Shown in pieces: positions 1 through 64,000 of a stretch of 64,000 nucleotides of DNA. Where the stretch lies: NCBI GenBank assembly GCA_036322835.1, contig AP027304.1:1178001-1242000 (forward strand), given 5' to 3'. The first letter of the stretch is position 1, and every line of letters begins with the position of its first letter. The notes below the pieces were generated by a model. That model searched no databases. It saw only the letters and a list, made by a program, of their open reading frames with translations, and had not been told where the DNA came from. Position numbers and translations under genes: made by a program. Source of the DNA: Tenuifilaceae bacterium CYCD (GTDB lineage Bacteria > Bacteroidota > Bacteroidia > Bacteroidales > Tenuifilaceae).

Positions 1-167
1 ATTAACATTCAAGAGGGATGTTAATAGTAGAAAAAAATTCAACACTTTCCTATTTCAACAGTTGTTAATAAAGTTTGAATATACCTGTGTTTCAGCAAAC
101 ATTATTTCCTTTTTGATGTTAACAATTTGTTATCCCAATTTTAATAAGCATTTTTGCAAGCAAATCT

Positions 168-175
168 TAATTTTG
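168..175 (+). promoter_or_regulatory. Putative -7 promoter element for nadA-ruvB
   Basis: TAATTTTG is an exact match to the Bacteroidota -7 consensus TAnnTTTG and lies about 65 bases before the nadA start. No TTTG sits at the usual 18-20 base spacing upstream, so the -33 half is not supported. The rest of positions 1-241 is AT-rich and shows no gene; any preceding gene lies outside the window. Confidence 0.35.
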
Positions 176-241
176 TTTTGAACTGAATTAACAGGTATTA
201 ATAATCATACTTTTTTATTTATTTAAAAATTTAAAAAGAAA

Positions 242-1222
242 ATGAATAATAGTATTGTTAATAACTTAGGTTATGTTGACGAAAATTTAGATGGTAGCCT
301 AAATTTAGTTGATGAGATTAACAAACTGCGGAAGGAGAAGAATGCTGTTATTCTAGCTCACTACTATCAGAACCCAGAAATACAAGATATTGCTGATTTT
401 GTTGGTGATAGTTTAGCTTTATCGCAAAAGGCTGCAGAAGTAGATGCTAAGATTATTGTTTTTGCTGGAGTAAAATTTATGGCCGAAACAGCAAAAATAC
501 TTTCGCCAAAAAGTAAAGTTCTTTTGCCGGATTTGAATGCGGGTTGTAGCCTTGCTGAAGGTTGCAAGTTTGATGATTTTAAAAAGTTTATTGATCTGTA
601 TCCTAACCATAAGGTTGTTACTTACGTAAATACAACTGCTGATATTAAGAGTTTATCGTATATCTGCTGTACATCGTCTAATGCAGTTAAGGTTATCAAA
701 AGTATTCCTCTTAATGAACCAATAATTTTTGCTCCAGATAGAAATTTAGGTAATTACCTAAAAGCATTAACCAAACGAGATAATATGATTGTTTGGGATG
801 GTGCTTGCCATGTACACGATCAGTTTTCTTTAGAAAGGATACTAAAGTTAAAGGAAGAGTATCCCAATGCAAAATTTATTGCTCATCCTGAGTCTCCTAA
901 ACCCATTCTTACAATTGCCGATTTTATAGGATCAACTCAGGATTTGCTAGCATTTACTGAAAAAGATCTCTCTTCTGAATATATAGTTGCCACAGAGGTT
1001 GGAATATTACATCAAATGGTTAGGTCTAATCCCTTAAAAACATTTATTCCTGCTCCACCAAACGATTCAACATGTGCTTGTAATGAGTGTTCATACATGA
1101 AATTAATAACTTTAAAAAAGTTATATTTGACACTCAAATATGAATTACCTGAAATCAATGTAGAAAAGAGTTTAATCGATTTAGCTAGGTTACCAATAGA
1201 AAGAATGCTTGAGTTGAAATGA
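242..1222 (+). CDS. nadA: Quinolinate synthase NadA
   Basis: NadA condenses iminoaspartate with dihydroxyacetone phosphate to quinolinate, a step of de novo NAD synthesis in the cytoplasm, using a [4Fe-4S] cluster. The 326-aa protein has the family's early AHYYQ segment (about residues 39-43), the NAGCSLAE segment with Cys102, a middle WDGACHVH cysteine (about 189) and a C-terminal CACNEC segment, which together supply the three cluster cysteines. Length is in the usual range for the family. The start is the first ATG after an AT-rich leader. Its stop overlaps the ruvB start (ATGA), so the two are translationally coupled. The nadB and nadC genes are not in this window. Confidence 0.95.
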
Positions 1223-2238
1223 GTCAATCTGATTTTTTAAGAAACGATAGAGAGTTAAGGGATAATGAGTTTGAAGGAAAGATAAGACCTTCACAATTTG
1301 AGCAATTCAAGGGTCAGGAAGATATTGTAAAGAATCTTTCAATTTTTGTACAAGCTGCTAAGTTAAGAGGCGAAGCTTTAGATCATGTTTTGCTTCATGG
1401 ACCTCCTGGATTAGGAAAAACAACCCTGGCTAACATTATCTCTAATGAGTTATCGGTAAATATTAAAACTACATCTGGACCAATATTAGAAAAACCAGGC
1501 GATTTAGCCGGTTTATTAACTAACCTTGATAAGTTTGATATTCTTTTTATTGATGAAATTCATCGGCTAAGTCCTGTTGTTGAAGAGTATTTATACTCAG
1601 CAATGGAGGATTATAAGATTGACATCATTATTGATAAAGGACCTAGTGCGCGAAGCATTCAAATTGAGTTGAATCCTTTTACATTAATTGGTGCTACTAC
1701 ACGTAGCGGTTTACTGACAAGTCCTTTGCGGGCACGATTTGGCATTAATTTTCATTTGGAATACTATAATTCAGAGGTTATTGTTAATATAATTAAACGA
1801 TCTTCTAAAATTTTAGGTATTTCAATAGATGAAGATGCTGCCATTGAAATTTCGTTAAGAAGTAGAGGCACTCCCCGAATTGCTAATGCATTGTTAAGAA
1901 GAGTGAGAGATTTTGCTCAGGTTATAGGTGATGGAAATATCGATCATTTAATAGCTGTTCATGCCTTAGATTCTTTAAAGATCGATTCTCGTGGGTTAGA
2001 TGAAATGGATAATAAAATTCTTCGAACATTAATCAATAAGTTTAAAGGAGGACCTGTTGGTATTAATACAATTGCAACTGCAATAGGAGAGGATTCAGGA
2101 ACTATTGAAGACGTTTATGAACCTTTCTTAATTAAAGAGGGATTCTTGAAAAGAACCCCTCGCGGACGTGAAGTAACGGATTTAACTTATAAACATTTAA
2201 AAATTGATAGATTTCCAGAACAAGGATCCTTATTTTGA
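1219..2238 (+). CDS. ruvB: Holliday junction branch-migration helicase RuvB
   Basis: RuvB is the AAA+ motor of the RuvABC complex and drives branch migration of Holliday junctions during recombinational repair. The 339-aa protein shows Walker A ([11 protein letters not shown], about residues 61-71), Walker B (DEIHRL), the GATTRSG sensor region, and the C-terminal winged-helix segment with the usual PRGREVT motif near the end. The length is standard. It overlaps nadA by 4 bases. Its stop codon directly abuts the stop codon of the convergent Crp/Fnr gene with no intergenic base, so the two transcripts must overlap or end inside each other's coding region. Confidence 0.97.
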
Positions 2239-2943
2239 TTAGAATATCGAGTCGGAAATTAACTTCATTTTTTTGATGTTTATTATTTTAATTTTTTTCC
2301 CTTTTAGTTCTATTAAACCTTCAGATTTGAATTCACTAAGGATTCTTATCACAGATTCTGTTGCTGTTCCAACTAAACTTGATAGATCTTCTCGTGTTAG
2401 GTTAATTTTGATATAGCCTTCACTATCTATTTTAAAAGTATCGAAAAGCATAAGAAGCATTTCGGCTAGTCTTTCTCTAACAGTTTTTTGAGCAATATCC
2501 TTAATATAGATGTTAGCTTGGTCTAGTTCTTTGCAGGTCAGTTGAATTAATGATAGTGCAAAATCTGAATTATTCTTTATGAGCGAAAATATTATTTCCG
2601 ATGGAATAAAGCATATTTCAGCGTCTTCCAATACTTCTACAGTTGTACATGCAGCTTCATTACTTAGTACCGATCTGTAACCGGTAATATCTCCCGGAAT
2701 GGCAAAAGCAACAATTTGAGGTTTTTCGTCGATTCCTGTTTTATATATTTTTAGTACCCCACTTTGAATGCAGTAGCAACCGGTTATTCTGCTTCCTTCT
2801 CTGTATAGAATGTCGCCCTTTTTGTATGAATTACACTTTAGCTTAGCTTCCAACAATTCGAGTTCTTCACTTTTAAGAGATCTGAAAACCGATATTGAAG
2901 AACAAGCACAGGTTTTACATTGAAATGTATTACCTTCTCTCAT
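2239..2943 (-). CDS. Crp/Fnr family transcriptional regulator
   Basis: The 234-aa protein has a cyclic-nucleotide-binding-like beta-roll (about residues 30-140), a long dimerisation helix and a C-terminal winged helix-turn-helix (about 175-225) whose recognition helix reads TATESVIRIL. The Glu and Arg of the Fnr/Crp recognition helix are kept, but the Fnr serine is replaced. The N-terminus carries Cys9, Cys12 and Cys14, with further cysteines at about 55, 57 and 98, so a redox or iron-sulfur role is possible; this is inference, because similar N-terminal cysteines are common in Bacteroidota homologues of unknown ligand. It lies 49 bases downstream of pheS on the same strand and could be read from that unit. 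Target genes are unknown. Confidence 0.85.
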   Translation of the reverse strand: MREGNTFQCKTCACSSISVFRSLKSEELELLEAKLKCNSYKKGDILYREGSRITGCYCIQSGVLKIYKTGIDEKPQIVAFAIPGDITGYRSVLSNEAACTTVEVLEDAEICFIPSEIIFSLIKNNSDFALSLIQLTCKELDQANIYIKDIAQKTVRERLAEMLLMLFDTFKIDSEGYIKINLTREDLSSLVGTATESVIRILSEFKSEGLIELKGKKIKIINIKKMKLISDSIF

Positions 2944-2992
2944 ACTAATTATTTTAATTGTAGAACAAAAAATCTGATTTAAAGTTTACCTG

Positions 2993-4009
2993 TTAGTATT
3001 TTTTGAATTGATTCAAAAATCTAACATCATTCTCAAAGTAAAGTCGTAAGTCTTTTACTCCATATTTAAGCATTGCTATTCTTTCTAATCCCATGCCAAA
3101 AGCAAAGCCTGAGTAAACTTTACTGTCTATATTGTTTAATTCCAAAACATTAGGGTCAACCATTCCGCAACCCAAAACCTCAAGCCATCCTGTATACTTA
3201 CAAACTGAGCATCCTTTACCACCGCAAAGTTTGCAGCTTACATCCATTTCAGCTGAAGGTTCTGTGAAAGGAAAGAACGAAGGACGAAGTCTTATTTGTG
3301 TTTCTTCACCAAAAATCTCTCTTGCGAAGTACAGTAAGGTTTGTTTTAAATCGGCGAAAGAAACATTCTTATCAATGTAAAGCCCTTCAATTTGATGGAA
3401 TATACAGTGTGCTCTAGCAGAAATTGCTTCGTTTCTGAAAACTCTACCAGGACAAACCACCCTAATAGGAAGTTTTTCACGTTCCATACTTCTAACCTGA
3501 ACAGAAGAAGTATGAGTTCTAAGTAATATGTCTGGATTCTTTTCAATGAAGAATGTATCCTGCATATCTCTTGCGGGATGTTCTTCCGGAAAGTTTAAAG
3601 CAGAGAATACGTGCCAATCATCCTCAATTTCTGGTCCTTCATATATAGTAAAACCTAGTTTTTTGAAGGTTTCGTAAAGTTCATTCTTTATCAGAGAAAT
3701 TGGATGACGAGTTCCAAACTCTTGATTTGGTTCGTTAAGCGTTAAGTCAATATTAGTTTCCCTTTTTGAAGAAGAGCCAAGCGATTGTTTCCAATTGTCA
3801 ATTTTTTCTTGAGCCTCGTTCTTAAGGGTATTGATTACTTGTCCTAGATTTTTCTTTTCTTCCTTACTAACATTCCTAAAGTCTTCGAAAAGCAAAGTTA
3901 TAAGTCCCTTTTTTCCTAAAAGAAAAATTCTTATTTTTTCAACATCGTCCTGGTTTACAGGATTTAACTTCTTTATCTCTTCCCTAATGCTCTCTATTCT
4001 TTGTAACAT
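2993..4009 (-). CDS. pheS: Phenylalanyl-tRNA synthetase alpha subunit
   Basis: PheS is the catalytic subunit of the alpha2-beta2 enzyme that charges tRNA-Phe. The 338-aa protein has an N-terminal coiled-coil arm (about 1-90), then the class II core with motif 2 (RVVCPGRVFRNEAISARAH) and motif 3 near the C-terminus (FGMGLERIAML). A CKLCGGKGCSVC segment at about 265-276 is a short metal-knuckle-like insert present in many PheS proteins. It starts 2 bases after the peptidyl-prolyl isomerase stop codon, so the two are co-transcribed. The beta subunit gene pheT is not in this window. Confidence 0.96.
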   Translation of the reverse strand: MLQRIESIREEIKKLNPVNQDDVEKIRIFLLGKKGLITLLFEDFRNVSKEEKKNLGQVINTLKNEAQEKIDNWKQSLGSSSKRETNIDLTLNEPNQEFGTRHPISLIKNELYETFKKLGFTIYEGPEIEDDWHVFSALNFPEEHPARDMQDTFFIEKNPDILLRTHTSSVQVRSMEREKLPIRVVCPGRVFRNEAISARAHCIFHQIEGLYIDKNVSFADLKQTLLYFAREIFGEETQIRLRPSFFPFTEPSAEMDVSCKLCGGKGCSVCKYTGWLEVLGCGMVDPNVLELNNIDSKVYSGFAFGMGLERIAMLKYGVKDLRLYFENDVRFLNQFKKY

Positions 4010-4011
4010 AT

Positions 4012-4812
4012 CTAGTTAATTAAACTAATTTTCATTTTAATGTCTTTTAGTGGCCTATCGTTCTCATCGCGTTCCACTAATGATATTTTTTCTACTGCAT
4101 CGTAGCCTTCAATAACTTCACCAAAAATTGTGTAGTTTCCATCTAAATGAGGAATACCTCCAATTGTCGTATATGTTTTACGTTGAAGTTCGTTGAACTT
4201 AACAATTGGTGTTGCTAGTTTAAACGAATCAACTTTGGTATTTACTATTTTGCTTATTTCTTTAATCAACTTTGGATTATTCAAAGTATCGCCTTTCTCC
4301 TTAATAAGATCAGCAAAAATTTTACTCTCAAACTTAGATACCTTTTTATTATATAGTTTAATTTCAAGAGAATCTAATTGTTCGTTTGTAAATATCTTTC
4401 CAACAACAATATAGAATTGTGAACTTGAAGATTTCTTCTCTGGGTTAACATCATCCCCTTCGCGGGCCATAGCAATAACACCTTTCTTGTGAATAATAGT
4501 ATCAACAAATTCAGCATCCACTAAGTAACCAGCATCAGCCTCACCATAAAGTTTTCCGGCTTCAGCGTTCTTTGTGTCAGGATCGCCTCCCTGTATAACG
4601 AAGTCTTTTATAACCCTATGGAAAATAATTCCGTCGTAGAACTTTTCGTCAACTAGTTTAACAAAATTATTTGTGTGATTAGGAGTAGAATTGTATAATT
4701 TTACAACGATATTTCCGTATTCAGTTTCTATTTTCGCGTGATGAAAATTTTTATCGTATTTTGAACAGCTTGCAAGAAAAGCTATTAGAACTATTGCGAC
4801 TAATCTTTTCAT
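4012..4812 (-). CDS. Cyclophilin-type peptidyl-prolyl isomerase lipoprotein
   Basis: This is a cyclophilin that speeds cis-trans isomerisation of prolyl bonds, predicted to be lipid-anchored in the periplasm. The start chosen is the ATG giving MKRLVAIVLIAFLASCSK: a lipobox (LASC) with the acylated Cys about 15 residues in; an in-frame codon 18 bases upstream would only add six residues ahead of the signal peptide. The core shows NFVKLVDEKFYDG and FHRVIKDFVIQGGDP. An insertion of roughly 70 residues (about 150-225, rich in Lys) separates the FYI strand from the final FGEVIEGYDAVEKI segment, making it longer than single-domain cyclophilins. It is the first gene of a unit with pheS. Confidence 0.9.
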   Translation of the reverse strand: MKRLVAIVLIAFLASCSKYDKNFHHAKIETEYGNIVVKLYNSTPNHTNNFVKLVDEKFYDGIIFHRVIKDFVIQGGDPDTKNAEAGKLYGEADAGYLVDAEFVDTIIHKKGVIAMAREGDDVNPEKKSSSSQFYIVVGKIFTNEQLDSLEIKLYNKKVSKFESKIFADLIKEKGDTLNNPKLIKEISKIVNTKVDSFKLATPIVKFNELQRKTYTTIGGIPHLDGNYTIFGEVIEGYDAVEKISLVERDENDRPLKDIKMKISLIN

Positions 4813-4832
4813 AATTTGTAGTTTTAACAACG

Positions 4833-4840
4833 CAAAAATA
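4833..4840 (-). promoter_or_regulatory. Putative -7 promoter element for the PPIase-pheS unit
   Basis: On the minus strand these bases read TATTTTTG, an exact TAnnTTTG match. It would place a transcription start about 15 bases before the chosen ATG of the isomerase gene. No clear -33 TTTG at standard spacing. Confidence 0.35.
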
Positions 4841-4913
4841 TGAACAATTATTGAATATTGACCATTGTCATATTTTTTTGATAGACTTATTGTTGAATAT
4901 TAATTCTTGTTGA

Positions 4914-6377
4914 ATGTCGTCAGTTAAGCAACTTTTTTCGCAATCTGTGTTTTATGGATTAAGTACAGTCTTACCAAAACTTCTTAATTTTTTACTCGTT
5001 TTTGTTCATACTTATTTTTTTAAGGATGCCTCCAATTATGGAATTGTCAATGAATTGTATGCTTACTTAACTATTTTGCTTATCATTTTAACTTTTGGGC
5101 TTGAAACAGGATTTTTCCGTTTTGTTTCAAAAAGTTACGATAAGGAGAAGGTTTACTCTACGTTATTTTACTTTTTACTTTTTACATCAATATTAGCCTC
5201 TTCCATTTTCTTTGTATTCTCAAGCAGAATAGCCAATGCTCTAGGTAGTGTTTATGACTCTTCCTACATTTATACATTAGGGTTGATCATTTCTCTTGAT
5301 GCCTTAATGGCTATACCCTTTGCCAAACTTAGAATTGAGAATCGTCCTATTCTGTTTTCCTCGATAAAACTTTTTGGTGTTTTTGTTAATATCCTACTGA
5401 ATGTTTTCTTCTATGTCATTCTCACACCTGAGCAACATCAGCAATTGTTTCCCAATATCAATCCTATTTACTTTATCTTTTTCTCTAACCTTGTTCAGAA
5501 TGTTTTAACTCTTGTTGTTTTGTTAGTTTTCACTCGAGTTCCTAAGTTTCAATTCGATTTTTCTTTGCTTAAGACTATTTTAAGATACTCTTTTCCATTG
5601 TTGATTGCAGGAATGGCAGGTACAGCAAATGAGTCCTTCGATAGAATTTTTCTTAAGTATATTTTACCCGAAGAGAGCAACCCCCTTTATCAGATCGGTA
5701 TTTATAGTGCCAATTTCAAGTTAGCCGTTCTCCTTGTTCTCTTTACTCAAATGTATCGTTTTGCAGCAGAGCCTTTTTTCTTTAATAATCAAGATAAGGA
5801 AGATTCGGTACAGGTTTTTGGCAAGGCAATGAAGTATTTTGTAATATTCTGTTCTCTTATTTTTCTATTCGTTACATTCAATCTTCCGATTTTCAAATAT
5901 TACATTGGACCTTCGTATCGCTCTGGTTTACTTATTGTTCCTATTTTGCTGATTGCCAATATTTTAAATGGAACTTTTTTTAATCTATCCTTTTGGTATA
6001 AGTTGACAGATAAAACTGTATATGGTATAAAGTACACTGTTATAGGAGCTTCCATTACTATTCTTTCCAATTTTATACTTATACCTATAATTGGGATTTA
6101 TGGAGCAGCCTTGTCTAGGGTTTTTACCTATGGTTTTATGAACTTTTTGAGTTATCGCGATGGAAAAAAATCTGGTTTAATCTCGTTCGATACAACCAAC
6201 TTAAAAAAATATGTCATTTTGTTTATAACTATACTTGTTATTTCAACCATTCTAATTTTCACAAAACCTATTTTTGCAGTTGTATTCATAAATTTAGCAT
6301 TGTTGTTTTTTGTTTATATTTTTATCAAGACTGAAAAAATTAATGTTCCCTATTTAAATAGGTTTATTAAGATTTAA
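4914..6377 (+). CDS. Polysaccharide/lipid flippase (MATE/Wzx-like)
   Basis: A 487-aa polytopic membrane protein with about 12-14 hydrophobic helices across its whole length and the layout of the polysaccharide biosynthesis (Wzx/MurJ-like, MOP superfamily) flippases, including a C-terminal half that repeats the N-terminal topology. Such proteins move lipid-linked oligosaccharide precursors across the inner membrane. No glycosyltransferase or polymerase gene is adjacent, so this is not an O-antigen cluster member; it is followed after one base by dut and then a murein factor. A cell-wall precursor or other lipid-linked substrate is possible, but the sequence does not decide it. Confidence 0.8.
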
Positions 6378-6378
6378 T

Positions 6379-6816
6379 ATGATAACTGTAAAAATTAAGA
6401 ACGAATCACTTTATCCAAATCCGTCATATTCTACTGAGCATAGTAGTGGAATGGATCTACGAGCCAATATTTCAGAAAGTATTACCATTAAACCACTCGA
6501 AAGAGTTTTGGTTAAAACAGGATTATATCTCGAAATTCCTGAAGGATTCGAAGCGCAAATTCGTCCTCGTAGCGGGTTAGCTTTGAAAAAAGGAATAACT
6601 GTCCTAAATACTCCAGGAACCATTGATGCCGATTATAGGGGAGAGGTTGGTGTTATATTGATCAACCTTAGTTCTGAACCTTTTGTTATAGAACCAGGCG
6701 AGCGTATTTGTCAGATGGTATTTGCTAAGTACGAAAAAGCTATTTTTGATAATGTTCAATTTGTTTCCGATACCATTCGGGGTGCTGGTGGGTTTGGACA
6801 TACTGGTGTTAAATGA
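6379..6816 (+). CDS. dut: dUTP diphosphatase
   Basis: Dut hydrolyses dUTP to dUMP and pyrophosphate, keeping uracil out of DNA and feeding thymidylate synthesis. The 145-aa protein has all five motifs of the trimeric family: HSSGMDLRA (motif 1), RPRSGLA (2), [11 protein letters not shown] (3), RICQMVF (4) and the glycine-rich C-terminal [10 protein letters not shown] (5). The length is typical. It begins one base after the flippase stop codon and overlaps the next gene by 4 bases (ATGA), so it is part of a tightly packed operon. Confidence 0.97.
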
Positions 6817-8012
6817 TAAGATTTTCTTTTAGATACTTTTTATTATTTTTTTTGCTGACTTCTTTTTTTTCAGTGAATTGTCAAACTATTGATGATTTAA
6901 ATAAAAAAAGGAAATCTATTGAGGATAATATTTCTAAAATCTCTAGTTTAATTGAGGAAACCTCCAAGAGTAAGAGCCTTACTGTAAATAATCTTAAACT
7001 TATTGATCAGCGAATAAAACTGAAAAATGAATTAATTAAGCAGATTGAGTCTGAAATTGCTTTTTTGAATGATAAAATTATTTATAGTCAGAATCAGATT
7101 GACAGTTTGGAAATTTTAATAGGAAATGTAAAAGAAGAATTAGCTTTTATACTTAATACAAAGTTTAGAAATAGAGATCGTGTTGAGTTGATTATGTTTG
7201 TTCTTTCTTCCAGTTCTTTTAATCAGGCTTACGTACGGGTAAAGTTTTACAAAAACTTAATGAGATATCAGGAGAAGAGATTAGACGATTTGAAGCAACT
7301 CATCTCTATTGTTCATACTAATAAACTTAATCTTCAAAATAGTTATAAATTATTTAAATTAAAACAAGTTGAAAAAGAGAATGAATTATCTAAATTAGTT
7401 AAAGACTCTAAATCTTATCAACTAAAGGTTAATGAAATTAAACGAAAGGAGAAAGAATTAAGGCGAGATTTACTAAATGAGAAAAAGAAATCTGAAGCTA
7501 TTGCAGAACAAATCAAGAAGATAATTGAGGAGGAAGCACGACGAAAGAAAAGTAACGATACCAAAACAAAAGAAATTAACTATTCTTTAAGTAAACAGTT
7601 TAAGGAAAATTTAGGAAAATTACCCTCTCCAGTAAAAGATGGAGTTATCACAGCCACTTATGGTGAATCTAATCATCCTTTTTTAAAAGGAGTTAAGATT
7701 AAAAATAATGGAATAGATATTACCGTTTCTAAAAATTCTAATGTATATTGTATTTTTGATGGAAGTGTGACAAGAATTTTTTCTGTTCCCATGAGTGGAG
7801 TAGCTGTAATTGTTCGACATGGTACTTACTTGAGTGTATATTCTAATTTAGATAAATTAGAAGTAAAAGTAGGAGATAAAATTAAAATTGGTCAAAAGAT
7901 TGGTGAAGTTTTAAAAATGAGCGATAAAGTAGGAGTGCTTCATTTAGAAGTTTGGAATGAGAGATCGAGCGAGAATCCTGCTAATTGGATTTCTAGTTTT
8001 AAGGGGAAGTAA
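6813..8012 (+). CDS. EnvC-like murein hydrolase activator with degenerate LytM domain
   Basis: A 399-aa exported protein: an N-terminal signal peptide (about 1-23, ending near VNCQ), a long charged coiled coil (about 25-265), and a C-terminal M23/LytM fold (about 275-399). The zinc site looks broken: the first metal His of the HxxxD motif is Asn (NNGIDI), and the usual HxH is reduced to a single His (VGVLHLEVW). This pattern fits EnvC, which does not cut peptidoglycan itself but activates an N-acetylmuramoyl-L-alanine amidase at division sites. Activator function is inferred from the lost ligands. It overlaps dut by 4 bases. Confidence 0.85.
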
Positions 8013-8066
8013 TGTGAAACTTTTTTTCCTTTTTATAGTATAAAGATTAACATTAAAAATTCTGTA

Positions 8067-8462
8067 ATGAATAAATCATTAATACTTCAGAGTAAACTCG
8101 ATAATATAAATCAAGTTGAAAAAATTATCGATGAAATTTCAGAATTAAATTCAATACATTCCGATCTGTACGGAAAAATATTAATTGCAACAATTGAAGG
8201 CGTTAATAACGCTATGGTTCATGGAAATAAATTGGATATCAATAAAAAAGTTAAGATTGATTTTACAGTTGTAAACGGAAAACTTACAATTGCTATTGAG
8301 GACGAAGGTCCTGGTTTCGATTTCAATTCGATTCCTGATCCAACCATGCCAGAGAATATTGAGAATATTTCTGGACGTGGTGTATTTTTGATGCGTAAAC
8401 TAACGGATGATATTGTTTACAACGATAAAGGAACTAAAGTAGAACTAATCTTTAACATTTAA
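8067..8462 (+). CDS. Anti-sigma-factor-type ATP-binding protein (HATPase_c)
   Basis: A 131-aa single-domain GHKL ATPase of the RsbW/SpoIIAB type. It has the N-box region (EGVNNAMVHGNK, about 52-63), the G1 box (EDEGPGFDF) and the G2 box (SGRGVFLMRKL). Such proteins act as serine kinases in partner-switching pathways or as anti-sigma factors. No anti-anti-sigma (STAS) or sigma gene lies beside it, so its partner must be elsewhere. The SpoIIE-type phosphatase at 20570 is a candidate opposing enzyme by family logic only. It sits 54 bases after the EnvC-like gene and one base before ybeY. Confidence 0.85.
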   Translation: MNKSLILQSKLDNINQVEKIIDEISELNSIHSDLYGKILIATIEGVNNAMVHGNKLDINKKVKIDFTVVNGKLTIAIEDEGPGFDFNSIPDPTMPENIENISGRGVFLMRKLTDDIVYNDKGTKVELIFNI

Positions 8463-8463
8463 A

Positions 8464-8892
8464 ATGCCTATTAAATATCAGAGTCAAGATATAAAGTTTG
8501 TTTTAAAGGAAAAGAGAAAAATTAGCAGGTGGATAAACGATGTAATTAAATCCCATCAGAGAAAGTTAGGTAACGTAAGTTACATTTTTTGTTCTAACGA
8601 TTACATTCTCGACTTAAATAAGCAATATTTAAATCATAATTATTTTACCGATATTATCACTTTTGATTATTGTTCCGACAATATAGTAGAAGGTGATATT
8701 TTTATTTCTATCGATACAGTTTTAGATAATTCACATCGTTTTAAAACAAATTTCTCCGATGAATTGTTAAGGGTAATAATTCATGGTGTTTTACATTTGG
8801 TTGGTTTTTCCGATAAGACTGCTAAGCAACAAAAGCAGATGCGAGTTTTGGAGGATGAGGCTTTAAGTATTTTTTATAGCTATGCAGATTAG
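8464..8892 (+). CDS. ybeY: Endoribonuclease YbeY
   Basis: YbeY is a metal-dependent RNase needed for 16S rRNA 3'-end maturation and ribosome quality control. The 142-aa protein has the conserved LNxxYLNHNYxTDIITFDY region and the metal motif HGVLHLVGFSD. Proteobacterial YbeY uses three histidines (HxxxHxxxxxH); here the third position is Asp, which I believe is the common state in Bacteroidota and can still bind a metal. Its 3' end overlaps the mnmG start by 11 bases, suggesting coupled translation. Confidence 0.93.
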   Translation: MPIKYQSQDIKFVLKEKRKISRWINDVIKSHQRKLGNVSYIFCSNDYILDLNKQYLNHNYFTDIITFDYCSDNIVEGDIFISIDTVLDNSHRFKTNFSDELLRVIIHGVLHLVGFSDKTAKQQKQMRVLEDEALSIFYSYAD

Positions 8893-10750
8893 TTACGACA
8901 TTATAGTTGTTGGAGGAGGGCACTCAGGGTGCGAGGCGGCAGCAGCAGCTGCAAATATGGGTTCTAAAACCCTTTTAATTTCTATGGACTTAACCAAATT
9001 AGCTCAAATGAGTTGTAACCCAGCCATTGGTGGAATTGGTAAAGGACAAATTGTTCGAGAGATTGATGCGCTCGGTGGATACACAGGGAAGGTAACAGAC
9101 CTTACAACTATTCACTTTCGAATGTTAAATCAATCAAAGGGACCTGCAATGTGGAGTCCCCGAGCTCAGTGCGATAGATTTTTGTTTACCATTGAGTGGC
9201 GTAAATTTTTAGAATCAATTCCAAATCTTTCGTTGTGGCAAGATGATGTTATAGATGTTTTAATCGATAAGGATTCTAATTCTGTAAATGGTGTTGTAAC
9301 TAGAAATGGAATAACATTTTCATGCAAATCTGTAATTCTCACAAACGGAACTTTTTTAAACGGACTTATTCATATTGGGCGAACTAATGTTACCGGAGGT
9401 AGAATAGGGGAGAGTAATTCGGTTGGACTTACTGAGCGCTTAAAAGATTTAGGAATTGAATCTGGAAGAATGAAAACAGGAACACCTGTTCGTATTGATG
9501 GACGCACTGTTGATTATTCCAAAATGATTATTCAGGAGAGTGAATCATTAGGAAAGTTCTCATTCGACCCAAATGTTAAAACAGGTTTACCAATTAAGCA
9601 TTGCTACATTGTTCATACCGATAAAAAAGTCCATGAAGTTTTAAAGGAGGGATTTGATGATTCTCCACTTTTCTCGGGTCGCATTAAGGGAATTGGTCCA
9701 AGATATTGTCCAAGCATTGAGGATAAAGTGAATACTTTTTCAAGTAAGGATTCGCATCAATTATTTTTAGAACCCGAAGGAGTGTTTACCTATGAGATGT
9801 ACCTCAATGGTTTTAGCTCATCGCTACCTTGGGATGTTCAGTTTAAGGCATTACGATTAATTCCTGGCTTTGAAAATGTGAATATTCTTCGTCCAGGTTA
9901 CGCTATTGAATACGATTATTTTCCACCAACGCAATTAAAACACACTCTTGAGTCCAAATTAATAAGTAATTTATTTTTTGCTGGACAAATTAATGGCACA
10001 ACAGGATATGAGGAAGCCGCAGGACAGGGTTTAGTTGCTGGAATTAATGCTCACCTTATTATAACCAATCAGGAGCCATTCGTTTTAAATCGCGACCAGG
10101 CTTATATTGGTGTGATGATTGACGACCTAATTACAAAAGGAGTTGATGAGCCTTATAGGGTATTCACAAGTAGGGCGGAATTTAGAATTTTAATACGTCA
10201 GGATAACGCCGATGAGCGATTGATGCCTTTAGGATATAAGTTAGGGATGATAAAGGAGGATGATTTTTCCTTGTTTCAGCATAAATACGACATCATAAAT
10301 AAAATTTTTAAGTACATTCAGGATACCTCCATTGAACCAACACTAGTTAATCAATATCTGGAGAGCAACAATAGTTCTCCATTAACTCAAAAAAAGAAAC
10401 TATTCGATGTGGTTATTCGACCCGAAATTAGTTTACAGGATATACAATCTAAACTCAACATCATCAATTTTGACACATTAGATATTACCGACGACATATT
10501 AGAGGCAGTTGAAATTAAAATCAAGTATCAAGGATATATAGATAAGGAGAAGTTAATTGCAGAAAAGATTACTCGATTAGAACACGTACCCATACCGCTC
10601 AACTTTAATTTCACTACGCTTGAGTCGTTAAGCACCGAGGCACGCCAAAAACTCACAAAGCACAAACCACAATCAATTGGGGAAGCCAAGAGAATACCTG
10701 GAATATCGCCCAGTGATATAAACGTTCTCCTTGTTTACTTTGGTCGATAG
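8882..10750 (+). CDS. mnmG: tRNA uridine-5-carboxymethylaminomethyl modification enzyme MnmG
   Basis: MnmG (GidA) is the FAD-binding partner of MnmE and builds the cmnm5 group on wobble U34 of several tRNAs. The 622-aa protein opens with the FAD dinucleotide motif VVGGGHSGCEAA (about 8-19), and carries CNPAIGGIGKGQIVREID and the second conserved segment GQINGTTGYEEAAGQG (about 369-384). The length is full. The start is the ATG inside the end of ybeY. mnmE is not in the window. The gene is followed by two parS-like palindromes; in many bacteria mnmG is close to the replication origin and parS. Confidence 0.97.
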   Translation: MQISYDIIVVGGGHSGCEAAAAAANMGSKTLLISMDLTKLAQMSCNPAIGGIGKGQIVREIDALGGYTGKVTDLTTIHFRMLNQSKGPAMWSPRAQCDRFLFTIEWRKFLESIPNLSLWQDDVIDVLIDKDSNSVNGVVTRNGITFSCKSVILTNGTFLNGLIHIGRTNVTGGRIGESNSVGLTERLKDLGIESGRMKTGTPVRIDGRTVDYSKMIIQESESLGKFSFDPNVKTGLPIKHCYIVHTDKKVHEVLKEGFDDSPLFSGRIKGIGPRYCPSIEDKVNTFSSKDSHQLFLEPEGVFTYEMYLNGFSSSLPWDVQFKALRLIPGFENVNILRPGYAIEYDYFPPTQLKHTLESKLISNLFFAGQINGTTGYEEAAGQGLVAGINAHLIITNQEPFVLNRDQAYIGVMIDDLITKGVDEPYRVFTSRAEFRILIRQDNADERLMPLGYKLGMIKEDDFSLFQHKYDIINKIFKYIQDTSIEPTLVNQYLESNNSSPLTQKKKLFDVVIRPEISLQDIQSKLNIINFDTLDITDDILEAVEIKIKYQGYIDKEKLIAEKITRLEHVPIPLNFNFTTLESLSTEARQKLTKHKPQSIGEAKRIPGISPSDINVLLVYFGR

Positions 10751-10768
10751 CTAAAGTAAATGTTTAAA

Positions 10769-10784
10769 TGTTCCACGTGGAACA
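10769..10784. other. parS-like centromere site 1
   Basis: TGTTCCACGTGGAACA is a perfect 16-base palindrome inside a 20-base palindrome (10767-10786). It fits the widely conserved chromosomal parS consensus TGTTNCACGTGNAACA, the binding site of ParB (Spo0J). It lies 19 bases after mnmG. The parA and parB genes are not in the window. The match to consensus is direct; ParB binding is inferred. Confidence 0.8.
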
Positions 10785-10812
10785 TTGTGGGTTTTGGAAT
10801 TTTTTATTTAAA

Positions 10813-10828
10813 TGTTCCACGTGGAACG
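10813..10828. other. parS-like centromere site 2
   Basis: TGTTCCACGTGGAACG matches site 1 in 15 of 16 bases, the final A being G, so it is an imperfect palindrome. Its centre is 44 bases from the centre of site 1, close to four helical turns, placing both sites on about the same DNA face. It lies between mnmG and ade, about 75 bases before the ade start. Confidence 0.75.
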
Positions 10829-10902
10829 TTTTGTTTATCTGTATAGGTGATTTTAGATATTTAGCTGAAATATAGTTTTTTATTCAATCAAAAATTTAAG
10901 GT

Positions 10903-12522
10903 ATGAGTTCGAGTTTTACTGTTTCGGGGGTTGTTTTCGACCCAATTAAAAGGGAATCTTTTGGTGCTGAATTGAGCATTCGGGATGGAAAAATCAGGAA
11001 GATCGTTAGGAATGATAGTGTGATTCATCCTTTGATTTTACCAGGTTTTATCGACTCTCACGTTCACATCGAGAGCTCGATGTTGACCCCTGCAAATTTT
11101 GGCAAGGCAGCAGTAAAGCACGGAACGGTTGCCGTTGTGACCGACCCTCATGAGATAGCAAATGTTGCAGGTGTGAAGGGGGTGGAGTTTATGATAAAAG
11201 ATTCAAAAGATTCGGACTTGAAATTTTACTTCGGAGCTCCATCGTGTGTTCCCGCTTCGCCATTCGATGAGTGTTTTGAGCCATTCACACCCGAAATAAT
11301 TGATGGTTTGATGAAAAGGGACGACATACATTTTCTTGCTGAGATGATGAATTTCCCAGGTGTGATATATAAATCGGAGAGTGTGATGCGAATTTTAGAA
11401 AAGGCACATTCTGTGAATAAACCTGTAGATGGTCACGCACCAGGGCTTGGTTCTGATGCTTTGAAATCTTATGTTTCAGCTGGAATTACAACCGACCACG
11501 AGTGTTTTACTCTCGATGAGGCCTTGGAAAAAATAAAGTTAGGGATGAAAATTCTTATTCGCGATGGTAGCGCTGCCAAAAATTTTGGCTCTCTTCATCC
11601 GTTAATTAAAGAGCATAGCAAACATTTAATGTTCTGCACCGACGATTGTCACCCCGATGAGTTGCTTCACGGGCACATCAACCTTAAGGTGAAGCAATCT
11701 CTAGCAATAGGATACAATGTTTTTGATGTTTTGCAGGTGTCGTCGGTTAACCCTGTTACTCATTACAAGTTAAATGTTGGATTACTACAGGAGGGCGATT
11801 CCGCTGATTTTTTGGTAGTAGATAATCTGCAAAATCTCAACATTCAGAGTACATTTATTAATGGTGTTGATGTTTTGTCTTCACAATCTAATGGTCAGAA
11901 AACCTACACCGCTTTAAACTATGTTTTTCCATCAAGTTTCCACAATTCAAATTTAGATTTAAAAGTGAAATCTGATAAAGTAAAGGCAATTGAGGTTATC
12001 AATGATGAATTGATAACTAATACAGTAGTAGTTACTAATGAAACTGAAACTTTAAGTTGTAATCTTAAAGAAGATGTTTTGAAGATTGCTGTGTTAAGTC
12101 GATACAAGGAGAATGAATTATCTGTAGGTTTGATTAAGGGTTTTGGAATGAAGAAAGGTGCTATTGCTGCTAGTATTGCTCACGATAGCCATCATATTAT
12201 TTCCGTTGGTTGCGATAATGCATCCATTGAAAAATGCTTGGAATTCATTATTAAGAATAGAGGAGGAGTTTGCTATTTTGATGGAGAACAACTACACGGT
12301 CTTCCTCTTCCTGTTTATGGTTTAATGACTGATTCTACAGCCGAGGTTGCAGCCGCCGCTTACGAGAAAATTAACTCCAAGGTAATTGCTGATGGATGCA
12401 AGCTTAAAGCACCGTTTATGACTATGTCGTTTATGTCGTTATCGGTAATTCCACATCTAAAAATTACTCCAGCAGGATTGTTTGATGTAGATAAATTTAA
12501 CTATACTGAACTTTTTATTTAG
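10903..12522 (+). CDS. ade: Adenine deaminase
   Basis: This amidohydrolase converts adenine to hypoxanthine and ammonia in purine salvage. The 539-aa protein shows the metal motif SHVHIESS (about 48-55), the segment GTVAVVTDPHEIANVAG, DGHAPGL, and CTDDCHPDELLHGH, all characteristic of the Ade family rather than of adenosine deaminases. A C-terminal domain (about 365-539) with the IAHDSHHIISVGCDN segment is also typical. The length is standard for bacterial Ade. It stands alone between the parS-like sites and uvrC; a weak TAGTTTTT element lies about 30 bases upstream. Confidence 0.95.
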   Translation: MSSSFTVSGVVFDPIKRESFGAELSIRDGKIRKIVRNDSVIHPLILPGFIDSHVHIESSMLTPANFGKAAVKHGTVAVVTDPHEIANVAGVKGVEFMIKDSKDSDLKFYFGAPSCVPASPFDECFEPFTPEIIDGLMKRDDIHFLAEMMNFPGVIYKSESVMRILEKAHSVNKPVDGHAPGLGSDALKSYVSAGITTDHECFTLDEALEKIKLGMKILIRDGSAAKNFGSLHPLIKEHSKHLMFCTDDCHPDELLHGHINLKVKQSLAIGYNVFDVLQVSSVNPVTHYKLNVGLLQEGDSADFLVVDNLQNLNIQSTFINGVDVLSSQSNGQKTYTALNYVFPSSFHNSNLDLKVKSDKVKAIEVINDELITNTVVVTNETETLSCNLKEDVLKIAVLSRYKENELSVGLIKGFGMKKGAIAASIAHDSHHIISVGCDNASIEKCLEFIIKNRGGVCYFDGEQLHGLPLPVYGLMTDSTAEVAAAAYEKINSKVIADGCKLKAPFMTMSFMSLSVIPHLKITPAGLFDVDKFNYTELFI

Positions 12523-12578
12523 TTGATATATAAATTTTAATTAGCACTTACCTTTACAAAAGGATAATATTTTTGATT

Positions 12579-14369
12579 ATGGAATCCGTTCAGGACTCGG
12601 TACGGGTTATGCCAGAATTACCTGGGGTGTATCAGTTTTACGACACCGAGGGTAGTTTGCTTTATATTGGTAAAGCTAAGAGTTTAAAGAAGCGAGTTTC
12701 GTCGTACTTCAATAAAACCAATCATACCAATAACAAACTGCGAACACTTGTTCGCAAAATCGCATCTATTAAGTTTGTAGTTGTTGATTCTGAATCAGAT
12801 GCTCTTTTACTAGAAAATGTTCTTATTAAGAAACATCAGCCCAAGTACAATATTCTTTTAAAGGACGATAAAACATATCCCTGGATTTGTATTAAGAACG
12901 AACCTTTCCCCCGTGTTTTCAGTACAAGGAATTATATTGAGGATGGAAGTATCTATTTCGGTCCTTATACCTCGGGCAGGTTGGTTAAAACCCTGCTCGA
13001 TTTAACAAAAAACCTTTTTCCTTTACGTACCTGTAGCCTTAATTTATCGCAACCGATGATTGTAAAGGGAAAGTACAAGCCCTGTCTTGAGTATCAAATT
13101 GGTAATTGCTTGGCACCTTGCATTGGATTACAGGAAGAGTCTGACTACCGAGTTAATATCGATGCAATCAAAAAAATCCTGCAAGGAAATCTTTCCGATG
13201 TTCTGAAATGGTTGAATCAAGAGATGAAACGCTTTTCCGATGAGTATCAGTTTGAACGTGCACAGATGCTCAAGAATAAAATCGATATTTTGCATCGATT
13301 TCAAAGTAGAACTACAATTATTAACCCGCAATTAAAAGATATTGAGGTTTATACAATTTTGCAGAAAGACGGTATTAATGTTGTGAATTACCTCAATGTG
13401 AGTTCTGGTGTTATAATTCAATCGTACAATTTGGAGTTAAAAAACCAACTCGAAGAGGAGTTGCCGGAACTTTTATCTTATGCAATAACAGAAATAAGAA
13501 GTCGTTTGCGAAGTACTTCAAAGAATGTTATTGTGAATATTATGCCTGATTTTCTTATCGATAGTCTCAATTATTCAGCTCCACAAAGAGGGGAGAAGCG
13601 AAACTTGGTGGATTTAAGTTTGAGGAATTGCGCTGCGTACATTGATGAGTTAATTAAACGCGACGATTTAAAAAATCCACAGAATAAGGTTGACCGGTTA
13701 CTCCAAAAAATTAAGGACGACCTAAACCTCTTGGAGTTTCCTTTACATATTGAATGTTTCGATAATTCTAACCTACAGGGTACAAACCCTGTTGCGGCCT
13801 GTGTGGTTTTTAAGAATGCAAAACCATCAAAGCGCGATTACAGACACTTCAGTATAAAAACTGTTGAAGGACCAGACGATTTCGCCTCCATGCGTGAGGT
13901 TGTTCATAGGCGTTACTCAAGGTTGTTGGAGGAGAACCAATCGTTACCCCAGCTAGTTATTATTGATGGCGGCAAAGGGCAACTTGGTGCTGCATTTGAA
14001 AGTATTCATGAATTGGGTTTATCCGATAAGGTAAAGTTAATTGGTATTGCCAAACGTTTGGAGGAAATATACTTCCCTGGCGACTCGGTTCCCTTGTACC
14101 TCGATAAGCGTTCCGAAACGCTAAAAGTAATTCAACAAGCCCGCGACGAGGCTCACCGCTTTGGCGTAAAGCATCACACCTCAAGACGTAGCAAAGGCGC
14201 AATTTCATCTTCGTTGGATGGTATTAACGGTATTGGCCCTAAAACAGTTGAGCAACTTTTTGCCACCTTTAAATCTATAGATGGCATTAGGAAAGCAACA
14301 CGCGAAGAATTAATTTCGCTTATCGGTGCGAAGAAAGCCGATATACTACTATCAAATTTTAGCAAATAA
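12579..14369 (+). CDS. uvrC: Excinuclease ABC subunit C
   Basis: UvrC makes both incisions in nucleotide excision repair. The protein has the N-terminal GIY-YIG nuclease (PGVYQFYD ... LLYIGKAKSLKKR, about 15-45), a UVR motif that binds UvrB (about 200-235), the RNase H-like endonuclease domain (IECFDNSNLQG, VIIDGGKGQL) and C-terminal helix-hairpin-helix motifs (INGIGPKTVEQLF). The start used is ATG at 12579; a TTG two codons upstream in frame is less likely. At 596 aa it is full length. The Asp and His residues of the second nuclease domain appear present. Confidence 0.96.
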   Translation: MESVQDSVRVMPELPGVYQFYDTEGSLLYIGKAKSLKKRVSSYFNKTNHTNNKLRTLVRKIASIKFVVVDSESDALLLENVLIKKHQPKYNILLKDDKTYPWICIKNEPFPRVFSTRNYIEDGSIYFGPYTSGRLVKTLLDLTKNLFPLRTCSLNLSQPMIVKGKYKPCLEYQIGNCLAPCIGLQEESDYRVNIDAIKKILQGNLSDVLKWLNQEMKRFSDEYQFERAQMLKNKIDILHRFQSRTTIINPQLKDIEVYTILQKDGINVVNYLNVSSGVIIQSYNLELKNQLEEELPELLSYAITEIRSRLRSTSKNVIVNIMPDFLIDSLNYSAPQRGEKRNLVDLSLRNCAAYIDELIKRDDLKNPQNKVDRLLQKIKDDLNLLEFPLHIECFDNSNLQGTNPVAACVVFKNAKPSKRDYRHFSIKTVEGPDDFASMREVVHRRYSRLLEENQSLPQLVIIDGGKGQLGAAFESIHELGLSDKVKLIGIAKRLEEIYFPGDSVPLYLDKRSETLKVIQQARDEAHRFGVKHHTSRRSKGAISSSLDGINGIGPKTVEQLFATFKSIDGIRKATREELISLIGAKKADILLSNFSK

Positions 14370-14373
14370 TAGA

Positions 14374-14381
14374 TACTTTTG
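14374..14381 (+). promoter_or_regulatory. Putative -7 promoter element for the DUF4271-hemD-rnpA-yidD unit
   Basis: TACTTTTG is an exact TAnnTTTG match, beginning 4 bases after the uvrC stop codon and giving a leader of about 12 bases to the DUF4271 start at 14400. No good TTTG at the -33 spacing. Confidence 0.4.
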
Positions 14382-14399
14382 TGTATCAATTTTTGGTTT

Positions 14400-15341
14400 A
14401 TGGCACTTACTTCGTCTTCAGTATTAAAGGATAGCACTTCCGTTTCGCAGGAATCATTGTTGCAGGTAAATTATTTACCCACAAGTTATTCCAATAACTC
14501 AAAAGATAATGTGCATAATAATTTGTACGATAATTTTATATATCAGTATAATTCACTTAATACTTTAAATTACGAGTGTTATATTATCGACAAACAAGTT
14601 GTGAAACCAGTAGTTGATGTTAAAACAGTTTTTAAATCATCAACCGAGGTTCAGAATTCCAAGGACTGGATTCATCCCAAAGAGTTAAAGCAAAATCCAA
14701 CCAACGATTTATTTATTATCCCTTTTTTAATAGGTCTTGTTTCGTTTGTCGCCATTCTTGTCCGTTATTCAAAGTACCTTGGAAAGTTTTTCGAAGGCTT
14801 AATCTACGCCTATGTTGTAGAGAAATTTGTTGCTGACCTAAACGTTCCCACCAAACGTTTACTCTTGCTTCTCGATACCATTGCCATCATCACGTTATCG
14901 TTTTTAACGTTTAGTTTTATATGTGAATTGGGTGCACAAAGCACAACTGGTTGGGCTAGCATAATATTATTTTTAATAATACTTGGGGCGCTGTTTGCTT
15001 ATCGAGTATATTATTACTTGCTGCATAAGTCAATTGAACTAATTATTTCAGATAAATCATTTTCACAAAAACTTTACTTTGACACTTTAATTGCTATTCG
15101 TGGAGGAGGTTTTGTTCTCTTCCCTTTATCGCTATTTGTGTTCTATATCAATGCTCCAATGTCAGGTTATTTACTTTACGGTTCATTCGGCCTGTTTGCT
15201 ATTGTATTGATATACAGATTTTTAAGATTACTTTCATTGTTTCTTAAAAACAGTGTTTCATTTTTGTATTTCATTTTATACCTTTGTGGCCTTGAAATTG
15301 TACCTGTAATTATACTTTACATACAGATACAAAGGATGTAG
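14400..15341 (+). CDS. DUF4271 integral membrane protein
   Basis: A 313-aa protein with a hydrophilic, Ser/Asn-rich N-terminal third (about 1-100) followed by roughly seven hydrophobic helices. The membrane part and its place directly ahead of hemD, rnpA and yidD match the Bacteroidota DUF4271 family, whose function is not known to me. The start is ATG 14400: a TTG 21 bases upstream in frame would overlap the putative promoter. Members are usually found beside hemD, so a link to the cell envelope or haem pathway has been implied by context only. Confidence 0.75.
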   Translation: MALTSSSVLKDSTSVSQESLLQVNYLPTSYSNNSKDNVHNNLYDNFIYQYNSLNTLNYECYIIDKQVVKPVVDVKTVFKSSTEVQNSKDWIHPKELKQNPTNDLFIIPFLIGLVSFVAILVRYSKYLGKFFEGLIYAYVVEKFVADLNVPTKRLLLLLDTIAIITLSFLTFSFICELGAQSTTGWASIILFLIILGALFAYRVYYYLLHKSIELIISDKSFSQKLYFDTLIAIRGGGFVLFPLSLFVFYINAPMSGYLLYGSFGLFAIVLIYRFLRLLSLFLKNSVSFLYFILYLCGLEIVPVIILYIQIQRM

Positions 15342-15369
15342 AGAGAGATTGAAATAAAACTTTAGGGCC

Positions 15370-16125
15370 TTGAAAATCAAAAAAATAGTAATTTCGCAAC
15401 CCGAGCCACAGAACGAGAAATCTCCTTATATGGAGTTAGCTCAGAAGTATGGTTTGAAGATTGATTTCCGACCCTTTATTCATGTAGAGGGTGTTTCTTC
15501 TAAGGAATTTAGGCAGCAAAAAATTAACATTTTGGATCACACTGCTGTTATTTTTACTAGCAAAACCGCGGTGGATCATTTCTTTAGAATTTGTGAGGAG
15601 GTAAGAGTTACTGTTCCCGAAACAATGAAGTATTTCTGTATTACAGAGTCTGTTGCTCTTTACCTGCAGAAGTATATTGTTTATAGGAAACGAAAAATCT
15701 TTTACGGAAACAACACATTTGCCGATTTGCTCGAGATTATGCAAAAGCATAAAGAGGAAAAGTATTTACTTTCCCTATCGGATGTTCATAAGCCCGAAAT
15801 ACCAAAATCTCTAGATAAGGCCAAGATTAAGTACACTAAGGCTATTTTCTATAAAACCGTTAGTAGTGATTTATCCGATTTAAGGGATGATTTTCCCTAT
15901 GAGATGATAGTTTTTTACAGTCCAAACGGAATAAAATCGCTTCATGATAATTTTCCCAACTTTGACCAACGGGAGATTGTTATTGGTGCTTTTGGTGCCA
16001 GCACAGCCAAAGCCGTTAAGGATGCAGGTTTAAGACTTGATGTAACTGCACCCACGCCAGCCTGTCCGAGTATGACCCACGCAATCGATGTTTTCTTGAA
16101 GGAATATACCAAAAAAACAAAATAA
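15370..16125 (+). CDS. hemD: Uroporphyrinogen-III synthase
   Basis: HemD cyclises hydroxymethylbilane to uroporphyrinogen III, the branch point to haem, sirohaem and cobalamin. The 251-aa protein has the two-lobed, weakly conserved HemD layout; recognisable pieces are the KKIVISQPEP opening, VIFTSKTAVDHFF, VFYSPNGIKSL and IGAFGASTAKAVKDAGL. The start is a TTG: a stop codon lies in frame 15 bases upstream and there is no ATG at a position that keeps the conserved N-terminus. It is followed by a strong intrinsic-terminator hairpin immediately before rnpA. Confidence 0.88.
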   Translation: MKIKKIVISQPEPQNEKSPYMELAQKYGLKIDFRPFIHVEGVSSKEFRQQKINILDHTAVIFTSKTAVDHFFRICEEVRVTVPETMKYFCITESVALYLQKYIVYRKRKIFYGNNTFADLLEIMQKHKEEKYLLSLSDVHKPEIPKSLDKAKIKYTKAIFYKTVSSDLSDLRDDFPYEMIVFYSPNGIKSLHDNFPNFDQREIVIGAFGASTAKAVKDAGLRLDVTAPTPACPSMTHAIDVFLKEYTKKTK

Positions 16126-16128
16126 TAT

Positions 16129-16156
16129 CAGGGGATAATTAATCCCCTGTTTTTTT
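16129..16156 (+). terminator. Intrinsic terminator-like hairpin between hemD and rnpA
   Basis: An 8-bp GC-rich stem (CAGGGGAT paired with ATCCCCTG, loop AATTA) is followed by seven T residues that end right at the rnpA ATG. It starts 3 bases after the hemD stop codon. Shape and T tract are those of a Rho-independent terminator for hemD, but it also fills the whole translation-initiation region of rnpA. Confidence 0.75.
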
Positions 16157-16543
16157 ATGAGATTTTTTCTTAGGAAACATAATATACTATCACACGAAAA
16201 GGATATTTCTGCGCTATTCAATGGTGGAAGTTCTCTATTCTGTTATCCTATTAAGATGGCCTACCGTTTAACCGATATATCAACCGATGAAGCCATTTAT
16301 AAGGTGATGTTTGTTGTGTCCAAAAGGAGTTTTAAGCGAGCCGTTAAGCGAAACCTTATTCGTAGGCGGATGCGTGAGGCGTTCAGGCTAAATGTTCATA
16401 CCATTTTCGATAATATTCCAGAGAACAAAAGGGTAGATGTTGCGTTAATTTTTGTATCGAAGGATATTGTTGAAACGCCTGTGATTGAAAAATCTTTAAA
16501 CGAACTGCTCCAAAAGTTGAATACAAAATTAAAGGTAGAGTAG
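16157..16543 (+). CDS. rnpA: Ribonuclease P protein component
   Basis: RnpA is the protein cofactor of RNase P, which trims the 5' leader of pre-tRNAs. The 128-aa basic protein has the early phenylalanine-rich helix region (DISALFNGGSSLF), and the family RNR motif: SFKRAVKRNLIRRRMREAFR (about 54-73). The start is the ATG directly after the T tract of a terminator-like hairpin, so no normal ribosome-binding region is available upstream. In most bacteria rnpA follows rpmH; here, as usual in Bacteroidota, it follows hemD and precedes yidD. The RNase P RNA gene is not seen in the window. Confidence 0.93.
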   Translation: MRFFLRKHNILSHEKDISALFNGGSSLFCYPIKMAYRLTDISTDEAIYKVMFVVSKRSFKRAVKRNLIRRRMREAFRLNVHTIFDNIPENKRVDVALIFVSKDIVETPVIEKSLNELLQKLNTKLKVE

Positions 16544-16562
16544 TTTAATAATTTGATATATA

Positions 16563-16814
16563 GTGAAATATATAGAAGATATATGGAGATTTATTACTTG
16601 GATTTTAGCCTATATACCAATTTTACTGGTAAAAATCTACCAGATATTCATATCCCCTTACTTTCCTAATAGTTGCAGATACACACCGACTTGTTCCTCT
16701 TACTCATTAGAAGCGTTAAAGAAGCATGGATTTTTCAAAGGATTATGGTTAACAATAAAACGAGTATCGCGCTGTCACCCTTGGGGTGGTCATGGTCACG
16801 ACCCTGTACCTTAA
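16563..16814 (+). CDS. yidD: Membrane protein insertion efficiency factor YidD
   Basis: The 83-aa protein has the complete YidD signature: a hydrophobic amphipathic N-terminus, then [37 protein letters not shown] and the C-terminal [13 protein letters not shown]. YidD is a peripheral membrane protein that helps YidC-dependent insertion of inner-membrane proteins. Translation starts at GTG; no in-frame ATG lies nearby. The stop codon touches the stop codon of the convergent histidine kinase with no base between. Confidence 0.93.
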
Positions 16815-17963
16815 CTATTTTTTTGGTAAAACTATTCTAAAAGCAGTTCCCTTATTTATTTCCGATGATTTTATAAAGATTTTACCATTATGGTACTCCT
16901 CCACAATTCTTTTAGATAGGGTTAATCCAAGTCCCCAACCTCTGGATTTTGTAGTGTAACCAGGTCGGAAAACATCCTTAAACTTTGATTTTGGAATACC
17001 TCGGCCAGTATCAACAATATCAATGAAAACAACCTGAGTATTATCTATTATATTGAAGGTAAGCGTTCCAACACCGTTCATAGCATCCACGCTATTTTTT
17101 ACAATATTTTCGATAACCCACTCCATAAGTGTAATATTCAGCGGAACGTTTATGGCCTCTTTAATAGCGTACTCCTTTTGGAAAGCAACATTCTTAGATA
17201 CCCTTGTTTGTAAATATTCAACTGATTTGTCGATCATTTCAACTAGGTTATTCTTGTTCAAACTAGGAGCGGAGCCAATTTTTGAGAACCTATCGGTTAT
17301 AACCTCTAAGCGATGAATATCCTTTTCCAGTTCATTTAAAACTAAATCGTTGGGCGAATTTTCCCTAAGCATTGTTAAACAAGCCATTAACGATGATGTT
17401 GGGGTTCCAAGTTGATGCGCTGTTTCCTTTGCCATACCAACCCAGATACCGTTGCGCTCAGCCTTGCGTGATTGACTAAAGGCGTAGTAAGAAATCACTA
17501 CAAAAAGAATGATTATTAGTAGTTGAATATAAGGGTAGTACGATAACTTTTTTAAAGTAGTACTATCCGTATAGTAAACGTAATTTTTTACATCGTGAAG
17601 TAGGTTAATTTCAATAGGCTCGTGCTCCGCTCTCATTCTTTCAATTAGCCTTGCTGTTGATATTGAATCCTTAAACTGCTCTTTGTCAATATTTCTGTAC
17701 GATAGAACATTTCCCTCTTCGTCAGTCAGAAGAACAGGCACCGTGCTATTATTTTGGATAACCTCAAAAACAAAAGTGAAATCCTTTTCGTTATCGGTAA
17801 GGTTAATTAGTTCTCTTATACCAGCAACCCACAAATCAATTTTTTTCTTTTCCTCAAACGAGAGTTGACGTACAAACCTGTTTGTAATAACAATTGTTGA
17901 AAGGCCAATAAAACCAGCAAGAATCAACAGTATAAAGTTTGTTTTTACCCTAGTAAACACCAT
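16815..17963 (-). CDS. Membrane-bound sensor histidine kinase
   Basis: A 382-aa kinase with two transmembrane helices (about 8-28 and 143-162) that enclose a periplasmic sensor region of about 115 residues, then a cytoplasmic kinase core. The H-box is atypical, AKETAHQLGTPTSSL, a form frequent in Bacteroidota kinases. The ATPase shows the N-box (ENIVKNSVDAM), G1 (DTGRGIP) and G2 (GWGLGLTLSKR). No response regulator gene is adjacent, so it is an orphan kinase. It starts 11 bases after the AsmA-like gene and is probably co-transcribed with it, which hints at an envelope-related signal. Confidence 0.88.
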   Translation of the reverse strand: MVFTRVKTNFILLILAGFIGLSTIVITNRFVRQLSFEEKKKIDLWVAGIRELINLTDNEKDFTFVFEVIQNNSTVPVLLTDEEGNVLSYRNIDKEQFKDSISTARLIERMRAEHEPIEINLLHDVKNYVYYTDSTTLKKLSYYPYIQLLIIILFVVISYYAFSQSRKAERNGIWVGMAKETAHQLGTPTSSLMACLTMLRENSPNDLVLNELEKDIHRLEVITDRFSKIGSAPSLNKNNLVEMIDKSVEYLQTRVSKNVAFQKEYAIKEAINVPLNITLMEWVIENIVKNSVDAMNGVGTLTFNIIDNTQVVFIDIVDTGRGIPKSKFKDVFRPGYTTKSRGWGLGLTLSKRIVEEYHNGKIFIKSSEINKGTAFRIVLPKK

Positions 17964-17974
17964 AATTCAAAAAT

Positions 17975-20419
17975 CTAATTATTATCAACGTTAAGAGTGT
18001 CGTACTCGTCCCACTCTATGTTGAATTTTGTTTTATTTTGTAAAGAACTGTCTTTCTCTGGATTCTTTGAAGTATCCTTTTTCACTATCGTTTTGTACTC
18101 ATCCTTTAACATTTCTTTAATTGTATTCCCCTCTGTATTAAGATTGCCCTTGATTTTTTCGAACGATGATTTTTTATCTAAACTGACATTGTAATCATTG
18201 CTGTCCCCTATAAGTTTTAGGTATAGGTTTATTGCACCATTACTTGTATTTTCAGTATCGTCAATTGACGACGAATTTAAAAACCTTCTGGATAACACTT
18301 GGCTGAAGTTAATCTTCATCCAGTATGTATAATTTCCCGCAAAATAATGCTCCCCAGAAAGTTCCATGTTGATTACGTTCGAAAAAACATCCATTCTTGG
18401 AATACGAACGCATTGATCGGATATTTCAATCCTATTATGAAGTGTTTTAAAATCGATAGATTTAACCTGATCCAATTTTAACCATTTTGATAGCTTATCA
18501 ATTTTATTCATTCCCATAAGTTTTCCATCGCTGATTGTAACGTCCGTTTCCATTTTTATTGAAGGCATTACTATTTGGCCGCCATTATCAGTAATAAAAT
18601 TTAGAATAACAGATCCCGAGAGATTCCCACTTAAATTATTACCGGTAATATAACTCTGTTTAAAATTATCGTAATGGTTAAATAATTTTGAAATACTCAT
18701 GCCGTTAAAATCGGTTGAAATAAAATATTTATTATCAATATTTTTCATCGATCCACTTAGCATGCCATCAAAACCATTACCCGAAAAGTTTTTGATTTCG
18801 AATATATTATCGGAATACTGCATTTTACAGTTAACGCTTTTAAAGTTGTAGTCCATAAACTGTAAATTCTTAGAATCAACTGTTATCGTATAGGTATCAT
18901 TTACTTTAGAAGAGTCTTTAGATTCCGGCAATTTTGCAATATATTCAGTAAAATAATCAACATTAATTGATTCGGCCTTGATTTTAATTTCGGGGTTTAA
19001 ATTATAATTATCGTTCAACAGATTTATTATGTTATCCTGATTGATGGTTATACTGAAAGGCATGTTGTCAAATTTACCAGATGATACAATTGATACATTT
19101 TTGTCAAAGGTAATTTTTCCTGAAATATCGTTGATTCGATCAATTCCCATTAAATTTCCGATGCTAAAATCAGCGGAACCTTTAATGTTTTGATAAGTTA
19201 GCCTGAAATCATCATTGCTCGTATTAATTCTACCCAAGACCTTTATATTTCCCAACGAGTTTATTGCTCCAGAGATATTGGCAATATTAAACTTCGAGTT
19301 GTTGAGTTTGATTAAACCTTCTGCTAAAACTATAGGATTATTTATGCCTTTAACTCTAGCTGAAAAAATTGCACTCATCTCATTAAATTCGATATCTGCT
19401 TTGCTAATCGTTGAGTTATGAGACGAGAAGTTATCGAAAAGCTGTGTTTTGACAGAAAGATCATTTATTTTTACTTTGTGATTATTGAGGCTTAATATTC
19501 CTTTCGTTTTATGATTTATTGTAAGTTCATGGAGGATGCCAGTATTTATATTGTAATCAACAGATCCAGAAACATTTGATCGTCCTTCTACTCTAAAGTT
19601 ATTGGTTTTAACGGGGAGCAATTCTATTAAATTATTGGTGGCAAAATTATTACTGGAGAATCTTAGCAAAATTTTGCCATTTTCGATATTATAACCCCCA
19701 GAGGCTAGTATCTTGATATTGTTACAATTTATTTCAAGACCATTAATATTACAGATATTATCCGTTTTGCTTATATACAAATCAATTTTAAAGGGATGTT
19801 CAAACTCAAACTCGCCTGCCTCAATTTTTTTATAACTACTTTTAATAGATGTAATCAATTTATTATTTTTAAAATCAATAGATATAAGAGATTTATCTAT
19901 TGATAATTTCGTTGATAGTTTATTTTTAATATCATAAATATTTATATCATAGTTATTTAAACGAAACTTATTGATAGATATATTTTGGGGATTATTGGTA
20001 TTGCGCTCCTGACACGAATACTCATTTATCAAAGAGTCCACTATTTTAGGATAATAATTTGCTGTTCCGGATTCTACAATACAGTTTCGTAAATTAAACT
20101 TACCTTGTATAAGATTTATAGAATTCACTGTTAAACTTAAAGATCGAGCGGAAAGGATGTTTGTTGATAATTCACTTTTAGGAAGATTAATCGATAAATT
20201 ATCGAAAGTTAGAGCAACAAAAGGAAAGTGGCTAAAAAGATTGATATTGAAATCGGAATAGTTTATGTCTAGTTTAACGTCCTTTTCAACAATGGAAAGA
20301 AAATTTTCTGCTATTTTTTTTTGATTAAAGGCGATGTATATTCCCGTTGAAACAATTGTCACTATTAATAGAGCAATTATTAATGCAAGAAATTTCAGAA
20401 AATAGCGAATAAGTTTCAT
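17975..20419 (-). CDS. AsmA-like outer-membrane/envelope biogenesis protein
   Basis: A large (814-aa from ATG) protein with one N-terminal transmembrane helix (about 7-30) and a long, beta-rich periplasmic body of repeated short strands, low in Cys and His. The opening after the helix (YSDFNINLFSHFPFVALTFDNLSI) and the C-terminal segment with NVINMELSGEHYFAGNYTYW are typical of the AsmA/YhdP family, proposed to bridge the periplasm and carry phospholipid to the outer membrane. An in-frame GTG three codons upstream is an alternative start. It heads a unit with the histidine kinase. Confidence 0.8.
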   Translation of the reverse strand: MKLIRYFLKFLALIIALLIVTIVSTGIYIAFNQKKIAENFLSIVEKDVKLDINYSDFNINLFSHFPFVALTFDNLSINLPKSELSTNILSARSLSLTVNSINLIQGKFNLRNCIVESGTANYYPKIVDSLINEYSCQERNTNNPQNISINKFRLNNYDINIYDIKNKLSTKLSIDKSLISIDFKNNKLITSIKSSYKKIEAGEFEFEHPFKIDLYISKTDNICNINGLEINCNNIKILASGGYNIENGKILLRFSSNNFATNNLIELLPVKTNNFRVEGRSNVSGSVDYNINTGILHELTINHKTKGILSLNNHKVKINDLSVKTQLFDNFSSHNSTISKADIEFNEMSAIFSARVKGINNPIVLAEGLIKLNNSKFNIANISGAINSLGNIKVLGRINTSNDDFRLTYQNIKGSADFSIGNLMGIDRINDISGKITFDKNVSIVSSGKFDNMPFSITINQDNIINLLNDNYNLNPEIKIKAESINVDYFTEYIAKLPESKDSSKVNDTYTITVDSKNLQFMDYNFKSVNCKMQYSDNIFEIKNFSGNGFDGMLSGSMKNIDNKYFISTDFNGMSISKLFNHYDNFKQSYITGNNLSGNLSGSVILNFITDNGGQIVMPSIKMETDVTISDGKLMGMNKIDKLSKWLKLDQVKSIDFKTLHNRIEISDQCVRIPRMDVFSNVINMELSGEHYFAGNYTYWMKINFSQVLSRRFLNSSSIDDTENTSNGAINLYLKLIGDSNDYNVSLDKKSSFEKIKGNLNTEGNTIKEMLKDEYKTIVKKDTSKNPEKDSSLQNKTKFNIEWDEYDTLNVDNN

Positions 20420-20444
20420 TTTTTTCACAAAAAGATTTAAATCG

Positions 20445-20473
20445 CAAACTTAACTATTACTATTCAAAACAAA
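20445..20473 (-). promoter_or_regulatory. Promoter for the AsmA-like/histidine kinase unit
   Basis: On the minus strand a TTTG (20470-20473) is followed after 17 bases by TAAGTTTG (20445-20452), close to the Bacteroidota TTTG-N18-20-TAnnTTTG promoter. The predicted start point is about 20 bases ahead of the ATG at 20419. Confidence 0.5.
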
Positions 20474-20533
20474 AAGATGGAGGTAATAAATGAAAAGCTC
20501 TAAAATTTGTTAGTGTTTTTAATTGTAACTCAT

Positions 20534-20541
20534 TAACTTTG
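20534..20541 (+). promoter_or_regulatory. Putative -7 promoter element for the PP2C gene
   Basis: TAACTTTG is an exact TAnnTTTG match about 28 bases before the start codon at 20570. A TTTG lies at 20506-20509, but the 24-base spacing is longer than usual. Confidence 0.4.
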
Positions 20542-20569
20542 ATATTGGTCTTGATAAAATAATGATTTT

Positions 20570-22792
20570 ATGATAAAAAATCGAAAGGTATTTCTTCTCA
20601 TACTTTCTTTTATTTCGGTATTGGGAACTGTGCGATCTCAAAAAGTAGATTCATTACTTTTCCAGTTATATCAAGAGCCCAACGACAGCGCTAGAGTAGA
20701 AATCCTTTTCAAAATATCGAATTACTATGATCAAGTAGAGGGTAATTTTGTTTTGACCGAAAATTATTTGCTCGAAAGTAAAAAACTATGTGAGAGCATC
20801 AATAATCAATATTTAAAAACGCAAGTATATAATAAGTTGGGTATTTTTTATAGAAATCAATCAAAGTATAATGAAGCCCTACGATACCACAATGAAACTT
20901 ATTCGTTAGCAAAGGAAGCTGGCAATTTAAAAATGCAGGTAACTTCTTTGAATAATCTTGGGGTTGTCTACAGACGAATAGACAATCATGCCTTTGCCAC
21001 TGAGTACCACATAAAAGCACTTCAACTTGCCGAGCAAATTAAGGATAGTTTTAATGTTTCTGTTGCTTGCAATAGCTTGGGCAATATTTTTTCGTTAAAC
21101 GGTAGGTACGATGAGGCTATCGACTATTTTACCAGAGCTCTTGGTATCTCCGAAAAAATGAACAATAGTCTTGGTCAGGCTATGAACAATAATAATATTG
21201 GAGAAGTATATGAGTTCAAGGGCAACTATGCAAAGGCAAGAGAGTTTTATCAAAAGTCATTGGATATAAATATTACGATAAACAACTTAAAGGGAATAGG
21301 AATTAGCTATAATGCACTGGGAAAGATTGATTTGTATACGGGTAATTATACCTCTGCTTATGAATACTTTTTAAAAGCATTAGATATCGACCTAAAAATA
21401 GGTGATAAGAAATTCATCGCCGATAGTTATGTGAACTTATCAAAAGTTTTATTGGCCATGAACCGTTTAGACGAGGCTCAAAAGAATATAAGTTTAAGCA
21501 TATCCGTTGCAAAAGAAATAAAGAGTTTAACCCATCAGCAATGGTCCTATGAAGCCTATAGCAATTACTACAGTAAAAAAGGAAGATACGACTCTGCATT
21601 ACATTACTATATTCTTGCATCTAATTTTAAGGATAGCGTTTTGAATGAAAAAAATACTCGACACATATCTACCATCCAAACAATTTATGAAACTGAGAAA
21701 AAGGAAAACGAAATTAAACTTTTAACCCAATCGCAAGAATTGAGGCAAAAAGAGTTAAAGCGACAAAATATTCTTAAAAATGGTTTGCTAATAGGATTGT
21801 TTTTTACAATTATTATAATCATATCGATATATCAAGCATTTATTACTAAGCGAAATAGCAATCGGTTATTGTCCAGACAAATCGAGGAAATAGAAAAACA
21901 AAATATTGTTCTGGAGGAGCAAAAACAAGAAATTCAGATTCAAAAGGAAGAGATTGAACATAATAAAGATTTTATAGAGCAAAAGAATAAAAACTTAGAG
22001 GAGGCCTATAAAATCATTGAAGGATATATCGAAAAAATTACCGATAGCATAAGGTATGCCGAACGAATTCAGGAATCAATTCAGCCAGGCTGTGATATTA
22101 TCAAGGAAATTTTCAGCGATACTCTAATATACAATAAACCTAAAGATATTGTTAGTGGAGACTTCTACTGGATGGTCAATTCTGGAAAGAAGGTTTACAT
22201 TGCACTTGCTGATTGTACCGGACATGGTGTTCCTGGCGCATTCATGAGTATCATTGGTATCGATTTGTTAAATCAAGCGGTGAATTTGCATCATTTTTAC
22301 AAGCCCGATCAAATAGTATCCTTTTTAAATGAAGAACTAATGAAAAGGCTTCGAAAATCTGAAATGGAGCAAGTGCTTAAGGATAGCATGGACATTGCCG
22401 TTTGCATTTTTGATAGGGAAACATACAAACTTGATTATACAGGAGCCCTAATTCCTCTTTTCATCCAGTCCAATGGCGTTCTCAATGAAATTAAACCGGA
22501 CTACATTACTCTTGGAACTTCCTTCGAAAAGGAAACCAAAGTGTTTACCATTAATTCCTTTAAATTAATAGCAGGTGATTGGATTTATCTTGCAACCGAT
22601 GGGTACTTCGATCAACTTGGAGGGCCTCAAAATAAAAAGTTTATGCGAAGCAGATTCCGCGAAACTATTTCTCGGGTTAACCATCTTCCGGGTAATGAGC
22701 AACGCGAAATGATAGAAAAAGAATTTTTGCAGTGGATGGGAAAAAACGAGCAAATTGATGATGTCCTGGTTTGGGGGATAAAAATTAAATAA
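20570..22792 (+). CDS. TPR sensor with cytoplasmic PP2C/SpoIIE-type phosphatase
   Basis: A 740-aa protein built as: signal peptide or signal anchor (about 1-23); about seven tetratricopeptide repeats (about 80-360, with the recurring LGNIF...A...Y pattern every 40 residues); a transmembrane helix (about 403-425); a coiled coil (about 428-485); and a SpoIIE/PP2C serine-threonine phosphatase (about 500-740). Metal-ligand segments are visible: VSGDFYW (Asp531), ALADCTGHGVPGAFMS (Asp548) and LATDGYFDQ. So a periplasmic repeat domain probably controls a cytoplasmic phosphatase, as in partner-switching systems. It is followed 8 bases later by the ankyrin-phosphatase gene. Confidence 0.88.
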   Translation: MIKNRKVFLLILSFISVLGTVRSQKVDSLLFQLYQEPNDSARVEILFKISNYYDQVEGNFVLTENYLLESKKLCESINNQYLKTQVYNKLGIFYRNQSKYNEALRYHNETYSLAKEAGNLKMQVTSLNNLGVVYRRIDNHAFATEYHIKALQLAEQIKDSFNVSVACNSLGNIFSLNGRYDEAIDYFTRALGISEKMNNSLGQAMNNNNIGEVYEFKGNYAKAREFYQKSLDINITINNLKGIGISYNALGKIDLYTGNYTSAYEYFLKALDIDLKIGDKKFIADSYVNLSKVLLAMNRLDEAQKNISLSISVAKEIKSLTHQQWSYEAYSNYYSKKGRYDSALHYYILASNFKDSVLNEKNTRHISTIQTIYETEKKENEIKLLTQSQELRQKELKRQNILKNGLLIGLFFTIIIIISIYQAFITKRNSNRLLSRQIEEIEKQNIVLEEQKQEIQIQKEEIEHNKDFIEQKNKNLEEAYKIIEGYIEKITDSIRYAERIQESIQPGCDIIKEIFSDTLIYNKPKDIVSGDFYWMVNSGKKVYIALADCTGHGVPGAFMSIIGIDLLNQAVNLHHFYKPDQIVSFLNEELMKRLRKSEMEQVLKDSMDIAVCIFDRETYKLDYTGALIPLFIQSNGVLNEIKPDYITLGTSFEKETKVFTINSFKLIAGDWIYLATDGYFDQLGGPQNKKFMRSRFRETISRVNHLPGNEQREMIEKEFLQWMGKNEQIDDVLVWGIKIK

Positions 22793-22800
22793 ACTACAAA

Positions 22801-24429
22801 GTGAATAGAAAATTAATAGTATTTATTTCTTTTTTTATAATTCTCAATCATTCTTTTAGATCAGGTTTTGCTCAAGATGATTTGATTCGCGATAGTGCAA
22901 TTATAAACAACATAAGAGCGAACAACATAAATGCTTTAAATAGTTATGTAGATCGATATGGCCCAGATTTTAGGTTCTTAGATGGAGAACAAACGATATT
23001 ATCCTATGCAATAATCAAAAACAACGTTACCGTTGTTCTGTACATTCTAAATAAAGGAGCAGATATTAATTTAATCCATAGTAATACAAGCCCTTTAATG
23101 CTTTGTGCTATTCACGACAGATCCAACATCGCATCATCACTGATTAAATTTGGAGCGAAAGTCGATCTTTATAACAAGCACAGGAACACGGCTTTACTAT
23201 ATGCATCTAGGTATGGAAATATCAACACTGTAAAAGTTCTGACCCAGCAAAGAGCAAACCCCTTTTTTAAAAATTTTATAGGGTATAATAGTTTGGATTA
23301 TGCACGGGAGAATCATAAGGATGATGTGGTGGAATACTTGAAAACATACATGGTGCGTTATGCCAAGGGGGCATTTCCATCAACCTACGATGGTCCACAT
23401 GTAGATTGGATCGGACTAAAAAGATTAAAGGCCTATTATATAATTAATGACAGCACATCTGGAAAGATTTACAAGAAAAGTAAAATTTTTAGAATTAAAG
23501 ATTCTCTTGTTATTACAGGCATATATCCATTGGATACTTTAGATCATATAATTTATAAGCCAGAAAATAAGCGTAATAACAACGATACATTTAACAATGT
23601 AGAAAAAATTTTTGCAATTGGTGATGTTCATGGATCCTATGATAGTTTATTAAAGGTGCTGATTAATAATGAAATTATTGATCATGATCAAAATTGGACT
23701 TTTGGAAATGGACACGTTGTTTTCATTGGAGATCTTTTTGATAGGGGTGATAAAGTAACCGAAGTACTATGGTTAGCATACAGGCTCTGGAACCAAGCAC
23801 CAAAATATCACGGAAAAGTTCATTTACTTTTGGGTAACCATGAATTATTGATTCTGAATAAGGATTATCGGTATGTCAACGAAAAGTACACGTACTTGAC
23901 CAGAGGAAAAAATATTGAATATGCCGATCTATTCTCTACAAATACACTATTGGGCGATTTTGTTCGAAGTTTTAGTGCTGCTATAAAAATTGATAATATA
24001 TTATTTGTACATGCTGGTTTGACTTATTTTATTGTCAATAAATCTATTTCTATTACTGAATTAAACAGATCGGTTTATCAAATTTTGAATAGAAAAGATA
24101 ATGATTTGATTTCAGAAAGAACCATTTCAATTTTTACAGATGCTTTTTCTGATAAAGGAATTTTTTGGTATAGAGGATATTTGGCAGAAAGCCCTATCGT
24201 GTCGAAGGCAAGCCAGGATGAGTTAAATAGTGTACTAAATTATTATGCAGTAAAGACAATGGTTGTGGGGCATACTGAAGTTAATAGGATAGATGCTCTT
24301 TATAATGGCGGCTTAATCCCGGTTAATGTTCCTTTTGACAGAGTCGGGATTCCTAAGCAGGCTCTTTTAATTGTAAATGGAAAATATTTTAGATGTAACT
24401 CTGATGGATCAAAAGAATTGATAATGTGA
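22801..24429 (+). CDS. Exported ankyrin-repeat plus PPP-family metallophosphatase
   Basis: A 542-aa protein with a cleavable signal peptide (about 1-24, ending GFAQ), about four ankyrin-type repeats (about 35-185) and a C-terminal calcineurin-like phosphoesterase (about 268-535). The phosphatase has the full PPP signature: GDVHG (274-278), GDLFDRG (310-316), GNHE (345-348), then VHAGL and VVGHTEV. PPP enzymes remove phosphate from serine/threonine or cleave diadenosine polyphosphates. Here export places it in the periplasm, away from the usual cytoplasmic substrates. Translation starts at GTG. It is 8 bases after the PP2C gene and 28 bases before the CotH-like gene. The substrate is unknown. 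Confidence 0.82.
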   Translation: MNRKLIVFISFFIILNHSFRSGFAQDDLIRDSAIINNIRANNINALNSYVDRYGPDFRFLDGEQTILSYAIIKNNVTVVLYILNKGADINLIHSNTSPLMLCAIHDRSNIASSLIKFGAKVDLYNKHRNTALLYASRYGNINTVKVLTQQRANPFFKNFIGYNSLDYARENHKDDVVEYLKTYMVRYAKGAFPSTYDGPHVDWIGLKRLKAYYIINDSTSGKIYKKSKIFRIKDSLVITGIYPLDTLDHIIYKPENKRNNNDTFNNVEKIFAIGDVHGSYDSLLKVLINNEIIDHDQNWTFGNGHVVFIGDLFDRGDKVTEVLWLAYRLWNQAPKYHGKVHLLLGNHELLILNKDYRYVNEKYTYLTRGKNIEYADLFSTNTLLGDFVRSFSAAIKIDNILFVHAGLTYFIVNKSISITELNRSVYQILNRKDNDLISERTISIFTDAFSDKGIFWYRGYLAESPIVSKASQDELNSVLNYYAVKTMVVGHTEVNRIDALYNGGLIPVNVPFDRVGIPKQALLIVNGKYFRCNSDGSKELIM

Positions 24430-24457
24430 GGTTATTATACATTAACATGGTAATGTT

Positions 24458-25486
24458 TTGTTAATTCGAAGAATTATATTATTTATATTAACATACCTTT
24501 TTATCAGTGATTTAAAGGCACAAGAAAATTTTTTTGATTCTAATGAAATTGTTACAATTGATATAGTAACAGATCTTAGAGCCCTCTTTAGAGACATCAA
24601 CCCCGAAACGGCTAAGTACCATCCTGGTTTTATTTCGTATATAGATAATAATGGTAACTCTATAACGATCAACGTAAAATTAAAAACTAGAGGAATATTT
24701 CGGCGAAGCCGGGAGAATTGTAATCTGCCCCCTTTAACTATTAAATTTAATGATGAAAGTCTTGATAGTTCTATTTTCATGAACCAAGATAAACTGAAAT
24801 TGGTAAATGCATGTTACAGAAAACGAGACATCTATAAGCAATATGTTATAAAAGAGTATTTGGCCTATCGCATTTACAATGTTTTAACCGATTACAGTTT
24901 TAGGGTGAGAATGGTGAAGATAGTTTATGTTGATATTAATAATTCGATACATCCATTCGAATCCTTTGGCTTTCTTATTGAAGATATTAATACTCTGAAT
25001 TCTAGAACTAACACGAAGCACTTAAAAACACTTGGAATTATTCAAGATGCAACTGATAGAAAAATGATAGACATTGCTACAGTTTATCAGTATTTAATTG
25101 GAAATACAGATTGGTCTGTACTTAAGCAACATAACATAAAATTGGTTGTTAATGATTCTTGTTTAATTCCGATTGCTATTCCTTATGATTTCGATTTTTG
25201 TGGATTTGTTAATCCTCCTTACACTAAACCGCCAGAAATTATTCCTATTAAACATGTAACAGACCGTTATTATAGGGGATTTTGCCGTACTAGAGAGGAA
25301 TTAGCACCCACTTTTCAGTTTTTTATTGATAAGCAGACGGAAATTTATAGTTTAATAATTGATGATACTCTCTTAACACCACAAAACAGAAAGGCTGCTT
25401 TAAAATACATTGATGAGTTTTACAAAGTAATTAAAGATCATAAGTTAGTACAACGAGAGTTTATCGATAATTGTCGCTCTGAATAA
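24458..25486 (+). CDS. Exported CotH-like (kinase-fold) protein
   Basis: A 342-aa protein with a signal peptide (about 1-22, ending LKAQ). I recognise it as a Bacteroidota family resembling spore-coat protein CotH, an atypical secreted protein kinase. Supporting pieces are LKTRG near 76-79 and the lysines of DKLKLV (111-116), which may be the nucleotide lysine region, a catalytic-loop-like GNTDWS with HN (215-226), and a YDFDFCG segment (243-249) in the place of the kinase metal-binding DFG. Kinase activity is inference. The start is TTG: the same frame has a stop 15 bases upstream and no ATG. It ends directly against the rhomboid start. Confidence 0.6.
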   Translation: MLIRRIILFILTYLFISDLKAQENFFDSNEIVTIDIVTDLRALFRDINPETAKYHPGFISYIDNNGNSITINVKLKTRGIFRRSRENCNLPPLTIKFNDESLDSSIFMNQDKLKLVNACYRKRDIYKQYVIKEYLAYRIYNVLTDYSFRVRMVKIVYVDINNSIHPFESFGFLIEDINTLNSRTNTKHLKTLGIIQDATDRKMIDIATVYQYLIGNTDWSVLKQHNIKLVVNDSCLIPIAIPYDFDFCGFVNPPYTKPPEIIPIKHVTDRYYRGFCRTREELAPTFQFFIDKQTEIYSLIIDDTLLTPQNRKAALKYIDEFYKVIKDHKLVQREFIDNCRSE

Positions 25487-26161
25487 ATGGAAAAAGAATC
25501 ATATAACGAAATGCTTAGATTTAAGTATAGTTTACTGCCTCCAATTTTTTTTCTTGTTCTGATTTGGGCAGTAAAGGTTGTGGAAATCTCTAACAATACC
25601 AGTTTTCATGAATTAGGCGTTTATCCCCGAAGGATAGAAGGATTATGGGGAGTTGTATTTGCTATATTTATTCATTCCGACTTTAATCACTTGTTGTCTA
25701 ACTCAATATCTCTTGTAATTCTTTTTAGCGGGCTAATTTACTTTTACCGGGATCTTTCATATAAAGTAATTCTATTTATTTGGATAACGAGTGGCATCAT
25801 GGTTTGGCTTGGTGCTCGCGAGAGTTATCATATTGGGGCTAGTGGTCTCATATACGGAATTGCTTCGTTCCTTTTTTTTAGCGGAATCATTCGCAAGGAC
25901 GTTAGGCTAATGTCAATATCCATGCTAGTCGTTTTCTTGTATGGAGGATTAATATGGGGTGTTTTCCCAATTTTCCCTCGAATTTCTTGGGAATATCATC
26001 TTTTTGGAAGCATATGCGGATTAATCGCAGCCTATTTTTACAGAAAACAGGGTCCCGAAAAGAAAAAGTGGAGTTGGGAATATGAAGAAGAAGGCACTGA
26101 TATAGAATCTCATGATGAATATTCCGAGGAACTGATGAATGAAAACTCACAAAAGTTTTGA
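25487..26161 (+). CDS. Rhomboid-family intramembrane serine protease
   Basis: A 224-aa protein with about six transmembrane helices. It has the rhomboid features HSDFNHLLSN (63-72), the catalytic serine in GASG (Ser119) with YGIASF after it, and the catalytic His in the last helix (WEYHLFGSICG, His171). The C-terminal 35 residues are acidic and cytoplasmic or periplasmic. Rhomboids cut transmembrane segments of client proteins. The ATG follows the CotH-like stop codon without any gap, so the two are coupled. Client proteins are unknown; the single-span PP2C sensor in the same unit is an obvious candidate to test. Confidence 0.92.
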   Translation: MEKESYNEMLRFKYSLLPPIFFLVLIWAVKVVEISNNTSFHELGVYPRRIEGLWGVVFAIFIHSDFNHLLSNSISLVILFSGLIYFYRDLSYKVILFIWITSGIMVWLGARESYHIGASGLIYGIASFLFFSGIIRKDVRLMSISMLVVFLYGGLIWGVFPIFPRISWEYHLFGSICGLIAAYFYRKQGPEKKKWSWEYEEEGTDIESHDEYSEELMNENSQKF

Positions 26162-26186
26162 TAGCAATTTGAATTTTATAAATTTG
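26157..26186 (+). promoter_or_regulatory. Promoter for the bactofilin-ATP synthase operon
   Basis: TTTG (26157-26160) and TAAATTTG (26179-26186), separated by 18 bases, form a near-ideal Bacteroidota promoter. The TTTG overlaps the last codon and stop of the rhomboid gene. The predicted start point is about 36 bases before the bactofilin ATG. Confidence 0.6.
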
Positions 26187-26226
26187 CCCTCTTCAAAAGT
26201 TGAATTCAACCTAAAAATATAATACA

Positions 26227-26616
26227 ATGGCAAAAATTAACGAGAATGAACTTTCCACCAACAACATTAACCTTGTTGGTCTAGGAACAGAAATTAATGG
26301 TGATGTCAATAGCAATGGCGATTTAAGAATTGATGGAACATTAATTGGAAATCTTACCGTTAAGGGAAAAGTTGTAGTAGGTGAAACTGGAAAAATTAAG
26401 GGCGAAATCTTCTGCAAGAATTCGGATATCTCCGGAATAATTGAAGGTAAGGTTACTGTTACTGAATTGCTTTCAATTAAATCGACTGCAAAAATTTCGG
26501 GAGATTTACATGTTGGCAAACTTGCCATTGAGCCAGGTTCAAAATTCACAGGTTATTGCGATATGGGAAGTTCTGAACAAACCGCTATTGTTGATTCTTC
26601 CTCTTCGCTCAAATAG
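26227..26616 (+). CDS. Bactofilin-family polymer-forming protein
   Basis: A 129-aa protein consisting of a short flexible N-terminus, a right-handed beta-helix core of glycine- and valine-rich rungs (about 18-112: GDVNSNGDLRIDGTLIGNL, GKVVVGETGKIKGEI, and so on) and a short Ser-rich tail. This is the bactofilin (PF04519) fold, which polymerises without nucleotide into membrane-associated filaments with roles in shape and localisation. In Bacteroidota a bactofilin gene is often placed directly ahead of the ATP synthase genes. It has its own promoter and probably leads the atp operon. Confidence 0.93.
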   Translation: MAKINENELSTNNINLVGLGTEINGDVNSNGDLRIDGTLIGNLTVKGKVVVGETGKIKGEIFCKNSDISGIIEGKVTVTELLSIKSTAKISGDLHVGKLAIEPGSKFTGYCDMGSSEQTAIVDSSSSLK

Positions 26617-26621
26617 ATCAA

Positions 26622-27008
26622 ATGAATAAGGTATTATGGCCAATACTCTTACGAACAATCACTTTTTTAGTGATTGTTCAATTGGCTATATTCATATCAA
26701 CTTATCATTATAATTTAACATCGTTTAGTGTAATATTGCTAGTAGTTCCTTTTTTGCCAGCAACAATTAATTTTTTGTTTTTGTTAAAGTTAGCAGGATT
26801 ATTTAAACATCAACAGAATGTGTTTTTCCGCAAATATTTATTGAATAGTGGATTAAAATTTTTGATAAATATAATTTTGTTTGTTGTTCTAATTTTCTTG
26901 TTTAGGAGCAATCCTTTACCGATTATTGTAGTATATTTACTAACTTACTTAGTTTTTTTTATACTCGAAATAATAGAGATTCAAGTTTTGAATCGAAAAA
27001 TGAAATAA
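26622..27008 (+). CDS. Four-helix membrane protein of the ATP synthase operon
   Basis: A 128-aa protein with four hydrophobic helices and short basic loops. I cannot assign a family by motif. Its position between bactofilin and atpB, its size and its topology are those of the AtpI/UncI-type assembly proteins that precede F0 genes and help form the c-ring; this is inference from context. It starts 5 bases after the bactofilin stop codon and ends 3 bases before atpB. A separate AtpZ-type gene, often present in this position, is not seen. Confidence 0.6.
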   Translation: MNKVLWPILLRTITFLVIVQLAIFISTYHYNLTSFSVILLVVPFLPATINFLFLLKLAGLFKHQQNVFFRKYLLNSGLKFLINIILFVVLIFLFRSNPLPIIVVYLLTYLVFFILEIIEIQVLNRKMK

Positions 27009-27011
27009 CCA

Positions 27012-28109
27012 ATGATGAGAAGAGGGATATTGGTTTTACTTTTTTTAGCACTTGTTGCTGGTGTTTGGGCTTCGAGTCCAAATGATATTTCTTCTGATAT
27101 TGCTTCGGAAGAAAGCCCTACAAAACAATTTAATCCAACAGAGTTTATTTTTGAACACATAGGCGATTCCTACGAATGGCATATTCTAACTGTTAATCAC
27201 CATCATATTAGCATACCTTTACCCATTATTTTGTACAGCAGCAATAGCGGGTTAAATATTTTCTTGTCGAATAAATTCCACAATCCGAATGGTGTTTATA
27301 AAGGATTCAAGATTGAGTCCGAGGGCAAATACAAAGGAAAAATTGTAGAGTTAGCAGAAAACGGTGTGATTAACGAATTAAACCCTTTGCCTCTAAACTT
27401 TTCTTTAACAAAGAATGTAGTTTCAATTATTTTTATCTGTACAATACTTTGCTTAGTTTTTGTATCCATCGCAAATAGATACAAGAAAACTCCAAATTCA
27501 GCACCCACAGGTATTCAGAACTTGTTTGAACCAATTATTCTTTTTGTAAGAGACGAAATAGCAAAACCATCGATTGGAGAGAAAAAATATTTGCGTTACA
27601 TGCCGTTTCTCCTTACTGCTTTCTTTTTTATTTGGTTCACAAACATGTTGGGGTTGATTCCTATTTTTCCAGGAGGAGCAAATGTAACGGGAAACATTGC
27701 CGTAACCATGATACTGGCATTATTTACCTTTATCATTGTAAATACCAGCGCAAATAAGCATTACTGGCAAGAAATAGTTAATGCCCCTGGAGTTCCTTGG
27801 TTCTTAAAATTTCCTATTCCTATAATGCCCGTTGTTGAATTTACCGGACTTTTTACAAAGCCTATAGTGTTAATGATCCGATTGTTTGCCAATATTTTAG
27901 CGGGTCATATGGTGGGAATTGTGTTTGTAAGTCTAATATTTATATTCGGAGCAATAAAAATATGGCTTGGTTTTGTAGCCGCTCCTGTTTCTTTAGTTTT
28001 TTCAGTATTTATGCTATGTCTAGAACTTTTGGTTGCTTTAATTCAGGCGTACGTTTTTACGTTGCTTTCAGCAATATACATTGGCATGGCAACTTCAGAA
28101 CATCATTAA
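27012..28109 (+). CDS. atpB: ATP synthase F0 subunit a
   Basis: Subunit a forms the two ion half-channels of F0 next to the c-ring. The 365-aa protein has an N-terminal signal-like helix (about 1-20), an extra periplasmic region (about 21-130) not found in E. coli, then the conserved helices. The essential arginine lies in LMIRLFANILAGHM, and the WFTNMLGLIPIFPGG and final AYVFTLLSAIYI segments are typical. The extended N-terminus is common in Bacteroidota. An in-frame ATG one codon later is an equal start candidate. Confidence 0.95.
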   Translation: MMRRGILVLLFLALVAGVWASSPNDISSDIASEESPTKQFNPTEFIFEHIGDSYEWHILTVNHHHISIPLPIILYSSNSGLNIFLSNKFHNPNGVYKGFKIESEGKYKGKIVELAENGVINELNPLPLNFSLTKNVVSIIFICTILCLVFVSIANRYKKTPNSAPTGIQNLFEPIILFVRDEIAKPSIGEKKYLRYMPFLLTAFFFIWFTNMLGLIPIFPGGANVTGNIAVTMILALFTFIIVNTSANKHYWQEIVNAPGVPWFLKFPIPIMPVVEFTGLFTKPIVLMIRLFANILAGHMVGIVFVSLIFIFGAIKIWLGFVAAPVSLVFSVFMLCLELLVALIQAYVFTLLSAIYIGMATSEHH

Positions 28110-28388
<279 letters not shown>

Positions 28389-28400
28389 AAAAGAATAACT

Positions 28401-28895
28401 ATGGGCTTGGTTACACCTGATTATGGGCTGCTTTTCTGGATGTTATTATTTTTCTCCATCGTACTTTTCATTTTAAAGAAATTTGCGTGGAAACCAATTC
28501 TTCAGGGATTGAAGAATAGAGAAGATAACATTGCAAAAGCACTAAGGCAAGCCGAAGAGGCCAAGTTGGAATTGGCCAAGGTTCATGAACAAAACCTAGA
28601 ACTAGCAGAAAAAGCTCGGCTTGATAGGGAGAAGGATTTGCTTGAGGCCAAGGCTTTCAGGGCGAAGTTGATTGATGAGGCTAAAGAAGAGGCTCGTGCT
28701 GAAGCGCAAAAAATGATTGAGAAGGCACGAGAATTAATTAAGCAAGAAAAAGAGGCTGCAAAGAAGGAATTATACGTTACGGTAGCATCGCTCGCAATTG
28801 ATCTTTCAGAGAAAATACTCCGTAAGCAATTCTCCGATAGAGAAACGCAAAAGGACTATGTTGATGAGTTGATCAAGGAGATGTCTAAAAATTAA
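28401..28895 (+). CDS. atpF: ATP synthase F0 subunit b
   Basis: A 164-aa protein with one N-terminal transmembrane helix (about 9-28), then a long charged coiled coil (about 35-150) rich in Ala, Glu and Lys. It is the peripheral stalk that links subunit a to delta and alpha. The length and order in the operon are standard. It starts 12 bases after atpE. Confidence 0.94.
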   Translation: MGLVTPDYGLLFWMLLFFSIVLFILKKFAWKPILQGLKNREDNIAKALRQAEEAKLELAKVHEQNLELAEKARLDREKDLLEAKAFRAKLIDEAKEEARAEAQKMIEKARELIKQEKEAAKKELYVTVASLAIDLSEKILRKQFSDRETQKDYVDELIKEMSKN

Positions 28896-28921
28896 ATAGC
28901 CATTTTAAGTACTAATTTACC

Positions 28922-29467
28922 ATGAATAGTGGAAAGGTTGCTATACGATACGCTAAGGGGTTGTTGAAATTTGGCAACGAAAAGGGAATTGCTAAACCGT
29001 TGTATTTAGATACTTTAAAGGTTATTAATACAGTTAGAGAATCACAATCATTGAATACTGTAATGGGGAATCCATCTATCGACCTAGATAGAAAGATTGA
29101 TGTTCTCAATAAGGCATTTTCTTCAATTGAACCCCAACTTTTAGAGTATTTATCTATGATTGTTCGAAGAAGAAGAGTTGAGTATCTTTTAAACTCATTA
29201 CTGCTTTTCCGCGATTTATACCGTAGAGAAAATAACATCCTTGAGGTTCAGATAGAGACTGCTACCAGTTTAAGTGATAAAGAACTCAAGGAAGTCGAAG
29301 ACTTTATAAGACAAAAATACAGCAAAAGTATTGAGTTAACCATTGTTCATAAACCAGAACTTATTGCCGGTTATATCATAATTGTTGAAGGAAAAATTCT
29401 TGATTATAGTGTATCCGGTCAACTTGCTCAGTACAAAAAATCGCTTGGATTGTCTTTTTCAAATTAA
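28922..29467 (+). CDS. atpH: ATP synthase F1 subunit delta
   Basis: A 181-aa soluble stator protein that joins the b stalk to the top of F1. The N-terminal helical domain begins with [13 protein letters not shown], as in other delta subunits, and the C-terminal segment [25 protein letters not shown] is the conserved family signature. It lies between atpF and atpA with short gaps. Confidence 0.94.
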
Positions 29468-29478
29468 AAGTAACTATT

Positions 29479-31056
29479 ATGGCAGAAATAAAACCATCGG
29501 AGATTTCCGAACTGATTAAAAACGAGTTAGCCCACATTAACCAACAGGCCAAGTTCGAAGAGGTTGGTTTTGTACTTCAGGTTAGTGATGGAATTGCTCG
29601 TATTTATGGTTTGAATAATGTGAAATCGAATGAGTTGGTTGAATTTGATTCTGGTATCAAAGGAATTATTCTTAACCTCGAGGAGGATAACGTTGGTGCC
29701 GTTTTACTGGGTGATACCGAGAAAGTAAAAGAAGGCGACAGGGTTAGAAGTTTGGGAGAAATCGCTTCAATCAATGTGGGCGATGGACTCTTGGGAAGAG
29801 TTGTAAATACGCTAGGAGAACCGATTGATGGCAAGGGTCCAATTGAAGGAAAACTCTATAACTTATCGTTGGAGCGAAAAGCCCCTGGAGTAATATATCG
29901 CCAACCTGTTACCGAGCCGTTGCAAACCGGTATTAAGGCTATCGATTCAATGATTCCTATTGGACGCGGTCAGCGAGAACTTATTATTGGTGATAGACAA
30001 ACAGGAAAGACTGCAATAGCAATTGATACTATAATAAATCAGCGTAATAATTTTCTGAAAGGAGATCCTGTTTATTGTATTTATGTTGCTATTGGGCAAA
30101 AAGGTTCCACTGTAGCAAGTATTGCCAAGACATTGGAGCAGCATGGTGCAATGGATTATACAACGATAGTTGTTTCTACAGCATCGGATCCAGCAGCAAT
30201 GCAATTTTATGCACCTTTTGCCGGAGCAACAATTGGAGAATACTTTAGGGATACAGGACGACATGCCTTAGTTGTTTACGATGATCTTTCAAAACAGGCT
30301 GTATCGTATCGTGAAGTTTCTCTGCTACTCCGTAGACCACCCGGACGTGAAGCGTACCCTGGTGATGTATTCTATTTGCACTCAAGATTGTTGGAGCGAG
30401 CCGCTAAAGTTATTGCCTCCGATGAAATTGCTGCGAAAATGAACGATTTACCGATTGCACTGAAATCCATTGTAAAGGGAGGTGGTTCCTTAACAGCATT
30501 GCCTATTATTGAAACACAGGCAGGAGACGTTTCCGCATATATTCCAACAAATGTAATTTCTATTACAGATGGACAAATTTTCCTAGAGTCTAACTTGTTC
30601 AACAATGGTGTTAGACCTGCTATTAACGTGGGTATTTCTGTATCTAGGGTAGGTGGAAAAGCGCAAATTAAGTCGATGCGTAAAGTTGCGGGTACCCTAA
30701 AGTTAGATCAAGCCCAGTACAGAGAACTCGAAGCATTTGCGAAATTTGGTTCCGATCTCGATGCGGCAACACTTGCCGTTTTGGATAAAGGATCAAAAAA
30801 TGTTGAGATTCTTAAGCAAGGACAGTATCAACCACTACCAGTTGAACAACAGGTTGCAATAATATTCTGTGGAACAAAAGGATTATTGAAAAATGTTTCC
30901 GTACGTAAAGTCAGAGACTTTGAAAAGGATTTCTTGCACAGATGCCAAATTAAGTTAAAAACTGAATTGGAAAAAATTGCAGCCGGGGAGTTCAACGATG
31001 ATATAGCAGAAGCATTAACACTATTAGCAGAAGAGGTAGCAAAGAATTATAAGTAA
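29479..31056 (+). CDS. atpA: ATP synthase F1 subunit alpha
   Basis: The 525-aa non-catalytic nucleotide-binding subunit of F1. It shows the N-terminal beta-barrel, the P-loop [14 protein letters not shown] (about 170-183), the alpha-type [13 protein letters not shown] segment, and the signature [17 protein letters not shown] (about 376-392). Length and order are standard. Confidence 0.97.
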
Positions 31057-31058
31057 AA

Positions 31059-31937
31059 ATGGCCAATCTTAAGGAAATACGAACAAGGATTTCTTCTGTT
31101 TCTTCAACTAAGAAGATAACGAGTGCCATGAAAATGGTTTCTGCTGCTAAGTTTAAAAAAGCGCAGAACAATCTCATGAAATTTCGACCTTTTAATGAGA
31201 AAGTATTAATGCTGGTGAATAGTCTATCGTCAACTAAGGATTTAAACGGCATTAATTATCTATCTTGGCGTAAGGAAATTAAAAATGTAGCGATTCTTGT
31301 TGTAACATCAAATAATAGTATGTGTGGTGCTTTTAATGCTAATGTTATAAAGGCTGCAGTCCATACATATAATGCTATTAAGGAAGAAAATCCTAATGCT
31401 ACTATTTCCTTTTACTGTTTAGGGAGAAAAGGGGAAGATGTACTTAAAAGAGGTAAGTATTCACTTAAATCAGTAGATCATGCATTTATAGATAAACCTA
31501 AAATTGACTCAACCAAAATCATTTTTGATGAAATTTTTGGTTTATTTAAATCTGGGGCGATAGATAGAGTTGAATTAGTGTACAATAGATTTAAGAATGC
31601 AGCCTCACAATTACAGATTACCGAAACACTTTTACCTATTATAAGCACCAAAAAAACAGATAAAAAGCAGGTTGAGAATAAACCTATTATTGAACCAAGT
31701 TCTGAGTACTTGTTAAGTCGACTTTTACCTTACTATTTGCTCAATAAACTTCATTCTGCAATACTAGAAAGTTCTGCTGCTGAACATGGTGCTAGGATGA
31801 CTGCGATGCATCAGGCAACAGAAAATGCAACCACATTGCTAAACAACCTTGTTCTTGACTACAACAAGGCTCGGCAGGCAGCAATTACTAATGAAATTCT
31901 GGAAATCGTTTCTGGTGCCAATGCGCTTAAGGAATAA
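31059..31937 (+). CDS. atpG: ATP synthase F1 subunit gamma
   Basis: The 292-aa central rotor. The N-terminal helix (LKEIRTRISSVSSTKKITSA) and the C-terminal helix (ARMTAMHQATENATTLL) form the coiled coil of the shaft and match the family well; the middle is a less conserved alpha/beta domain. It begins 2 bases after atpA and is closed by a strong terminator. The atpD gene is not next to it but about 31 kb downstream; atpC is not seen in the window. Confidence 0.95.
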   Translation: MANLKEIRTRISSVSSTKKITSAMKMVSAAKFKKAQNNLMKFRPFNEKVLMLVNSLSSTKDLNGINYLSWRKEIKNVAILVVTSNNSMCGAFNANVIKAAVHTYNAIKEENPNATISFYCLGRKGEDVLKRGKYSLKSVDHAFIDKPKIDSTKIIFDEIFGLFKSGAIDRVELVYNRFKNAASQLQITETLLPIISTKKTDKKQVENKPIIEPSSEYLLSRLLPYYLLNKLHSAILESSAAEHGARMTAMHQATENATTLLNNLVLDYNKARQAAITNEILEIVSGANALKE

Positions 31938-31940
31938 AAT

Positions 31941-31970
31941 AAAAAAAGGCGGTTTTAACCGCCTTTTTCT
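31941..31970. terminator. Bidirectional terminator after atpG
   Basis: The stem GGCGGTT/AACCGCC is flanked by an A run on the left and a T run on the right, so it can stop transcription of the atp operon on the plus strand and of the Na/Pi cotransporter gene on the minus strand. It lies 4 bases after the atpG stop codon. Confidence 0.85.
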
Positions 31971-31982
31971 TTAGAGTATTTA

Positions 31983-33710
31983 TCATTTCGGAAGATAGCC
32001 TTTGGCTTTAACTGGTTTCTCAATCTCTGCAATGGCTTCCGAAACGTTTATGATATAATCTCCCATCTTTTCACAATCATTGAATAAATCGCTATAAATA
32101 ACACCTGCTTGATATTTATATTTATTTGCTTCAACATTCTTAATATGATCTTCCTTCAGCAATTCTCTTAATTTATTAACTCTTTCTTCCGCGTCGTAGG
32201 CTGGCCCCATGTTGATATTCGGATTTTTTTGACCTTGCTCAAGGTTTTGAATCATAGTTAAAAGTGCTTCATCAAGCAGTTCAAACATCTTGTTCATGTT
32301 GTTTCTTATCTCTTGGCTGAACCAGATTTTCGAATCTCGTTTTCTTTTCATTGTTCGAGCCAAAGCGTAGTTGCTATCAGCAACCGATTCTATTTCACTA
32401 ATAATTCGGAACATTGCTTGAAGTTTCTTGGAACTTTCATCTCCAAGTTCATAAGTAGAAACCTTGTTTAGATAGGTAGCAATTTCTACTTCAACCCTAT
32501 CGCTGATTCCTTCATATTTTTCTATGCGTTCATATATAGAATCAAATTCCTTATCGTTGGTTTCATTGAAGAGTTGCTTTACAAAACCAAACATTTTTGA
32601 GGTTCTTTTGGCAAAAATTATTACTTCCTTGTGTGCTTGCACCAAAGATAGTTCAGCCGTTGAAAGCAATCCAATATTGATATGTACCAATCTGAACTCT
32701 TCCTCTTCTTCTTTTTTAGTTGGCACCATCCATGTAACTATTTTTACAATTAGTGGGATGAACCATATAAGTAACGTAGTATTTATAAAATTAAAACTTG
32801 TATGGAAAATACTTAACGCAACAGGAATGCTTGCCGGATTTTCAAACGGAGAACTTCCTGTATTGTGTACCATAATCTTGGCAATTAAATTAGTAAATGG
32901 ATAAAACAGCAACAGCATCCATGTAACGCCAAGCATATTGAAAATAAAATGTGCTCTTGCTGCCCTTTTTGCCGATACATTTCCTATTAACGCAGCAATG
33001 TTTGCAGTTACCGTTGTTCCAATATTTTCACCAAGAACCATTGCCGCTCCCAGTTCGAATGAAATCCAACCCTGGTTACACATAACAAGCGTAAGAGCCA
33101 TGGTTGCGCTGGAGGATTGTATTATTAGTGTTAGCAGCGTACCAATAAGCAAGAATAGCAATACCGATGGAAAACCCATACTGGCATATCTTGCCAAAAA
33201 CTCAAACATTCCGGGATTCTGATCAATTCTCGGAACTGAATTTTTCAGATATTCTAGTCCTAAGAAAAGTAGAGAAAAACCAACAATAAACTCACCCCAT
33301 GATTTTATTGATGATTTTTTAGAAAACATTAAAGGAAAGCCAATACCAATTAACGGGATAGCAATTAAAGCAATGCTAAAATTAAAACCGAGCAGCGATA
33401 TTATCCACGCAGTAACGGTGGTTCCGATATTGGCTCCCATTATTACTCCAATTGATTGAACCAGCGAAAGAAGTCCTGCATTAACAAAACTTACCACCAT
33501 AACGGTGGTTGCTGATGACGATTGGATAATTGTTGTTACCAACAACCCGACTGCAACTCCCATAAACTTGTTGGAGGTTATGGAGGCCAAGATGGATCGC
33601 ATCTTGTCGCCTGCTACTTTTTGTAATGATTCGCTCATTAGTTTCATTCCGTACAGGAATAATCCTAACGATCCGATTAGATTTAAAAATTCGAGTAGGC
33701 CGTAATTCAT
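31983..33710 (-). CDS. Na+/phosphate cotransporter family protein with PhoU-like domain
   Basis: A 575-aa protein. The N-terminal half (about 1-320) holds about eight to nine transmembrane helices in two inverted repeats, each with the NptA/SLC34 hallmark QSSSAT (about residues 63-68 and 199-204). The C-terminal part (about 340-560) is a helical PhoU-like domain. Family members import phosphate with sodium; some family proteins are thought to act in efflux or regulation, so the direction is not settled by sequence. It is a single-gene unit facing the atp operon. Confidence 0.9.
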   Translation of the reverse strand: MNYGLLEFLNLIGSLGLFLYGMKLMSESLQKVAGDKMRSILASITSNKFMGVAVGLLVTTIIQSSSATTVMVVSFVNAGLLSLVQSIGVIMGANIGTTVTAWIISLLGFNFSIALIAIPLIGIGFPLMFSKKSSIKSWGEFIVGFSLLFLGLEYLKNSVPRIDQNPGMFEFLARYASMGFPSVLLFLLIGTLLTLIIQSSSATMALTLVMCNQGWISFELGAAMVLGENIGTTVTANIAALIGNVSAKRAARAHFIFNMLGVTWMLLLFYPFTNLIAKIMVHNTGSSPFENPASIPVALSIFHTSFNFINTTLLIWFIPLIVKIVTWMVPTKKEEEEEFRLVHINIGLLSTAELSLVQAHKEVIIFAKRTSKMFGFVKQLFNETNDKEFDSIYERIEKYEGISDRVEVEIATYLNKVSTYELGDESSKKLQAMFRIISEIESVADSNYALARTMKRKRDSKIWFSQEIRNNMNKMFELLDEALLTMIQNLEQGQKNPNINMGPAYDAEERVNKLRELLKEDHIKNVEANKYKYQAGVIYSDLFNDCEKMGDYIINVSEAIAEIEKPVKAKGYLPK

Positions 33711-33737
33711 ACCAAAAAATTATCAAGTTTAATTTTG

Positions 33738-33745
33738 CAAATGTA
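33738..33745 (-). promoter_or_regulatory. Putative -7 promoter element for the Na/Pi cotransporter
   Basis: On the minus strand these bases read TACATTTG, an exact TAnnTTTG match about 28 bases before the start codon. No -33 TTTG at the usual spacing. The divergent gap 33711-33991 (281 bases) otherwise holds only AT-rich sequence and the shared motif at 33872. Confidence 0.4.
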
Positions 33746-33871
33746 AGTCTATGACTTAAAATAAAAAAAATCTTTTTAACATTTAGTCTATTATTATATT
33801 TTGCAGTCAACTTTTTATAAAGATTAAAATGATTTGTTTTTTGGTATAAACAAGAAGTACAAACTAATTGA

Positions 33872-33894
33872 TATATAAAATATTATCTTTTTAA
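33872..33894 (+). promoter_or_regulatory. AT-rich motif shared with the region upstream of the universal stress gene
   Basis: A 23-base stretch (TATATAAAATATTATCT, one variable base, TTTAA) recurs at 37394-37416 with a single mismatch, and in both places it is preceded by ACTAATT. Here it lies about 100 bases before the RND exporter gene. Whether it is a regulatory site or chance in AT-rich DNA cannot be told from two copies. Confidence 0.3.
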
Positions 33895-33991
33895 TGCTTT
33901 ATATCTTACATTGATAGGGAAATATATAATTGTGATTTTTTCAAATTAGGGCTATATTCGCTAGTTTTTAAATAAATGCTAAATCAGAGGT

Positions 33992-36358
33992 ATGTTTCAT
34001 AGAGTTGCTAAAATTATTTTGAGATTCAGGATACTACTGCTTACTGTAGTTTTTGGGTTTACTGCGTTTATGGCATGGGAGGCACAATTTGTAAAATTGT
34101 CCTATAAACCTGCACCATTGTTGCCAAAGACCGATAGTGCTTATATAATTAATGACCGAATAAGTAAACTCTTTGGCAAAGGTGAGAATACTATGGTTAT
34201 TGGATTACAGGATTCTTGCTTTTTTACAAAGTCACATATTCAAAACTGGATAGACTTAGAAAAAAGACTTTTAAGGATAGATGGTGTTGAGCAAGTTTTT
34301 TCGGCTACCGATGCCGTAAATCTTGTTAAGAATACGACCATCAAGAAATTTGAATCCAAAAAAATCTTTGACATTGTAGATTCCGAGGAAAGCGTGGATA
34401 GTTCTTCTCGAATATTTAGTTCCCAAACAATATATAAAGGATTGCTTTATAACCCCGATACGCATGCATACCTTATGCTGCTCACCTTGAATCGTGAAAA
34501 GATTACCACTAAGGAACGAGTTCCCCTGATCGATTCAATATTAAATGAGTGTAAAATTTACGAGAAACAAACAGGTACTTCATTAAAGTACTCCGGATTA
34601 CCTTATGTAAGGGTAAAGGTTGGCGAAATGATAAAGTTCGAGATGTTTCTTTTTGTTGCGCTGGCGGTTATTGTTACCTCGTTAATACTGTTGATTCTAT
34701 TTCGATCTATTAAGATTGTTGTTATTTCGATGTTTGTGGTTGGAATATCTGTGATTTGGTCGTTAGGATCAATCACTTTGTTTGGATATGAGTTAACTCT
34801 ACTAACTGGTGTGGTGCCTACGCTTTTGATAATCATTGGCGTTCCTAATTGTATATACCTGATTAATAAATTCCACCATGAGTATAATTATCATGGAAAT
34901 AAAGCGAAGGCCTTATATCGAGTAATCATTAGGATTGGAAGCGCTACATTGCTTACAAATATTACTGCGGCGGCAGGTTTTGCCACGTTTATTATAACTA
35001 AAACACAGGTATTACAGGAGTTTGGTCTAATTGCCTCGGTTAATGTAGTGGGTATATTTTTGAATACGTTAATCATGGTTCCCATTATATTTAGTTTTTT
35101 GCCAAGTCCCAAGGAGCGCCATTTAAAGCATTTATCGAGCGCCGGTATTAAAATTGCCATTACAAGAATTGTTACAACAACCCTATATAAGCGGAAATTT
35201 ATTTTTACTACGGCTATCTTGTTTGTTATTGTTGGTGCATTGGGTGTATCGTTAATTAGAGCGAAGGGATACATGGTTGATGATATTCCTAAAAACAATC
35301 CTGTTTACAAAGATTTAAAATTTTTTGAAAAGAATTTTGCTGGAGTTATGCCATTAGAAATTATTTACGATACAGGAAAACCCAATGGCTATATCAGCAT
35401 GTCGACGTTTACAAAGATTAATGCTTTGCAGGATAGTCTAACGGTTTATGGAGAGTTATCTAAACCCCTTTCAATTGTTGAGTTTTCAAAATTTGCCCGT
35501 CAGGCCTACTTTAATGGTAACGAAAATCAGTATAAAATTCCTGGAGCATTCGAGAGGGCCTTTATTCTATCGTATATGCCTAAGAGTATAGGCGGTAGCG
35601 ATATGTTTGCGCAGATGGTCGACTCTACTGGTCAATATGTACGAGTGATGTATAATGTTGCCGATGTGGGATCGGTTAAAATGAACGAACTTTTTAAAAA
35701 TATTCAGGATCAAATAGACGAAACCTTTGGTGATCAGGCCTCACGAGTTGTTATTACAGGCTCAAGCGTAATTTCTACAAAAGGAATACAATACCTTATT
35801 GATGGTCTTTTTTCAAGTTTGGCATTTGCGGTTCTTTTTATATCGATCTCAATTTGGTGGTTATTCCGTAGGATGAAAATGGTTCTGTATGCAGTTTCTG
35901 TAAATCTCATTCCTCTTATTTTAACAGGAGCAGCAATGGGCTTTTTGGGAATTAACCTTAAGCCCAGTACCGTGATTGTTTTTAGTATTGCTTTTGGTAT
36001 TGGGGTTGACAACTCTATTCAGTTTTTATCAAAATATAGGCAGGAGCAAAGACGAACCAACAACAACACAAAGGAATCGGTTGTTTATGCCATTCGGGAA
36101 ACGGGAATTAGCTTAATATACACCTCTACAGTTCTATTTTTCGGTTTTGGAGTATTTGCCGCATCAGATTTTGGTGGAACACAGGCTTTAGGGATGCTTG
36201 TTGCTGTAACCCTTTTCTTTGCGGTACTATCCAATCTATTTATATTGCCTTCCGTGCTTTTAAAATTCGATAGAGAAGAACTTGAACCATCAGAGGAACC
36301 TGCCTTAGAATTATCTACTGGATTTGAAGAGGATGAAGAAATTGAAAAACAACACTGA
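33992..36358 (+). CDS. RND/MMPL superfamily exporter (HAE-3 type)
   Basis: A 788-aa inner-membrane protein with the duplicated RND layout: one helix, a large periplasmic loop (about 35-205), a bundle of five or six helices (about 215-375), another lone helix (about 395-415), a second loop (about 420-610) and a second bundle (about 615-770). The second bundle includes SIAFGIGVDNSIQFLSKYR, the usual MMPL/patched-type segment with a membrane Asp. There is no adjacent membrane-fusion or TolC-type gene. HAE-3 members carry hydrophobic lipids, such as hopanoids, by a proton-driven mechanism. It ends one base before a polyprenyl synthase gene, which may indicate an isoprenoid cargo; that is inference. 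Confidence 0.85.
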   Translation: MFHRVAKIILRFRILLLTVVFGFTAFMAWEAQFVKLSYKPAPLLPKTDSAYIINDRISKLFGKGENTMVIGLQDSCFFTKSHIQNWIDLEKRLLRIDGVEQVFSATDAVNLVKNTTIKKFESKKIFDIVDSEESVDSSSRIFSSQTIYKGLLYNPDTHAYLMLLTLNREKITTKERVPLIDSILNECKIYEKQTGTSLKYSGLPYVRVKVGEMIKFEMFLFVALAVIVTSLILLILFRSIKIVVISMFVVGISVIWSLGSITLFGYELTLLTGVVPTLLIIIGVPNCIYLINKFHHEYNYHGNKAKALYRVIIRIGSATLLTNITAAAGFATFIITKTQVLQEFGLIASVNVVGIFLNTLIMVPIIFSFLPSPKERHLKHLSSAGIKIAITRIVTTTLYKRKFIFTTAILFVIVGALGVSLIRAKGYMVDDIPKNNPVYKDLKFFEKNFAGVMPLEIIYDTGKPNGYISMSTFTKINALQDSLTVYGELSKPLSIVEFSKFARQAYFNGNENQYKIPGAFERAFILSYMPKSIGGSDMFAQMVDSTGQYVRVMYNVADVGSVKMNELFKNIQDQIDETFGDQASRVVITGSSVISTKGIQYLIDGLFSSLAFAVLFISISIWWLFRRMKMVLYAVSVNLIPLILTGAAMGFLGINLKPSTVIVFSIAFGIGVDNSIQFLSKYRQEQRRTNNNTKESVVYAIRETGISLIYTSTVLFFGFGVFAASDFGGTQALGMLVAVTLFFAVLSNLFILPSVLLKFDREELEPSEEPALELSTGFEEDEEIEKQH

Positions 36359-36359
36359 T

Positions 36360-37334
36360 ATGTACACGTTCCATGAATTGAACGATCTTGTTGCAAGTAC
36401 TTTTGTAAATTTAAAGTTCAGTAAAGAGCCAATAAGTCTTTATTCTCCAGTTGAATATATCTTGGGAATTGGCGGTAAACGCATTAGACCTATTCTGACA
36501 CTTGCCGGGTGTAATGTTTTTTCTGATTCAATTGAAAAGGCTCAAAGTCCTTCTGTTGCGGTAGAAATATTCCACAATTTCACTCTTGTCCACGACGATA
36601 TTATGGACAATGCCGATATTAGGCGAGGCCAGCCCACTATTCACAAAAGATGGGATAATAATAGTGCGATTCTTTCTGGCGATGCGATGACTATTTTGGC
36701 ATACCAGTTTTTGACAAATGTCGATTATAAATACCTATCTCGAGTTTTGCATATTTTCAATTCTTTTGCTTTGGGCATTTGCGAAGGACAACAGTACGAT
36801 ATGGATTTTGAAAAGCGATCTGATGTTACTCGCAATGAATATCTCAAAATGATTGAGTTAAAAACAGCGGTACTCCTGAAGGGGGCATTACAAATTGGAG
36901 CAGTAATTGGCGATGCTAAAGATAGCGATATTGAAAGAATAGGAGAGTTTGGTAGATGCTTGGGAGTTGCATTCCAATTACAGGATGATCTTTTAGATAC
37001 TTATGGAAATGTTGAAACTTTTGGTAAAAAGATAGGTGGAGATATTGTTGCAAACAAAAAAACGATCCTAACAATCGAAACAATGAACCTACTTAAATCA
37101 TCAGATAAAGAAGAATTTATTAACCTGATGTCCGATTATAAATTGGAAAAAACAGCAAAAATTGACGCTGTGATTAAAATCTACGATCGGGTTAAGGTTA
37201 AGGAACTGGTAAACGTGTTGATAAAAAATTACTTTGACAGCGCAATGACCTCTCTTAATAGTATTAGCGTTTCATCTGAGCGAAAAGTTGTTTTATATGA
37301 AATTGCCGAAAAGCTTATGAATAGAAATAGTTAA
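36360..37334 (+). CDS. Polyprenyl (trans-isoprenyl) diphosphate synthase
   Basis: A 324-aa chain-elongating prenyltransferase that adds isopentenyl diphosphate to allylic diphosphates. It contains GGKRIRP (about 38-44), the first Asp-rich motif DDIMD (about 78-82), ELKTAVLLKGA, and the second Asp-rich motif DDLLD (about 208-212). The start chosen is ATG 36360, one base after the exporter stop; in-frame codons further upstream (TTG 36324, ATG 36333) would put 9-12 extra basic residues inside the exporter gene and ahead of the conserved MYTF opening. Product length (octaprenyl for quinones, or shorter) is not decidable by eye. Confidence 0.92.
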   Translation: MYTFHELNDLVASTFVNLKFSKEPISLYSPVEYILGIGGKRIRPILTLAGCNVFSDSIEKAQSPSVAVEIFHNFTLVHDDIMDNADIRRGQPTIHKRWDNNSAILSGDAMTILAYQFLTNVDYKYLSRVLHIFNSFALGICEGQQYDMDFEKRSDVTRNEYLKMIELKTAVLLKGALQIGAVIGDAKDSDIERIGEFGRCLGVAFQLQDDLLDTYGNVETFGKKIGGDIVANKKTILTIETMNLLKSSDKEEFINLMSDYKLEKTAKIDAVIKIYDRVKVKELVNVLIKNYFDSAMTSLNSISVSSERKVVLYEIAEKLMNRNS

Positions 37335-37393
37335 GGTGTTATCTGTAAAAAGATTACTTGTAAATATTAATTGTTGATAAACTTTACTAATTT

Positions 37394-37416
37394 TATATAA
37401 AATATTATCTCTTTAA
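37394..37416 (+). promoter_or_regulatory. Second copy of the shared AT-rich motif
   Basis: It matches 33872-33894 in 22 of 23 bases and ends about 18 bases before the universal stress gene, so here it covers the expected promoter region. No exact TAnnTTTG is seen in this 100-base gap. Confidence 0.3.
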
Positions 37417-37434
37417 ACCGAAAAAAGATCAGTT

Positions 37435-38274
37435 ATGGAAACCAAACCTTTTAAGTACGTAATTCCATGGGATTTTACTCCAGTAGCAGAAAACGCATTG
37501 AAATATGCTGTTAAATTTTGTAGAGTAGGGGAAGTTTGCAGTTTGGTTGAGTTGGTGCATGTTGTTCAAACAGGCGGGTTGTTTACAAAGGGAAAAATTA
37601 CAGAGGAAGAGGCTCGCGAGAAATTTAAGACCGATCAGCAACGAATAAAAGAGCAGTATAACATTGAGGTTAAAACAACCTTGTTGGAAGGAAATATTTT
37701 TGACTCTATAAGTGAATATGCTGGTGAGGTTCAGGCAAGTATGGTCATAATGGGGACTCATGGAATTAAAGGTGTTCAGAAATTAACGGGCAGTTGGGCT
37801 CTTAAAGTTATTGCTGGTTCTGAGGTTCCTTTTCTTGTGGTTCAGGACGAACCTTTACGTGAGAAAGTTTTTGAGCATATGGTCATGCCTATTGATTTCC
37901 GTGATGAGGAGAAAGAAAAAATCCAGTGGGCCATTCAGGTTGCATCAAGGTATAATACCAAAATTCATATAATTGTTCCTAATGCTTTCGATTCTGGCGT
38001 TCAGAAGAAGATTAACTTTAATCTTGCTTTTGCCAAAAAGCATATGGAAAATTACAATATCGATTCCGAAATTCACAATGCTGCCAAGGGAAAGAGTTTT
38101 CAGGAAGAAATAGTTAATCTAGCGGTTGATATTGAGGCCGATTTAATTTTGATTATGACCACGCCAAACCTTGATTTTACTGATTACGTTTTTGGCGCAC
38201 AGGAGCAGTACATTATTGCGAATAACTCTAAAATTCCTGTGATGTGTGTAAATCCAGGAACAATTAACAGATAA
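37435..38274 (+). CDS. Tandem-domain universal stress protein
   Basis: A 279-aa cytoplasmic protein with two UspA domains (about 1-143 and 146-279). The first keeps the nucleotide-site pattern GTHGIKGVQKLTGSWA with VPFLVVQ after it, so ATP binding is plausible. The second (MTTPNLDFTDYVFGAQ, IPVMCVNP) lacks the glycine pattern and may not bind. Such proteins respond to starvation, hypoxia or redox stress. It is a single gene with a probable terminator lying 27 bases downstream, inside the convergent mnmH gene. Confidence 0.88.
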   Translation: METKPFKYVIPWDFTPVAENALKYAVKFCRVGEVCSLVELVHVVQTGGLFTKGKITEEEAREKFKTDQQRIKEQYNIEVKTTLLEGNIFDSISEYAGEVQASMVIMGTHGIKGVQKLTGSWALKVIAGSEVPFLVVQDEPLREKVFEHMVMPIDFRDEEKEKIQWAIQVASRYNTKIHIIVPNAFDSGVQKKINFNLAFAKKHMENYNIDSEIHNAAKGKSFQEEIVNLAVDIEADLILIMTTPNLDFTDYVFGAQEQYIIANNSKIPVMCVNPGTINR

Positions 38275-38286
38275 GACACTTTTGTT

Positions 38287-39315
38287 CTATAAATTCTTAA
38301 GGAGAACCTTCTGAGCAAGAAGGTTCTCTGTGTTTTTATCGATATCCTCTGTCAATTCAACAATTGTAGGTGAGTTGATTTTATTTTCGAGACCGTACCG
38401 ATAGGTTTTATCGTAATAGGCTAAAGAAATAGCAACAGCTTCGTCAAACTTTTTCTGGTTGATTAATTCGATGCATTGTTTGGCTTTATCCAAGCCAAGT
38501 CGTTTTGATATTCTATTGACGGATTGAATCAAGTCGTCAGGATTACAGTTCGTATAATCAACCACTAAACGTTTAACTCTAACCTCAAATGGAACTTCTA
38601 TTGATATAACATTACTAGAACTCATTTGTTGATAAAACTGCTGTGGAACGAAAACGGTACCTATACTTTTGCTTTCATCTTCAACCCAGGTAGGTTTTTG
38701 TGGATCGAGTTTTAGTAATTCTTCAAAAAGCATATTCTCAAAAAATTCTGTCGAGGGTTGTTTTTGCTGTCCAATCCAGCCAAAAGCAGAACCTTTATGG
38801 TTGGCCAATCCTTCAAGATCAACCACCTGTTCTCCTTTTGATTTTAAGTGTTGTAGCAGTTCTGTTTTTCCGCTGCCTGTCATTCCACCAAGTACAATAA
38901 GGTTGAATGGCGATTCAAAGAATTCTTGCGCTTTTCGTCGGTACGATTTGTAGCCACCAACCAAAGCCTTGGCTTTAAAACCAGCAAGGTTAAAGAGCCA
39001 TGTCATGCTTTTGCTTCGCATTCCCCCTCGCCAGCAGTACACAAGCACGTCTTTTTGCGATGTTATACCTTGGAGCGTGTTTACAAATGAGGATAATTTT
39101 GGACCAACAGCATCGAGACCTGCAATTACTGCGTTATAACGACTTTCGCGAACATACTTTGTACCAACCAATGCTCTTTCATCATCAGAGAACAATGGTA
39201 TGTTTATGGCGCCGGGAATATGGGCTTTATCATATTCGGCCGGTGAACGTACATCAATTACAGGGCAATAGTGTCGTTTTTCCAAAAATTCTTCGATGCT
39301 GATTGTATCCCTCAT
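38287..39315 (-). CDS. mnmH: tRNA 2-selenouridine synthase
   Basis: MnmH (SelU) replaces sulfur by selenium, via a geranylated intermediate, at wobble uridine 34 of tRNA. The 342-aa protein has an N-terminal rhodanese domain (about 1-135) with the active cysteine in VYCWRGGMRSKS (about Cys92), and a P-loop domain with GGMTGSGKTELL (about 143-154). The length matches the family. It starts 6 bases after the AIM24 gene. The reaction needs selenophosphate from SelD, whose gene is not in this window. Confidence 0.94.
   Translation of the reverse strand: MRDTISIEEFLEKRHYCPVIDVRSPAEYDKAHIPGAINIPLFSDDERALVGTKYVRESRYNAVIAGLDAVGPKLSSFVNTLQGITSQKDVLVYCWRGGMRSKSMTWLFNLAGFKAKALVGGYKSYRRKAQEFFESPFNLIVLGGMTGSGKTELLQHLKSKGEQVVDLEGLANHKGSAFGWIGQQKQPSTEFFENMLFEELLKLDPQKPTWVEDESKSIGTVFVPQQFYQQMSSSNVISIEVPFEVRVKRLVVDYTNCNPDDLIQSVNRISKRLGLDKAKQCIELINQKKFDEAVAISLAYYDKTYRYGLENKINSPTIVELTEDIDKNTENLLAQKVLLKNL
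38302..38337 (+). terminator. Terminator of the universal stress gene, embedded in mnmH
   Basis: A perfect 11-bp stem (GAGAACCTTCT with AGAAGGTTCTC, 5-base loop GAGCA) is followed four bases later by five T residues. It starts 28 bases after the universal stress stop codon and lies wholly inside the last codons of the convergent mnmH gene. There is no T run in the mnmH direction, so it acts on the plus strand. Confidence 0.6.
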
Positions 39316-39321
39316 AGTTTG

Positions 39322-40089
39322 CTAGTCCTCTAAAAATCCACCTAAAACAGAACGGCTTTCCTTGCCAGAATTTCTACCATAAGGAGAAAGCGCCTGAACG
39401 AGTTTACGAATTGGCATCGATTGTAGCCAAACGCGGCCAGTACCGCGTAATGTTGCCAAGAATAAACCTTCACCACCAAAAATCATACTTTTCAAACTGC
39501 CAGATGTTTCCACATCAAAATCAATAGATGGTTCAAACGCAACAATGCAGCCTGTATCTATTCTTAAGGTTTCGTTGTTTAAGTACCGTTCAATAACAGT
39601 ACCGCCAGCATGGACAAAGGACAAACCATCACCCTCTAGTTTCTGTAGGATAAATCCTTCGCCACCAACTAAACCAGCACCAATTTTGCGGTTAAATTGC
39701 ATCGATACCTTAGTACCCAATGCGGCGCAAAGGAATCCATCTTTCTGAACTATAAGCGTTCCACCAAGTTTACTTAAATCGATGGGTAAAACAGTTCCGG
39801 GGTAGGGTGCTGAAAATGAAACTTTTCGTTTCCCATAACCACGATTTGTAAAGTGGGTCATAAATATAGACTCCCCGGTAAGAGCTCTTGCTCCTGCCGA
39901 TAGCAATTTTCCCAAGAATCCAGCATTAGGCTCAGAGCCATCGCCTAGTTTTGTTTCAAAAGCAATTCCATCCTCCATGTATACCATTGCACCAGCTTCG
40001 GCAATTACAGTCTCGGAAGGATCTAGTTCAACTTCTACAAGTTGAATGGATTCACCTATAATTTTGTAGTCAATTTCGTGTGATTTCAT
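39322..40089 (-). CDS. AIM24-family (TIGR00266-type) protein
   Basis: A 255-aa beta-rich soluble protein with the family landmarks [15 protein letters not shown] near the start, [19 protein letters not shown] in the middle and [25 protein letters not shown] near the end (quoted in part). The fold is a double-stranded beta-helix-like trimer of unknown biochemical role; the yeast namesake acts in mitochondrial inner-membrane organisation. The start is ATG 40089, which gives the typical [10 protein letters not shown] opening; nine extra in-frame residues upstream are unlikely. It is probably in one unit with rsgA (51-base gap) and mnmH. Confidence 0.85.
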
Positions 40090-40140
40090 TTTTAAGATAT
40101 TAGAAGTTAGACACAAAACATCTGATAAATATAAATTTAG

Positions 40141-41064
40141 TTACCTATACTTTTCGTTTTCATCCTCAAAAATGCTTAAGTAGTTTAAGTATCGCGAAGG
40201 ACTAATATTTCCATTCTTTGCGGCCTCAATAACGGCACAGCCCGGTTCGTGGACGTGAGTGCAGTTATAGTACTTGCATGATGATGAAAGCTTAAAAATT
40301 TCGGGGAAGAAATGGTACAGTTCATCCTTCTCAATATCAATTAAACCAAAACCTTTAATGCCAGGTGTGTCAATTATATATCCACCAAAACTTAACTCAA
40401 ACATTTCGCTGAAAGTTGTAGTATGCTTGCCCGTTAGGTGAGCTGATGAAATATCGTTGGTTCTAAGTTTCAGCATTGGCTCAACAATGTTTACAAGGGT
40501 TGATTTGCCTACGCCAGAGTTTCCGGAAATCAAACTGGTTTTATTCTGTATCAACTCCTTGAACGGGTTCATATTGTAGCCGGTTTGGGCAGATACCATA
40601 AGGCATCTGTATCCAATTGGCTCATAGATAGAGATGAATTGATTTAGTTTATCTATTCCGGCATCGTTTAACAGATCAACCTTGTTAAATACAAGAACTG
40701 CTGGAACAGAGTATGCTTCGGCTGTAACCAAGTAGCGGTCAATAAAACCTAGTTGCGTTTCGGGAAAGTCAATAGTAATAACCAAAACGGCTTGATCGAG
40801 GTTTGCTGCAATTATATGCGACTCGCGCGAAAGATTGGTTGATTTACGAATGATATAATTCCTGCGTTCGTTTACGGCAATTATTACCCCCGAATTTTGA
40901 TCGTTTTGCTCCACCCGAACATAATCGCCCACGGTGATGGGATTTGTGGTTTTTACGCCCTTTAACCGAAGTTTTCCGCGTATGGTACAATCAAGAATAT
41001 TGCCATTGGGAATTTTAACCCTGTAATGACTTCCTGTTGTTTTTAGTACTAATCCCGTTTCCAT
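40141..41064 (-). CDS. rsgA: Ribosome small-subunit biogenesis GTPase RsgA
   Basis: RsgA is a circularly permuted GTPase that tests the decoding centre of the 30S subunit late in assembly. The 307-aa protein has an N-terminal OB fold (about 1-65), the permuted G motifs in order NKVD (G4), SGNSGVGKSTL (G1) and DTPG (G3), and a C-terminal zinc finger with CKYYNCTHVHEPGC. The length is typical. A minus-strand terminator lies between it and the upstream yitT gene, so it has its own promoter. Confidence 0.96.
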   Translation of the reverse strand: METGLVLKTTGSHYRVKIPNGNILDCTIRGKLRLKGVKTTNPITVGDYVRVEQNDQNSGVIIAVNERRNYIIRKSTNLSRESHIIAANLDQAVLVITIDFPETQLGFIDRYLVTAEAYSVPAVLVFNKVDLLNDAGIDKLNQFISIYEPIGYRCLMVSAQTGYNMNPFKELIQNKTSLISGNSGVGKSTLVNIVEPMLKLRTNDISSAHLTGKHTTTFSEMFELSFGGYIIDTPGIKGFGLIDIEKDELYHFFPEIFKLSSSCKYYNCTHVHEPGCAVIEAAKNGNISPSRYLNYLSIFEDENEKYR

Positions 41065-41082
41065 TTCAAAATTATCTATCTA

Positions 41083-41112
41083 CAAAAATAAACTAATTGT
41101 GATTTCATCAAT
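41083..41112 (-). promoter_or_regulatory. Putative promoter for the rsgA unit
   Basis: On the minus strand ATTG (41109-41112, three of four bases of the -33 TTTG) is followed after 18 bases by TATTTTTG (41083-41090), an exact -7 match. It would give a leader of about 14 bases. A second TAATTTTG at 41067-41074 is too close to the ATG. Confidence 0.4.
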
Positions 41113-41134
41113 TAAGCGAACCATTAAAGTCTGC

Positions 41135-41166
41135 AAAAAAGCCCCAGTTTTAACTAGGGCTTTTGT
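41135..41166 (-). terminator. Terminator after yitT
   Basis: Read on the minus strand, GCCC-TAGTT pairs with AACT-GGGGC (one mismatch) and is followed by six T residues. It lies about 20 bases after the yitT stop codon and separates it from rsgA. Confidence 0.75.
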
Positions 41167-41181
41167 CCAATAATCATCTAT

Positions 41182-42093
41182 TTAAAGTGACTCTTGAATT
41201 GACTTGAATCCATTTCCCAGAATTTCATTGGCGTCAATAACCGTTATAAATGCATTTGGGTCGATGCTATGAATGAAATCTTTTAGCATATAAACTTCGC
41301 GGCGCGAAACGTTGGTAAAAATCATTTTTTTGTCATGTCCGCTGTACATTCCTTTTATATTGATCATTGTTCCGCCTCGTTCTAGATCGTGGATTATCTT
41401 ATCTTTTACTTCATCATACTTATCGGTGATAATGAAGAGTGCCTTATCGTAGCTAATCCCTTGAATGGTCATATCGATAACTTTGCCCGAGATGTAAATG
41501 ACAACCCAGGAGTATAATGGAATTTTCCAATCCTTAAATGCAACCACGGCAAGGAGAACAATTATTGAATCAACATAAATCATTAATTGGCCAAGGGGCA
41601 ATCGGGTGTACTTTGCAATAATCATGGCAATAATATCGGAACCTCCACTGGTTGCCTTCGATCGGAATATCAGACCTAAACCAAACCCAATCAGAACGCC
41701 ACCAAAAATTGATGAGAGAAGCATATCGTCAACCAGCGGTTCGTAGCCAAACATTATGTGCTGAAAATCGATAAAAGCCGACGATAGCACAAACCCAATA
41801 ACGGTTTTAACTCCGAACTTAGGGCCTAAAATTTTAATACCGATTATTGTTAATGGAATATTTAGTATTAGCCCTATAGTACCGATAGGTAATCCTTCCG
41901 GTGCCCAGGCGAACATTCCTTTAGTTAGGTAATGCGTAATAATACCGATGCCATATACTCCACCAGGCGCTATTCTGTGAGGATCAACAAATAGCACAAA
42001 TCCTGCCGCTAAAATAAATGCCCCAAGGGTAATAAGCGCATAGGCCTTAAACCATTCCTTGCTGAATAGTTTCTCCTTCGTAACGTATGTCAT
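41182..42093 (-). CDS. YitT-family membrane protein (DUF161/DUF2179)
   Basis: A 303-aa protein with about six transmembrane helices (about 14-215), the conserved RSKATSGGSDIIAMI and LGLILNIPL segments of the YitT family, and a soluble C-terminal DUF2179 domain (about 220-290; KGMYSGHDKKMIF, VSRREVYMLKDFI) that may bind a small ligand. Transport substrate is unknown. It is a single-gene unit on the minus strand. Confidence 0.9.
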   Translation of the reverse strand: MTYVTKEKLFSKEWFKAYALITLGAFILAAGFVLFVDPHRIAPGGVYGIGIITHYLTKGMFAWAPEGLPIGTIGLILNIPLTIIGIKILGPKFGVKTVIGFVLSSAFIDFQHIMFGYEPLVDDMLLSSIFGGVLIGFGLGLIFRSKATSGGSDIIAMIIAKYTRLPLGQLMIYVDSIIVLLAVVAFKDWKIPLYSWVVIYISGKVIDMTIQGISYDKALFIITDKYDEVKDKIIHDLERGGTMINIKGMYSGHDKKMIFTNVSRREVYMLKDFIHSIDPNAFITVIDANEILGNGFKSIQESL

Positions 42094-42116
42094 AGTGATT
42101 GATATTTATTTTGATG

Positions 42117-42124
42117 CAAAATTA
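42117..42124 (-). promoter_or_regulatory. Putative -7 promoter element for yitT
   Basis: Minus strand reads TAATTTTG, an exact TAnnTTTG match about 24 bases before the yitT start. No -33 TTTG at the usual spacing. Confidence 0.35.
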
Positions 42125-42244
42125 GACAAATTATAGCATCTACTTAAATGATCTTAAACACAATTGCAGGGCAAGCATGGCTCTATTCAATCATCTTTCT
42201 GTAATTTCAATTGGTACAATAGTAAGTTTTTTTCTTCCAATTTG

Positions 42245-42269
42245 TGCGAAAATCTATTTCGCATTTTTT
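42245..42269 (+). terminator. Orphan intrinsic terminator-like hairpin
   Basis: TGCGAAA pairs with TTTCGCA over a 5-base loop (ATCTA), followed by six T residues. No plus-strand gene precedes it: the nearest upstream gene is yitT, which points the other way. It may end a short untranslated RNA or be a relic. Confidence 0.55.
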
Positions 42270-42422
42270 AATAAGCCTAATACTATGATAAATTTTGTGT
42301 TCTTAGTTGACCAAATAACTGTCTCCGAAAACAAGATCACGCCAGCAATATGTCCCTAGGAAAAATGTAACATCGAACTAAATATCCATTATCTTTATAC
42401 CCAACAGATCAAATACGTTTTT

Positions 42423-42653
42423 ATGGTTACTCAGCCCAACAATTTGCTGCATGGCAAAACCCTTGAAGTGGTAATTACCTATTTGGTTGATTATTATGGA
42501 TGGGAAAAACTTTACGGTTTAATTCGAATTAACTGCTTTAGCAATAACCCGAGCGTAAAATCGAGCCTTACATTTTTGCGTAAAACCCCTTGGGCTCGAA
42601 AGAAGGTTGAAGATTTGTATGTTCAAACTGTAAGCCGAAATCAAAAGGAATAA
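42423..42653 (+). CDS. VF530-family (DUF2132) DNA-binding-like protein
   Basis: A 76-aa protein with the DUF2132 pattern: [44 protein letters not shown] (quoted in two parts) and VEDLYV. The family takes its name from Vibrio VF530 and has a helical fold likened to double-stranded DNA-binding domains; its cellular function is unknown. It is a single gene, convergent with the ferredoxin gene 11 bases away. Confidence 0.85.
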
Positions 42654-42664
42654 TTGAACTTTGT

Positions 42665-42907
42665 TTACTGGAGTTTAAACACATTTGCGGGACAGTTACC
42701 GCACGATTCTATTACATTATCCGAAATTTCTATAGGAACGGACACTTTTAGGGTTTGTTCTTTTGTATTGATAGATTCCTTTGTGTTTATTTTTCCATCG
42801 TTTGGTGATATAATCCAAAAGTTTTGTTCCACTGATAAACAATAACCGCAACCAATGCATCGGTTGCGGTGTACTGTTATAACCCTTGGTTTTCCGGTAT
42901 AGTCCAT
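42665..42907 (-). CDS. Ferredoxin, 4Fe-4S type
   Basis: An 80-aa protein with CIGCGYC (about 17-23) near the N-terminus and CGNCPANVF at the C-terminus; together they supply the four cysteines of one [4Fe-4S] cluster, the pattern of single-cluster ferredoxins. A 30-residue acidic and lysine-rich insert lies between. It carries electrons, partner unknown. The start is ATG 42907, which overlaps the GT9 stop codon by one base (TGATG), so it is coupled to that gene. Confidence 0.9.
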   Translation of the reverse strand: MDYTGKPRVITVHRNRCIGCGYCLSVEQNFWIISPNDGKINTKESINTKEQTLKVSVPIEISDNVIESCGNCPANVFKLQ

Positions 42908-43971
42908 CAACCAACGTGTTGATTTAACAGAGTATTGATTTTATTCAGAACAAACTCTGGTGTTATTCTATTCAAACAAGCATAATCTTTGCGGAAGCAG
43001 GGCTTGTTCCCATATACAGAACATGGCCGGCAGTTTAGGTCAATCTGCACGGCATTCTCAGGATTTTGTTTCCACCCGTAAAATCCAGCGTAGGGGTGAG
43101 TTGCTCCCCAAACACTAACTACAGGAGTATTCACCAGCGATGCAAAATGCATATTGGCCGAGTCCATGCAAACCAGTACATCTAGATTGGAAATTATTTG
43201 AAGTTCTTCTGAAATGCTATACTTGCGTGCTATGGAAATGGTGTTTGGGTATTTATTTGCCCAGTTCTCAAGCAATTTCTTTTCCTCACCACCGCCACCA
43301 ATAAGGATTACCTTGTTTGTTTTGATAGATGATAATTTCTCTAGAACTTTCTCCATCAACTCCAATGGGTATATTTTGCCTTTGTGCTTGGCAAAAGGAG
43401 CAATGCCAATCCAATTGCCTTCCTTATATCCTAAATCAATAGATATTTCATTCGATAATCGAGCCTCTCGGAAAAAGTAATCAAAGCTATCGTCGATCCT
43501 TAGGTTTAGTTTGCGAAAAACATCGGCGTAGCGCTCAGATGTTGGTTTTAGTTCAACTAACTGTTTATTCTTTTCGCGGCAGAGATCCTGTTTTTCCTTG
43601 CGACCCTTATCAATTTTTACAACGCGAACTCCTTTGAGGCGAAATAACATTCTGACAAACTTACTGCGGATAACATCGTGTAAATCGGCCACAGCATCAA
43701 AACTATCAAGTCTTTTCAGATCGTTAAATAGCCGAATAAGCCCTCTTAATCCTTTATGCCTTTTTTTTGTGTCGGCCTCAAAGAATAGAATGCCGGGAAT
43801 TTGATCCACAATATCGCGGGCAAAACCTTGTGATACCAATGTTACCTGAACATCTGGATAGTTTTGCGAGATGGACCAAAGAGATGGCACAGTCATAGCA
43901 ACATCGCCAATTGCGCTTAGGCGAATTACCAGAAGTTTTTGAGGTATGCTATTTTTTGTTTTGCTGGGCAT
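42907..43971 (-). CDS. Glycosyltransferase family 9 (heptosyltransferase-like)
   Basis: A 354-aa GT-B enzyme that adds heptose-type sugars from ADP-sugars to lipopolysaccharide core. It opens with VIRLSAIGDVAMTVPSL (GT9 nucleotide-side motif) and has IGIAPFAKHKGKIYP, LIGGGGEEK and the catalytic-side CMDSANMHFASLVNTPVVSVWG, where DSANMH replaces the common DSGPMH. The acceptor is unknown. It overlaps the DUF4254 gene by 23 bases and the ferredoxin gene by one, forming a three-gene unit; DUF4254 beside GT9 is a frequent pairing in Bacteroidota. Confidence 0.9.
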   Translation of the reverse strand: MPSKTKNSIPQKLLVIRLSAIGDVAMTVPSLWSISQNYPDVQVTLVSQGFARDIVDQIPGILFFEADTKKRHKGLRGLIRLFNDLKRLDSFDAVADLHDVIRSKFVRMLFRLKGVRVVKIDKGRKEKQDLCREKNKQLVELKPTSERYADVFRKLNLRIDDSFDYFFREARLSNEISIDLGYKEGNWIGIAPFAKHKGKIYPLELMEKVLEKLSSIKTNKVILIGGGGEEKKLLENWANKYPNTISIARKYSISEELQIISNLDVLVCMDSANMHFASLVNTPVVSVWGATHPYAGFYGWKQNPENAVQIDLNCRPCSVYGNKPCFRKDYACLNRITPEFVLNKINTLLNQHVG

Positions 43972-44563
43972 AGAGCACTGGGTTTAAAGCGGGATCGTTA
44001 TACATCTTCATCTGCTTGTAAACCTTCATATACTTTTTACCTGATTCGATGTCGCTTAAAAGTTGATCGATAGCAGATGAAAGGTCTTTTTTCTGCTCAA
44101 GTAAAATGTTGAGTTTAGTCTTACACTTATCCAAATGATCTTTTGATACATCATTACGAATGACTTCCTGTTGCATGTGGTAAATCTTCAGCGCAAGAAT
44201 TGAAAGTCGATCAACTGCCCAAGCAGGACTTTCGGTATTGATAGTAGCATTGGCCAATGGCTTTGCATCTTTGTGTTTTTCGAGGAAGTAACTATCAATC
44301 ATCTCAACTAAATCGGTACGATCCTGATTCGATGAGTCAATTCTGCGTTTTAGTGCAAGTGCATCAACTGGGTTTATATTTGGATCGCGGATAATATCCT
44401 CCAAATGCCACTGAACAGCATCAATCCAGTTTTTGGTGAAAAGTGAAAACTCAATTGTTCCTTGGTTGTAAGGAATTGTTGGGGTAGCATCTACATTGTC
44501 CATTGTGTGGTAATGGGTTGTGCAATCCCAAAAAATCTTATTGCAAAGTTCGCTGAAAGTCAT
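43949..44563 (-). CDS. DUF4254 protein
   Basis: A 204-aa, mostly helical, soluble protein without signal peptide. The segments WHLEDIIRDP, ALALKRRIDSSNQDR and SPAWAVDRLSILALKIYHM are those of the DUF4254 family, which is found in Bacteroidota beside heptosyltransferases. No catalytic residues are recognisable and the function is not known to me; a helper role in lipopolysaccharide core assembly is inferred from context. Confidence 0.85.
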   Translation of the reverse strand: MTFSELCNKIFWDCTTHYHTMDNVDATPTIPYNQGTIEFSLFTKNWIDAVQWHLEDIIRDPNINPVDALALKRRIDSSNQDRTDLVEMIDSYFLEKHKDAKPLANATINTESPAWAVDRLSILALKIYHMQQEVIRNDVSKDHLDKCKTKLNILLEQKKDLSSAIDQLLSDIESGKKYMKVYKQMKMYNDPALNPVLYAQQNKK

Positions 44564-44585
44564 ATCGTTTATGATTTTAGTTATG

Positions 44586-44593
44586 CAAATATA
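44586..44593 (-). promoter_or_regulatory. Putative -7 promoter element for the DUF4254-GT9-ferredoxin unit
   Basis: Minus strand reads TATATTTG, an exact TAnnTTTG match about 23 bases before the DUF4254 start codon. Confidence 0.4.
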
Positions 44594-44602
44594 TACTTTT
44601 TA

Positions 44603-44630
44603 GTTGATGGTTGATAGTTGATAGTTGTTC
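44603..44630 (+). repeat. Heptanucleotide repeat tract (GTTGATR)
   Basis: Four seven-base units in a row: GTTGATG, GTTGATA, GTTGATA, GTTGTTC. A second four-unit tract built from the same three unit types occurs at 48268-48295. The tract lies between DUF4254 and the U32 peptidase gene. Confidence 0.7.
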
Positions 44631-44680
44631 GAGAAGGTGTTTCGGGCAACAACTCTTTTCTAACTCCTTTACCTTCCTTC

Positions 44681-45925
44681 CTATTCTGTCTTAATTATCC
44701 TATAAAGTTTGTCAGATCGACGAACCTTTTCCTTAACAGGAATGGAACACTTAATTCCCTTAGGCGAGAACTCTGCTGGTTTTTCATTGACCTGAATTTC
44801 CCGTACGGTATCCTCAATAACTCCAGTTGTTGGGCCGAGGATTAGTATTTTATCGTTGAGGTAAAGTTCCGATGCTTCCACCAAGATCTCAGCAACGCCA
44901 AGGTTGGAGAAGTAGTTGGTAATTTTTCCAACATACTGCTTTTTTTCGGTTGCTTTACTTCCATAAACATTGCTCCACTCGCCTAGTTTTCTGCCTAGGT
45001 AGTAGCCATCCCAAAAACCACGGTTAAATACTGTTGAAAGACGTTCCATCCAACCATCAATTTTTTGTTGATTGTAGGTTCCATCGACAATTGAATTCAC
45101 CGCCTCGTCGTAGCATTTTACAACTGTCTTAACATACTCGGCCGAACGGGCTCGTCCTTCAATTTTCAGAACACGAACTCCAGCACCAATGACTTTATCC
45201 AAAAAGTTGATTGTACACAAATCCTTGGGTGACATTACGTACTCATTGTCAATCTCAAGTTGAGCACCAGTTTCGTTGTCGGTGACGGTATACGAACGGC
45301 GACAAATTTGAATGCATGCACCCCTGTTTGCCGATGCGTTAGCCTCGTGAAGGCTTAGGTAGCATTTACCTGATATTGCCATACAAAGTGCACCGTGAGC
45401 AAACATCTCAATTTTTATTCGCTTACCCGATGGTCCCTTGATATTGCATTTGTCGATATTTTGGGAAATAACTTTAACCTGATCCATCGAAAGTTCGCGT
45501 GCAAGTACAACCACATCGGCCCACTGAGAATAGAATTGCAATGCCTGTGTGTTGCTTATATTTAGTTGGGTTGATAGGTGAACCTCTACACCCTTTTCAC
45601 GAGCGTAAAGCATTGCCGCTTGGTCTGATGCTATAATTGCTGTAATGCCTGCCTTTGCAGCAGCATCAATAATGTTGTGCATTGGCTCTATGTCGTGGTC
45701 GTATAGTACAGTGTTAACCGTTAAGTAAGTTTTTACGTTGTGCTGCGAGCAAATATTTACGATCTCGACAAGGTCGTTGGCCGTAAAGTTAACGGTTGAC
45801 TTTGCCCTCATATTGAGATGACCAACACCAAAATACACCGAATTTGCACCTCCCTGAATGGCAGCCATTAGCGACTCAAAGTTGCCAGCAGGCGCCATTA
45901 CCTCAATCTCCGAACGATTAATCAT
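44681..45925 (-). CDS. U32 family peptidase / tRNA-rRNA hydroxylation protein (TrhP/RlhA-like)
   Basis: A 414-aa protein of the collagenase-like U32 family. It has the opening EVMAPAGNFESLMAAIQGGANSVYFG (in part), MFAHGALCMAISGKCYLS, and ANRGACIQICRR, the cysteine segments that bind an iron-sulfur cluster in TrhP and RlhA, and a small C-terminal beta-barrel (about 325-414). Although named peptidases, studied members (TrhP, RlhA) hydroxylate uridine or cytidine in RNA from prephenate-derived chemistry. Which RNA is modified here is not decidable. Single gene. Confidence 0.88.
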   Translation of the reverse strand: MINRSEIEVMAPAGNFESLMAAIQGGANSVYFGVGHLNMRAKSTVNFTANDLVEIVNICSQHNVKTYLTVNTVLYDHDIEPMHNIIDAAAKAGITAIIASDQAAMLYAREKGVEVHLSTQLNISNTQALQFYSQWADVVVLARELSMDQVKVISQNIDKCNIKGPSGKRIKIEMFAHGALCMAISGKCYLSLHEANASANRGACIQICRRSYTVTDNETGAQLEIDNEYVMSPKDLCTINFLDKVIGAGVRVLKIEGRARSAEYVKTVVKCYDEAVNSIVDGTYNQQKIDGWMERLSTVFNRGFWDGYYLGRKLGEWSNVYGSKATEKKQYVGKITNYFSNLGVAEILVEASELYLNDKILILGPTTGVIEDTVREIQVNEKPAEFSPKGIKCSIPVKEKVRRSDKLYRIIKTE

Positions 45926-45950
45926 TTCTTCCTGAAATTTTTTGATTCTG

Positions 45951-45958
45951 CAAAGATA
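45951..45958 (-). promoter_or_regulatory. Putative -7 promoter element for the U32 gene
   Basis: Minus strand reads TATCTTTG, an exact TAnnTTTG match about 26 bases before the start codon. Confidence 0.4.
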
Positions 45959-45974
45959 GGTTGTTCAGGTGAAT

Positions 45975-46001
45975 AAAAAAGGTGCTAGTTTTTCTAGCAC
46001 C
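45975..46001 (-). terminator. Terminator after the triplicated lipoprotein gene
   Basis: A perfect 8-bp stem (GGTGCTAG/CTAGCACC, 5-base loop) followed on the minus strand by six T residues. It lies about 25 bases after the lipoprotein stop codon and just upstream of the U32 promoter element. Confidence 0.85.
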
Positions 46002-46025
46002 TTCTTTATTGTAGAAATTGTGTTA

Positions 46026-47471
46026 TTATTTATAAAGTGACTTTGCCTTTTTTCCTGATTTATCATAAAATTTAATTTCACCGGTATAATTTGCTACAGC
46101 GGTATTTCCTTGTTCATCCTTGCAGTTTACAATTATGGTGTAGATGTTTTCTGGAGTTTTAGAAACTGAAAAAGATCCTTCGCTAAATGGGAAAAAATTG
46201 CCTCTATCATTTTCAATATTCCAATCAAGAATTACAGACCCCACAAAAAAATGAAATATTGATGTAGATGGGTCTTCAAAGGTATACTCACCAACAGGCA
46301 AATCGGTTTTAGAGGATGAGTGAACATTAAAAACCACGGCATTGTCAGTTCCTGTCATTTCTTCAAAATTAAGACCGGAAGAGGATAAAACAAAAACATG
46401 AGTGTAAACACCTGGAGTGAATTCTCCTTCATAAAGGCTAGCCACTTGGTTTAATTCATATTCAGTACCAAGGTAAGAGAAAGAATTTGGGGTTTGCTCA
46501 ATGTCTTCTGCATACTGTAATGTTCCGGTGTAGTTACCGATAATTTTTTTACCGTTGGAATCCTTACATTCAAAATCGATGATGTACGAATTGTCGGTGT
46601 AATCTACTGTAATAGATCCGTTAACAATATCAATCTCAGTTCCCTCTCGTGTTGCCACATTGTAATCGATAAATACTCTGGCGCTATCGAATGAGAACGT
46701 TTCTTCTGTTTCATTAAAATTGTATTGACCACTGCTTATGGTTGTACTTGAGCTTGATAATATTTCAAAGTAAACGCATTCCCCTGTTCCTGTGCTCGAT
46801 TCAAAATTAATTTCATGGGAAGCTAAGAAAAAATTCAGTTTGTATGCACCATTATCAGTTGTGTCTCCATGGTATACAACTAAGCCTTGGCTTAGAGGGT
46901 ATTCAGTTCCAAGATAGGTGAATGCATTTTCAATTTTTTCAATTTCCTTGGTGTAGAATTGTAGTGCACCCGTGTATGATCCGGAAACCTTTTTGCCATT
47001 GGCATCCTGACAGTTAATTGTTACTGTGTAGGAACTGCCGTTATTGGATATGGTAACGGATCCGTTTGTTATACCAACGCATGTTCCTTCCTCTGTGGTC
47101 AAATTATAGTTAATAAATATTGCTGCGCTGTCAAATGTGAAGGTCTCGCCCGTTTCAGCCGGGAAATACTCTCCACTGGCTAATGCTGTATTTAGAGTTG
47201 AGAACATTTCGAAGAAGATGAAGTTTCCTGTTCCGGTTAATGAATCAAAATTCACGTTGGACGAAGCCAAGCATAGATCTAATTGAAATGGTCCGCTTTT
47301 CTTGTTTGATACATATTTTATTATTGCTCCCTTTGATAAAGAGTAACTTGAGCCATCGTAGTTAAACTCATTTGAATTGGTGTATTGTCCTCCATCATCC
47401 TCCGAACATCCCTGAAAAATTAACCCTAAAGTGAGTAAAATGAGGATTGCCTTAAATAGTTTCTCTTTCAT
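46026..47471 (-). CDS. Surface lipoprotein with three tandem homologous domains
   Basis: A 481-aa lipoprotein. The lipobox LIFQGC puts the acylated Cys at residue 22, followed by Ser-Glu-Asp-Asp. Some Bacteroidota export signals on lipoproteins are acidic residues close to the Cys, so surface display is possible. The rest is three copies of a beta-rich domain of about 140 residues (33-173, 181-320, 329-469), each with the order: Y-x-Y/LG...EYxLxxG, LASSxxNFxxxTGT, SGEYxFxE, FDSAxVFIDYN, NGSxT, CxDxxGKK and GNYTGxLQFY. I do not recognise the family. No SusC/SusD genes are nearby. Confidence 0.75.
   Translation of the reverse strand: MKEKLFKAILILLTLGLIFQGCSEDDGGQYTNSNEFNYDGSSYSLSKGAIIKYVSNKKSGPFQLDLCLASSNVNFDSLTGTGNFIFFEMFSTLNTALASGEYFPAETGETFTFDSAAIFINYNLTTEEGTCVGITNGSVTISNNGSSYTVTINCQDANGKKVSGSYTGALQFYTKEIEKIENAFTYLGTEYPLSQGLVVYHGDTTDNGAYKLNFFLASHEINFESSTGTGECVYFEILSSSSTTISSGQYNFNETEETFSFDSARVFIDYNVATREGTEIDIVNGSITVDYTDNSYIIDFECKDSNGKKIIGNYTGTLQYAEDIEQTPNSFSYLGTEYELNQVASLYEGEFTPGVYTHVFVLSSSGLNFEEMTGTDNAVVFNVHSSSKTDLPVGEYTFEDPSTSIFHFFVGSVILDWNIENDRGNFFPFSEGSFSVSKTPENIYTIIVNCKDEQGNTAVANYTGEIKFYDKSGKKAKSLYK
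46065..47375 (-). repeat. Three tandem protein-domain repeats in the lipoprotein gene
   Basis: Codons 33-173, 181-320 and 329-469. Copies 1 and 2 are closer to each other than to copy 3; each ends in a GNYTG/GSYTG strand and each has one Cys in the same place (INCQD, FECKD, VNCKD). Confidence 0.75.
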
Positions 47472-47708
47472 AAATTGATTTTTATGTTTTTATCTAGTTT
47501 CTTTTTAAACGATAATTAGTTGCGTAAGTTCTAACCATAAATGTATAATTTATAGTATTATTTGAAAAACGATAGAAAATATTTTTTGACAAGTTACAAA
47601 AAAGCCTGATAATTTATTAGAGTAAAACCACAAACCACAAAATGAATAAAATCATTATCATTTAATTAGTTATTCTGCTTATTTTACAATGCCTAAACTT
47701 AAAACATA

Positions 47709-48272
47709 ATGGAGCAAAATAACATTATTCAAACAATTACAATAAGAGTGACCACTGCTAATATAATTGCCTTTGCCTTGCTATTCCCAATAGCAATTAT
47801 CTGTATTATCCCTTATGCTCTAATCTGGGGTGGACAATCACTTATTGATGGTTTTTCATTTCTACGCTCCCATCAAATATTTCTGCTATTAATTTTGATT
47901 GTGGGAATTGTTCTGCATGAAGGTCTACACGGATTAACTTGGGGACTATTTGCCAAATACCGTTTGAAATCCATTCAATATGGAATTAAGTGGGCTTATT
48001 TAACCCCTTATTGTCATTGCTGCGAACCGCTATTGCGAAATCACTATTTACTTGGTGGAATAATGCCGGGCTTGGTTCTGGGATTACTTCCAGTGATAGT
48101 TGCCCTAATATTTGGTATAGGTTGGTTGCTATTGCTAGGTATCTTTTTTATTGGTGCAGCCGGAGGCGATTTAATGGTTCTCTTCAAGTTGGTTAAGGTT
48201 GATAAAAAGTATTTAATACAGGATCATCCCAATGAGATTGGGTTTTTGGTTCTCCGAGATGAAAAAAGTTGA
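47709..48272 (+). CDS. DUF3267 membrane protein, putative zincin
   Basis: A 187-aa membrane protein with about four helices. The second helix carries LHEGLHGLTWG (about 69-79), a HExxH zinc motif embedded in the membrane as in site-2-type proteases and DUF3267 proteins. No second metal-ligand motif can be assigned confidently, so activity is uncertain. It precedes the GH92 gene; the stop codon falls inside a heptanucleotide repeat tract. The 237-base divergent gap upstream (47472-47708) is AT-rich and shows nothing further. Confidence 0.75.
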   Translation: MEQNNIIQTITIRVTTANIIAFALLFPIAIICIIPYALIWGGQSLIDGFSFLRSHQIFLLLILIVGIVLHEGLHGLTWGLFAKYRLKSIQYGIKWAYLTPYCHCCEPLLRNHYLLGGIMPGLVLGLLPVIVALIFGIGWLLLLGIFFIGAAGGDLMVLFKLVKVDKKYLIQDHPNEIGFLVLRDEKS

Positions 48273-48295
48273 TGGTTGATGGTTGTTCGTTGATA
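48268..48295 (+). repeat. Second heptanucleotide repeat tract (GTTGATR)
   Basis: Units GTTGATG, GTTGATG, GTTGTTC, GTTGATA. The first unit contains the TGA stop codon of the DUF3267 gene. It shares the unusual GTTGTTC unit with the tract at 44603-44630. Confidence 0.7.
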
Positions 48296-48351
48296 GTGAA
48301 GGAAAACATTACCTAAAGCCTAATGGTCATAAAGTCAAAATTCCAAACAAT

Positions 48352-50643
48352 ATGAGGTACCTAAATTTAACAATCGTTTTCCTAGTTTTTAGTTTAGTTA
48401 GCCATTCGCAAACCACTAAAAATTTCATCCAATGGGTAAACCCATTTATCGGAACTGAGCGTATGGGTCACACCTTTCCTGGGGCAACTGTTCCGTTTGG
48501 GGCTGTTCAGCTAAGTCCCGATACCGACACAATTCCCTATGCCAATAACGGTAAGTACAACCCCGATGCTTACAAGTATTGCGCAGGTTACCAGTACGTC
48601 GATAGCACAATTGTTGGTTTTAGCCATACCCATTTCAGCGGTACAGGTCATTCGGATTTAGGTGATATTCTAATAATGCCAACCTTGGGCGAGTTGCAGT
48701 TGAACCCCGGTACAGCATCAAATCCAAGTTCAGGATATCGATCCAAATTCTCCCATAAGCAGGAATTTGCTGAGCCAAACTACTATAGAGTGAACCTACT
48801 CGATCACAATATAAATGCTGAACTTACCACAACAGCAAGGGTCGGGGTTCATCAGTACACATTCCCAAAATCCGATTCAGCGCATATCATTCTCGATTTA
48901 ATTCACGGAATTTACAACTACCCCGATAAGAATGTTTGGACATTTATCCGTGTTGAGAACGATACGTTGATCACTGGGTATCGCCAAACACACGGTTGGG
49001 CAAGAACCCGCACAGTTTACTTTGCCATTGCGTTTTCCAAACCTTTCAAAACTTACGGAATTGTAAATGGCGAAACTTTAGTTTACCGTGGATTCTGGAG
49101 AAAATTCAACCAAAATAGCAACTTTCCCGAGAATGCAGGCCGACAAATTCGTTGCCATTTCGATTTTGCTACCACAGAAGGAGAGAAGATTATGCTTAAG
49201 GTAGCCATATCGCCCGTTAGTACCAGTGGAGCTTTGGCCAATATGATTGCCGAAACACCACACAATAATTTCGATGCAATCAAGCTTCAAGGTCAGCAGC
49301 AGTGGAACAATGAACTTGGTAAAATTGACGTGGAGACACTTACTAACGACGATAAAATTAACTTTTACACATCGTTATATCACACCTATTTAGGGCCAAC
49401 TATTTATATGGATACTGATAGAAAGTATCGTGGATTAGATCAGAATATTCACACGGCTTCCGATTTCGATAATTACACAACCTTCTCGCTTTGGGATACC
49501 TACCGCGCTTTGCATCCGCTATTCAACATTATTCAACCTAGCCGAAATGCTAGTATGATAAAATCGATGCTGGCGCATTACAGCCAAAGCGTTCACTCTA
49601 TGCTGCCAATTTGGTCGCACTATGCCAATGAGAACTGGTGTATGATTGGCTACCATTCCGTTTCTGTGATTGCCGATGCCGCAATAAAGGGAAACGATAA
49701 CTTCGATTTAAACTATGCGCTTGAGGCATCGGTTCGTAGTGCAAAGAATGGCTGGTACGATGGACTGGCCGATTATATGAATCTGGGTTATGTTCCCGAG
49801 GATAAATCGGGTAGTTCTGTTTCCAAAACACTGGAATATGCTTATGACGACTGGTGTATTGCGCAGTTAGCAAAAAAATTAAATAGAATGGATATTTACG
49901 ATGAGTTCAGAAAGCGCTCATCGAATTACATAAATATTTTCGATAAGTCAATAGGGTTTACTCGTCCACGCCTTTCCGATGGAACCTTTAAGTCAGATTT
50001 CGATATGCTGAGCACTCACGGACAGGGTTTTATTGAGGGAAATTCTTGGAATTACAGTTTGTATGTTCCGCACAATCCTGAATCGTTGGTTGAACTGTAT
50101 GGAGGTAAAAAGAAATTTGGAATTTATCTCGATTCCCTTTTTACAATGCACCTGCCCGACAAGTACTTTGAGGGCACCGAGGACATTACCCGCGATGGAC
50201 TAATAGGTAATTATGTTCACGGCAATGAGCCATCGCATCATGTGGCTTATCTCTATAACTGGACAAATAAACCTTGGAAAACCCAGCAAACCGTTCGAAT
50301 GATTTGCGAGATGATGTACAAACCCAAACCCGATGGACTTTGCGGTAACGACGATTGTGGTCAAATGAGTGCTTGGTATATATTCAGTTCATTGGGATTT
50401 TACCCTGTAGCACCTGCATCGGATTTTTACTCACTGGGTAGCCCTTTGGTAAAATCTGCTGTATTACATTTTGAAAATGGCAAAACATTGAAGATTATCG
50501 CCAAAAATCAATCACCCCAGAATGTTTACGTTAAAAAGGTTCTGCTCAATGGTAAACCAATTTTAAGCAATCAACTAAAGCATTCCGATTTAATGGAAGG
50601 CGGGGAGTTGGTTTTAGAGATGAGCCCAACACCTAAAAAATAG
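48352..50643 (+). CDS. GH92 family alpha-mannosidase, exported
   Basis: A 763-aa secreted glycosidase. GH92 enzymes are calcium-dependent exo-alpha-mannosidases (mainly alpha-1,2) acting on N-glycan or yeast-mannan type glycans. The start is ATG 48352, which gives a signal peptide ending SHSQ; the longer in-frame extension begins at TTG and lies in the repeat tract. Hallmarks seen are VNPFIGTERMGHTFPGATVPFGAVQLSPD (in part), GFSHTHFSGTG, SLWDTYRALHPL, GNEPSHHVAYLYNW and GNDDCGQMSAWYIFSSLGFYPV. The length is typical. No other polysaccharide-utilisation genes adjoin it. Confidence 0.95.
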   Translation: MRYLNLTIVFLVFSLVSHSQTTKNFIQWVNPFIGTERMGHTFPGATVPFGAVQLSPDTDTIPYANNGKYNPDAYKYCAGYQYVDSTIVGFSHTHFSGTGHSDLGDILIMPTLGELQLNPGTASNPSSGYRSKFSHKQEFAEPNYYRVNLLDHNINAELTTTARVGVHQYTFPKSDSAHIILDLIHGIYNYPDKNVWTFIRVENDTLITGYRQTHGWARTRTVYFAIAFSKPFKTYGIVNGETLVYRGFWRKFNQNSNFPENAGRQIRCHFDFATTEGEKIMLKVAISPVSTSGALANMIAETPHNNFDAIKLQGQQQWNNELGKIDVETLTNDDKINFYTSLYHTYLGPTIYMDTDRKYRGLDQNIHTASDFDNYTTFSLWDTYRALHPLFNIIQPSRNASMIKSMLAHYSQSVHSMLPIWSHYANENWCMIGYHSVSVIADAAIKGNDNFDLNYALEASVRSAKNGWYDGLADYMNLGYVPEDKSGSSVSKTLEYAYDDWCIAQLAKKLNRMDIYDEFRKRSSNYINIFDKSIGFTRPRLSDGTFKSDFDMLSTHGQGFIEGNSWNYSLYVPHNPESLVELYGGKKKFGIYLDSLFTMHLPDKYFEGTEDITRDGLIGNYVHGNEPSHHVAYLYNWTNKPWKTQQTVRMICEMMYKPKPDGLCGNDDCGQMSAWYIFSSLGFYPVAPASDFYSLGSPLVKSAVLHFENGKTLKIIAKNQSPQNVYVKKVLLNGKPILSNQLKHSDLMEGGELVLEMSPTPKK

Positions 50644-50646
50644 GCA

Positions 50647-50678
50647 TAAAAAACCTCCAGAAAATCTGGAGGTTTTTT
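50647..50678. terminator. Bidirectional terminator between GH92 and the exported nuclease
   Basis: A 9-bp stem AACCTCCAG/CTGGAGGTT with 5-base loop, T run on the right and A run on the left, so it can end both convergent genes. It starts 3 bases after the GH92 stop codon. Confidence 0.85.
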
Positions 50679-50694
50679 AATTATAGTTAAATCA

Positions 50695-53600
50695 TTATTG
50701 TTTTATTACTCTCAAAACCGTTGTTCTATTGTTATTGGTTATTTTAATAATATAAATACCCGTTTTTAGATTGCTCGCATTTATTGGGTATGTTTTATCG
50801 GAAAATTCAGTTTGATAGACAACTTTTCCAATAATATCCATAACCATAACATTTGTCTTACCAGATTTATCAACTTCGATATTTATTGCGTCGGTAAACG
50901 GATTAGGATATAATCTAACACTTTCAGAAGTATTATCACTAATGCTTGATGCTGGGCTAACCGTATAACTCAAAATATCGCTGTAGGCCTGATAACCTTC
51001 CATATCATAGGCTTTAATTCTATAGTAAACCGTTGTTCCTGTAGTTTGAACGGGAATAGTTCCAGTGTAACTAGATGTTGAATTTGCCATTGTAACCTGA
51101 TAATTCAGAGTATTATTAGCGTAACCCCATTGAATTAAAACGGTTCCCAATCTTCCTTCAGGATCACTAACCTGTGCCGAAATGCTAACGTTATCAGCAG
51201 ATGTTGGATTTTCAGGATCGCGGCTTAAGTTGTCTATGACAGGATTTTGGTTTGTTGCTACTGTGAAAGATTGCGAATAGTAAGCAGTGTCCTCTGCATT
51301 ATCAATTGCCGAAATCTTATAGTATAGAGTTTTTGCCTGTGCTTGCGAAGGAATTATGGCGGAGTATGTGCTATTGTCACCGTCCATCTCAACGGAGTTG
51401 TCATTTGCTTCAGGTGTTATGCCCCAGCTTAACAATGCTTTTTCAACGACTCCATCGTTATCCACGATATTTGCTGAAATTGTAATTGACTGACCCGTAA
51501 CAGGATTTGTTGGATCCAGAATGACAGAACTAATAATTGGTAAATCGTTGTTTAGAGTTACAGAATAACTTAAAATATCGCTTTGGGTTTGACTGTTTTC
51601 CTGATCCTTTGCGATGATTCTGTAATAAACGGTTTGTCCTCCTGTTTGCGATGGTATTACCGCAGAGAAAGTAGATGAAGAATTAGTCATGATAAGCTCG
51701 TTGGTCAAACCGGTTGCTGTTAGTCCCCAGAATAATTTTACGTTATCTAATCTCCCCTCTGGATCAACTACCTGCGCTGAAACATTTACATTATCCGTAG
51801 ATGTAGGACTTGCCGGATTGATTGTGATGTTCGAAATAGAAGGAGCCATATTTACCAAAATTGTGTAGTTCAGAACATCGCTTTGGCTTTGGTTGCTCTC
51901 CTGATCGCTAGCAATAATTCTGAAATATATGGTTTGACTGGCTGCCTGAGCGGGGATTGTAGCAGAAAATGTAGCAGAAACATTTGTCATGGAAAGTTCA
52001 TTGGTCAATTCACTCTCGGTTAACCCCCAGTATAATTTTACGTTGCCTAAGCGATTTTCTGGATCTACAACTTCGGCGGTAATGGTTACGTTATCTGTAA
52101 ATGCAGGTGTTTCAGGATTAATTGTGATATTTGAAATTGTTGGAATCCCGTTTGCTAGAACGGTGTAACTTAAAATATCGCTCTGACCTTGAGTTGCTTC
52201 CAGATCTGTTGCAACGATTTTGTAGTAAACAGTCTGGCTGGAGGCCTGTGCGGGAATTGTTGCTGAGTAGATTAACGCAGCGCTAGTCATAGTAATCTCA
52301 TTGGTCAAATTGCCTTTGGTTAATCCCCATAATAGTTTTACATTAACCAGATGTCCTTCTGGATCTTCTATTTCTGCTGAAATTGTAACATTATCTGCAA
52401 AGGTCGGACTTGTTGGATTTATGTTGATGTTTGTGATTGCTGGGCTCTCGTTAGCCAGAACAGTATAGTTGAAAATACCGCTTTGATTTTGATTATTTTC
52501 CTGATCATTAGCAATAATTCTGTAGTAAACAATTTGATTGGCGGTCTGGGCAGGAATTGTTGCCGAGTATGTAGATGACACGCCCGTCATTGTAAGTTCG
52601 TTCGACAAGTTGTCATTTGTAAGTCCCCAGTAAAGTTTTACATTGTCCAATCTTCCCTCGGGATCAATAACTTGAGTTGAAATAACCACATTATCAATAA
52701 ATCTTGGGGTTATTGGCTCAATACTAATATCAGAAATTGAGGGCAATTCGTTCACTCCAATGGTAATACTGCTGTTGTATTTTGCCGTATCATCAGAATT
52801 GTCTATAGCCTCAATTCTATAGTACAATGTTCCGGCAATACTTTGTGCAGAAATCGATGCAGAGTAATCGTTTCCATTTGCTGACATTTCGATATTGGAA
52901 TCGCTGGCCTCAGCGGTTGTTCCCCAGTTTAATAGAACTTTTGTTACCGTTCCATCGGAATCAGTTATGTTAGCGGAAACGGAGATTGATAGACCAGTAA
53001 CTGGATTGGTAGGATTAATTTCGATTGCTGAAATCACTGGAAGGATATTTCCGGTACTATTTTCTACATAATAACTAAGTATACTGCTCTGAGATTGATT
53101 GCCTTCCGTATCGCTTGCAATAATTCTATAGTAAATGGTTTGTTCCCCGGTTTGGACAGGAATAGTTGCGGTGTATGTTGATGAGGATGCGCTCATCGTT
53201 ATTTGGTTACTTAGGCTTACATCCGATAATCCCCAGTAGAGAATGGCCGAACTCAAACTTCCTTCTGGATCAACAATATTTGCACTTATCATCACTTCGC
53301 TTGTTGAGGTCGGATTGGATGGATTTTGACCGATGTTGTTTATTGTTGGTAACTGATTCTCGGTAATTGTTAATGAATGATACGAGTACGAAATATCACC
53401 TGAATTATCGGTTGCAGATATTTTGAAATAAAGCGTACCAACCTGATTTTGAGCAGGAACTGTTGTGGAGTAAACATCTCCATTTGCTGTCATATTAGTA
53501 GAAAAATCGGTAGCCTCTTCTGTTGTTCCCCAGCCAAGAACGGCGTTCTCAACAGTTCCATCTGCATCAGTAATGGTTGCTGAAATGGCTATGGTTTGTC

Positions 53601-55494
53601 CTACTGCAGGGGACAATGGTGTTGAATTAAATGATGAAATATTGGGCAACTCATTTGGGATTGATTCGGGTTGTGTCCACTCTAAATCGTCTATGGCAAT
53701 TCGGGCAGCGCCATTGCTGACCAATTTTATTACGAAATCGCCCGAAACGTTCACTGTAAATGTTGATGTTTCAACAGCAGTGGTAACGTTAGCCGTTCCA
53801 ATGGAATTATTATTAATATAAAGGGTGATTATTCCACCGCTACCTGAAAATTTTTGTTGATGTTTAAACCTAATTTGAGTACATCCACCGGTTATGGTTT
53901 GAGATTGAACAGAGGGTAGCGTGCTTGTGATATCTTTAAAGCAAATCGCTCTGGTATTAATAGTTTGATCAGTTCTTGCTGATGTTGCGTTCCAATCTAT
54001 TTTGTTATCTCCAGTCCAACTTATGCTTGAGTATGATGTTGCGCTCGCGGGCATATTCTCAAAAGTTTCAGTAGCCCAACTTCCTGTGCTTGCTGCGGTC
54101 ACATTGATAGAGAAGGATTGATCAACAGAACTTGTACCATCTCCTGCTGTTAATACAACATTGCTTGTTCCGCTTGCCGTTGGTGTACCGGAAAGAGTTG
54201 CTATTCCGTTTCCTGTTGAGGTTAGCGTTAGCCAATCGGGTTTGGTTGTAGCATTAATTGTAAATGTCGACCCAGCGTTTCCTGTCACGAAAACATTATA
54301 GTTATACTCCGTTCTAACCAGTCCTGTTGTTACAGGTGTACTTGTGAATTGCAAAGGAACAATTGAAGAAGCAACAGTTATAGTAAAACTTTGATTTGCG
54401 CTAGATGTACCATCCGTAACATTGAGAACTACGCTATTTGCGCCAACATTTGCTTCGGCAGGTGTTCCTGAGAGAGTAGCCGTTCCATTTCCTGTTGATG
54501 TTAATGTTAACCAGCTTGGATTTGTTGGTGCTGTAATTGTAAAGGTTGCGCCGGAACTTCCCGTAACGGTGATATTGTAAGTATAAGCAGAGCCTGCCTG
54601 TGCCGTTGTGATAGCTGAACTTGTAAACGAAACGTTTACTGTACCATCTCCCCAAATTTGCTCTGCATACTCAGGGTGGTCGATAAATGGGTTACGATTA
54701 TGCTGGTAGTTATTGTAAACAACATTGTTTCGATCTATTTCCTTTTGGCTTACAGGATCCAACTCATTCCATTCTAACAGCATGTTTTTTGCCCATTCTG
54801 AAAAAGCGGGGAATTGTGTTCCATCTAACATGTCTGAACTCCAATTCGCAACAATATCGTGATAACGAGTTACCATGTAAAAATATGAGCGAGCAAAGTC
54901 TCCTTTGAAACTATCGATAGGTTCAAAAACAGTTCCAGTATATCCAGAATACGAACAAGGCCCCAATTTGCTACCGTTTAGCGATGTCCATGTTGGGCTG
55001 GATACTTCTCCGAAAGGATAATTACTTCTCATCCCGTTTACTTTTCCATCGGTTGGGTATAGGTGGAATAAGTCGGTATACATTGGCGTAGCATCACTAA
55101 ACCAACTTTTGGGGAATGAGTGCTCTCTATTATAGCAATCACCTTCGATGCTGTATGTTCCACATTGATCGGAACTGAAAGTAAACTCGTATGGGGTAGT
55201 TCCTCCAGGAATATCTGAGTACATATCCCAAACCTTCCCATTACTTTTTTTGTCGGTGTACTGAAATGCTGTCCATAGAGCGCTGTATGACAGCGATGTG
55301 TGCCCTTTAATTATATCATATAGCGCTGATTTTAGTTCATTGCCAGTTTTTCCATTGGCTGCATCATAGTAGCCATCAGGAGCCTGTGCAAACGAGAAAA
55401 TAAAAGATGACAAAACAAAAAGTGTTACAAGAAAAAATTTCCTGCTCTTTAGTCGTCCCAAATTCTTTCCTATAAAATTCTCAAAATTTCTCAT
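50695..55494 (-). CDS. Secreted endonuclease I protein with Ig-like repeats and type IX sorting domain
   Basis: A 1599-aa exported protein, largest in the window. In order: signal peptide (1-37); endonuclease I domain of the EndA/NucM type (about 40-285) with NREHSFPKSWF (122-132), DLFHLYPTDG and NYQHNRNPFIDHPE; two putative Ig-like domains (about 286-466) each with WLTLTSTGNG and LSGTP; a lectin- or adhesin-like beta domain (about 470-607); nine Ig-like repeats of about 100 residues (614-1515); and a type IX secretion C-terminal domain (about 1527-1599, LYPNPF start, GIYIIKI). It is predicted to reach the cell surface or medium and cut DNA or RNA there. No specific regulator is seen. Confidence 0.9.
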   Translation of the reverse strand: MRNFENFIGKNLGRLKSRKFFLVTLFVLSSFIFSFAQAPDGYYDAANGKTGNELKSALYDIIKGHTSLSYSALWTAFQYTDKKSNGKVWDMYSDIPGGTTPYEFTFSSDQCGTYSIEGDCYNREHSFPKSWFSDATPMYTDLFHLYPTDGKVNGMRSNYPFGEVSSPTWTSLNGSKLGPCSYSGYTGTVFEPIDSFKGDFARSYFYMVTRYHDIVANWSSDMLDGTQFPAFSEWAKNMLLEWNELDPVSQKEIDRNNVVYNNYQHNRNPFIDHPEYAEQIWGDGTVNVSFTSSAITTAQAGSAYTYNITVTGSSGATFTITAPTNPSWLTLTSTGNGTATLSGTPAEANVGANSVVLNVTDGTSSANQSFTITVASSIVPLQFTSTPVTTGLVRTEYNYNVFVTGNAGSTFTINATTKPDWLTLTSTGNGIATLSGTPTASGTSNVVLTAGDGTSSVDQSFSINVTAASTGSWATETFENMPASATSYSSISWTGDNKIDWNATSARTDQTINTRAICFKDITSTLPSVQSQTITGGCTQIRFKHQQKFSGSGGIITLYINNNSIGTANVTTAVETSTFTVNVSGDFVIKLVSNGAARIAIDDLEWTQPESIPNELPNISSFNSTPLSPAVGQTIAISATITDADGTVENAVLGWGTTEEATDFSTNMTANGDVYSTTVPAQNQVGTLYFKISATDNSGDISYSYHSLTITENQLPTINNIGQNPSNPTSTSEVMISANIVDPEGSLSSAILYWGLSDVSLSNQITMSASSSTYTATIPVQTGEQTIYYRIIASDTEGNQSQSSILSYYVENSTGNILPVISAIEINPTNPVTGLSISVSANITDSDGTVTKVLLNWGTTAEASDSNIEMSANGNDYSASISAQSIAGTLYYRIEAIDNSDDTAKYNSSITIGVNELPSISDISIEPITPRFIDNVVISTQVIDPEGRLDNVKLYWGLTNDNLSNELTMTGVSSTYSATIPAQTANQIVYYRIIANDQENNQNQSGIFNYTVLANESPAITNININPTSPTFADNVTISAEIEDPEGHLVNVKLLWGLTKGNLTNEITMTSAALIYSATIPAQASSQTVYYKIVATDLEATQGQSDILSYTVLANGIPTISNITINPETPAFTDNVTITAEVVDPENRLGNVKLYWGLTESELTNELSMTNVSATFSATIPAQAASQTIYFRIIASDQESNQSQSDVLNYTILVNMAPSISNITINPASPTSTDNVNVSAQVVDPEGRLDNVKLFWGLTATGLTNELIMTNSSSTFSAVIPSQTGGQTVYYRIIAKDQENSQTQSDILSYSVTLNNDLPIISSVILDPTNPVTGQSITISANIVDNDGVVEKALLSWGITPEANDNSVEMDGDNSTYSAIIPSQAQAKTLYYKISAIDNAEDTAYYSQSFTVATNQNPVIDNLSRDPENPTSADNVSISAQVSDPEGRLGTVLIQWGYANNTLNYQVTMANSTSSYTGTIPVQTTGTTVYYRIKAYDMEGYQAYSDILSYTVSPASSISDNTSESVRLYPNPFTDAINIEVDKSGKTNVMVMDIIGKVVYQTEFSDKTYPINASNLKTGIYIIKITNNNRTTVLRVIKQ
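50950..53655 (-). repeat. Nine tandem Ig-like protein repeats of about 100 residues
   Basis: Codons 614-1515, unit borders at about 614, 713, 816, 915, 1015, 1115, 1215, 1316 and 1415. Two subtypes occur: D type (units 1, 3, 8: DxDGT/V, WGTT/WGIT, AxDN) and P type (units 2, 4, 5, 6, 7, 9: DPEGRL, YWGL, TNE, YYRI). Units 4-7 are all P type and nearly exactly 100 residues each. Confidence 0.9.
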
Positions 55495-55523
55495 GTAATA
55501 AAATTTATATTTATAATATACTG

Positions 55524-56072
55524 TTAGTTACATATTACTATATCAACAGGCAAATCAAATTCTGCAACAGGAACGGAATCTACCAATTGAAATTCATAGC
55601 CAACACCTATTTTTAGAACTTTAGCAAGTTGGGTCATCAGCCTATCGTAAAATCCTTTTCCGCGCCCAAGCCTATTCCCTTTTTTATCGAAAGCAACTCC
55701 TGGAATAATTGCAAACTCAATCTCCGATGGATTGACTATTGGTCCAGTGGTTGGTTCCATAATTCCAAAACTGTTGCTTTGCGTCAACTTCTCTGTTCCA
55801 GTATAAAGTCTTAGTTCAAGATTATCACCCACAACAACAGGTAAAATCATTCTTTTTGTCTTGCTCCATTTCATTACAAATTCATGAGTTGTAATTTCGT
55901 CGGGCAACGACCAAAAAGCAAGAACGGTATTTGCAGCCTTAAACTCCTCCATGGTTTCAACTTCAGCAAAAACTATGTCGGACTTAGTTTTGGCTTCGTC
56001 TGTACTGACCAGTTTTTTCCTCTGTCGAATTAATTTTCTGAGTTGATTCTTAAAATCCGATATATTTTCCAT
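55524..56072 (-). CDS. 5-formyltetrahydrofolate cyclo-ligase
   Basis: This enzyme turns 5-formyl-THF into 5,10-methenyl-THF with ATP. The 182-aa protein has an N-terminal basic segment (LRKLIRQRKKLVS), FWSLPDEITTHEF, and the C-terminal nucleotide and folate motif FDKKGNRLGRGKGFYDR. The start is ATG 56072; the in-frame TTG nine codons upstream would add an unusual extension. It lies 28 bases after the peptidase-barrel gene on the same strand. Confidence 0.94.
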   Translation of the reverse strand: MENISDFKNQLRKLIRQRKKLVSTDEAKTKSDIVFAEVETMEEFKAANTVLAFWSLPDEITTHEFVMKWSKTKRMILPVVVGDNLELRLYTGTEKLTQSNSFGIMEPTTGPIVNPSEIEFAIIPGVAFDKKGNRLGRGKGFYDRLMTQLAKVLKIGVGYEFQLVDSVPVAEFDLPVDIVICN

Positions 56073-56100
56073 ATTGAGCACTCTTACGATTTTTAACAAA

Positions 56101-58968
56101 CTAAAGTTCTACATTCTTAATTACACTTCCAGAATTTCCGTAGATATCATACGTCAGACTAAATTTGGCGTAAGGACTAAAGTTATTTCCCGTAAAGGCT
56201 TGTTGAAATTTTAGCCGGAATGGATACCTTGTCCTTAATAGATGAAAATCCATATTTAGTTCCAATCCAATAGATTGTAAATGATATGTTTGGGTTGTAA
56301 TCTGATTGTATTTAAAGATAGGATATGAATTTTTTGCATAGTCGAAAAAGAAGTCAACCGAAAAGCGCTTAATGTAAGTTAGGGAGCCAACCGCCCAGTC
56401 GGGGTAGGCAAGGGGGAATAAGTAGTCTATCGTAAAGCCATATATTTTTTCTGACTGGTATAAAGAGTATCCTCTTGGTGGATCAACCTTATTAGAGTAG
56501 TAAAAATTTTTAAGGTTCTGAATTTGAGAGTATCCAGATACTTTAATGTGATTATTGGTTAAAAATCCTGGTAAATATAAAGTTGTATTATATGCCTGTA
56601 ACGATCCAAGGTTATCTTTGTTGTAAGGAGCATTAATATACATTGCTGTCAATGAAACTCCATATTTTGGCAACAAATCTCTATGAGACAGCTTTCTGAT
56701 GGTATAAAAGTATATTCCATTATTCATTTGGAACAATCCAGATCTGTACCGATTGATTGATTCCTCGAACATATAGTCATTTGTTCTTTCTATGCTATTA
56801 AATAATTGTAAATAAGAAATTAAACTATTATTACATAAAGTAAAAGGTAAGAAAGTGTATAGTTTAATTTTGTTTCGTTTTGATGTTGGAGTATAATAAT
56901 TTTGACCAACACGGTATAGGTAGGAATAAGTGTCTAATAATTCGTAACCTAACGAAAACTTTGGCCATAGGCCATAATATCTAAGATTTGCCCTGAACAA
57001 GTGGGATTTCCCATACCCATAACCTAAAACCAAAACGGTACTTCCCGTTAGATTTTGCGATAGTACTGTTACTCCCGGATTCACTGTTGATTCTTCGCTA
57101 ATAGAGTAAGGATTAAAGTATAGCGGAGCCCAGCTATGGAAATTTAGAAGAGAGCCAATCCCCCGATAGGGTTTAGACTTATAAGAGATATTTGGAATTT
57201 TAACGGTATCGATGTTTATATATGATTTATTGCTAGGATTTATAACCAATGGGTTTTGTTGTAAATTATTTTCTACAATTTCTTTAGTTAAATCAATAGA
57301 ATCAATTTTGCTCAACTTGTAGCCATTGGTTGTGTAATTTGAAAATAGTAAAGAACCATCATTTTGCGGGTTCGCGTATTTTGAACCAAAACAGGAATTC
57401 GTTATTTGAAATAGTTTATCATTCTGTATATTATATAAGAATATTTCTTCTGTTTGATCTGTTGAATAGGAAAAAAATAGGCTGTCTCCATTTACGTCTA
57501 TAGAGTTTATATCTTTAAATGTTGGACCATATACTCTATTTAAGGAACTGTCAGGGCTAATAGTATAGATTTCTTTACCATTGTTAGTTACGGTGGCAAC
57601 AAACAATCTCCCTTTTTTTTCATCTATTGCCAATTCAAATGGTTCAGAACTATCTGGAAAATAGAAACTATAATTTAGTTTATCTAATCCATTGAGTGAT
57701 AAAAATATGCAATTACCTGTTTCAGAGTATTCTATGCAATATATTTCGTTAGTAAGTGAATTGTACACAGGTGCGCCAAGCATCTTTTTTGCATTGTAAA
57801 TACTTTTTTGCTTAGTAATAAAGTTAAGTTTTATGATTTGGCCATAATCTTTGTAATCCCAGAACAAATGAGGTTTATACTCCGACCAAATTATAAGACT
57901 GTCGTTCATGTAAGGTTTTCCAATTAGGATTCCTGGGTGAGTAATGATTGTTTCCTTTTGATTTTTTGTGTTGATTATTGTAAAGGACGGAATGTCTGTT
58001 AGTGTTGTTTTATATACAATAATTGTTGAGTCGTTTATTTGATGAGGGTATTGGTAGTTTGAGCATTCCTCCGAATCTTTCAAAATAATTTTTGATGTTG
58101 TAAGGCTTTGACTATTAAGATATGCAGTCCAAACACTATCCTTATAGCTAAACATTTCTTCTGTTAATTGCTTACGTGAAAGTTCTGTTTGGTTTTTTAG
58201 CCCAAAGTAAAATGGAAAAATTGTAAAAGGTTTTCGTGTTACATAATCAATCGTATTTGACCATATATTTGACCCATACTTCAGATTTCCATACGAGATG
58301 ATTTGATAACCAAAACTATAATGATCTGGAATATAATCTTTATACGACCCCAGCAACCATTTATCGTAAGTAAAAGGTTTCGAATTCGATAAATAATGAG
58401 CTCTATAGTGTTGATAGAACTCGGCTGTTCTGCCTCTTCCCGTATTAGAGAATTTAGTTTCCGAGGCAACCGCATCTCCTTCTAAAAACCATAATGGGAC
58501 AAAACCTGCGGCCAACCCTGTTGCCTGCTGTCCTAAAAAGTAAGAAAAAACTTTAACTGTGTGGTGGTTCAACGCATACATCTGCTTAACATGCCGCATT
58601 TCATGAATGGCAAGTTGGTAATTCCAGGGCTGCGCATACCCATCAAATGGTGGATGTGTAATAAGTTCCATTCTTCGTGGAGCCCAAGTAACAAAACCGT
58701 TGGCAAGGGAAGAGTGGTTATGAAGTACAATATCAATTTTTGATTTACTAATACCGTAGTCTGAACCGATAATTGAATCGGTTAAAAAAAGAACATTAAG
58801 GTACTTTGATGCTATATTTTCTGCGGTTGATGGATATATAAGTCTAATTTGACCATTGGAGATTTGTCTCCATTTAACAGAAAACGGCTCAACACCAGTT
58901 TCGTAGTATTGTGCGAATATTTTGTTAGTAACAAATATCAGAAGTGCTATGAATAGAATTCGTTTCAA
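56101..58968 (-). CDS. Outer-membrane protein with zinc-peptidase-like, propeller and barrel regions
   Basis: A 955-aa exported protein I do not recognise as a named family. Signal peptide 1-20. The first part (about 25-280) looks like a gluzincin peptidase: IHEMRHVKQ (HExxH, His122-His126) and WFLEGDA with Glu163 as possible third ligand. The middle (about 290-600) has repeated short beta segments ending in S/T-D-x-S, like a TolB-type propeller. The last 350 residues (about 610-955) are rich in alternating aromatic strands and end in LTYDIYGNSGSVIKNVEL, consistent with an outer-membrane beta-barrel. The start is TTG: a stop codon precedes it directly and no ATG is placed before the signal peptide. 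Confidence 0.65.
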   Translation of the reverse strand: MKRILFIALLIFVTNKIFAQYYETGVEPFSVKWRQISNGQIRLIYPSTAENIASKYLNVLFLTDSIIGSDYGISKSKIDIVLHNHSSLANGFVTWAPRRMELITHPPFDGYAQPWNYQLAIHEMRHVKQMYALNHHTVKVFSYFLGQQATGLAAGFVPLWFLEGDAVASETKFSNTGRGRTAEFYQHYRAHYLSNSKPFTYDKWLLGSYKDYIPDHYSFGYQIISYGNLKYGSNIWSNTIDYVTRKPFTIFPFYFGLKNQTELSRKQLTEEMFSYKDSVWTAYLNSQSLTTSKIILKDSEECSNYQYPHQINDSTIIVYKTTLTDIPSFTIINTKNQKETIITHPGILIGKPYMNDSLIIWSEYKPHLFWDYKDYGQIIKLNFITKQKSIYNAKKMLGAPVYNSLTNEIYCIEYSETGNCIFLSLNGLDKLNYSFYFPDSSEPFELAIDEKKGRLFVATVTNNGKEIYTISPDSSLNRVYGPTFKDINSIDVNGDSLFFSYSTDQTEEIFLYNIQNDKLFQITNSCFGSKYANPQNDGSLLFSNYTTNGYKLSKIDSIDLTKEIVENNLQQNPLVINPSNKSYINIDTVKIPNISYKSKPYRGIGSLLNFHSWAPLYFNPYSISEESTVNPGVTVLSQNLTGSTVLVLGYGYGKSHLFRANLRYYGLWPKFSLGYELLDTYSYLYRVGQNYYTPTSKRNKIKLYTFLPFTLCNNSLISYLQLFNSIERTNDYMFEESINRYRSGLFQMNNGIYFYTIRKLSHRDLLPKYGVSLTAMYINAPYNKDNLGSLQAYNTTLYLPGFLTNNHIKVSGYSQIQNLKNFYYSNKVDPPRGYSLYQSEKIYGFTIDYLFPLAYPDWAVGSLTYIKRFSVDFFFDYAKNSYPIFKYNQITTQTYHLQSIGLELNMDFHLLRTRYPFRLKFQQAFTGNNFSPYAKFSLTYDIYGNSGSVIKNVEL

Positions 58969-58994
58969 TTAGAAGTACTTTAAGTTATGGAATG

Positions 58995-59339
58995 TTAACC
59001 CGAAACTTTAACTCGATAGCCCCATTCTTTTAATAAATCAGCAACTTTATGTTTTATTTCGCCCTGAATGAGAATTTCTCCCTCTTTTACTGATCCACCT
59101 ACGCCACATTTAGTTTTGATTTTTTTACACAGATCTTCCATTTCATTGGAATTTCCCATGAAATTTTTTATTAACGTGACCGATTTTCCCCCACGATGCT
59201 TTCTTTCGAATGTAACCAAAAGATTTTGCTGATTAGGAAGCAATTTTTTCTGAGGCTCATTTTCTGTGTTGGGGTTGAAATCTGGATTAGTAGAGTAAGC
59301 AAAATTTAATTTTTGCTTCCAGTCCTGCTCGTTTGTCAT
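58995..59339 (-). CDS. SUI1/eIF1-family translation factor (YciH-like)
   Basis: A 114-aa protein. The N-terminal 45 residues are Asn/Gln-rich and low in order; the rest is the SUI1 fold with ERKHRGGKSVTLIKNF, MEDLCKKIKTKCGVGGSVKEGEI (in part) and the closing VADLLKEWGYRVKVSG. YciH proteins influence start-codon selection or translation under stress. It is the first gene of a minus-strand unit with the peptidase-barrel gene (26-base gap) and the cyclo-ligase. Confidence 0.93.
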   Translation of the reverse strand: MTNEQDWKQKLNFAYSTNPDFNPNTENEPQKKLLPNQQNLLVTFERKHRGGKSVTLIKNFMGNSNEMEDLCKKIKTKCGVGGSVKEGEILIQGEIKHKVADLLKEWGYRVKVSG

Positions 59340-59370
59340 TTTATTGTCGTGTAAATTTGTTAGTGGGCTG

Positions 59371-59401
59371 CAAAGTTATCGTTACAAATTTCAAAATCAA
59401 T
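59371..59401 (-). promoter_or_regulatory. Promoter for the YciH-like/peptidase-barrel/cyclo-ligase unit
   Basis: On the minus strand ATTG (59398-59401; three of four bases of TTTG) is followed after 19 bases by TAACTTTG (59371-59378), an exact -7 match. It would give a leader of about 25 bases. Confidence 0.5.
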
Positions 59402-59635
59402 TAGATTACAAAAATTCAAATTAAAATAATTTTACGATGCCATCATATTCTAGTTTCGAATTATAGAAGAGATATTCTACAGCTAAGCCTAATCGATACT
59501 TTCATTCTACAGTACTCAATAAATGGCCATCTATTTTCTAACCTCAATTGAGAATTATTCAAAATTTACAAATGCCATCCATTAGAATTTAACAAAGATT
59601 TATTGTTCGTCAACGCTATAATGTTTAAAATGTTC

Positions 59636-59643
59636 TACTTTTG
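59636..59643 (+). promoter_or_regulatory. Putative -7 promoter element for the GT117 gene
   Basis: TACTTTTG is an exact TAnnTTTG match about 60 bases before ATG 59704. It argues against the longer in-frame reading from TTG 59641, which would begin inside the promoter. Confidence 0.45.
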
Positions 59644-59703
59644 CCTTTTGGCGTTTATTATAGAACTAATCAAAAAATCTTTTTCACTTTAAGTCCAATA
59701 CAG

Positions 59704-62700
59704 ATGACGACATTCAAGAAGATTAACAACATTACAGGATGGATTGTTTTTGCAATTTCAGCATTGGTCTATCTTTTAACAATTGAGCCCACAGCAAGTT
59801 TTTGGGATTGTGGCGAATTTATTGCTACGGCATTTAAGTTAGAGGTGGGACATCCTCCAGGAGCTCCCCTATTCTTGTTGATTGCAAAATTTTTCTCGCT
59901 TTTTGCAAGCAATCCTGTACATGTTGCAATGATGGTAAATGCAATGTCTGCCTTGTTAAGCGGGTTTACCATTCTATTTCTGTTTTGGACTATAACACAT
60001 CTTTCCAGAAAGTTGATTTTAAAAGGCGAAGAAAATCCATCAATGGCTCAGTTGATTGCTATTATGGCGAGCGGAGCAGTTGGTGCTTTAGCCTATACCT
60101 TTTCCGACACATTCTGGTTCTCGGCCGTTGAGGGTGAGGTATATGCCATGTCATCGTTTTTTACTGCCATAGTTGTATGGGCAATTCTTAAGTGGGAGGA
60201 TGTTGCCGATGAGCCCCACTCGAATCGCTGGCTAATATTTATAGCATACATGATGGGACTTTCAATCGGCGTACACTTGCTGAACCTATTAACCATCCCG
60301 GCAATTGCGTTTGTTTACTATTTCAAAAAGTACAAGACCACTCGAAATGGAATTCTGATGACTTTTCTGATTTCTTCAGTAATTCTCGTTTCAATTCTCT
60401 ATATTATAATCCCTGGTCTTTTCAAGGTTGGTTCTCTTTTTGAGTTGATGTTTGTTAACGGTTTTGGTTTACCATATTTTAGTGGTTTTGTGTTTTATAT
60501 TGTTGCACTTTTTGGTGCTTTGGGGTTTGGAATACTCTACACGCATAAAAAAAATCATGCAATCTTTAATACGGTGCTGCTTGGTGTTACTGTCATCCTT
60601 ATTGGTTACTCTTCTTACACTATGATTTTAGTAAGGGCACAGGTAAATACTCCAATTAACGAAAATAACCCATCCCAAGTTTTTTCAATGATTAGTTACC
60701 TGAACCGTGAGCAGTATGGCGATCGACCTCTCTTTTATGGTCAGTATTATAATGCTCCAGTAACGGGATCAAAAGATTTAACCACTAGAATTCCCCAAAA
60801 TGGAAAGTATGTAGAAACTTGGCTTAAAACTGAGTATGATTTTGACGATCGGTTTAAAACATTTTTCCCAAGAATGTATAGCCCTGCCGAGGATCATGTT
60901 GAGGAGTATAAGAAGTGGGGGATGATTGAGGGTAAGCCAGTAAGCGTAAGTGGTCGTAATGGCGAAAACGAAACCCGTTATGTTCCTACTTTCGGTGAAA
61001 ATCTTCTTTACTTTTTCCGTTTCCAAATTGGGCACATGTACATCCGATACTTCATGTGGAATTTTGTTGGACGACAAGATGATGTTCAGAGCCAAGGTGG
61101 TATAGAAAACGGGAACTGGATTAGTGGCATAAAGCCCATCGATGCAATATTCCTTGGCAATCAGAATAGCCTTACTGATGATGCAAAAAATCATCCATCG
61201 CGGAATACATACTATTTCTTGCCATTAATTCTTGGTCTGATAGGAATATACTATCAACTCATTGTTAAGCGCGATAAACGAAACTTTTTCGTTGTTTTCA
61301 TGCTTTTCATTCTTACCGGATTAGCAATTGTTATATACTTAAATCAGTACCCACTTCAACCTCGCGAACGGGACTATGCGTACGCTGGATCGTTCTATGC
61401 ATTTACAATTTGGATTGGCTTGGGTGTTTTAGCCGTATACGAATGGTTTAAGAAAATTATGAGTGAAACAACTGCTGCTGGTTCTGCAGGAATCTTGTGC
61501 ATGGTTGTTCCATTGATTTTGGCTTCAGAGAACTGGGACGATCATGATAGATCAGGTCGGTATACCGCACGCGATTTTGCCTATAATTATTTGAACTCTT
61601 GCGCCCCCAATGCAATTATTTTCACCAATGGCGATAACGATACATTCCCTCTTTGGTATGCTCAGGAGGTTGAGGGTATAAGAACTGATGTGCGAATCGT
61701 AAACCTAAGTTTGCTCGGAACCGATTGGTATATCGACCAGATGAAGGCTAAATGCTATGAATCTGCTCCGTTACCAATAACGATGAATCACAGTCAATAT
61801 ATACAAGGAACCCGTGATATCGTTTACATCTATAGTAGAATTAACGAGGCTGTTGAGTTAAAGAACTTAATGAATTTTGTTGCCAGTGATGATATCAATA
61901 CTCGCTTGCAGATTCCCGGTGAAGCACCTGTTGATTACTTGCCAACAAACAAAATAAAGATAACGGTTGATAAGAGTAAAGCACTATCCTCCGGAACCGT
62001 TAAGGCAAAAGATGAATCGTTAATTGTACCAACCATGGAGTGGTCGGTTAAGGGCAGTTACTTGCAGAAGAGTGCAATGATGATTCTCGAAATTATTGCC
62101 AATAACAACTGGGATCGGCCAATCTATTTTGTTTCACCCTACGGTGATAGTGACGTTGGTTTGGTTGATTACCTACAGCACGATGGTTTTGCTTACCGAT
62201 TGGTTCCTATAAAATCGCATGCTGACGATTTCCTTTCGGTAGGTAGAATTGATAGCGATATTCTTTACGATAAGTTAATGAATACGTTTAAGTGGGGCCG
62301 AATGAATCAACCTGATGTGTTTATTGATCATAATAATCAGCGAACCGCAATGGTTTTGAGACTTCGTAACACATTTAACAGGCTTGCCGAAATCTTAATT
62401 CAGGAAAACAAGAAAGATTCTGCAATAAAAGTACTCGACAAAGTCTGCGATTTAATGCCCCATGAGAAATATCCTTACGATTTCTTTATGATTGGTATTG
62501 CGGAAAGCTACTACAAGTTAAATGAAACCGACAAAGCCAATCAAATTGTGAAAAAGTACAGTTCAATTATGCTTCAAAAGATGAAGTATATAACCAGCCT
62601 AGGGCCTCGTTTCGAGGGTTACTTCGATTACGACTTTAGGGTTAATATTCAAACATTAAGCGAGTTGAGTAGTTTGGCTGGAACTTACGGTCAAACAGAC

Positions 62701-62763
62701 CTGAAGACTAGTATCGATAATGGAATTAACTTATTCCTAGGAAAATACTCATCGCAAAAATAA
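59704..62763 (+). CDS. DUF2723 (GT117) membrane glycosyltransferase
   Basis: A 1019-aa inner-membrane protein with about 12-13 helices in its first 650 residues and a soluble C-terminal part (about 650-1019). The first periplasmic loop has PTASFWDCGEFIATAFKLEVGHPPGAP (in part), the acidic motif region of the GT-C enzymes in this DUF2723/GT117 family, which are related to protein O-mannosyltransferases. A role in O-glycosylation of exported proteins, known in Bacteroidota, is possible; donor and acceptor are unproven. The C-terminal part ends with a TPR-like stretch (about 890-1000). The start is ATG 59704, giving MTTFKK ahead of the first helix. Confidence 0.88.
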   Translation: MTTFKKINNITGWIVFAISALVYLLTIEPTASFWDCGEFIATAFKLEVGHPPGAPLFLLIAKFFSLFASNPVHVAMMVNAMSALLSGFTILFLFWTITHLSRKLILKGEENPSMAQLIAIMASGAVGALAYTFSDTFWFSAVEGEVYAMSSFFTAIVVWAILKWEDVADEPHSNRWLIFIAYMMGLSIGVHLLNLLTIPAIAFVYYFKKYKTTRNGILMTFLISSVILVSILYIIIPGLFKVGSLFELMFVNGFGLPYFSGFVFYIVALFGALGFGILYTHKKNHAIFNTVLLGVTVILIGYSSYTMILVRAQVNTPINENNPSQVFSMISYLNREQYGDRPLFYGQYYNAPVTGSKDLTTRIPQNGKYVETWLKTEYDFDDRFKTFFPRMYSPAEDHVEEYKKWGMIEGKPVSVSGRNGENETRYVPTFGENLLYFFRFQIGHMYIRYFMWNFVGRQDDVQSQGGIENGNWISGIKPIDAIFLGNQNSLTDDAKNHPSRNTYYFLPLILGLIGIYYQLIVKRDKRNFFVVFMLFILTGLAIVIYLNQYPLQPRERDYAYAGSFYAFTIWIGLGVLAVYEWFKKIMSETTAAGSAGILCMVVPLILASENWDDHDRSGRYTARDFAYNYLNSCAPNAIIFTNGDNDTFPLWYAQEVEGIRTDVRIVNLSLLGTDWYIDQMKAKCYESAPLPITMNHSQYIQGTRDIVYIYSRINEAVELKNLMNFVASDDINTRLQIPGEAPVDYLPTNKIKITVDKSKALSSGTVKAKDESLIVPTMEWSVKGSYLQKSAMMILEIIANNNWDRPIYFVSPYGDSDVGLVDYLQHDGFAYRLVPIKSHADDFLSVGRIDSDILYDKLMNTFKWGRMNQPDVFIDHNNQRTAMVLRLRNTFNRLAEILIQENKKDSAIKVLDKVCDLMPHEKYPYDFFMIGIAESYYKLNETDKANQIVKKYSSIMLQKMKYITSLGPRFEGYFDYDFRVNIQTLSELSSLAGTYGQTDLKTSIDNGINLFLGKYSSQK

Positions 62764-62830
62764 TTTTGAAAAATTATTGGACTATAATTCAAAATAGTGT
62801 TTATTTAGTGCGTTTTTTTGTAATAGTTCT

Positions 62831-62838
62831 TAACTTTG
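62831..62838 (+). promoter_or_regulatory. Putative -7 promoter element for atpD
   Basis: TAACTTTG is an exact TAnnTTTG match with its end 22 bases before the atpD ATG. A TTTG at 62817-62820 is too close to be its -33 partner; it would instead pair, at 20 bases, with the weaker TATACTGA at 62841. Its presence agrees with atpD having its own transcript. Confidence 0.4.
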
Positions 62839-62851
62839 GATATACTGATAA

Positions 62852-64000
<1,149 letters not shown>

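Follow-up and report, generated by a model that had tools for sequence, protein, structure and literature searches.

The 64,000-nucleotide stretch of Tenuifilaceae bacterium CYCD analysed here (the window) carries a gene for a predicted exported CotH-type kinase next to one for a predicted exported phosphatase of the PPP family, and the two genes form a recurrent unit. The reading we favour, with a probability of about 0.55, is a two-gene envelope phosphorylation module in which a Shewanella-type phosphatase opposes an exported CotH-type kinase. The CotH-like protein would be exported to the periplasm or the surface and phosphorylate a protein, or some other molecule, of the envelope; the PPP enzyme, exported as well, would strip that phosphate, so that both enzymes would have a substrate in common. 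The PP2C and rhomboid genes on either side are less certain partners, present in fewer genomes.

The four genes share one strand with intergenic gaps of 8, 28 and 0 (Table 1); these ORF calls agree with an earlier, sequence-only reading of the same DNA. Two of the start codons differ from ATG. The earlier reading had also named the PP2C, the exported PPP and the rhomboid, and Pfam, hydropathy and motifs that we take to be catalytic in these three families bear out all three names.

Table 1. Genes of the locus and its conserved flanks (positions in the window)
Feature	Position	Strand	Evidence
Large protein, presumably AsmA-like; upstream neighbour kept in syntenic loci	17975-20428	-	No Pfam match
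Divergent histidine kinase; upstream neighbour kept in syntenic loci	16815-17963	-	Pfam, synteny
TPR/SpoIIE-PP2C sensor	20570..22792	+	Pfam, partial NCBIfam SiaA match, hydropathy, motifs
Predicted exported ankyrin-repeat and PPP-family phosphatase, Shewanella-type (Shelph/SLP), GTG start	22801..24429	+	Pfam, PDB matches, motifs
Predicted exported CotH-like kinase-fold protein, TTG start	24458..25486	+	AlphaFold, Foldseek, VIA, Pfam matches of relatives, invariant residues
Rhomboid intramembrane protease	25487..26161	+	Pfam; Ser and His catalytic motifs
Bactofilin, gene after the rhomboid	26227..26616	+	Pfam; neighbour kept in syntenic loci

Predicted fold and catalytic residues of the two enzymes

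Sequence comparison failed to link the CotH-like protein to CotH. Pfam gave no CotH (PF08757) match, its sole match being at chance level (0.097), and NCBIfam gave no link either. Profile searches of PDB sequences with the CotH-like family found nothing, and hhalign of the family against a two-row alignment of true CotH proteins was not significant. Among 77 relatives, 21 matched Pfam CotH (E <= 0.1; best 1.6e-8). The AlphaFold model (pLDDT 95.3, pTM 0.91) has CotH as its top PDB fold match (Foldseek, 9.9e-10). In VIA it aligned with B. cereus CotH (5jd9) at Z 20.3 and rmsd 3.3, with 268 aligned, the runner-up reaching Z 12.5; by this comparison the predicted model has the CotH fold. The kinase-like fold, at first an impression from motifs, thus gains support from this model. 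PI-kinases are included in the weaker VIA matches, and the fold-match list also holds HipA, CtkA and Fam20C, which are protein kinases.

Eight residues are invariant in all 77 CotH-like proteins: K114, E133, D218, N226, D244, D246, C88 and C119. Four of them (D218, N226, D244, D246) provide the catalytic Asp pair and Asn of the CotH family; they line up with L001, a CotH from the window genome that Pfam confirms. A second CotH of this genome (L002) aligned poorly, and there only two DFD-type Asp matched. The catalytic aspartates of B. subtilis CotH are given as D228 and D251 in the accessible part of PMC7821199, and D218 and D244 correspond to them by motif. Because the model matches CotH, some relatives match the Pfam family and kinase-type residues are invariant, the protein is likely, by prediction, a catalytically equipped CotH-type kinase. 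A pseudokinase was considered and is disfavoured, since the catalytic-type residues are invariant across the 77. An N-terminal hydrophobic stretch was the only one detected by a plain hydropathy scan, and all 77 proteins have one when the scan is set leniently. The window protein thus resembles the CotH spore-coat kinase of Bacillus (PDB 5jd9/5jda) in fold but differs from it in its low identity (14-15%), the lack of a Pfam match, the predicted N-terminal export signal, the invariant cysteines and the PPP partner. The accessible part of PMC7821199 knows of no late phosphatase that would act on the substrates of B. subtilis CotH.

In the PPP protein, Pfam recognizes ankyrins and Metallophos (1.6e-15). 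Among solved structures, the Shewanella enzyme is matched best (PDB 2z72/2zbm/1v73, E 5.4e-55 to 2e-54), which classes the protein as Shewanella-like; this closest relative is a tyrosine phosphatase. The metal motifs are intact: GDxHG, GDxxDRG, GNHE, HAG and GHT are all present, and the first three occur in 24, 26 and 27, respectively, of the 27 PPP proteins examined. Unlike the Shewanella enzyme (1v73, 2z72), which the catalytic domain matches at 5.4e-55, the window protein has an ankyrin domain in front and a kinase gene alongside. Its one hydrophobic stretch in the plain scan is N-terminal, and such a stretch was found in 26/26 PPPs at the lenient setting. The bacterial PPP of PMC2887360 is defined, in the accessible part of that paper, with the motif (I/L/V)D(S/T)G. 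This motif is absent from the window protein and likewise from the aligned stretch of the Shewanella enzyme; two of the 27 PPPs carry it, one at residue 417 (of 543) and the other at residue 79 (of 441). An ApaH-type nucleotide hydrolase was rejected as an identity, the symmetrical ApaH model giving a weaker match (9.4e-10, 38.2 of 176 bits).

Recurrence of the kinase-PPP pair

Neighbourhoods of CotH-like genes were compared in 93 loci outside the window locus (L023-L122 minus the duplicates L057 and L084 and minus L043, L067, L089, L094 and L110, in which no CotH-like ORF was picked). A PPP gene lies within 250 bp in 26 of them, 22 on the same strand, mostly in Bacteroidota. Three locus pairs sharing an exact 100-mer (L023/L086, L064/L068, L102/L104) were retained; when they are merged the count is 25/90. 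Since the named loci are the best 80 of 556 confirmed, the sample leans to near relatives; if only the 73 named loci are counted, which supplied no seeds for the PPP profile, a PPP lies within 250 bp in 15, on the same strand in 12. The kinase is often without a PPP neighbour, as 67/93 loci have none within 250 bp, and 64 have none within 5 kb. The gene pair is Bacteroidota-wide and is also present in three MAGs labelled Proteobacteria.

Co-occurrence within Bacteroidales points in the same direction. Of 119 Bacteroidales genomes, 20 have the kinase, 17 a full-length PPP and 15 both (Fisher 4.6e-13, kinship ignored), a result that is partly circular because the PPP profile was built from PPPs beside CotH-like genes. 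Without the 11 seed genomes the figures are 9, 6 and 4 of 108 (p 3.3e-4, kinship again ignored), and the two genes are adjacent in none of these four. Across 296 Bacteroidota genomes, with few candidates scored per genome and kinship ignored, 17 have the kinase, four the PPP and only two both (p 0.017, or 0.15 without the window genome), which counts against the pairing. A CotH-PPP phosphatase pair was not found among the titles and abstract openings listed in literature searches that covered a minority of subscription papers.

Polyphosphate genes and other substrates

The neighbours of many relatives hint at polyphosphate, since they include DUF4956, VTC and PPK1, much as in the Gram-positive Pel loci, where the accessible part of PMC7112168 describes CotH with polyphosphate polymerase and DUF4956 accessory genes. 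In 17/93 loci DUF4956 sits no more than 250 bp from the CotH-like gene (Pfam on representatives only), two of the matches (L117, L121) being slightly under the Pfam cut-off and one (L051) slightly over. VTC comes directly past DUF4956 in 5 of the 93, and one CotH-like gene (L083) has a CYTH-PPK1 neighbour. Three loci (L027, L047, L050) show VTC-DUF4956-CotH-PPP on a single strand, the Labilibaculum filiforme locus (L056) has DUF4956 between its kinase and PPP genes, L051 has a DUF4956-PPK1 fusion, and a VTC-DUF4956 pair exists elsewhere in the window genome. In the kinase group at large, Gemmatimonadota included, polyphosphate enzymes are often encoded next door.

On these grounds the kinase-fold protein and the PPP could instead belong to a polyphosphate pathway of the envelope or surface, in which DUF4956 together with VTC or PPK1 would synthesize or transport the polymer. 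Polyphosphate, or something derived from it, might then be used by the kinase, and the PPP might hydrolyse polyphosphate. We consider this unlikely: no polyphosphate gene was found among the ORFs scanned at the window locus, which unlike the published Pel loci shows neither DUF4956 nor a polymerase and adds a PPP gene, and the nearest PPP relative is a protein tyrosine phosphatase.

Instead of a protein, the kinase-fold protein might target a glycan, a lipid or another small molecule, with the PPP or the NPP-type enzyme of other loci removing or recycling the product. Three observations speak for such a target: 7/93 loci have a type I phosphodiesterase (NPP) gene no more than 250 bp away, CotH keeps company with Pel polysaccharide genes (accessible part of PMC7112168), and PI-kinases are among the weaker fold matches. 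It is nevertheless quite unlikely, as CotH, the nearest relative with a solved structure, is a protein kinase (accessible part of PMC7821199). The protein kinases in the same fold list point the same way, although fold alone gives no substrate.

PP2C and rhomboid genes around the pair

The PP2C protein has TPRs, one TM (405-421), a coiled region and a SpoIIE/PP2C phosphatase (Pfam, TPRs and SpoIIE at 2.9e-16), with catalytic motifs found and, in the plain hydropathy scan, a further hydrophobic stretch at the N-terminus. Like SiaA of SiaABCD it is a membrane sensor with a SpoIIE phosphatase domain; unlike SiaA it has TPRs in the N-terminal half, and its NCBIfam SiaA match (5.9e-50) is partial, starting at residue 431 and scoring 170.5 bits where the cut-off is 700, which leaves it outside that family. 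The predicted topology puts the TPR half in the periplasm and the phosphatase half in the cytoplasm, on the opposite side of the membrane from where the PPP would act. Because of this predicted location, PP2C should miss periplasmic substrates; it would probably sense the envelope through its TPR half and act on a cytoplasmic phosphoprotein. The rhomboid (Pfam, 1.2e-15) has the Ser-His dyad within its Rhomboid domain (GASG, YHxxGS and HxxxxHxxxN).

In the Bacteroidales family of the window genome, the pair sits between this TPR-sensor PP2C and the rhomboid. Nine family genomes (six complete) show the four-gene order, as does G080 from outside the family, and the order PP2C-PPP-CotH-rhomboid-bactofilin recurs across other genera and one other family, which is more than chance would give; it is thus not confined to this genome or close strains. 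Promoters and terminators gave matches at chance level only in the window scan. Elsewhere the two outer genes are rare. With the PP2C scored at 5 kb, since the PPP intervenes, a PP2C of the window kind accompanies 3/93 loci (two in the window arrangement, one on the other strand). A rhomboid lies within 5 kb in 2/93 and in 2/93 adjoins the kinase. In 20/20 other Bacteroidales stretches, some truncated at contig ends and together representing 18 of 20 positive genomes (leaving out G043, G084 and two extra G014 copies), the rhomboid adjoins none of the other three genes. PPP and rhomboid are adjacent in one genome (G082) without CotH or PP2C.

The proposal that all four genes work as a single signalling circuit in which the rhomboid cleaves the PP2C sensor draws on the tight order in ten genomes, on the PPP-rhomboid adjacency and on the absence of Bacteroidota-type promoter matches between the genes (a pattern whose count in the window is no higher than chance), but we give it little credence, because the histidine kinase, AsmA-like and bactofilin neighbours are conserved as well, so that the order may be mere synteny, and because the rhomboid is located elsewhere in all 20 other stretches. 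Bactofilin is probably outside the system. Of the periplasmic or surface phosphorylation system first proposed, the pair of predicted exported kinase-fold and PPP proteins stands and the single four-part unit is downgraded, since only the pair recurs widely in the loci read.

Where CotH obtains ATP in the spore coat of Bacillus is called unanswered in the accessible part of PMC7821199. A reversible envelope system with a CotH-type kinase fed by polyphosphate, which VTC or PPK1 with DUF4956 would make and carry across the membrane, its phosphorylation reset by the exported PPP, is a reading we rate as improbable; if true, it would explain kinase function where ATP is absent. We know of no phosphoryl donor in the periplasm, and bacterial phosphorylation that is both dedicated and reversible is, to our knowledge, poorly known beyond the cytoplasm. 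Under the two-gene envelope module that we prefer, an exported kinase and phosphatase encoded as a gene pair would offer a direct route to test phosphorylation outside the cytoplasm.

The CotH-like protein and the products of its neighbouring genes

The four genes lie in a genome of 3.92 Mb assembled as one contig, and their positions are collected in the table. The sequence-only reading had attributed a kinase-like fold to the third protein. This protein, whose N-terminus is hydrophobic, has no family match in Pfam or NCBIfam. Its structure was predicted from an alignment with 76 relatives (mean pLDDT 95.3, pTM 0.91). A Foldseek search of this model against the PDB gave Bacillus cereus CotH as top hits (9.9e-10 and 3.3e-9), followed by Helicobacter pylori CtkA. 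With VIA-align, CotH was retrieved with Z 20.3 (rmsd 3.3 over 268 residues) and CtkA, HipT and HipA with Z near 12. In the predicted structure the third protein has a CotH fold, which bears out the earlier proposal; the Pfam CotH family is reached at E ≤ 0.1 by 21 of the 77 members (best 1.6e-8).

Thirteen residues are invariant in all 77 members: R78, G79, R82, C88, K114, C119, E133, Y137, D218, N226, D244, D246 and F321. One CotH protein encoded in the same genome has identical residues at the positions of D218, N226, D244 and D246; a second one aligns poorly except at D244 and D246. K114 and E133 have no counterpart in either of these two proteins. The two invariant cysteines are compatible with an extracytoplasmic location.

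The PP2C protein carries TPR stretches, a single transmembrane segment (405-421) and a SpoIIE domain with its acidic motifs; from this layout, the catalytic domain would face the side of the membrane opposite to the predicted exported proteins. In the PPP protein, a hydrophobic N-terminus is followed by ankyrins and then the PPP domain, residues 254-541 aligning with the cold-adapted tyrosine phosphatase of Shewanella (5.4e-55). The fourth protein is a rhomboid with its dyad motifs.

Coordinates of features in the window, in fetched loci (L) and on the contig of the window's own genome (C1)
Feature	Position	Remarks
Histidine kinase		upstream of the four genes; half of a divergent pair
Large AsmA-like protein		the other half of this pair
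Four-gene locus	20570-26161	all + strand; intergenic gaps 8, 28, 0
PP2C	20570-22792
PPP	22801-24429
CotH-like	24458-25486
Rhomboid	25487-26161
Bactofilin		65 bases after the fourth gene; Pfam
ATP synthase genes		after bactofilin; by eye
Na+/phosphate cotransporter with PhoU domain	31983-33710	after the ATP synthase genes
Gene resembling Na+/phosphate cotransporter	L123	directly 3' of bactofilin; by eye
Inserted propeller protein	L029:4964-6100	Reg_prop
Inserted propeller protein	L123:10643-11794
DUF4956-PPK1 fusion	L051:10960-13776	Gemmatimonadota MAG; DUF4956 31.0 bits; adjoins CotH-like gene
CYTH-PPK1 fusion	L083:3400-6510	another Gemmatimonadota MAG; adjoins CotH-like gene
VTC-DUF4956 pair	L145:8089-9921, near C1:28000	window's genome, 1.17 Mb from the locus
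Small ORF	L145	after VTC and DUF4956; SiaC-family look, by eye
PP2C-TPR paralogue	~4 kb upstream of L145 VTC/DUF4956	31% identity over 671 residues
Second CotH-like paralogue	L023:6994-8022 (C1:3341999-3343012)	own genome

Conservation of the four-gene order

The neighbourhood search asked for by the sequence-only reading found the order in other Bacteroidales genomes. Within the family, where the kinase occurs in 10 of 27 genomes, PP2C-PPP-CotH-rhomboid is complete in G000, G024, G130, G134, G135 and G138 and can be followed as far as the contig ends in G128, G129 and G133 (in G133, PP2C falls past the contig end and the kinase gene has a broken frame); in G131, 78% complete, the one kinase seen is of the paralogous type. 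Outside the family the order is present in G080. A propeller protein is inserted between PP2C and PPP in G080 and G138, genomes of two different families, and the two inserted proteins are 26% identical. G082 has PPP then rhomboid beside AsmA-like and histidine kinase genes, PP2C and CotH both being absent. Of 90 further genomes of the order that have a rhomboid match, 20 were read, and in these 20 the rhomboid was near none of these genes. Since the flanking histidine kinase, AsmA-like and bactofilin genes are kept as well, the order of the four genes, as conserved within the family, supports joint function weakly.

Pairing of the CotH-like and PPP genes

Among 119 Bacteroidales genomes, the CotH-like gene was found in 20, a full-length PPP (E ≤ 4.9e-84) in 17 and both in 15 (Fisher 4.6e-13, or 2.4e-12 when the window's genome is left out); the PPP of G046, truncated by a contig end, was not counted and would give 18 with PPP and 16 with both. 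In 11 of the 15 genomes with both, the two lie next to each other. As the seeds of the PPP profile were PPPs that adjoin CotH-like genes in those 11 genomes, the co-occurrence is circular in part. With the seed genomes removed, 108 remain (kinase 9, PPP 6, both 4; p 3.3e-4), and the genes adjoin in none of these four. In a phylum-wide sample of 296 genomes, the kinase occurs in 17 and PPP in 4. Two genomes, that of the window and G321, have both, and in each the genes are adjacent.

Neighbours were counted in 93 distinct loci. Of these, 20 are stretches taken from 18 of the 20 order genomes with the kinase, and the other 73 are named loci out of the best 80 of 556 confirmed relatives, after two duplicates had been removed. 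L030, from order genome G062, equals L057 over the tested 2 kb stretch; as the contig of L057 is named Bacteroidales bacterium, the order is Bacteroidales. Among the 93 loci, PPP lies within 250 bp of the CotH-like gene in 26 loci (same strand in 22), DUF4956 in 17, NPP in 7 and rhomboid in 2, and PP2C within 5 kb in 3. The named loci alone, from the best 80 of 556 and free of profile seeds, have PPP adjacent in 15, on the same strand in 12; the opposite-strand cases are three MAGs labelled Xanthomonadales, Caulobacterales and Proteobacteria, and all others are Bacteroidota. Recurrence of the kinase-PPP pair in unrelated surroundings is strong evidence of joint function.

Other constant arrangements were seen. 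CotH-like, NPP-type phosphodiesterase and acyl-CoA-binding protein genes stand in a fixed order in L078, L087, L092 and L097 (Pfam on L078 only), from Chitinophagales and other Bacteroidota MAGs. TauE, CotH-like and response regulator genes do so in L030, L046, L049, L054 and L055, and four of these five loci also have an adjoining UvrD helicase gene. The L023 paralogue adjoins an ABC export cluster (ABC2 x2, ABC_tran x2, HlyD, outer-membrane efflux) and molybdopterin oxidoreductase genes; genes of the SiaC family lie ~6 kb away. L024 has the same gene order, and L086 (Bacteroidales MAG SB25), which has an exact 100-mer in common with the L023 locus, may be closely related to the window's genome.

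Polyphosphate-related neighbours and a proposed mechanism

DUF4956 was confirmed with Pfam in representatives and assigned elsewhere from BLAST clustering and with a local profile (L117 and L121 score 30.1 and 29.4 for a Pfam cut-off of 30.6). The L051 fusion links DUF4956 to polyphosphate synthesis, and in L027, L047 and L050 VTC, DUF4956, CotH and PPP follow on one strand. For Gram-positive Pel loci, the combination of CotH, a polyphosphate polymerase and DUF4956 has already been published (PMC7112168).

The CotH fold itself is already known; the novelty lies in the association with PPP and in how widely this divergent CotH group occurs. We give a probability slightly above one half (about 0.55) to a cycle in which the putative exported CotH-type kinase would add phosphate to an envelope component and the putative exported PPP enzyme would take it off again, the PP2C sensor being a separate, presumably cytoplasmic, output.
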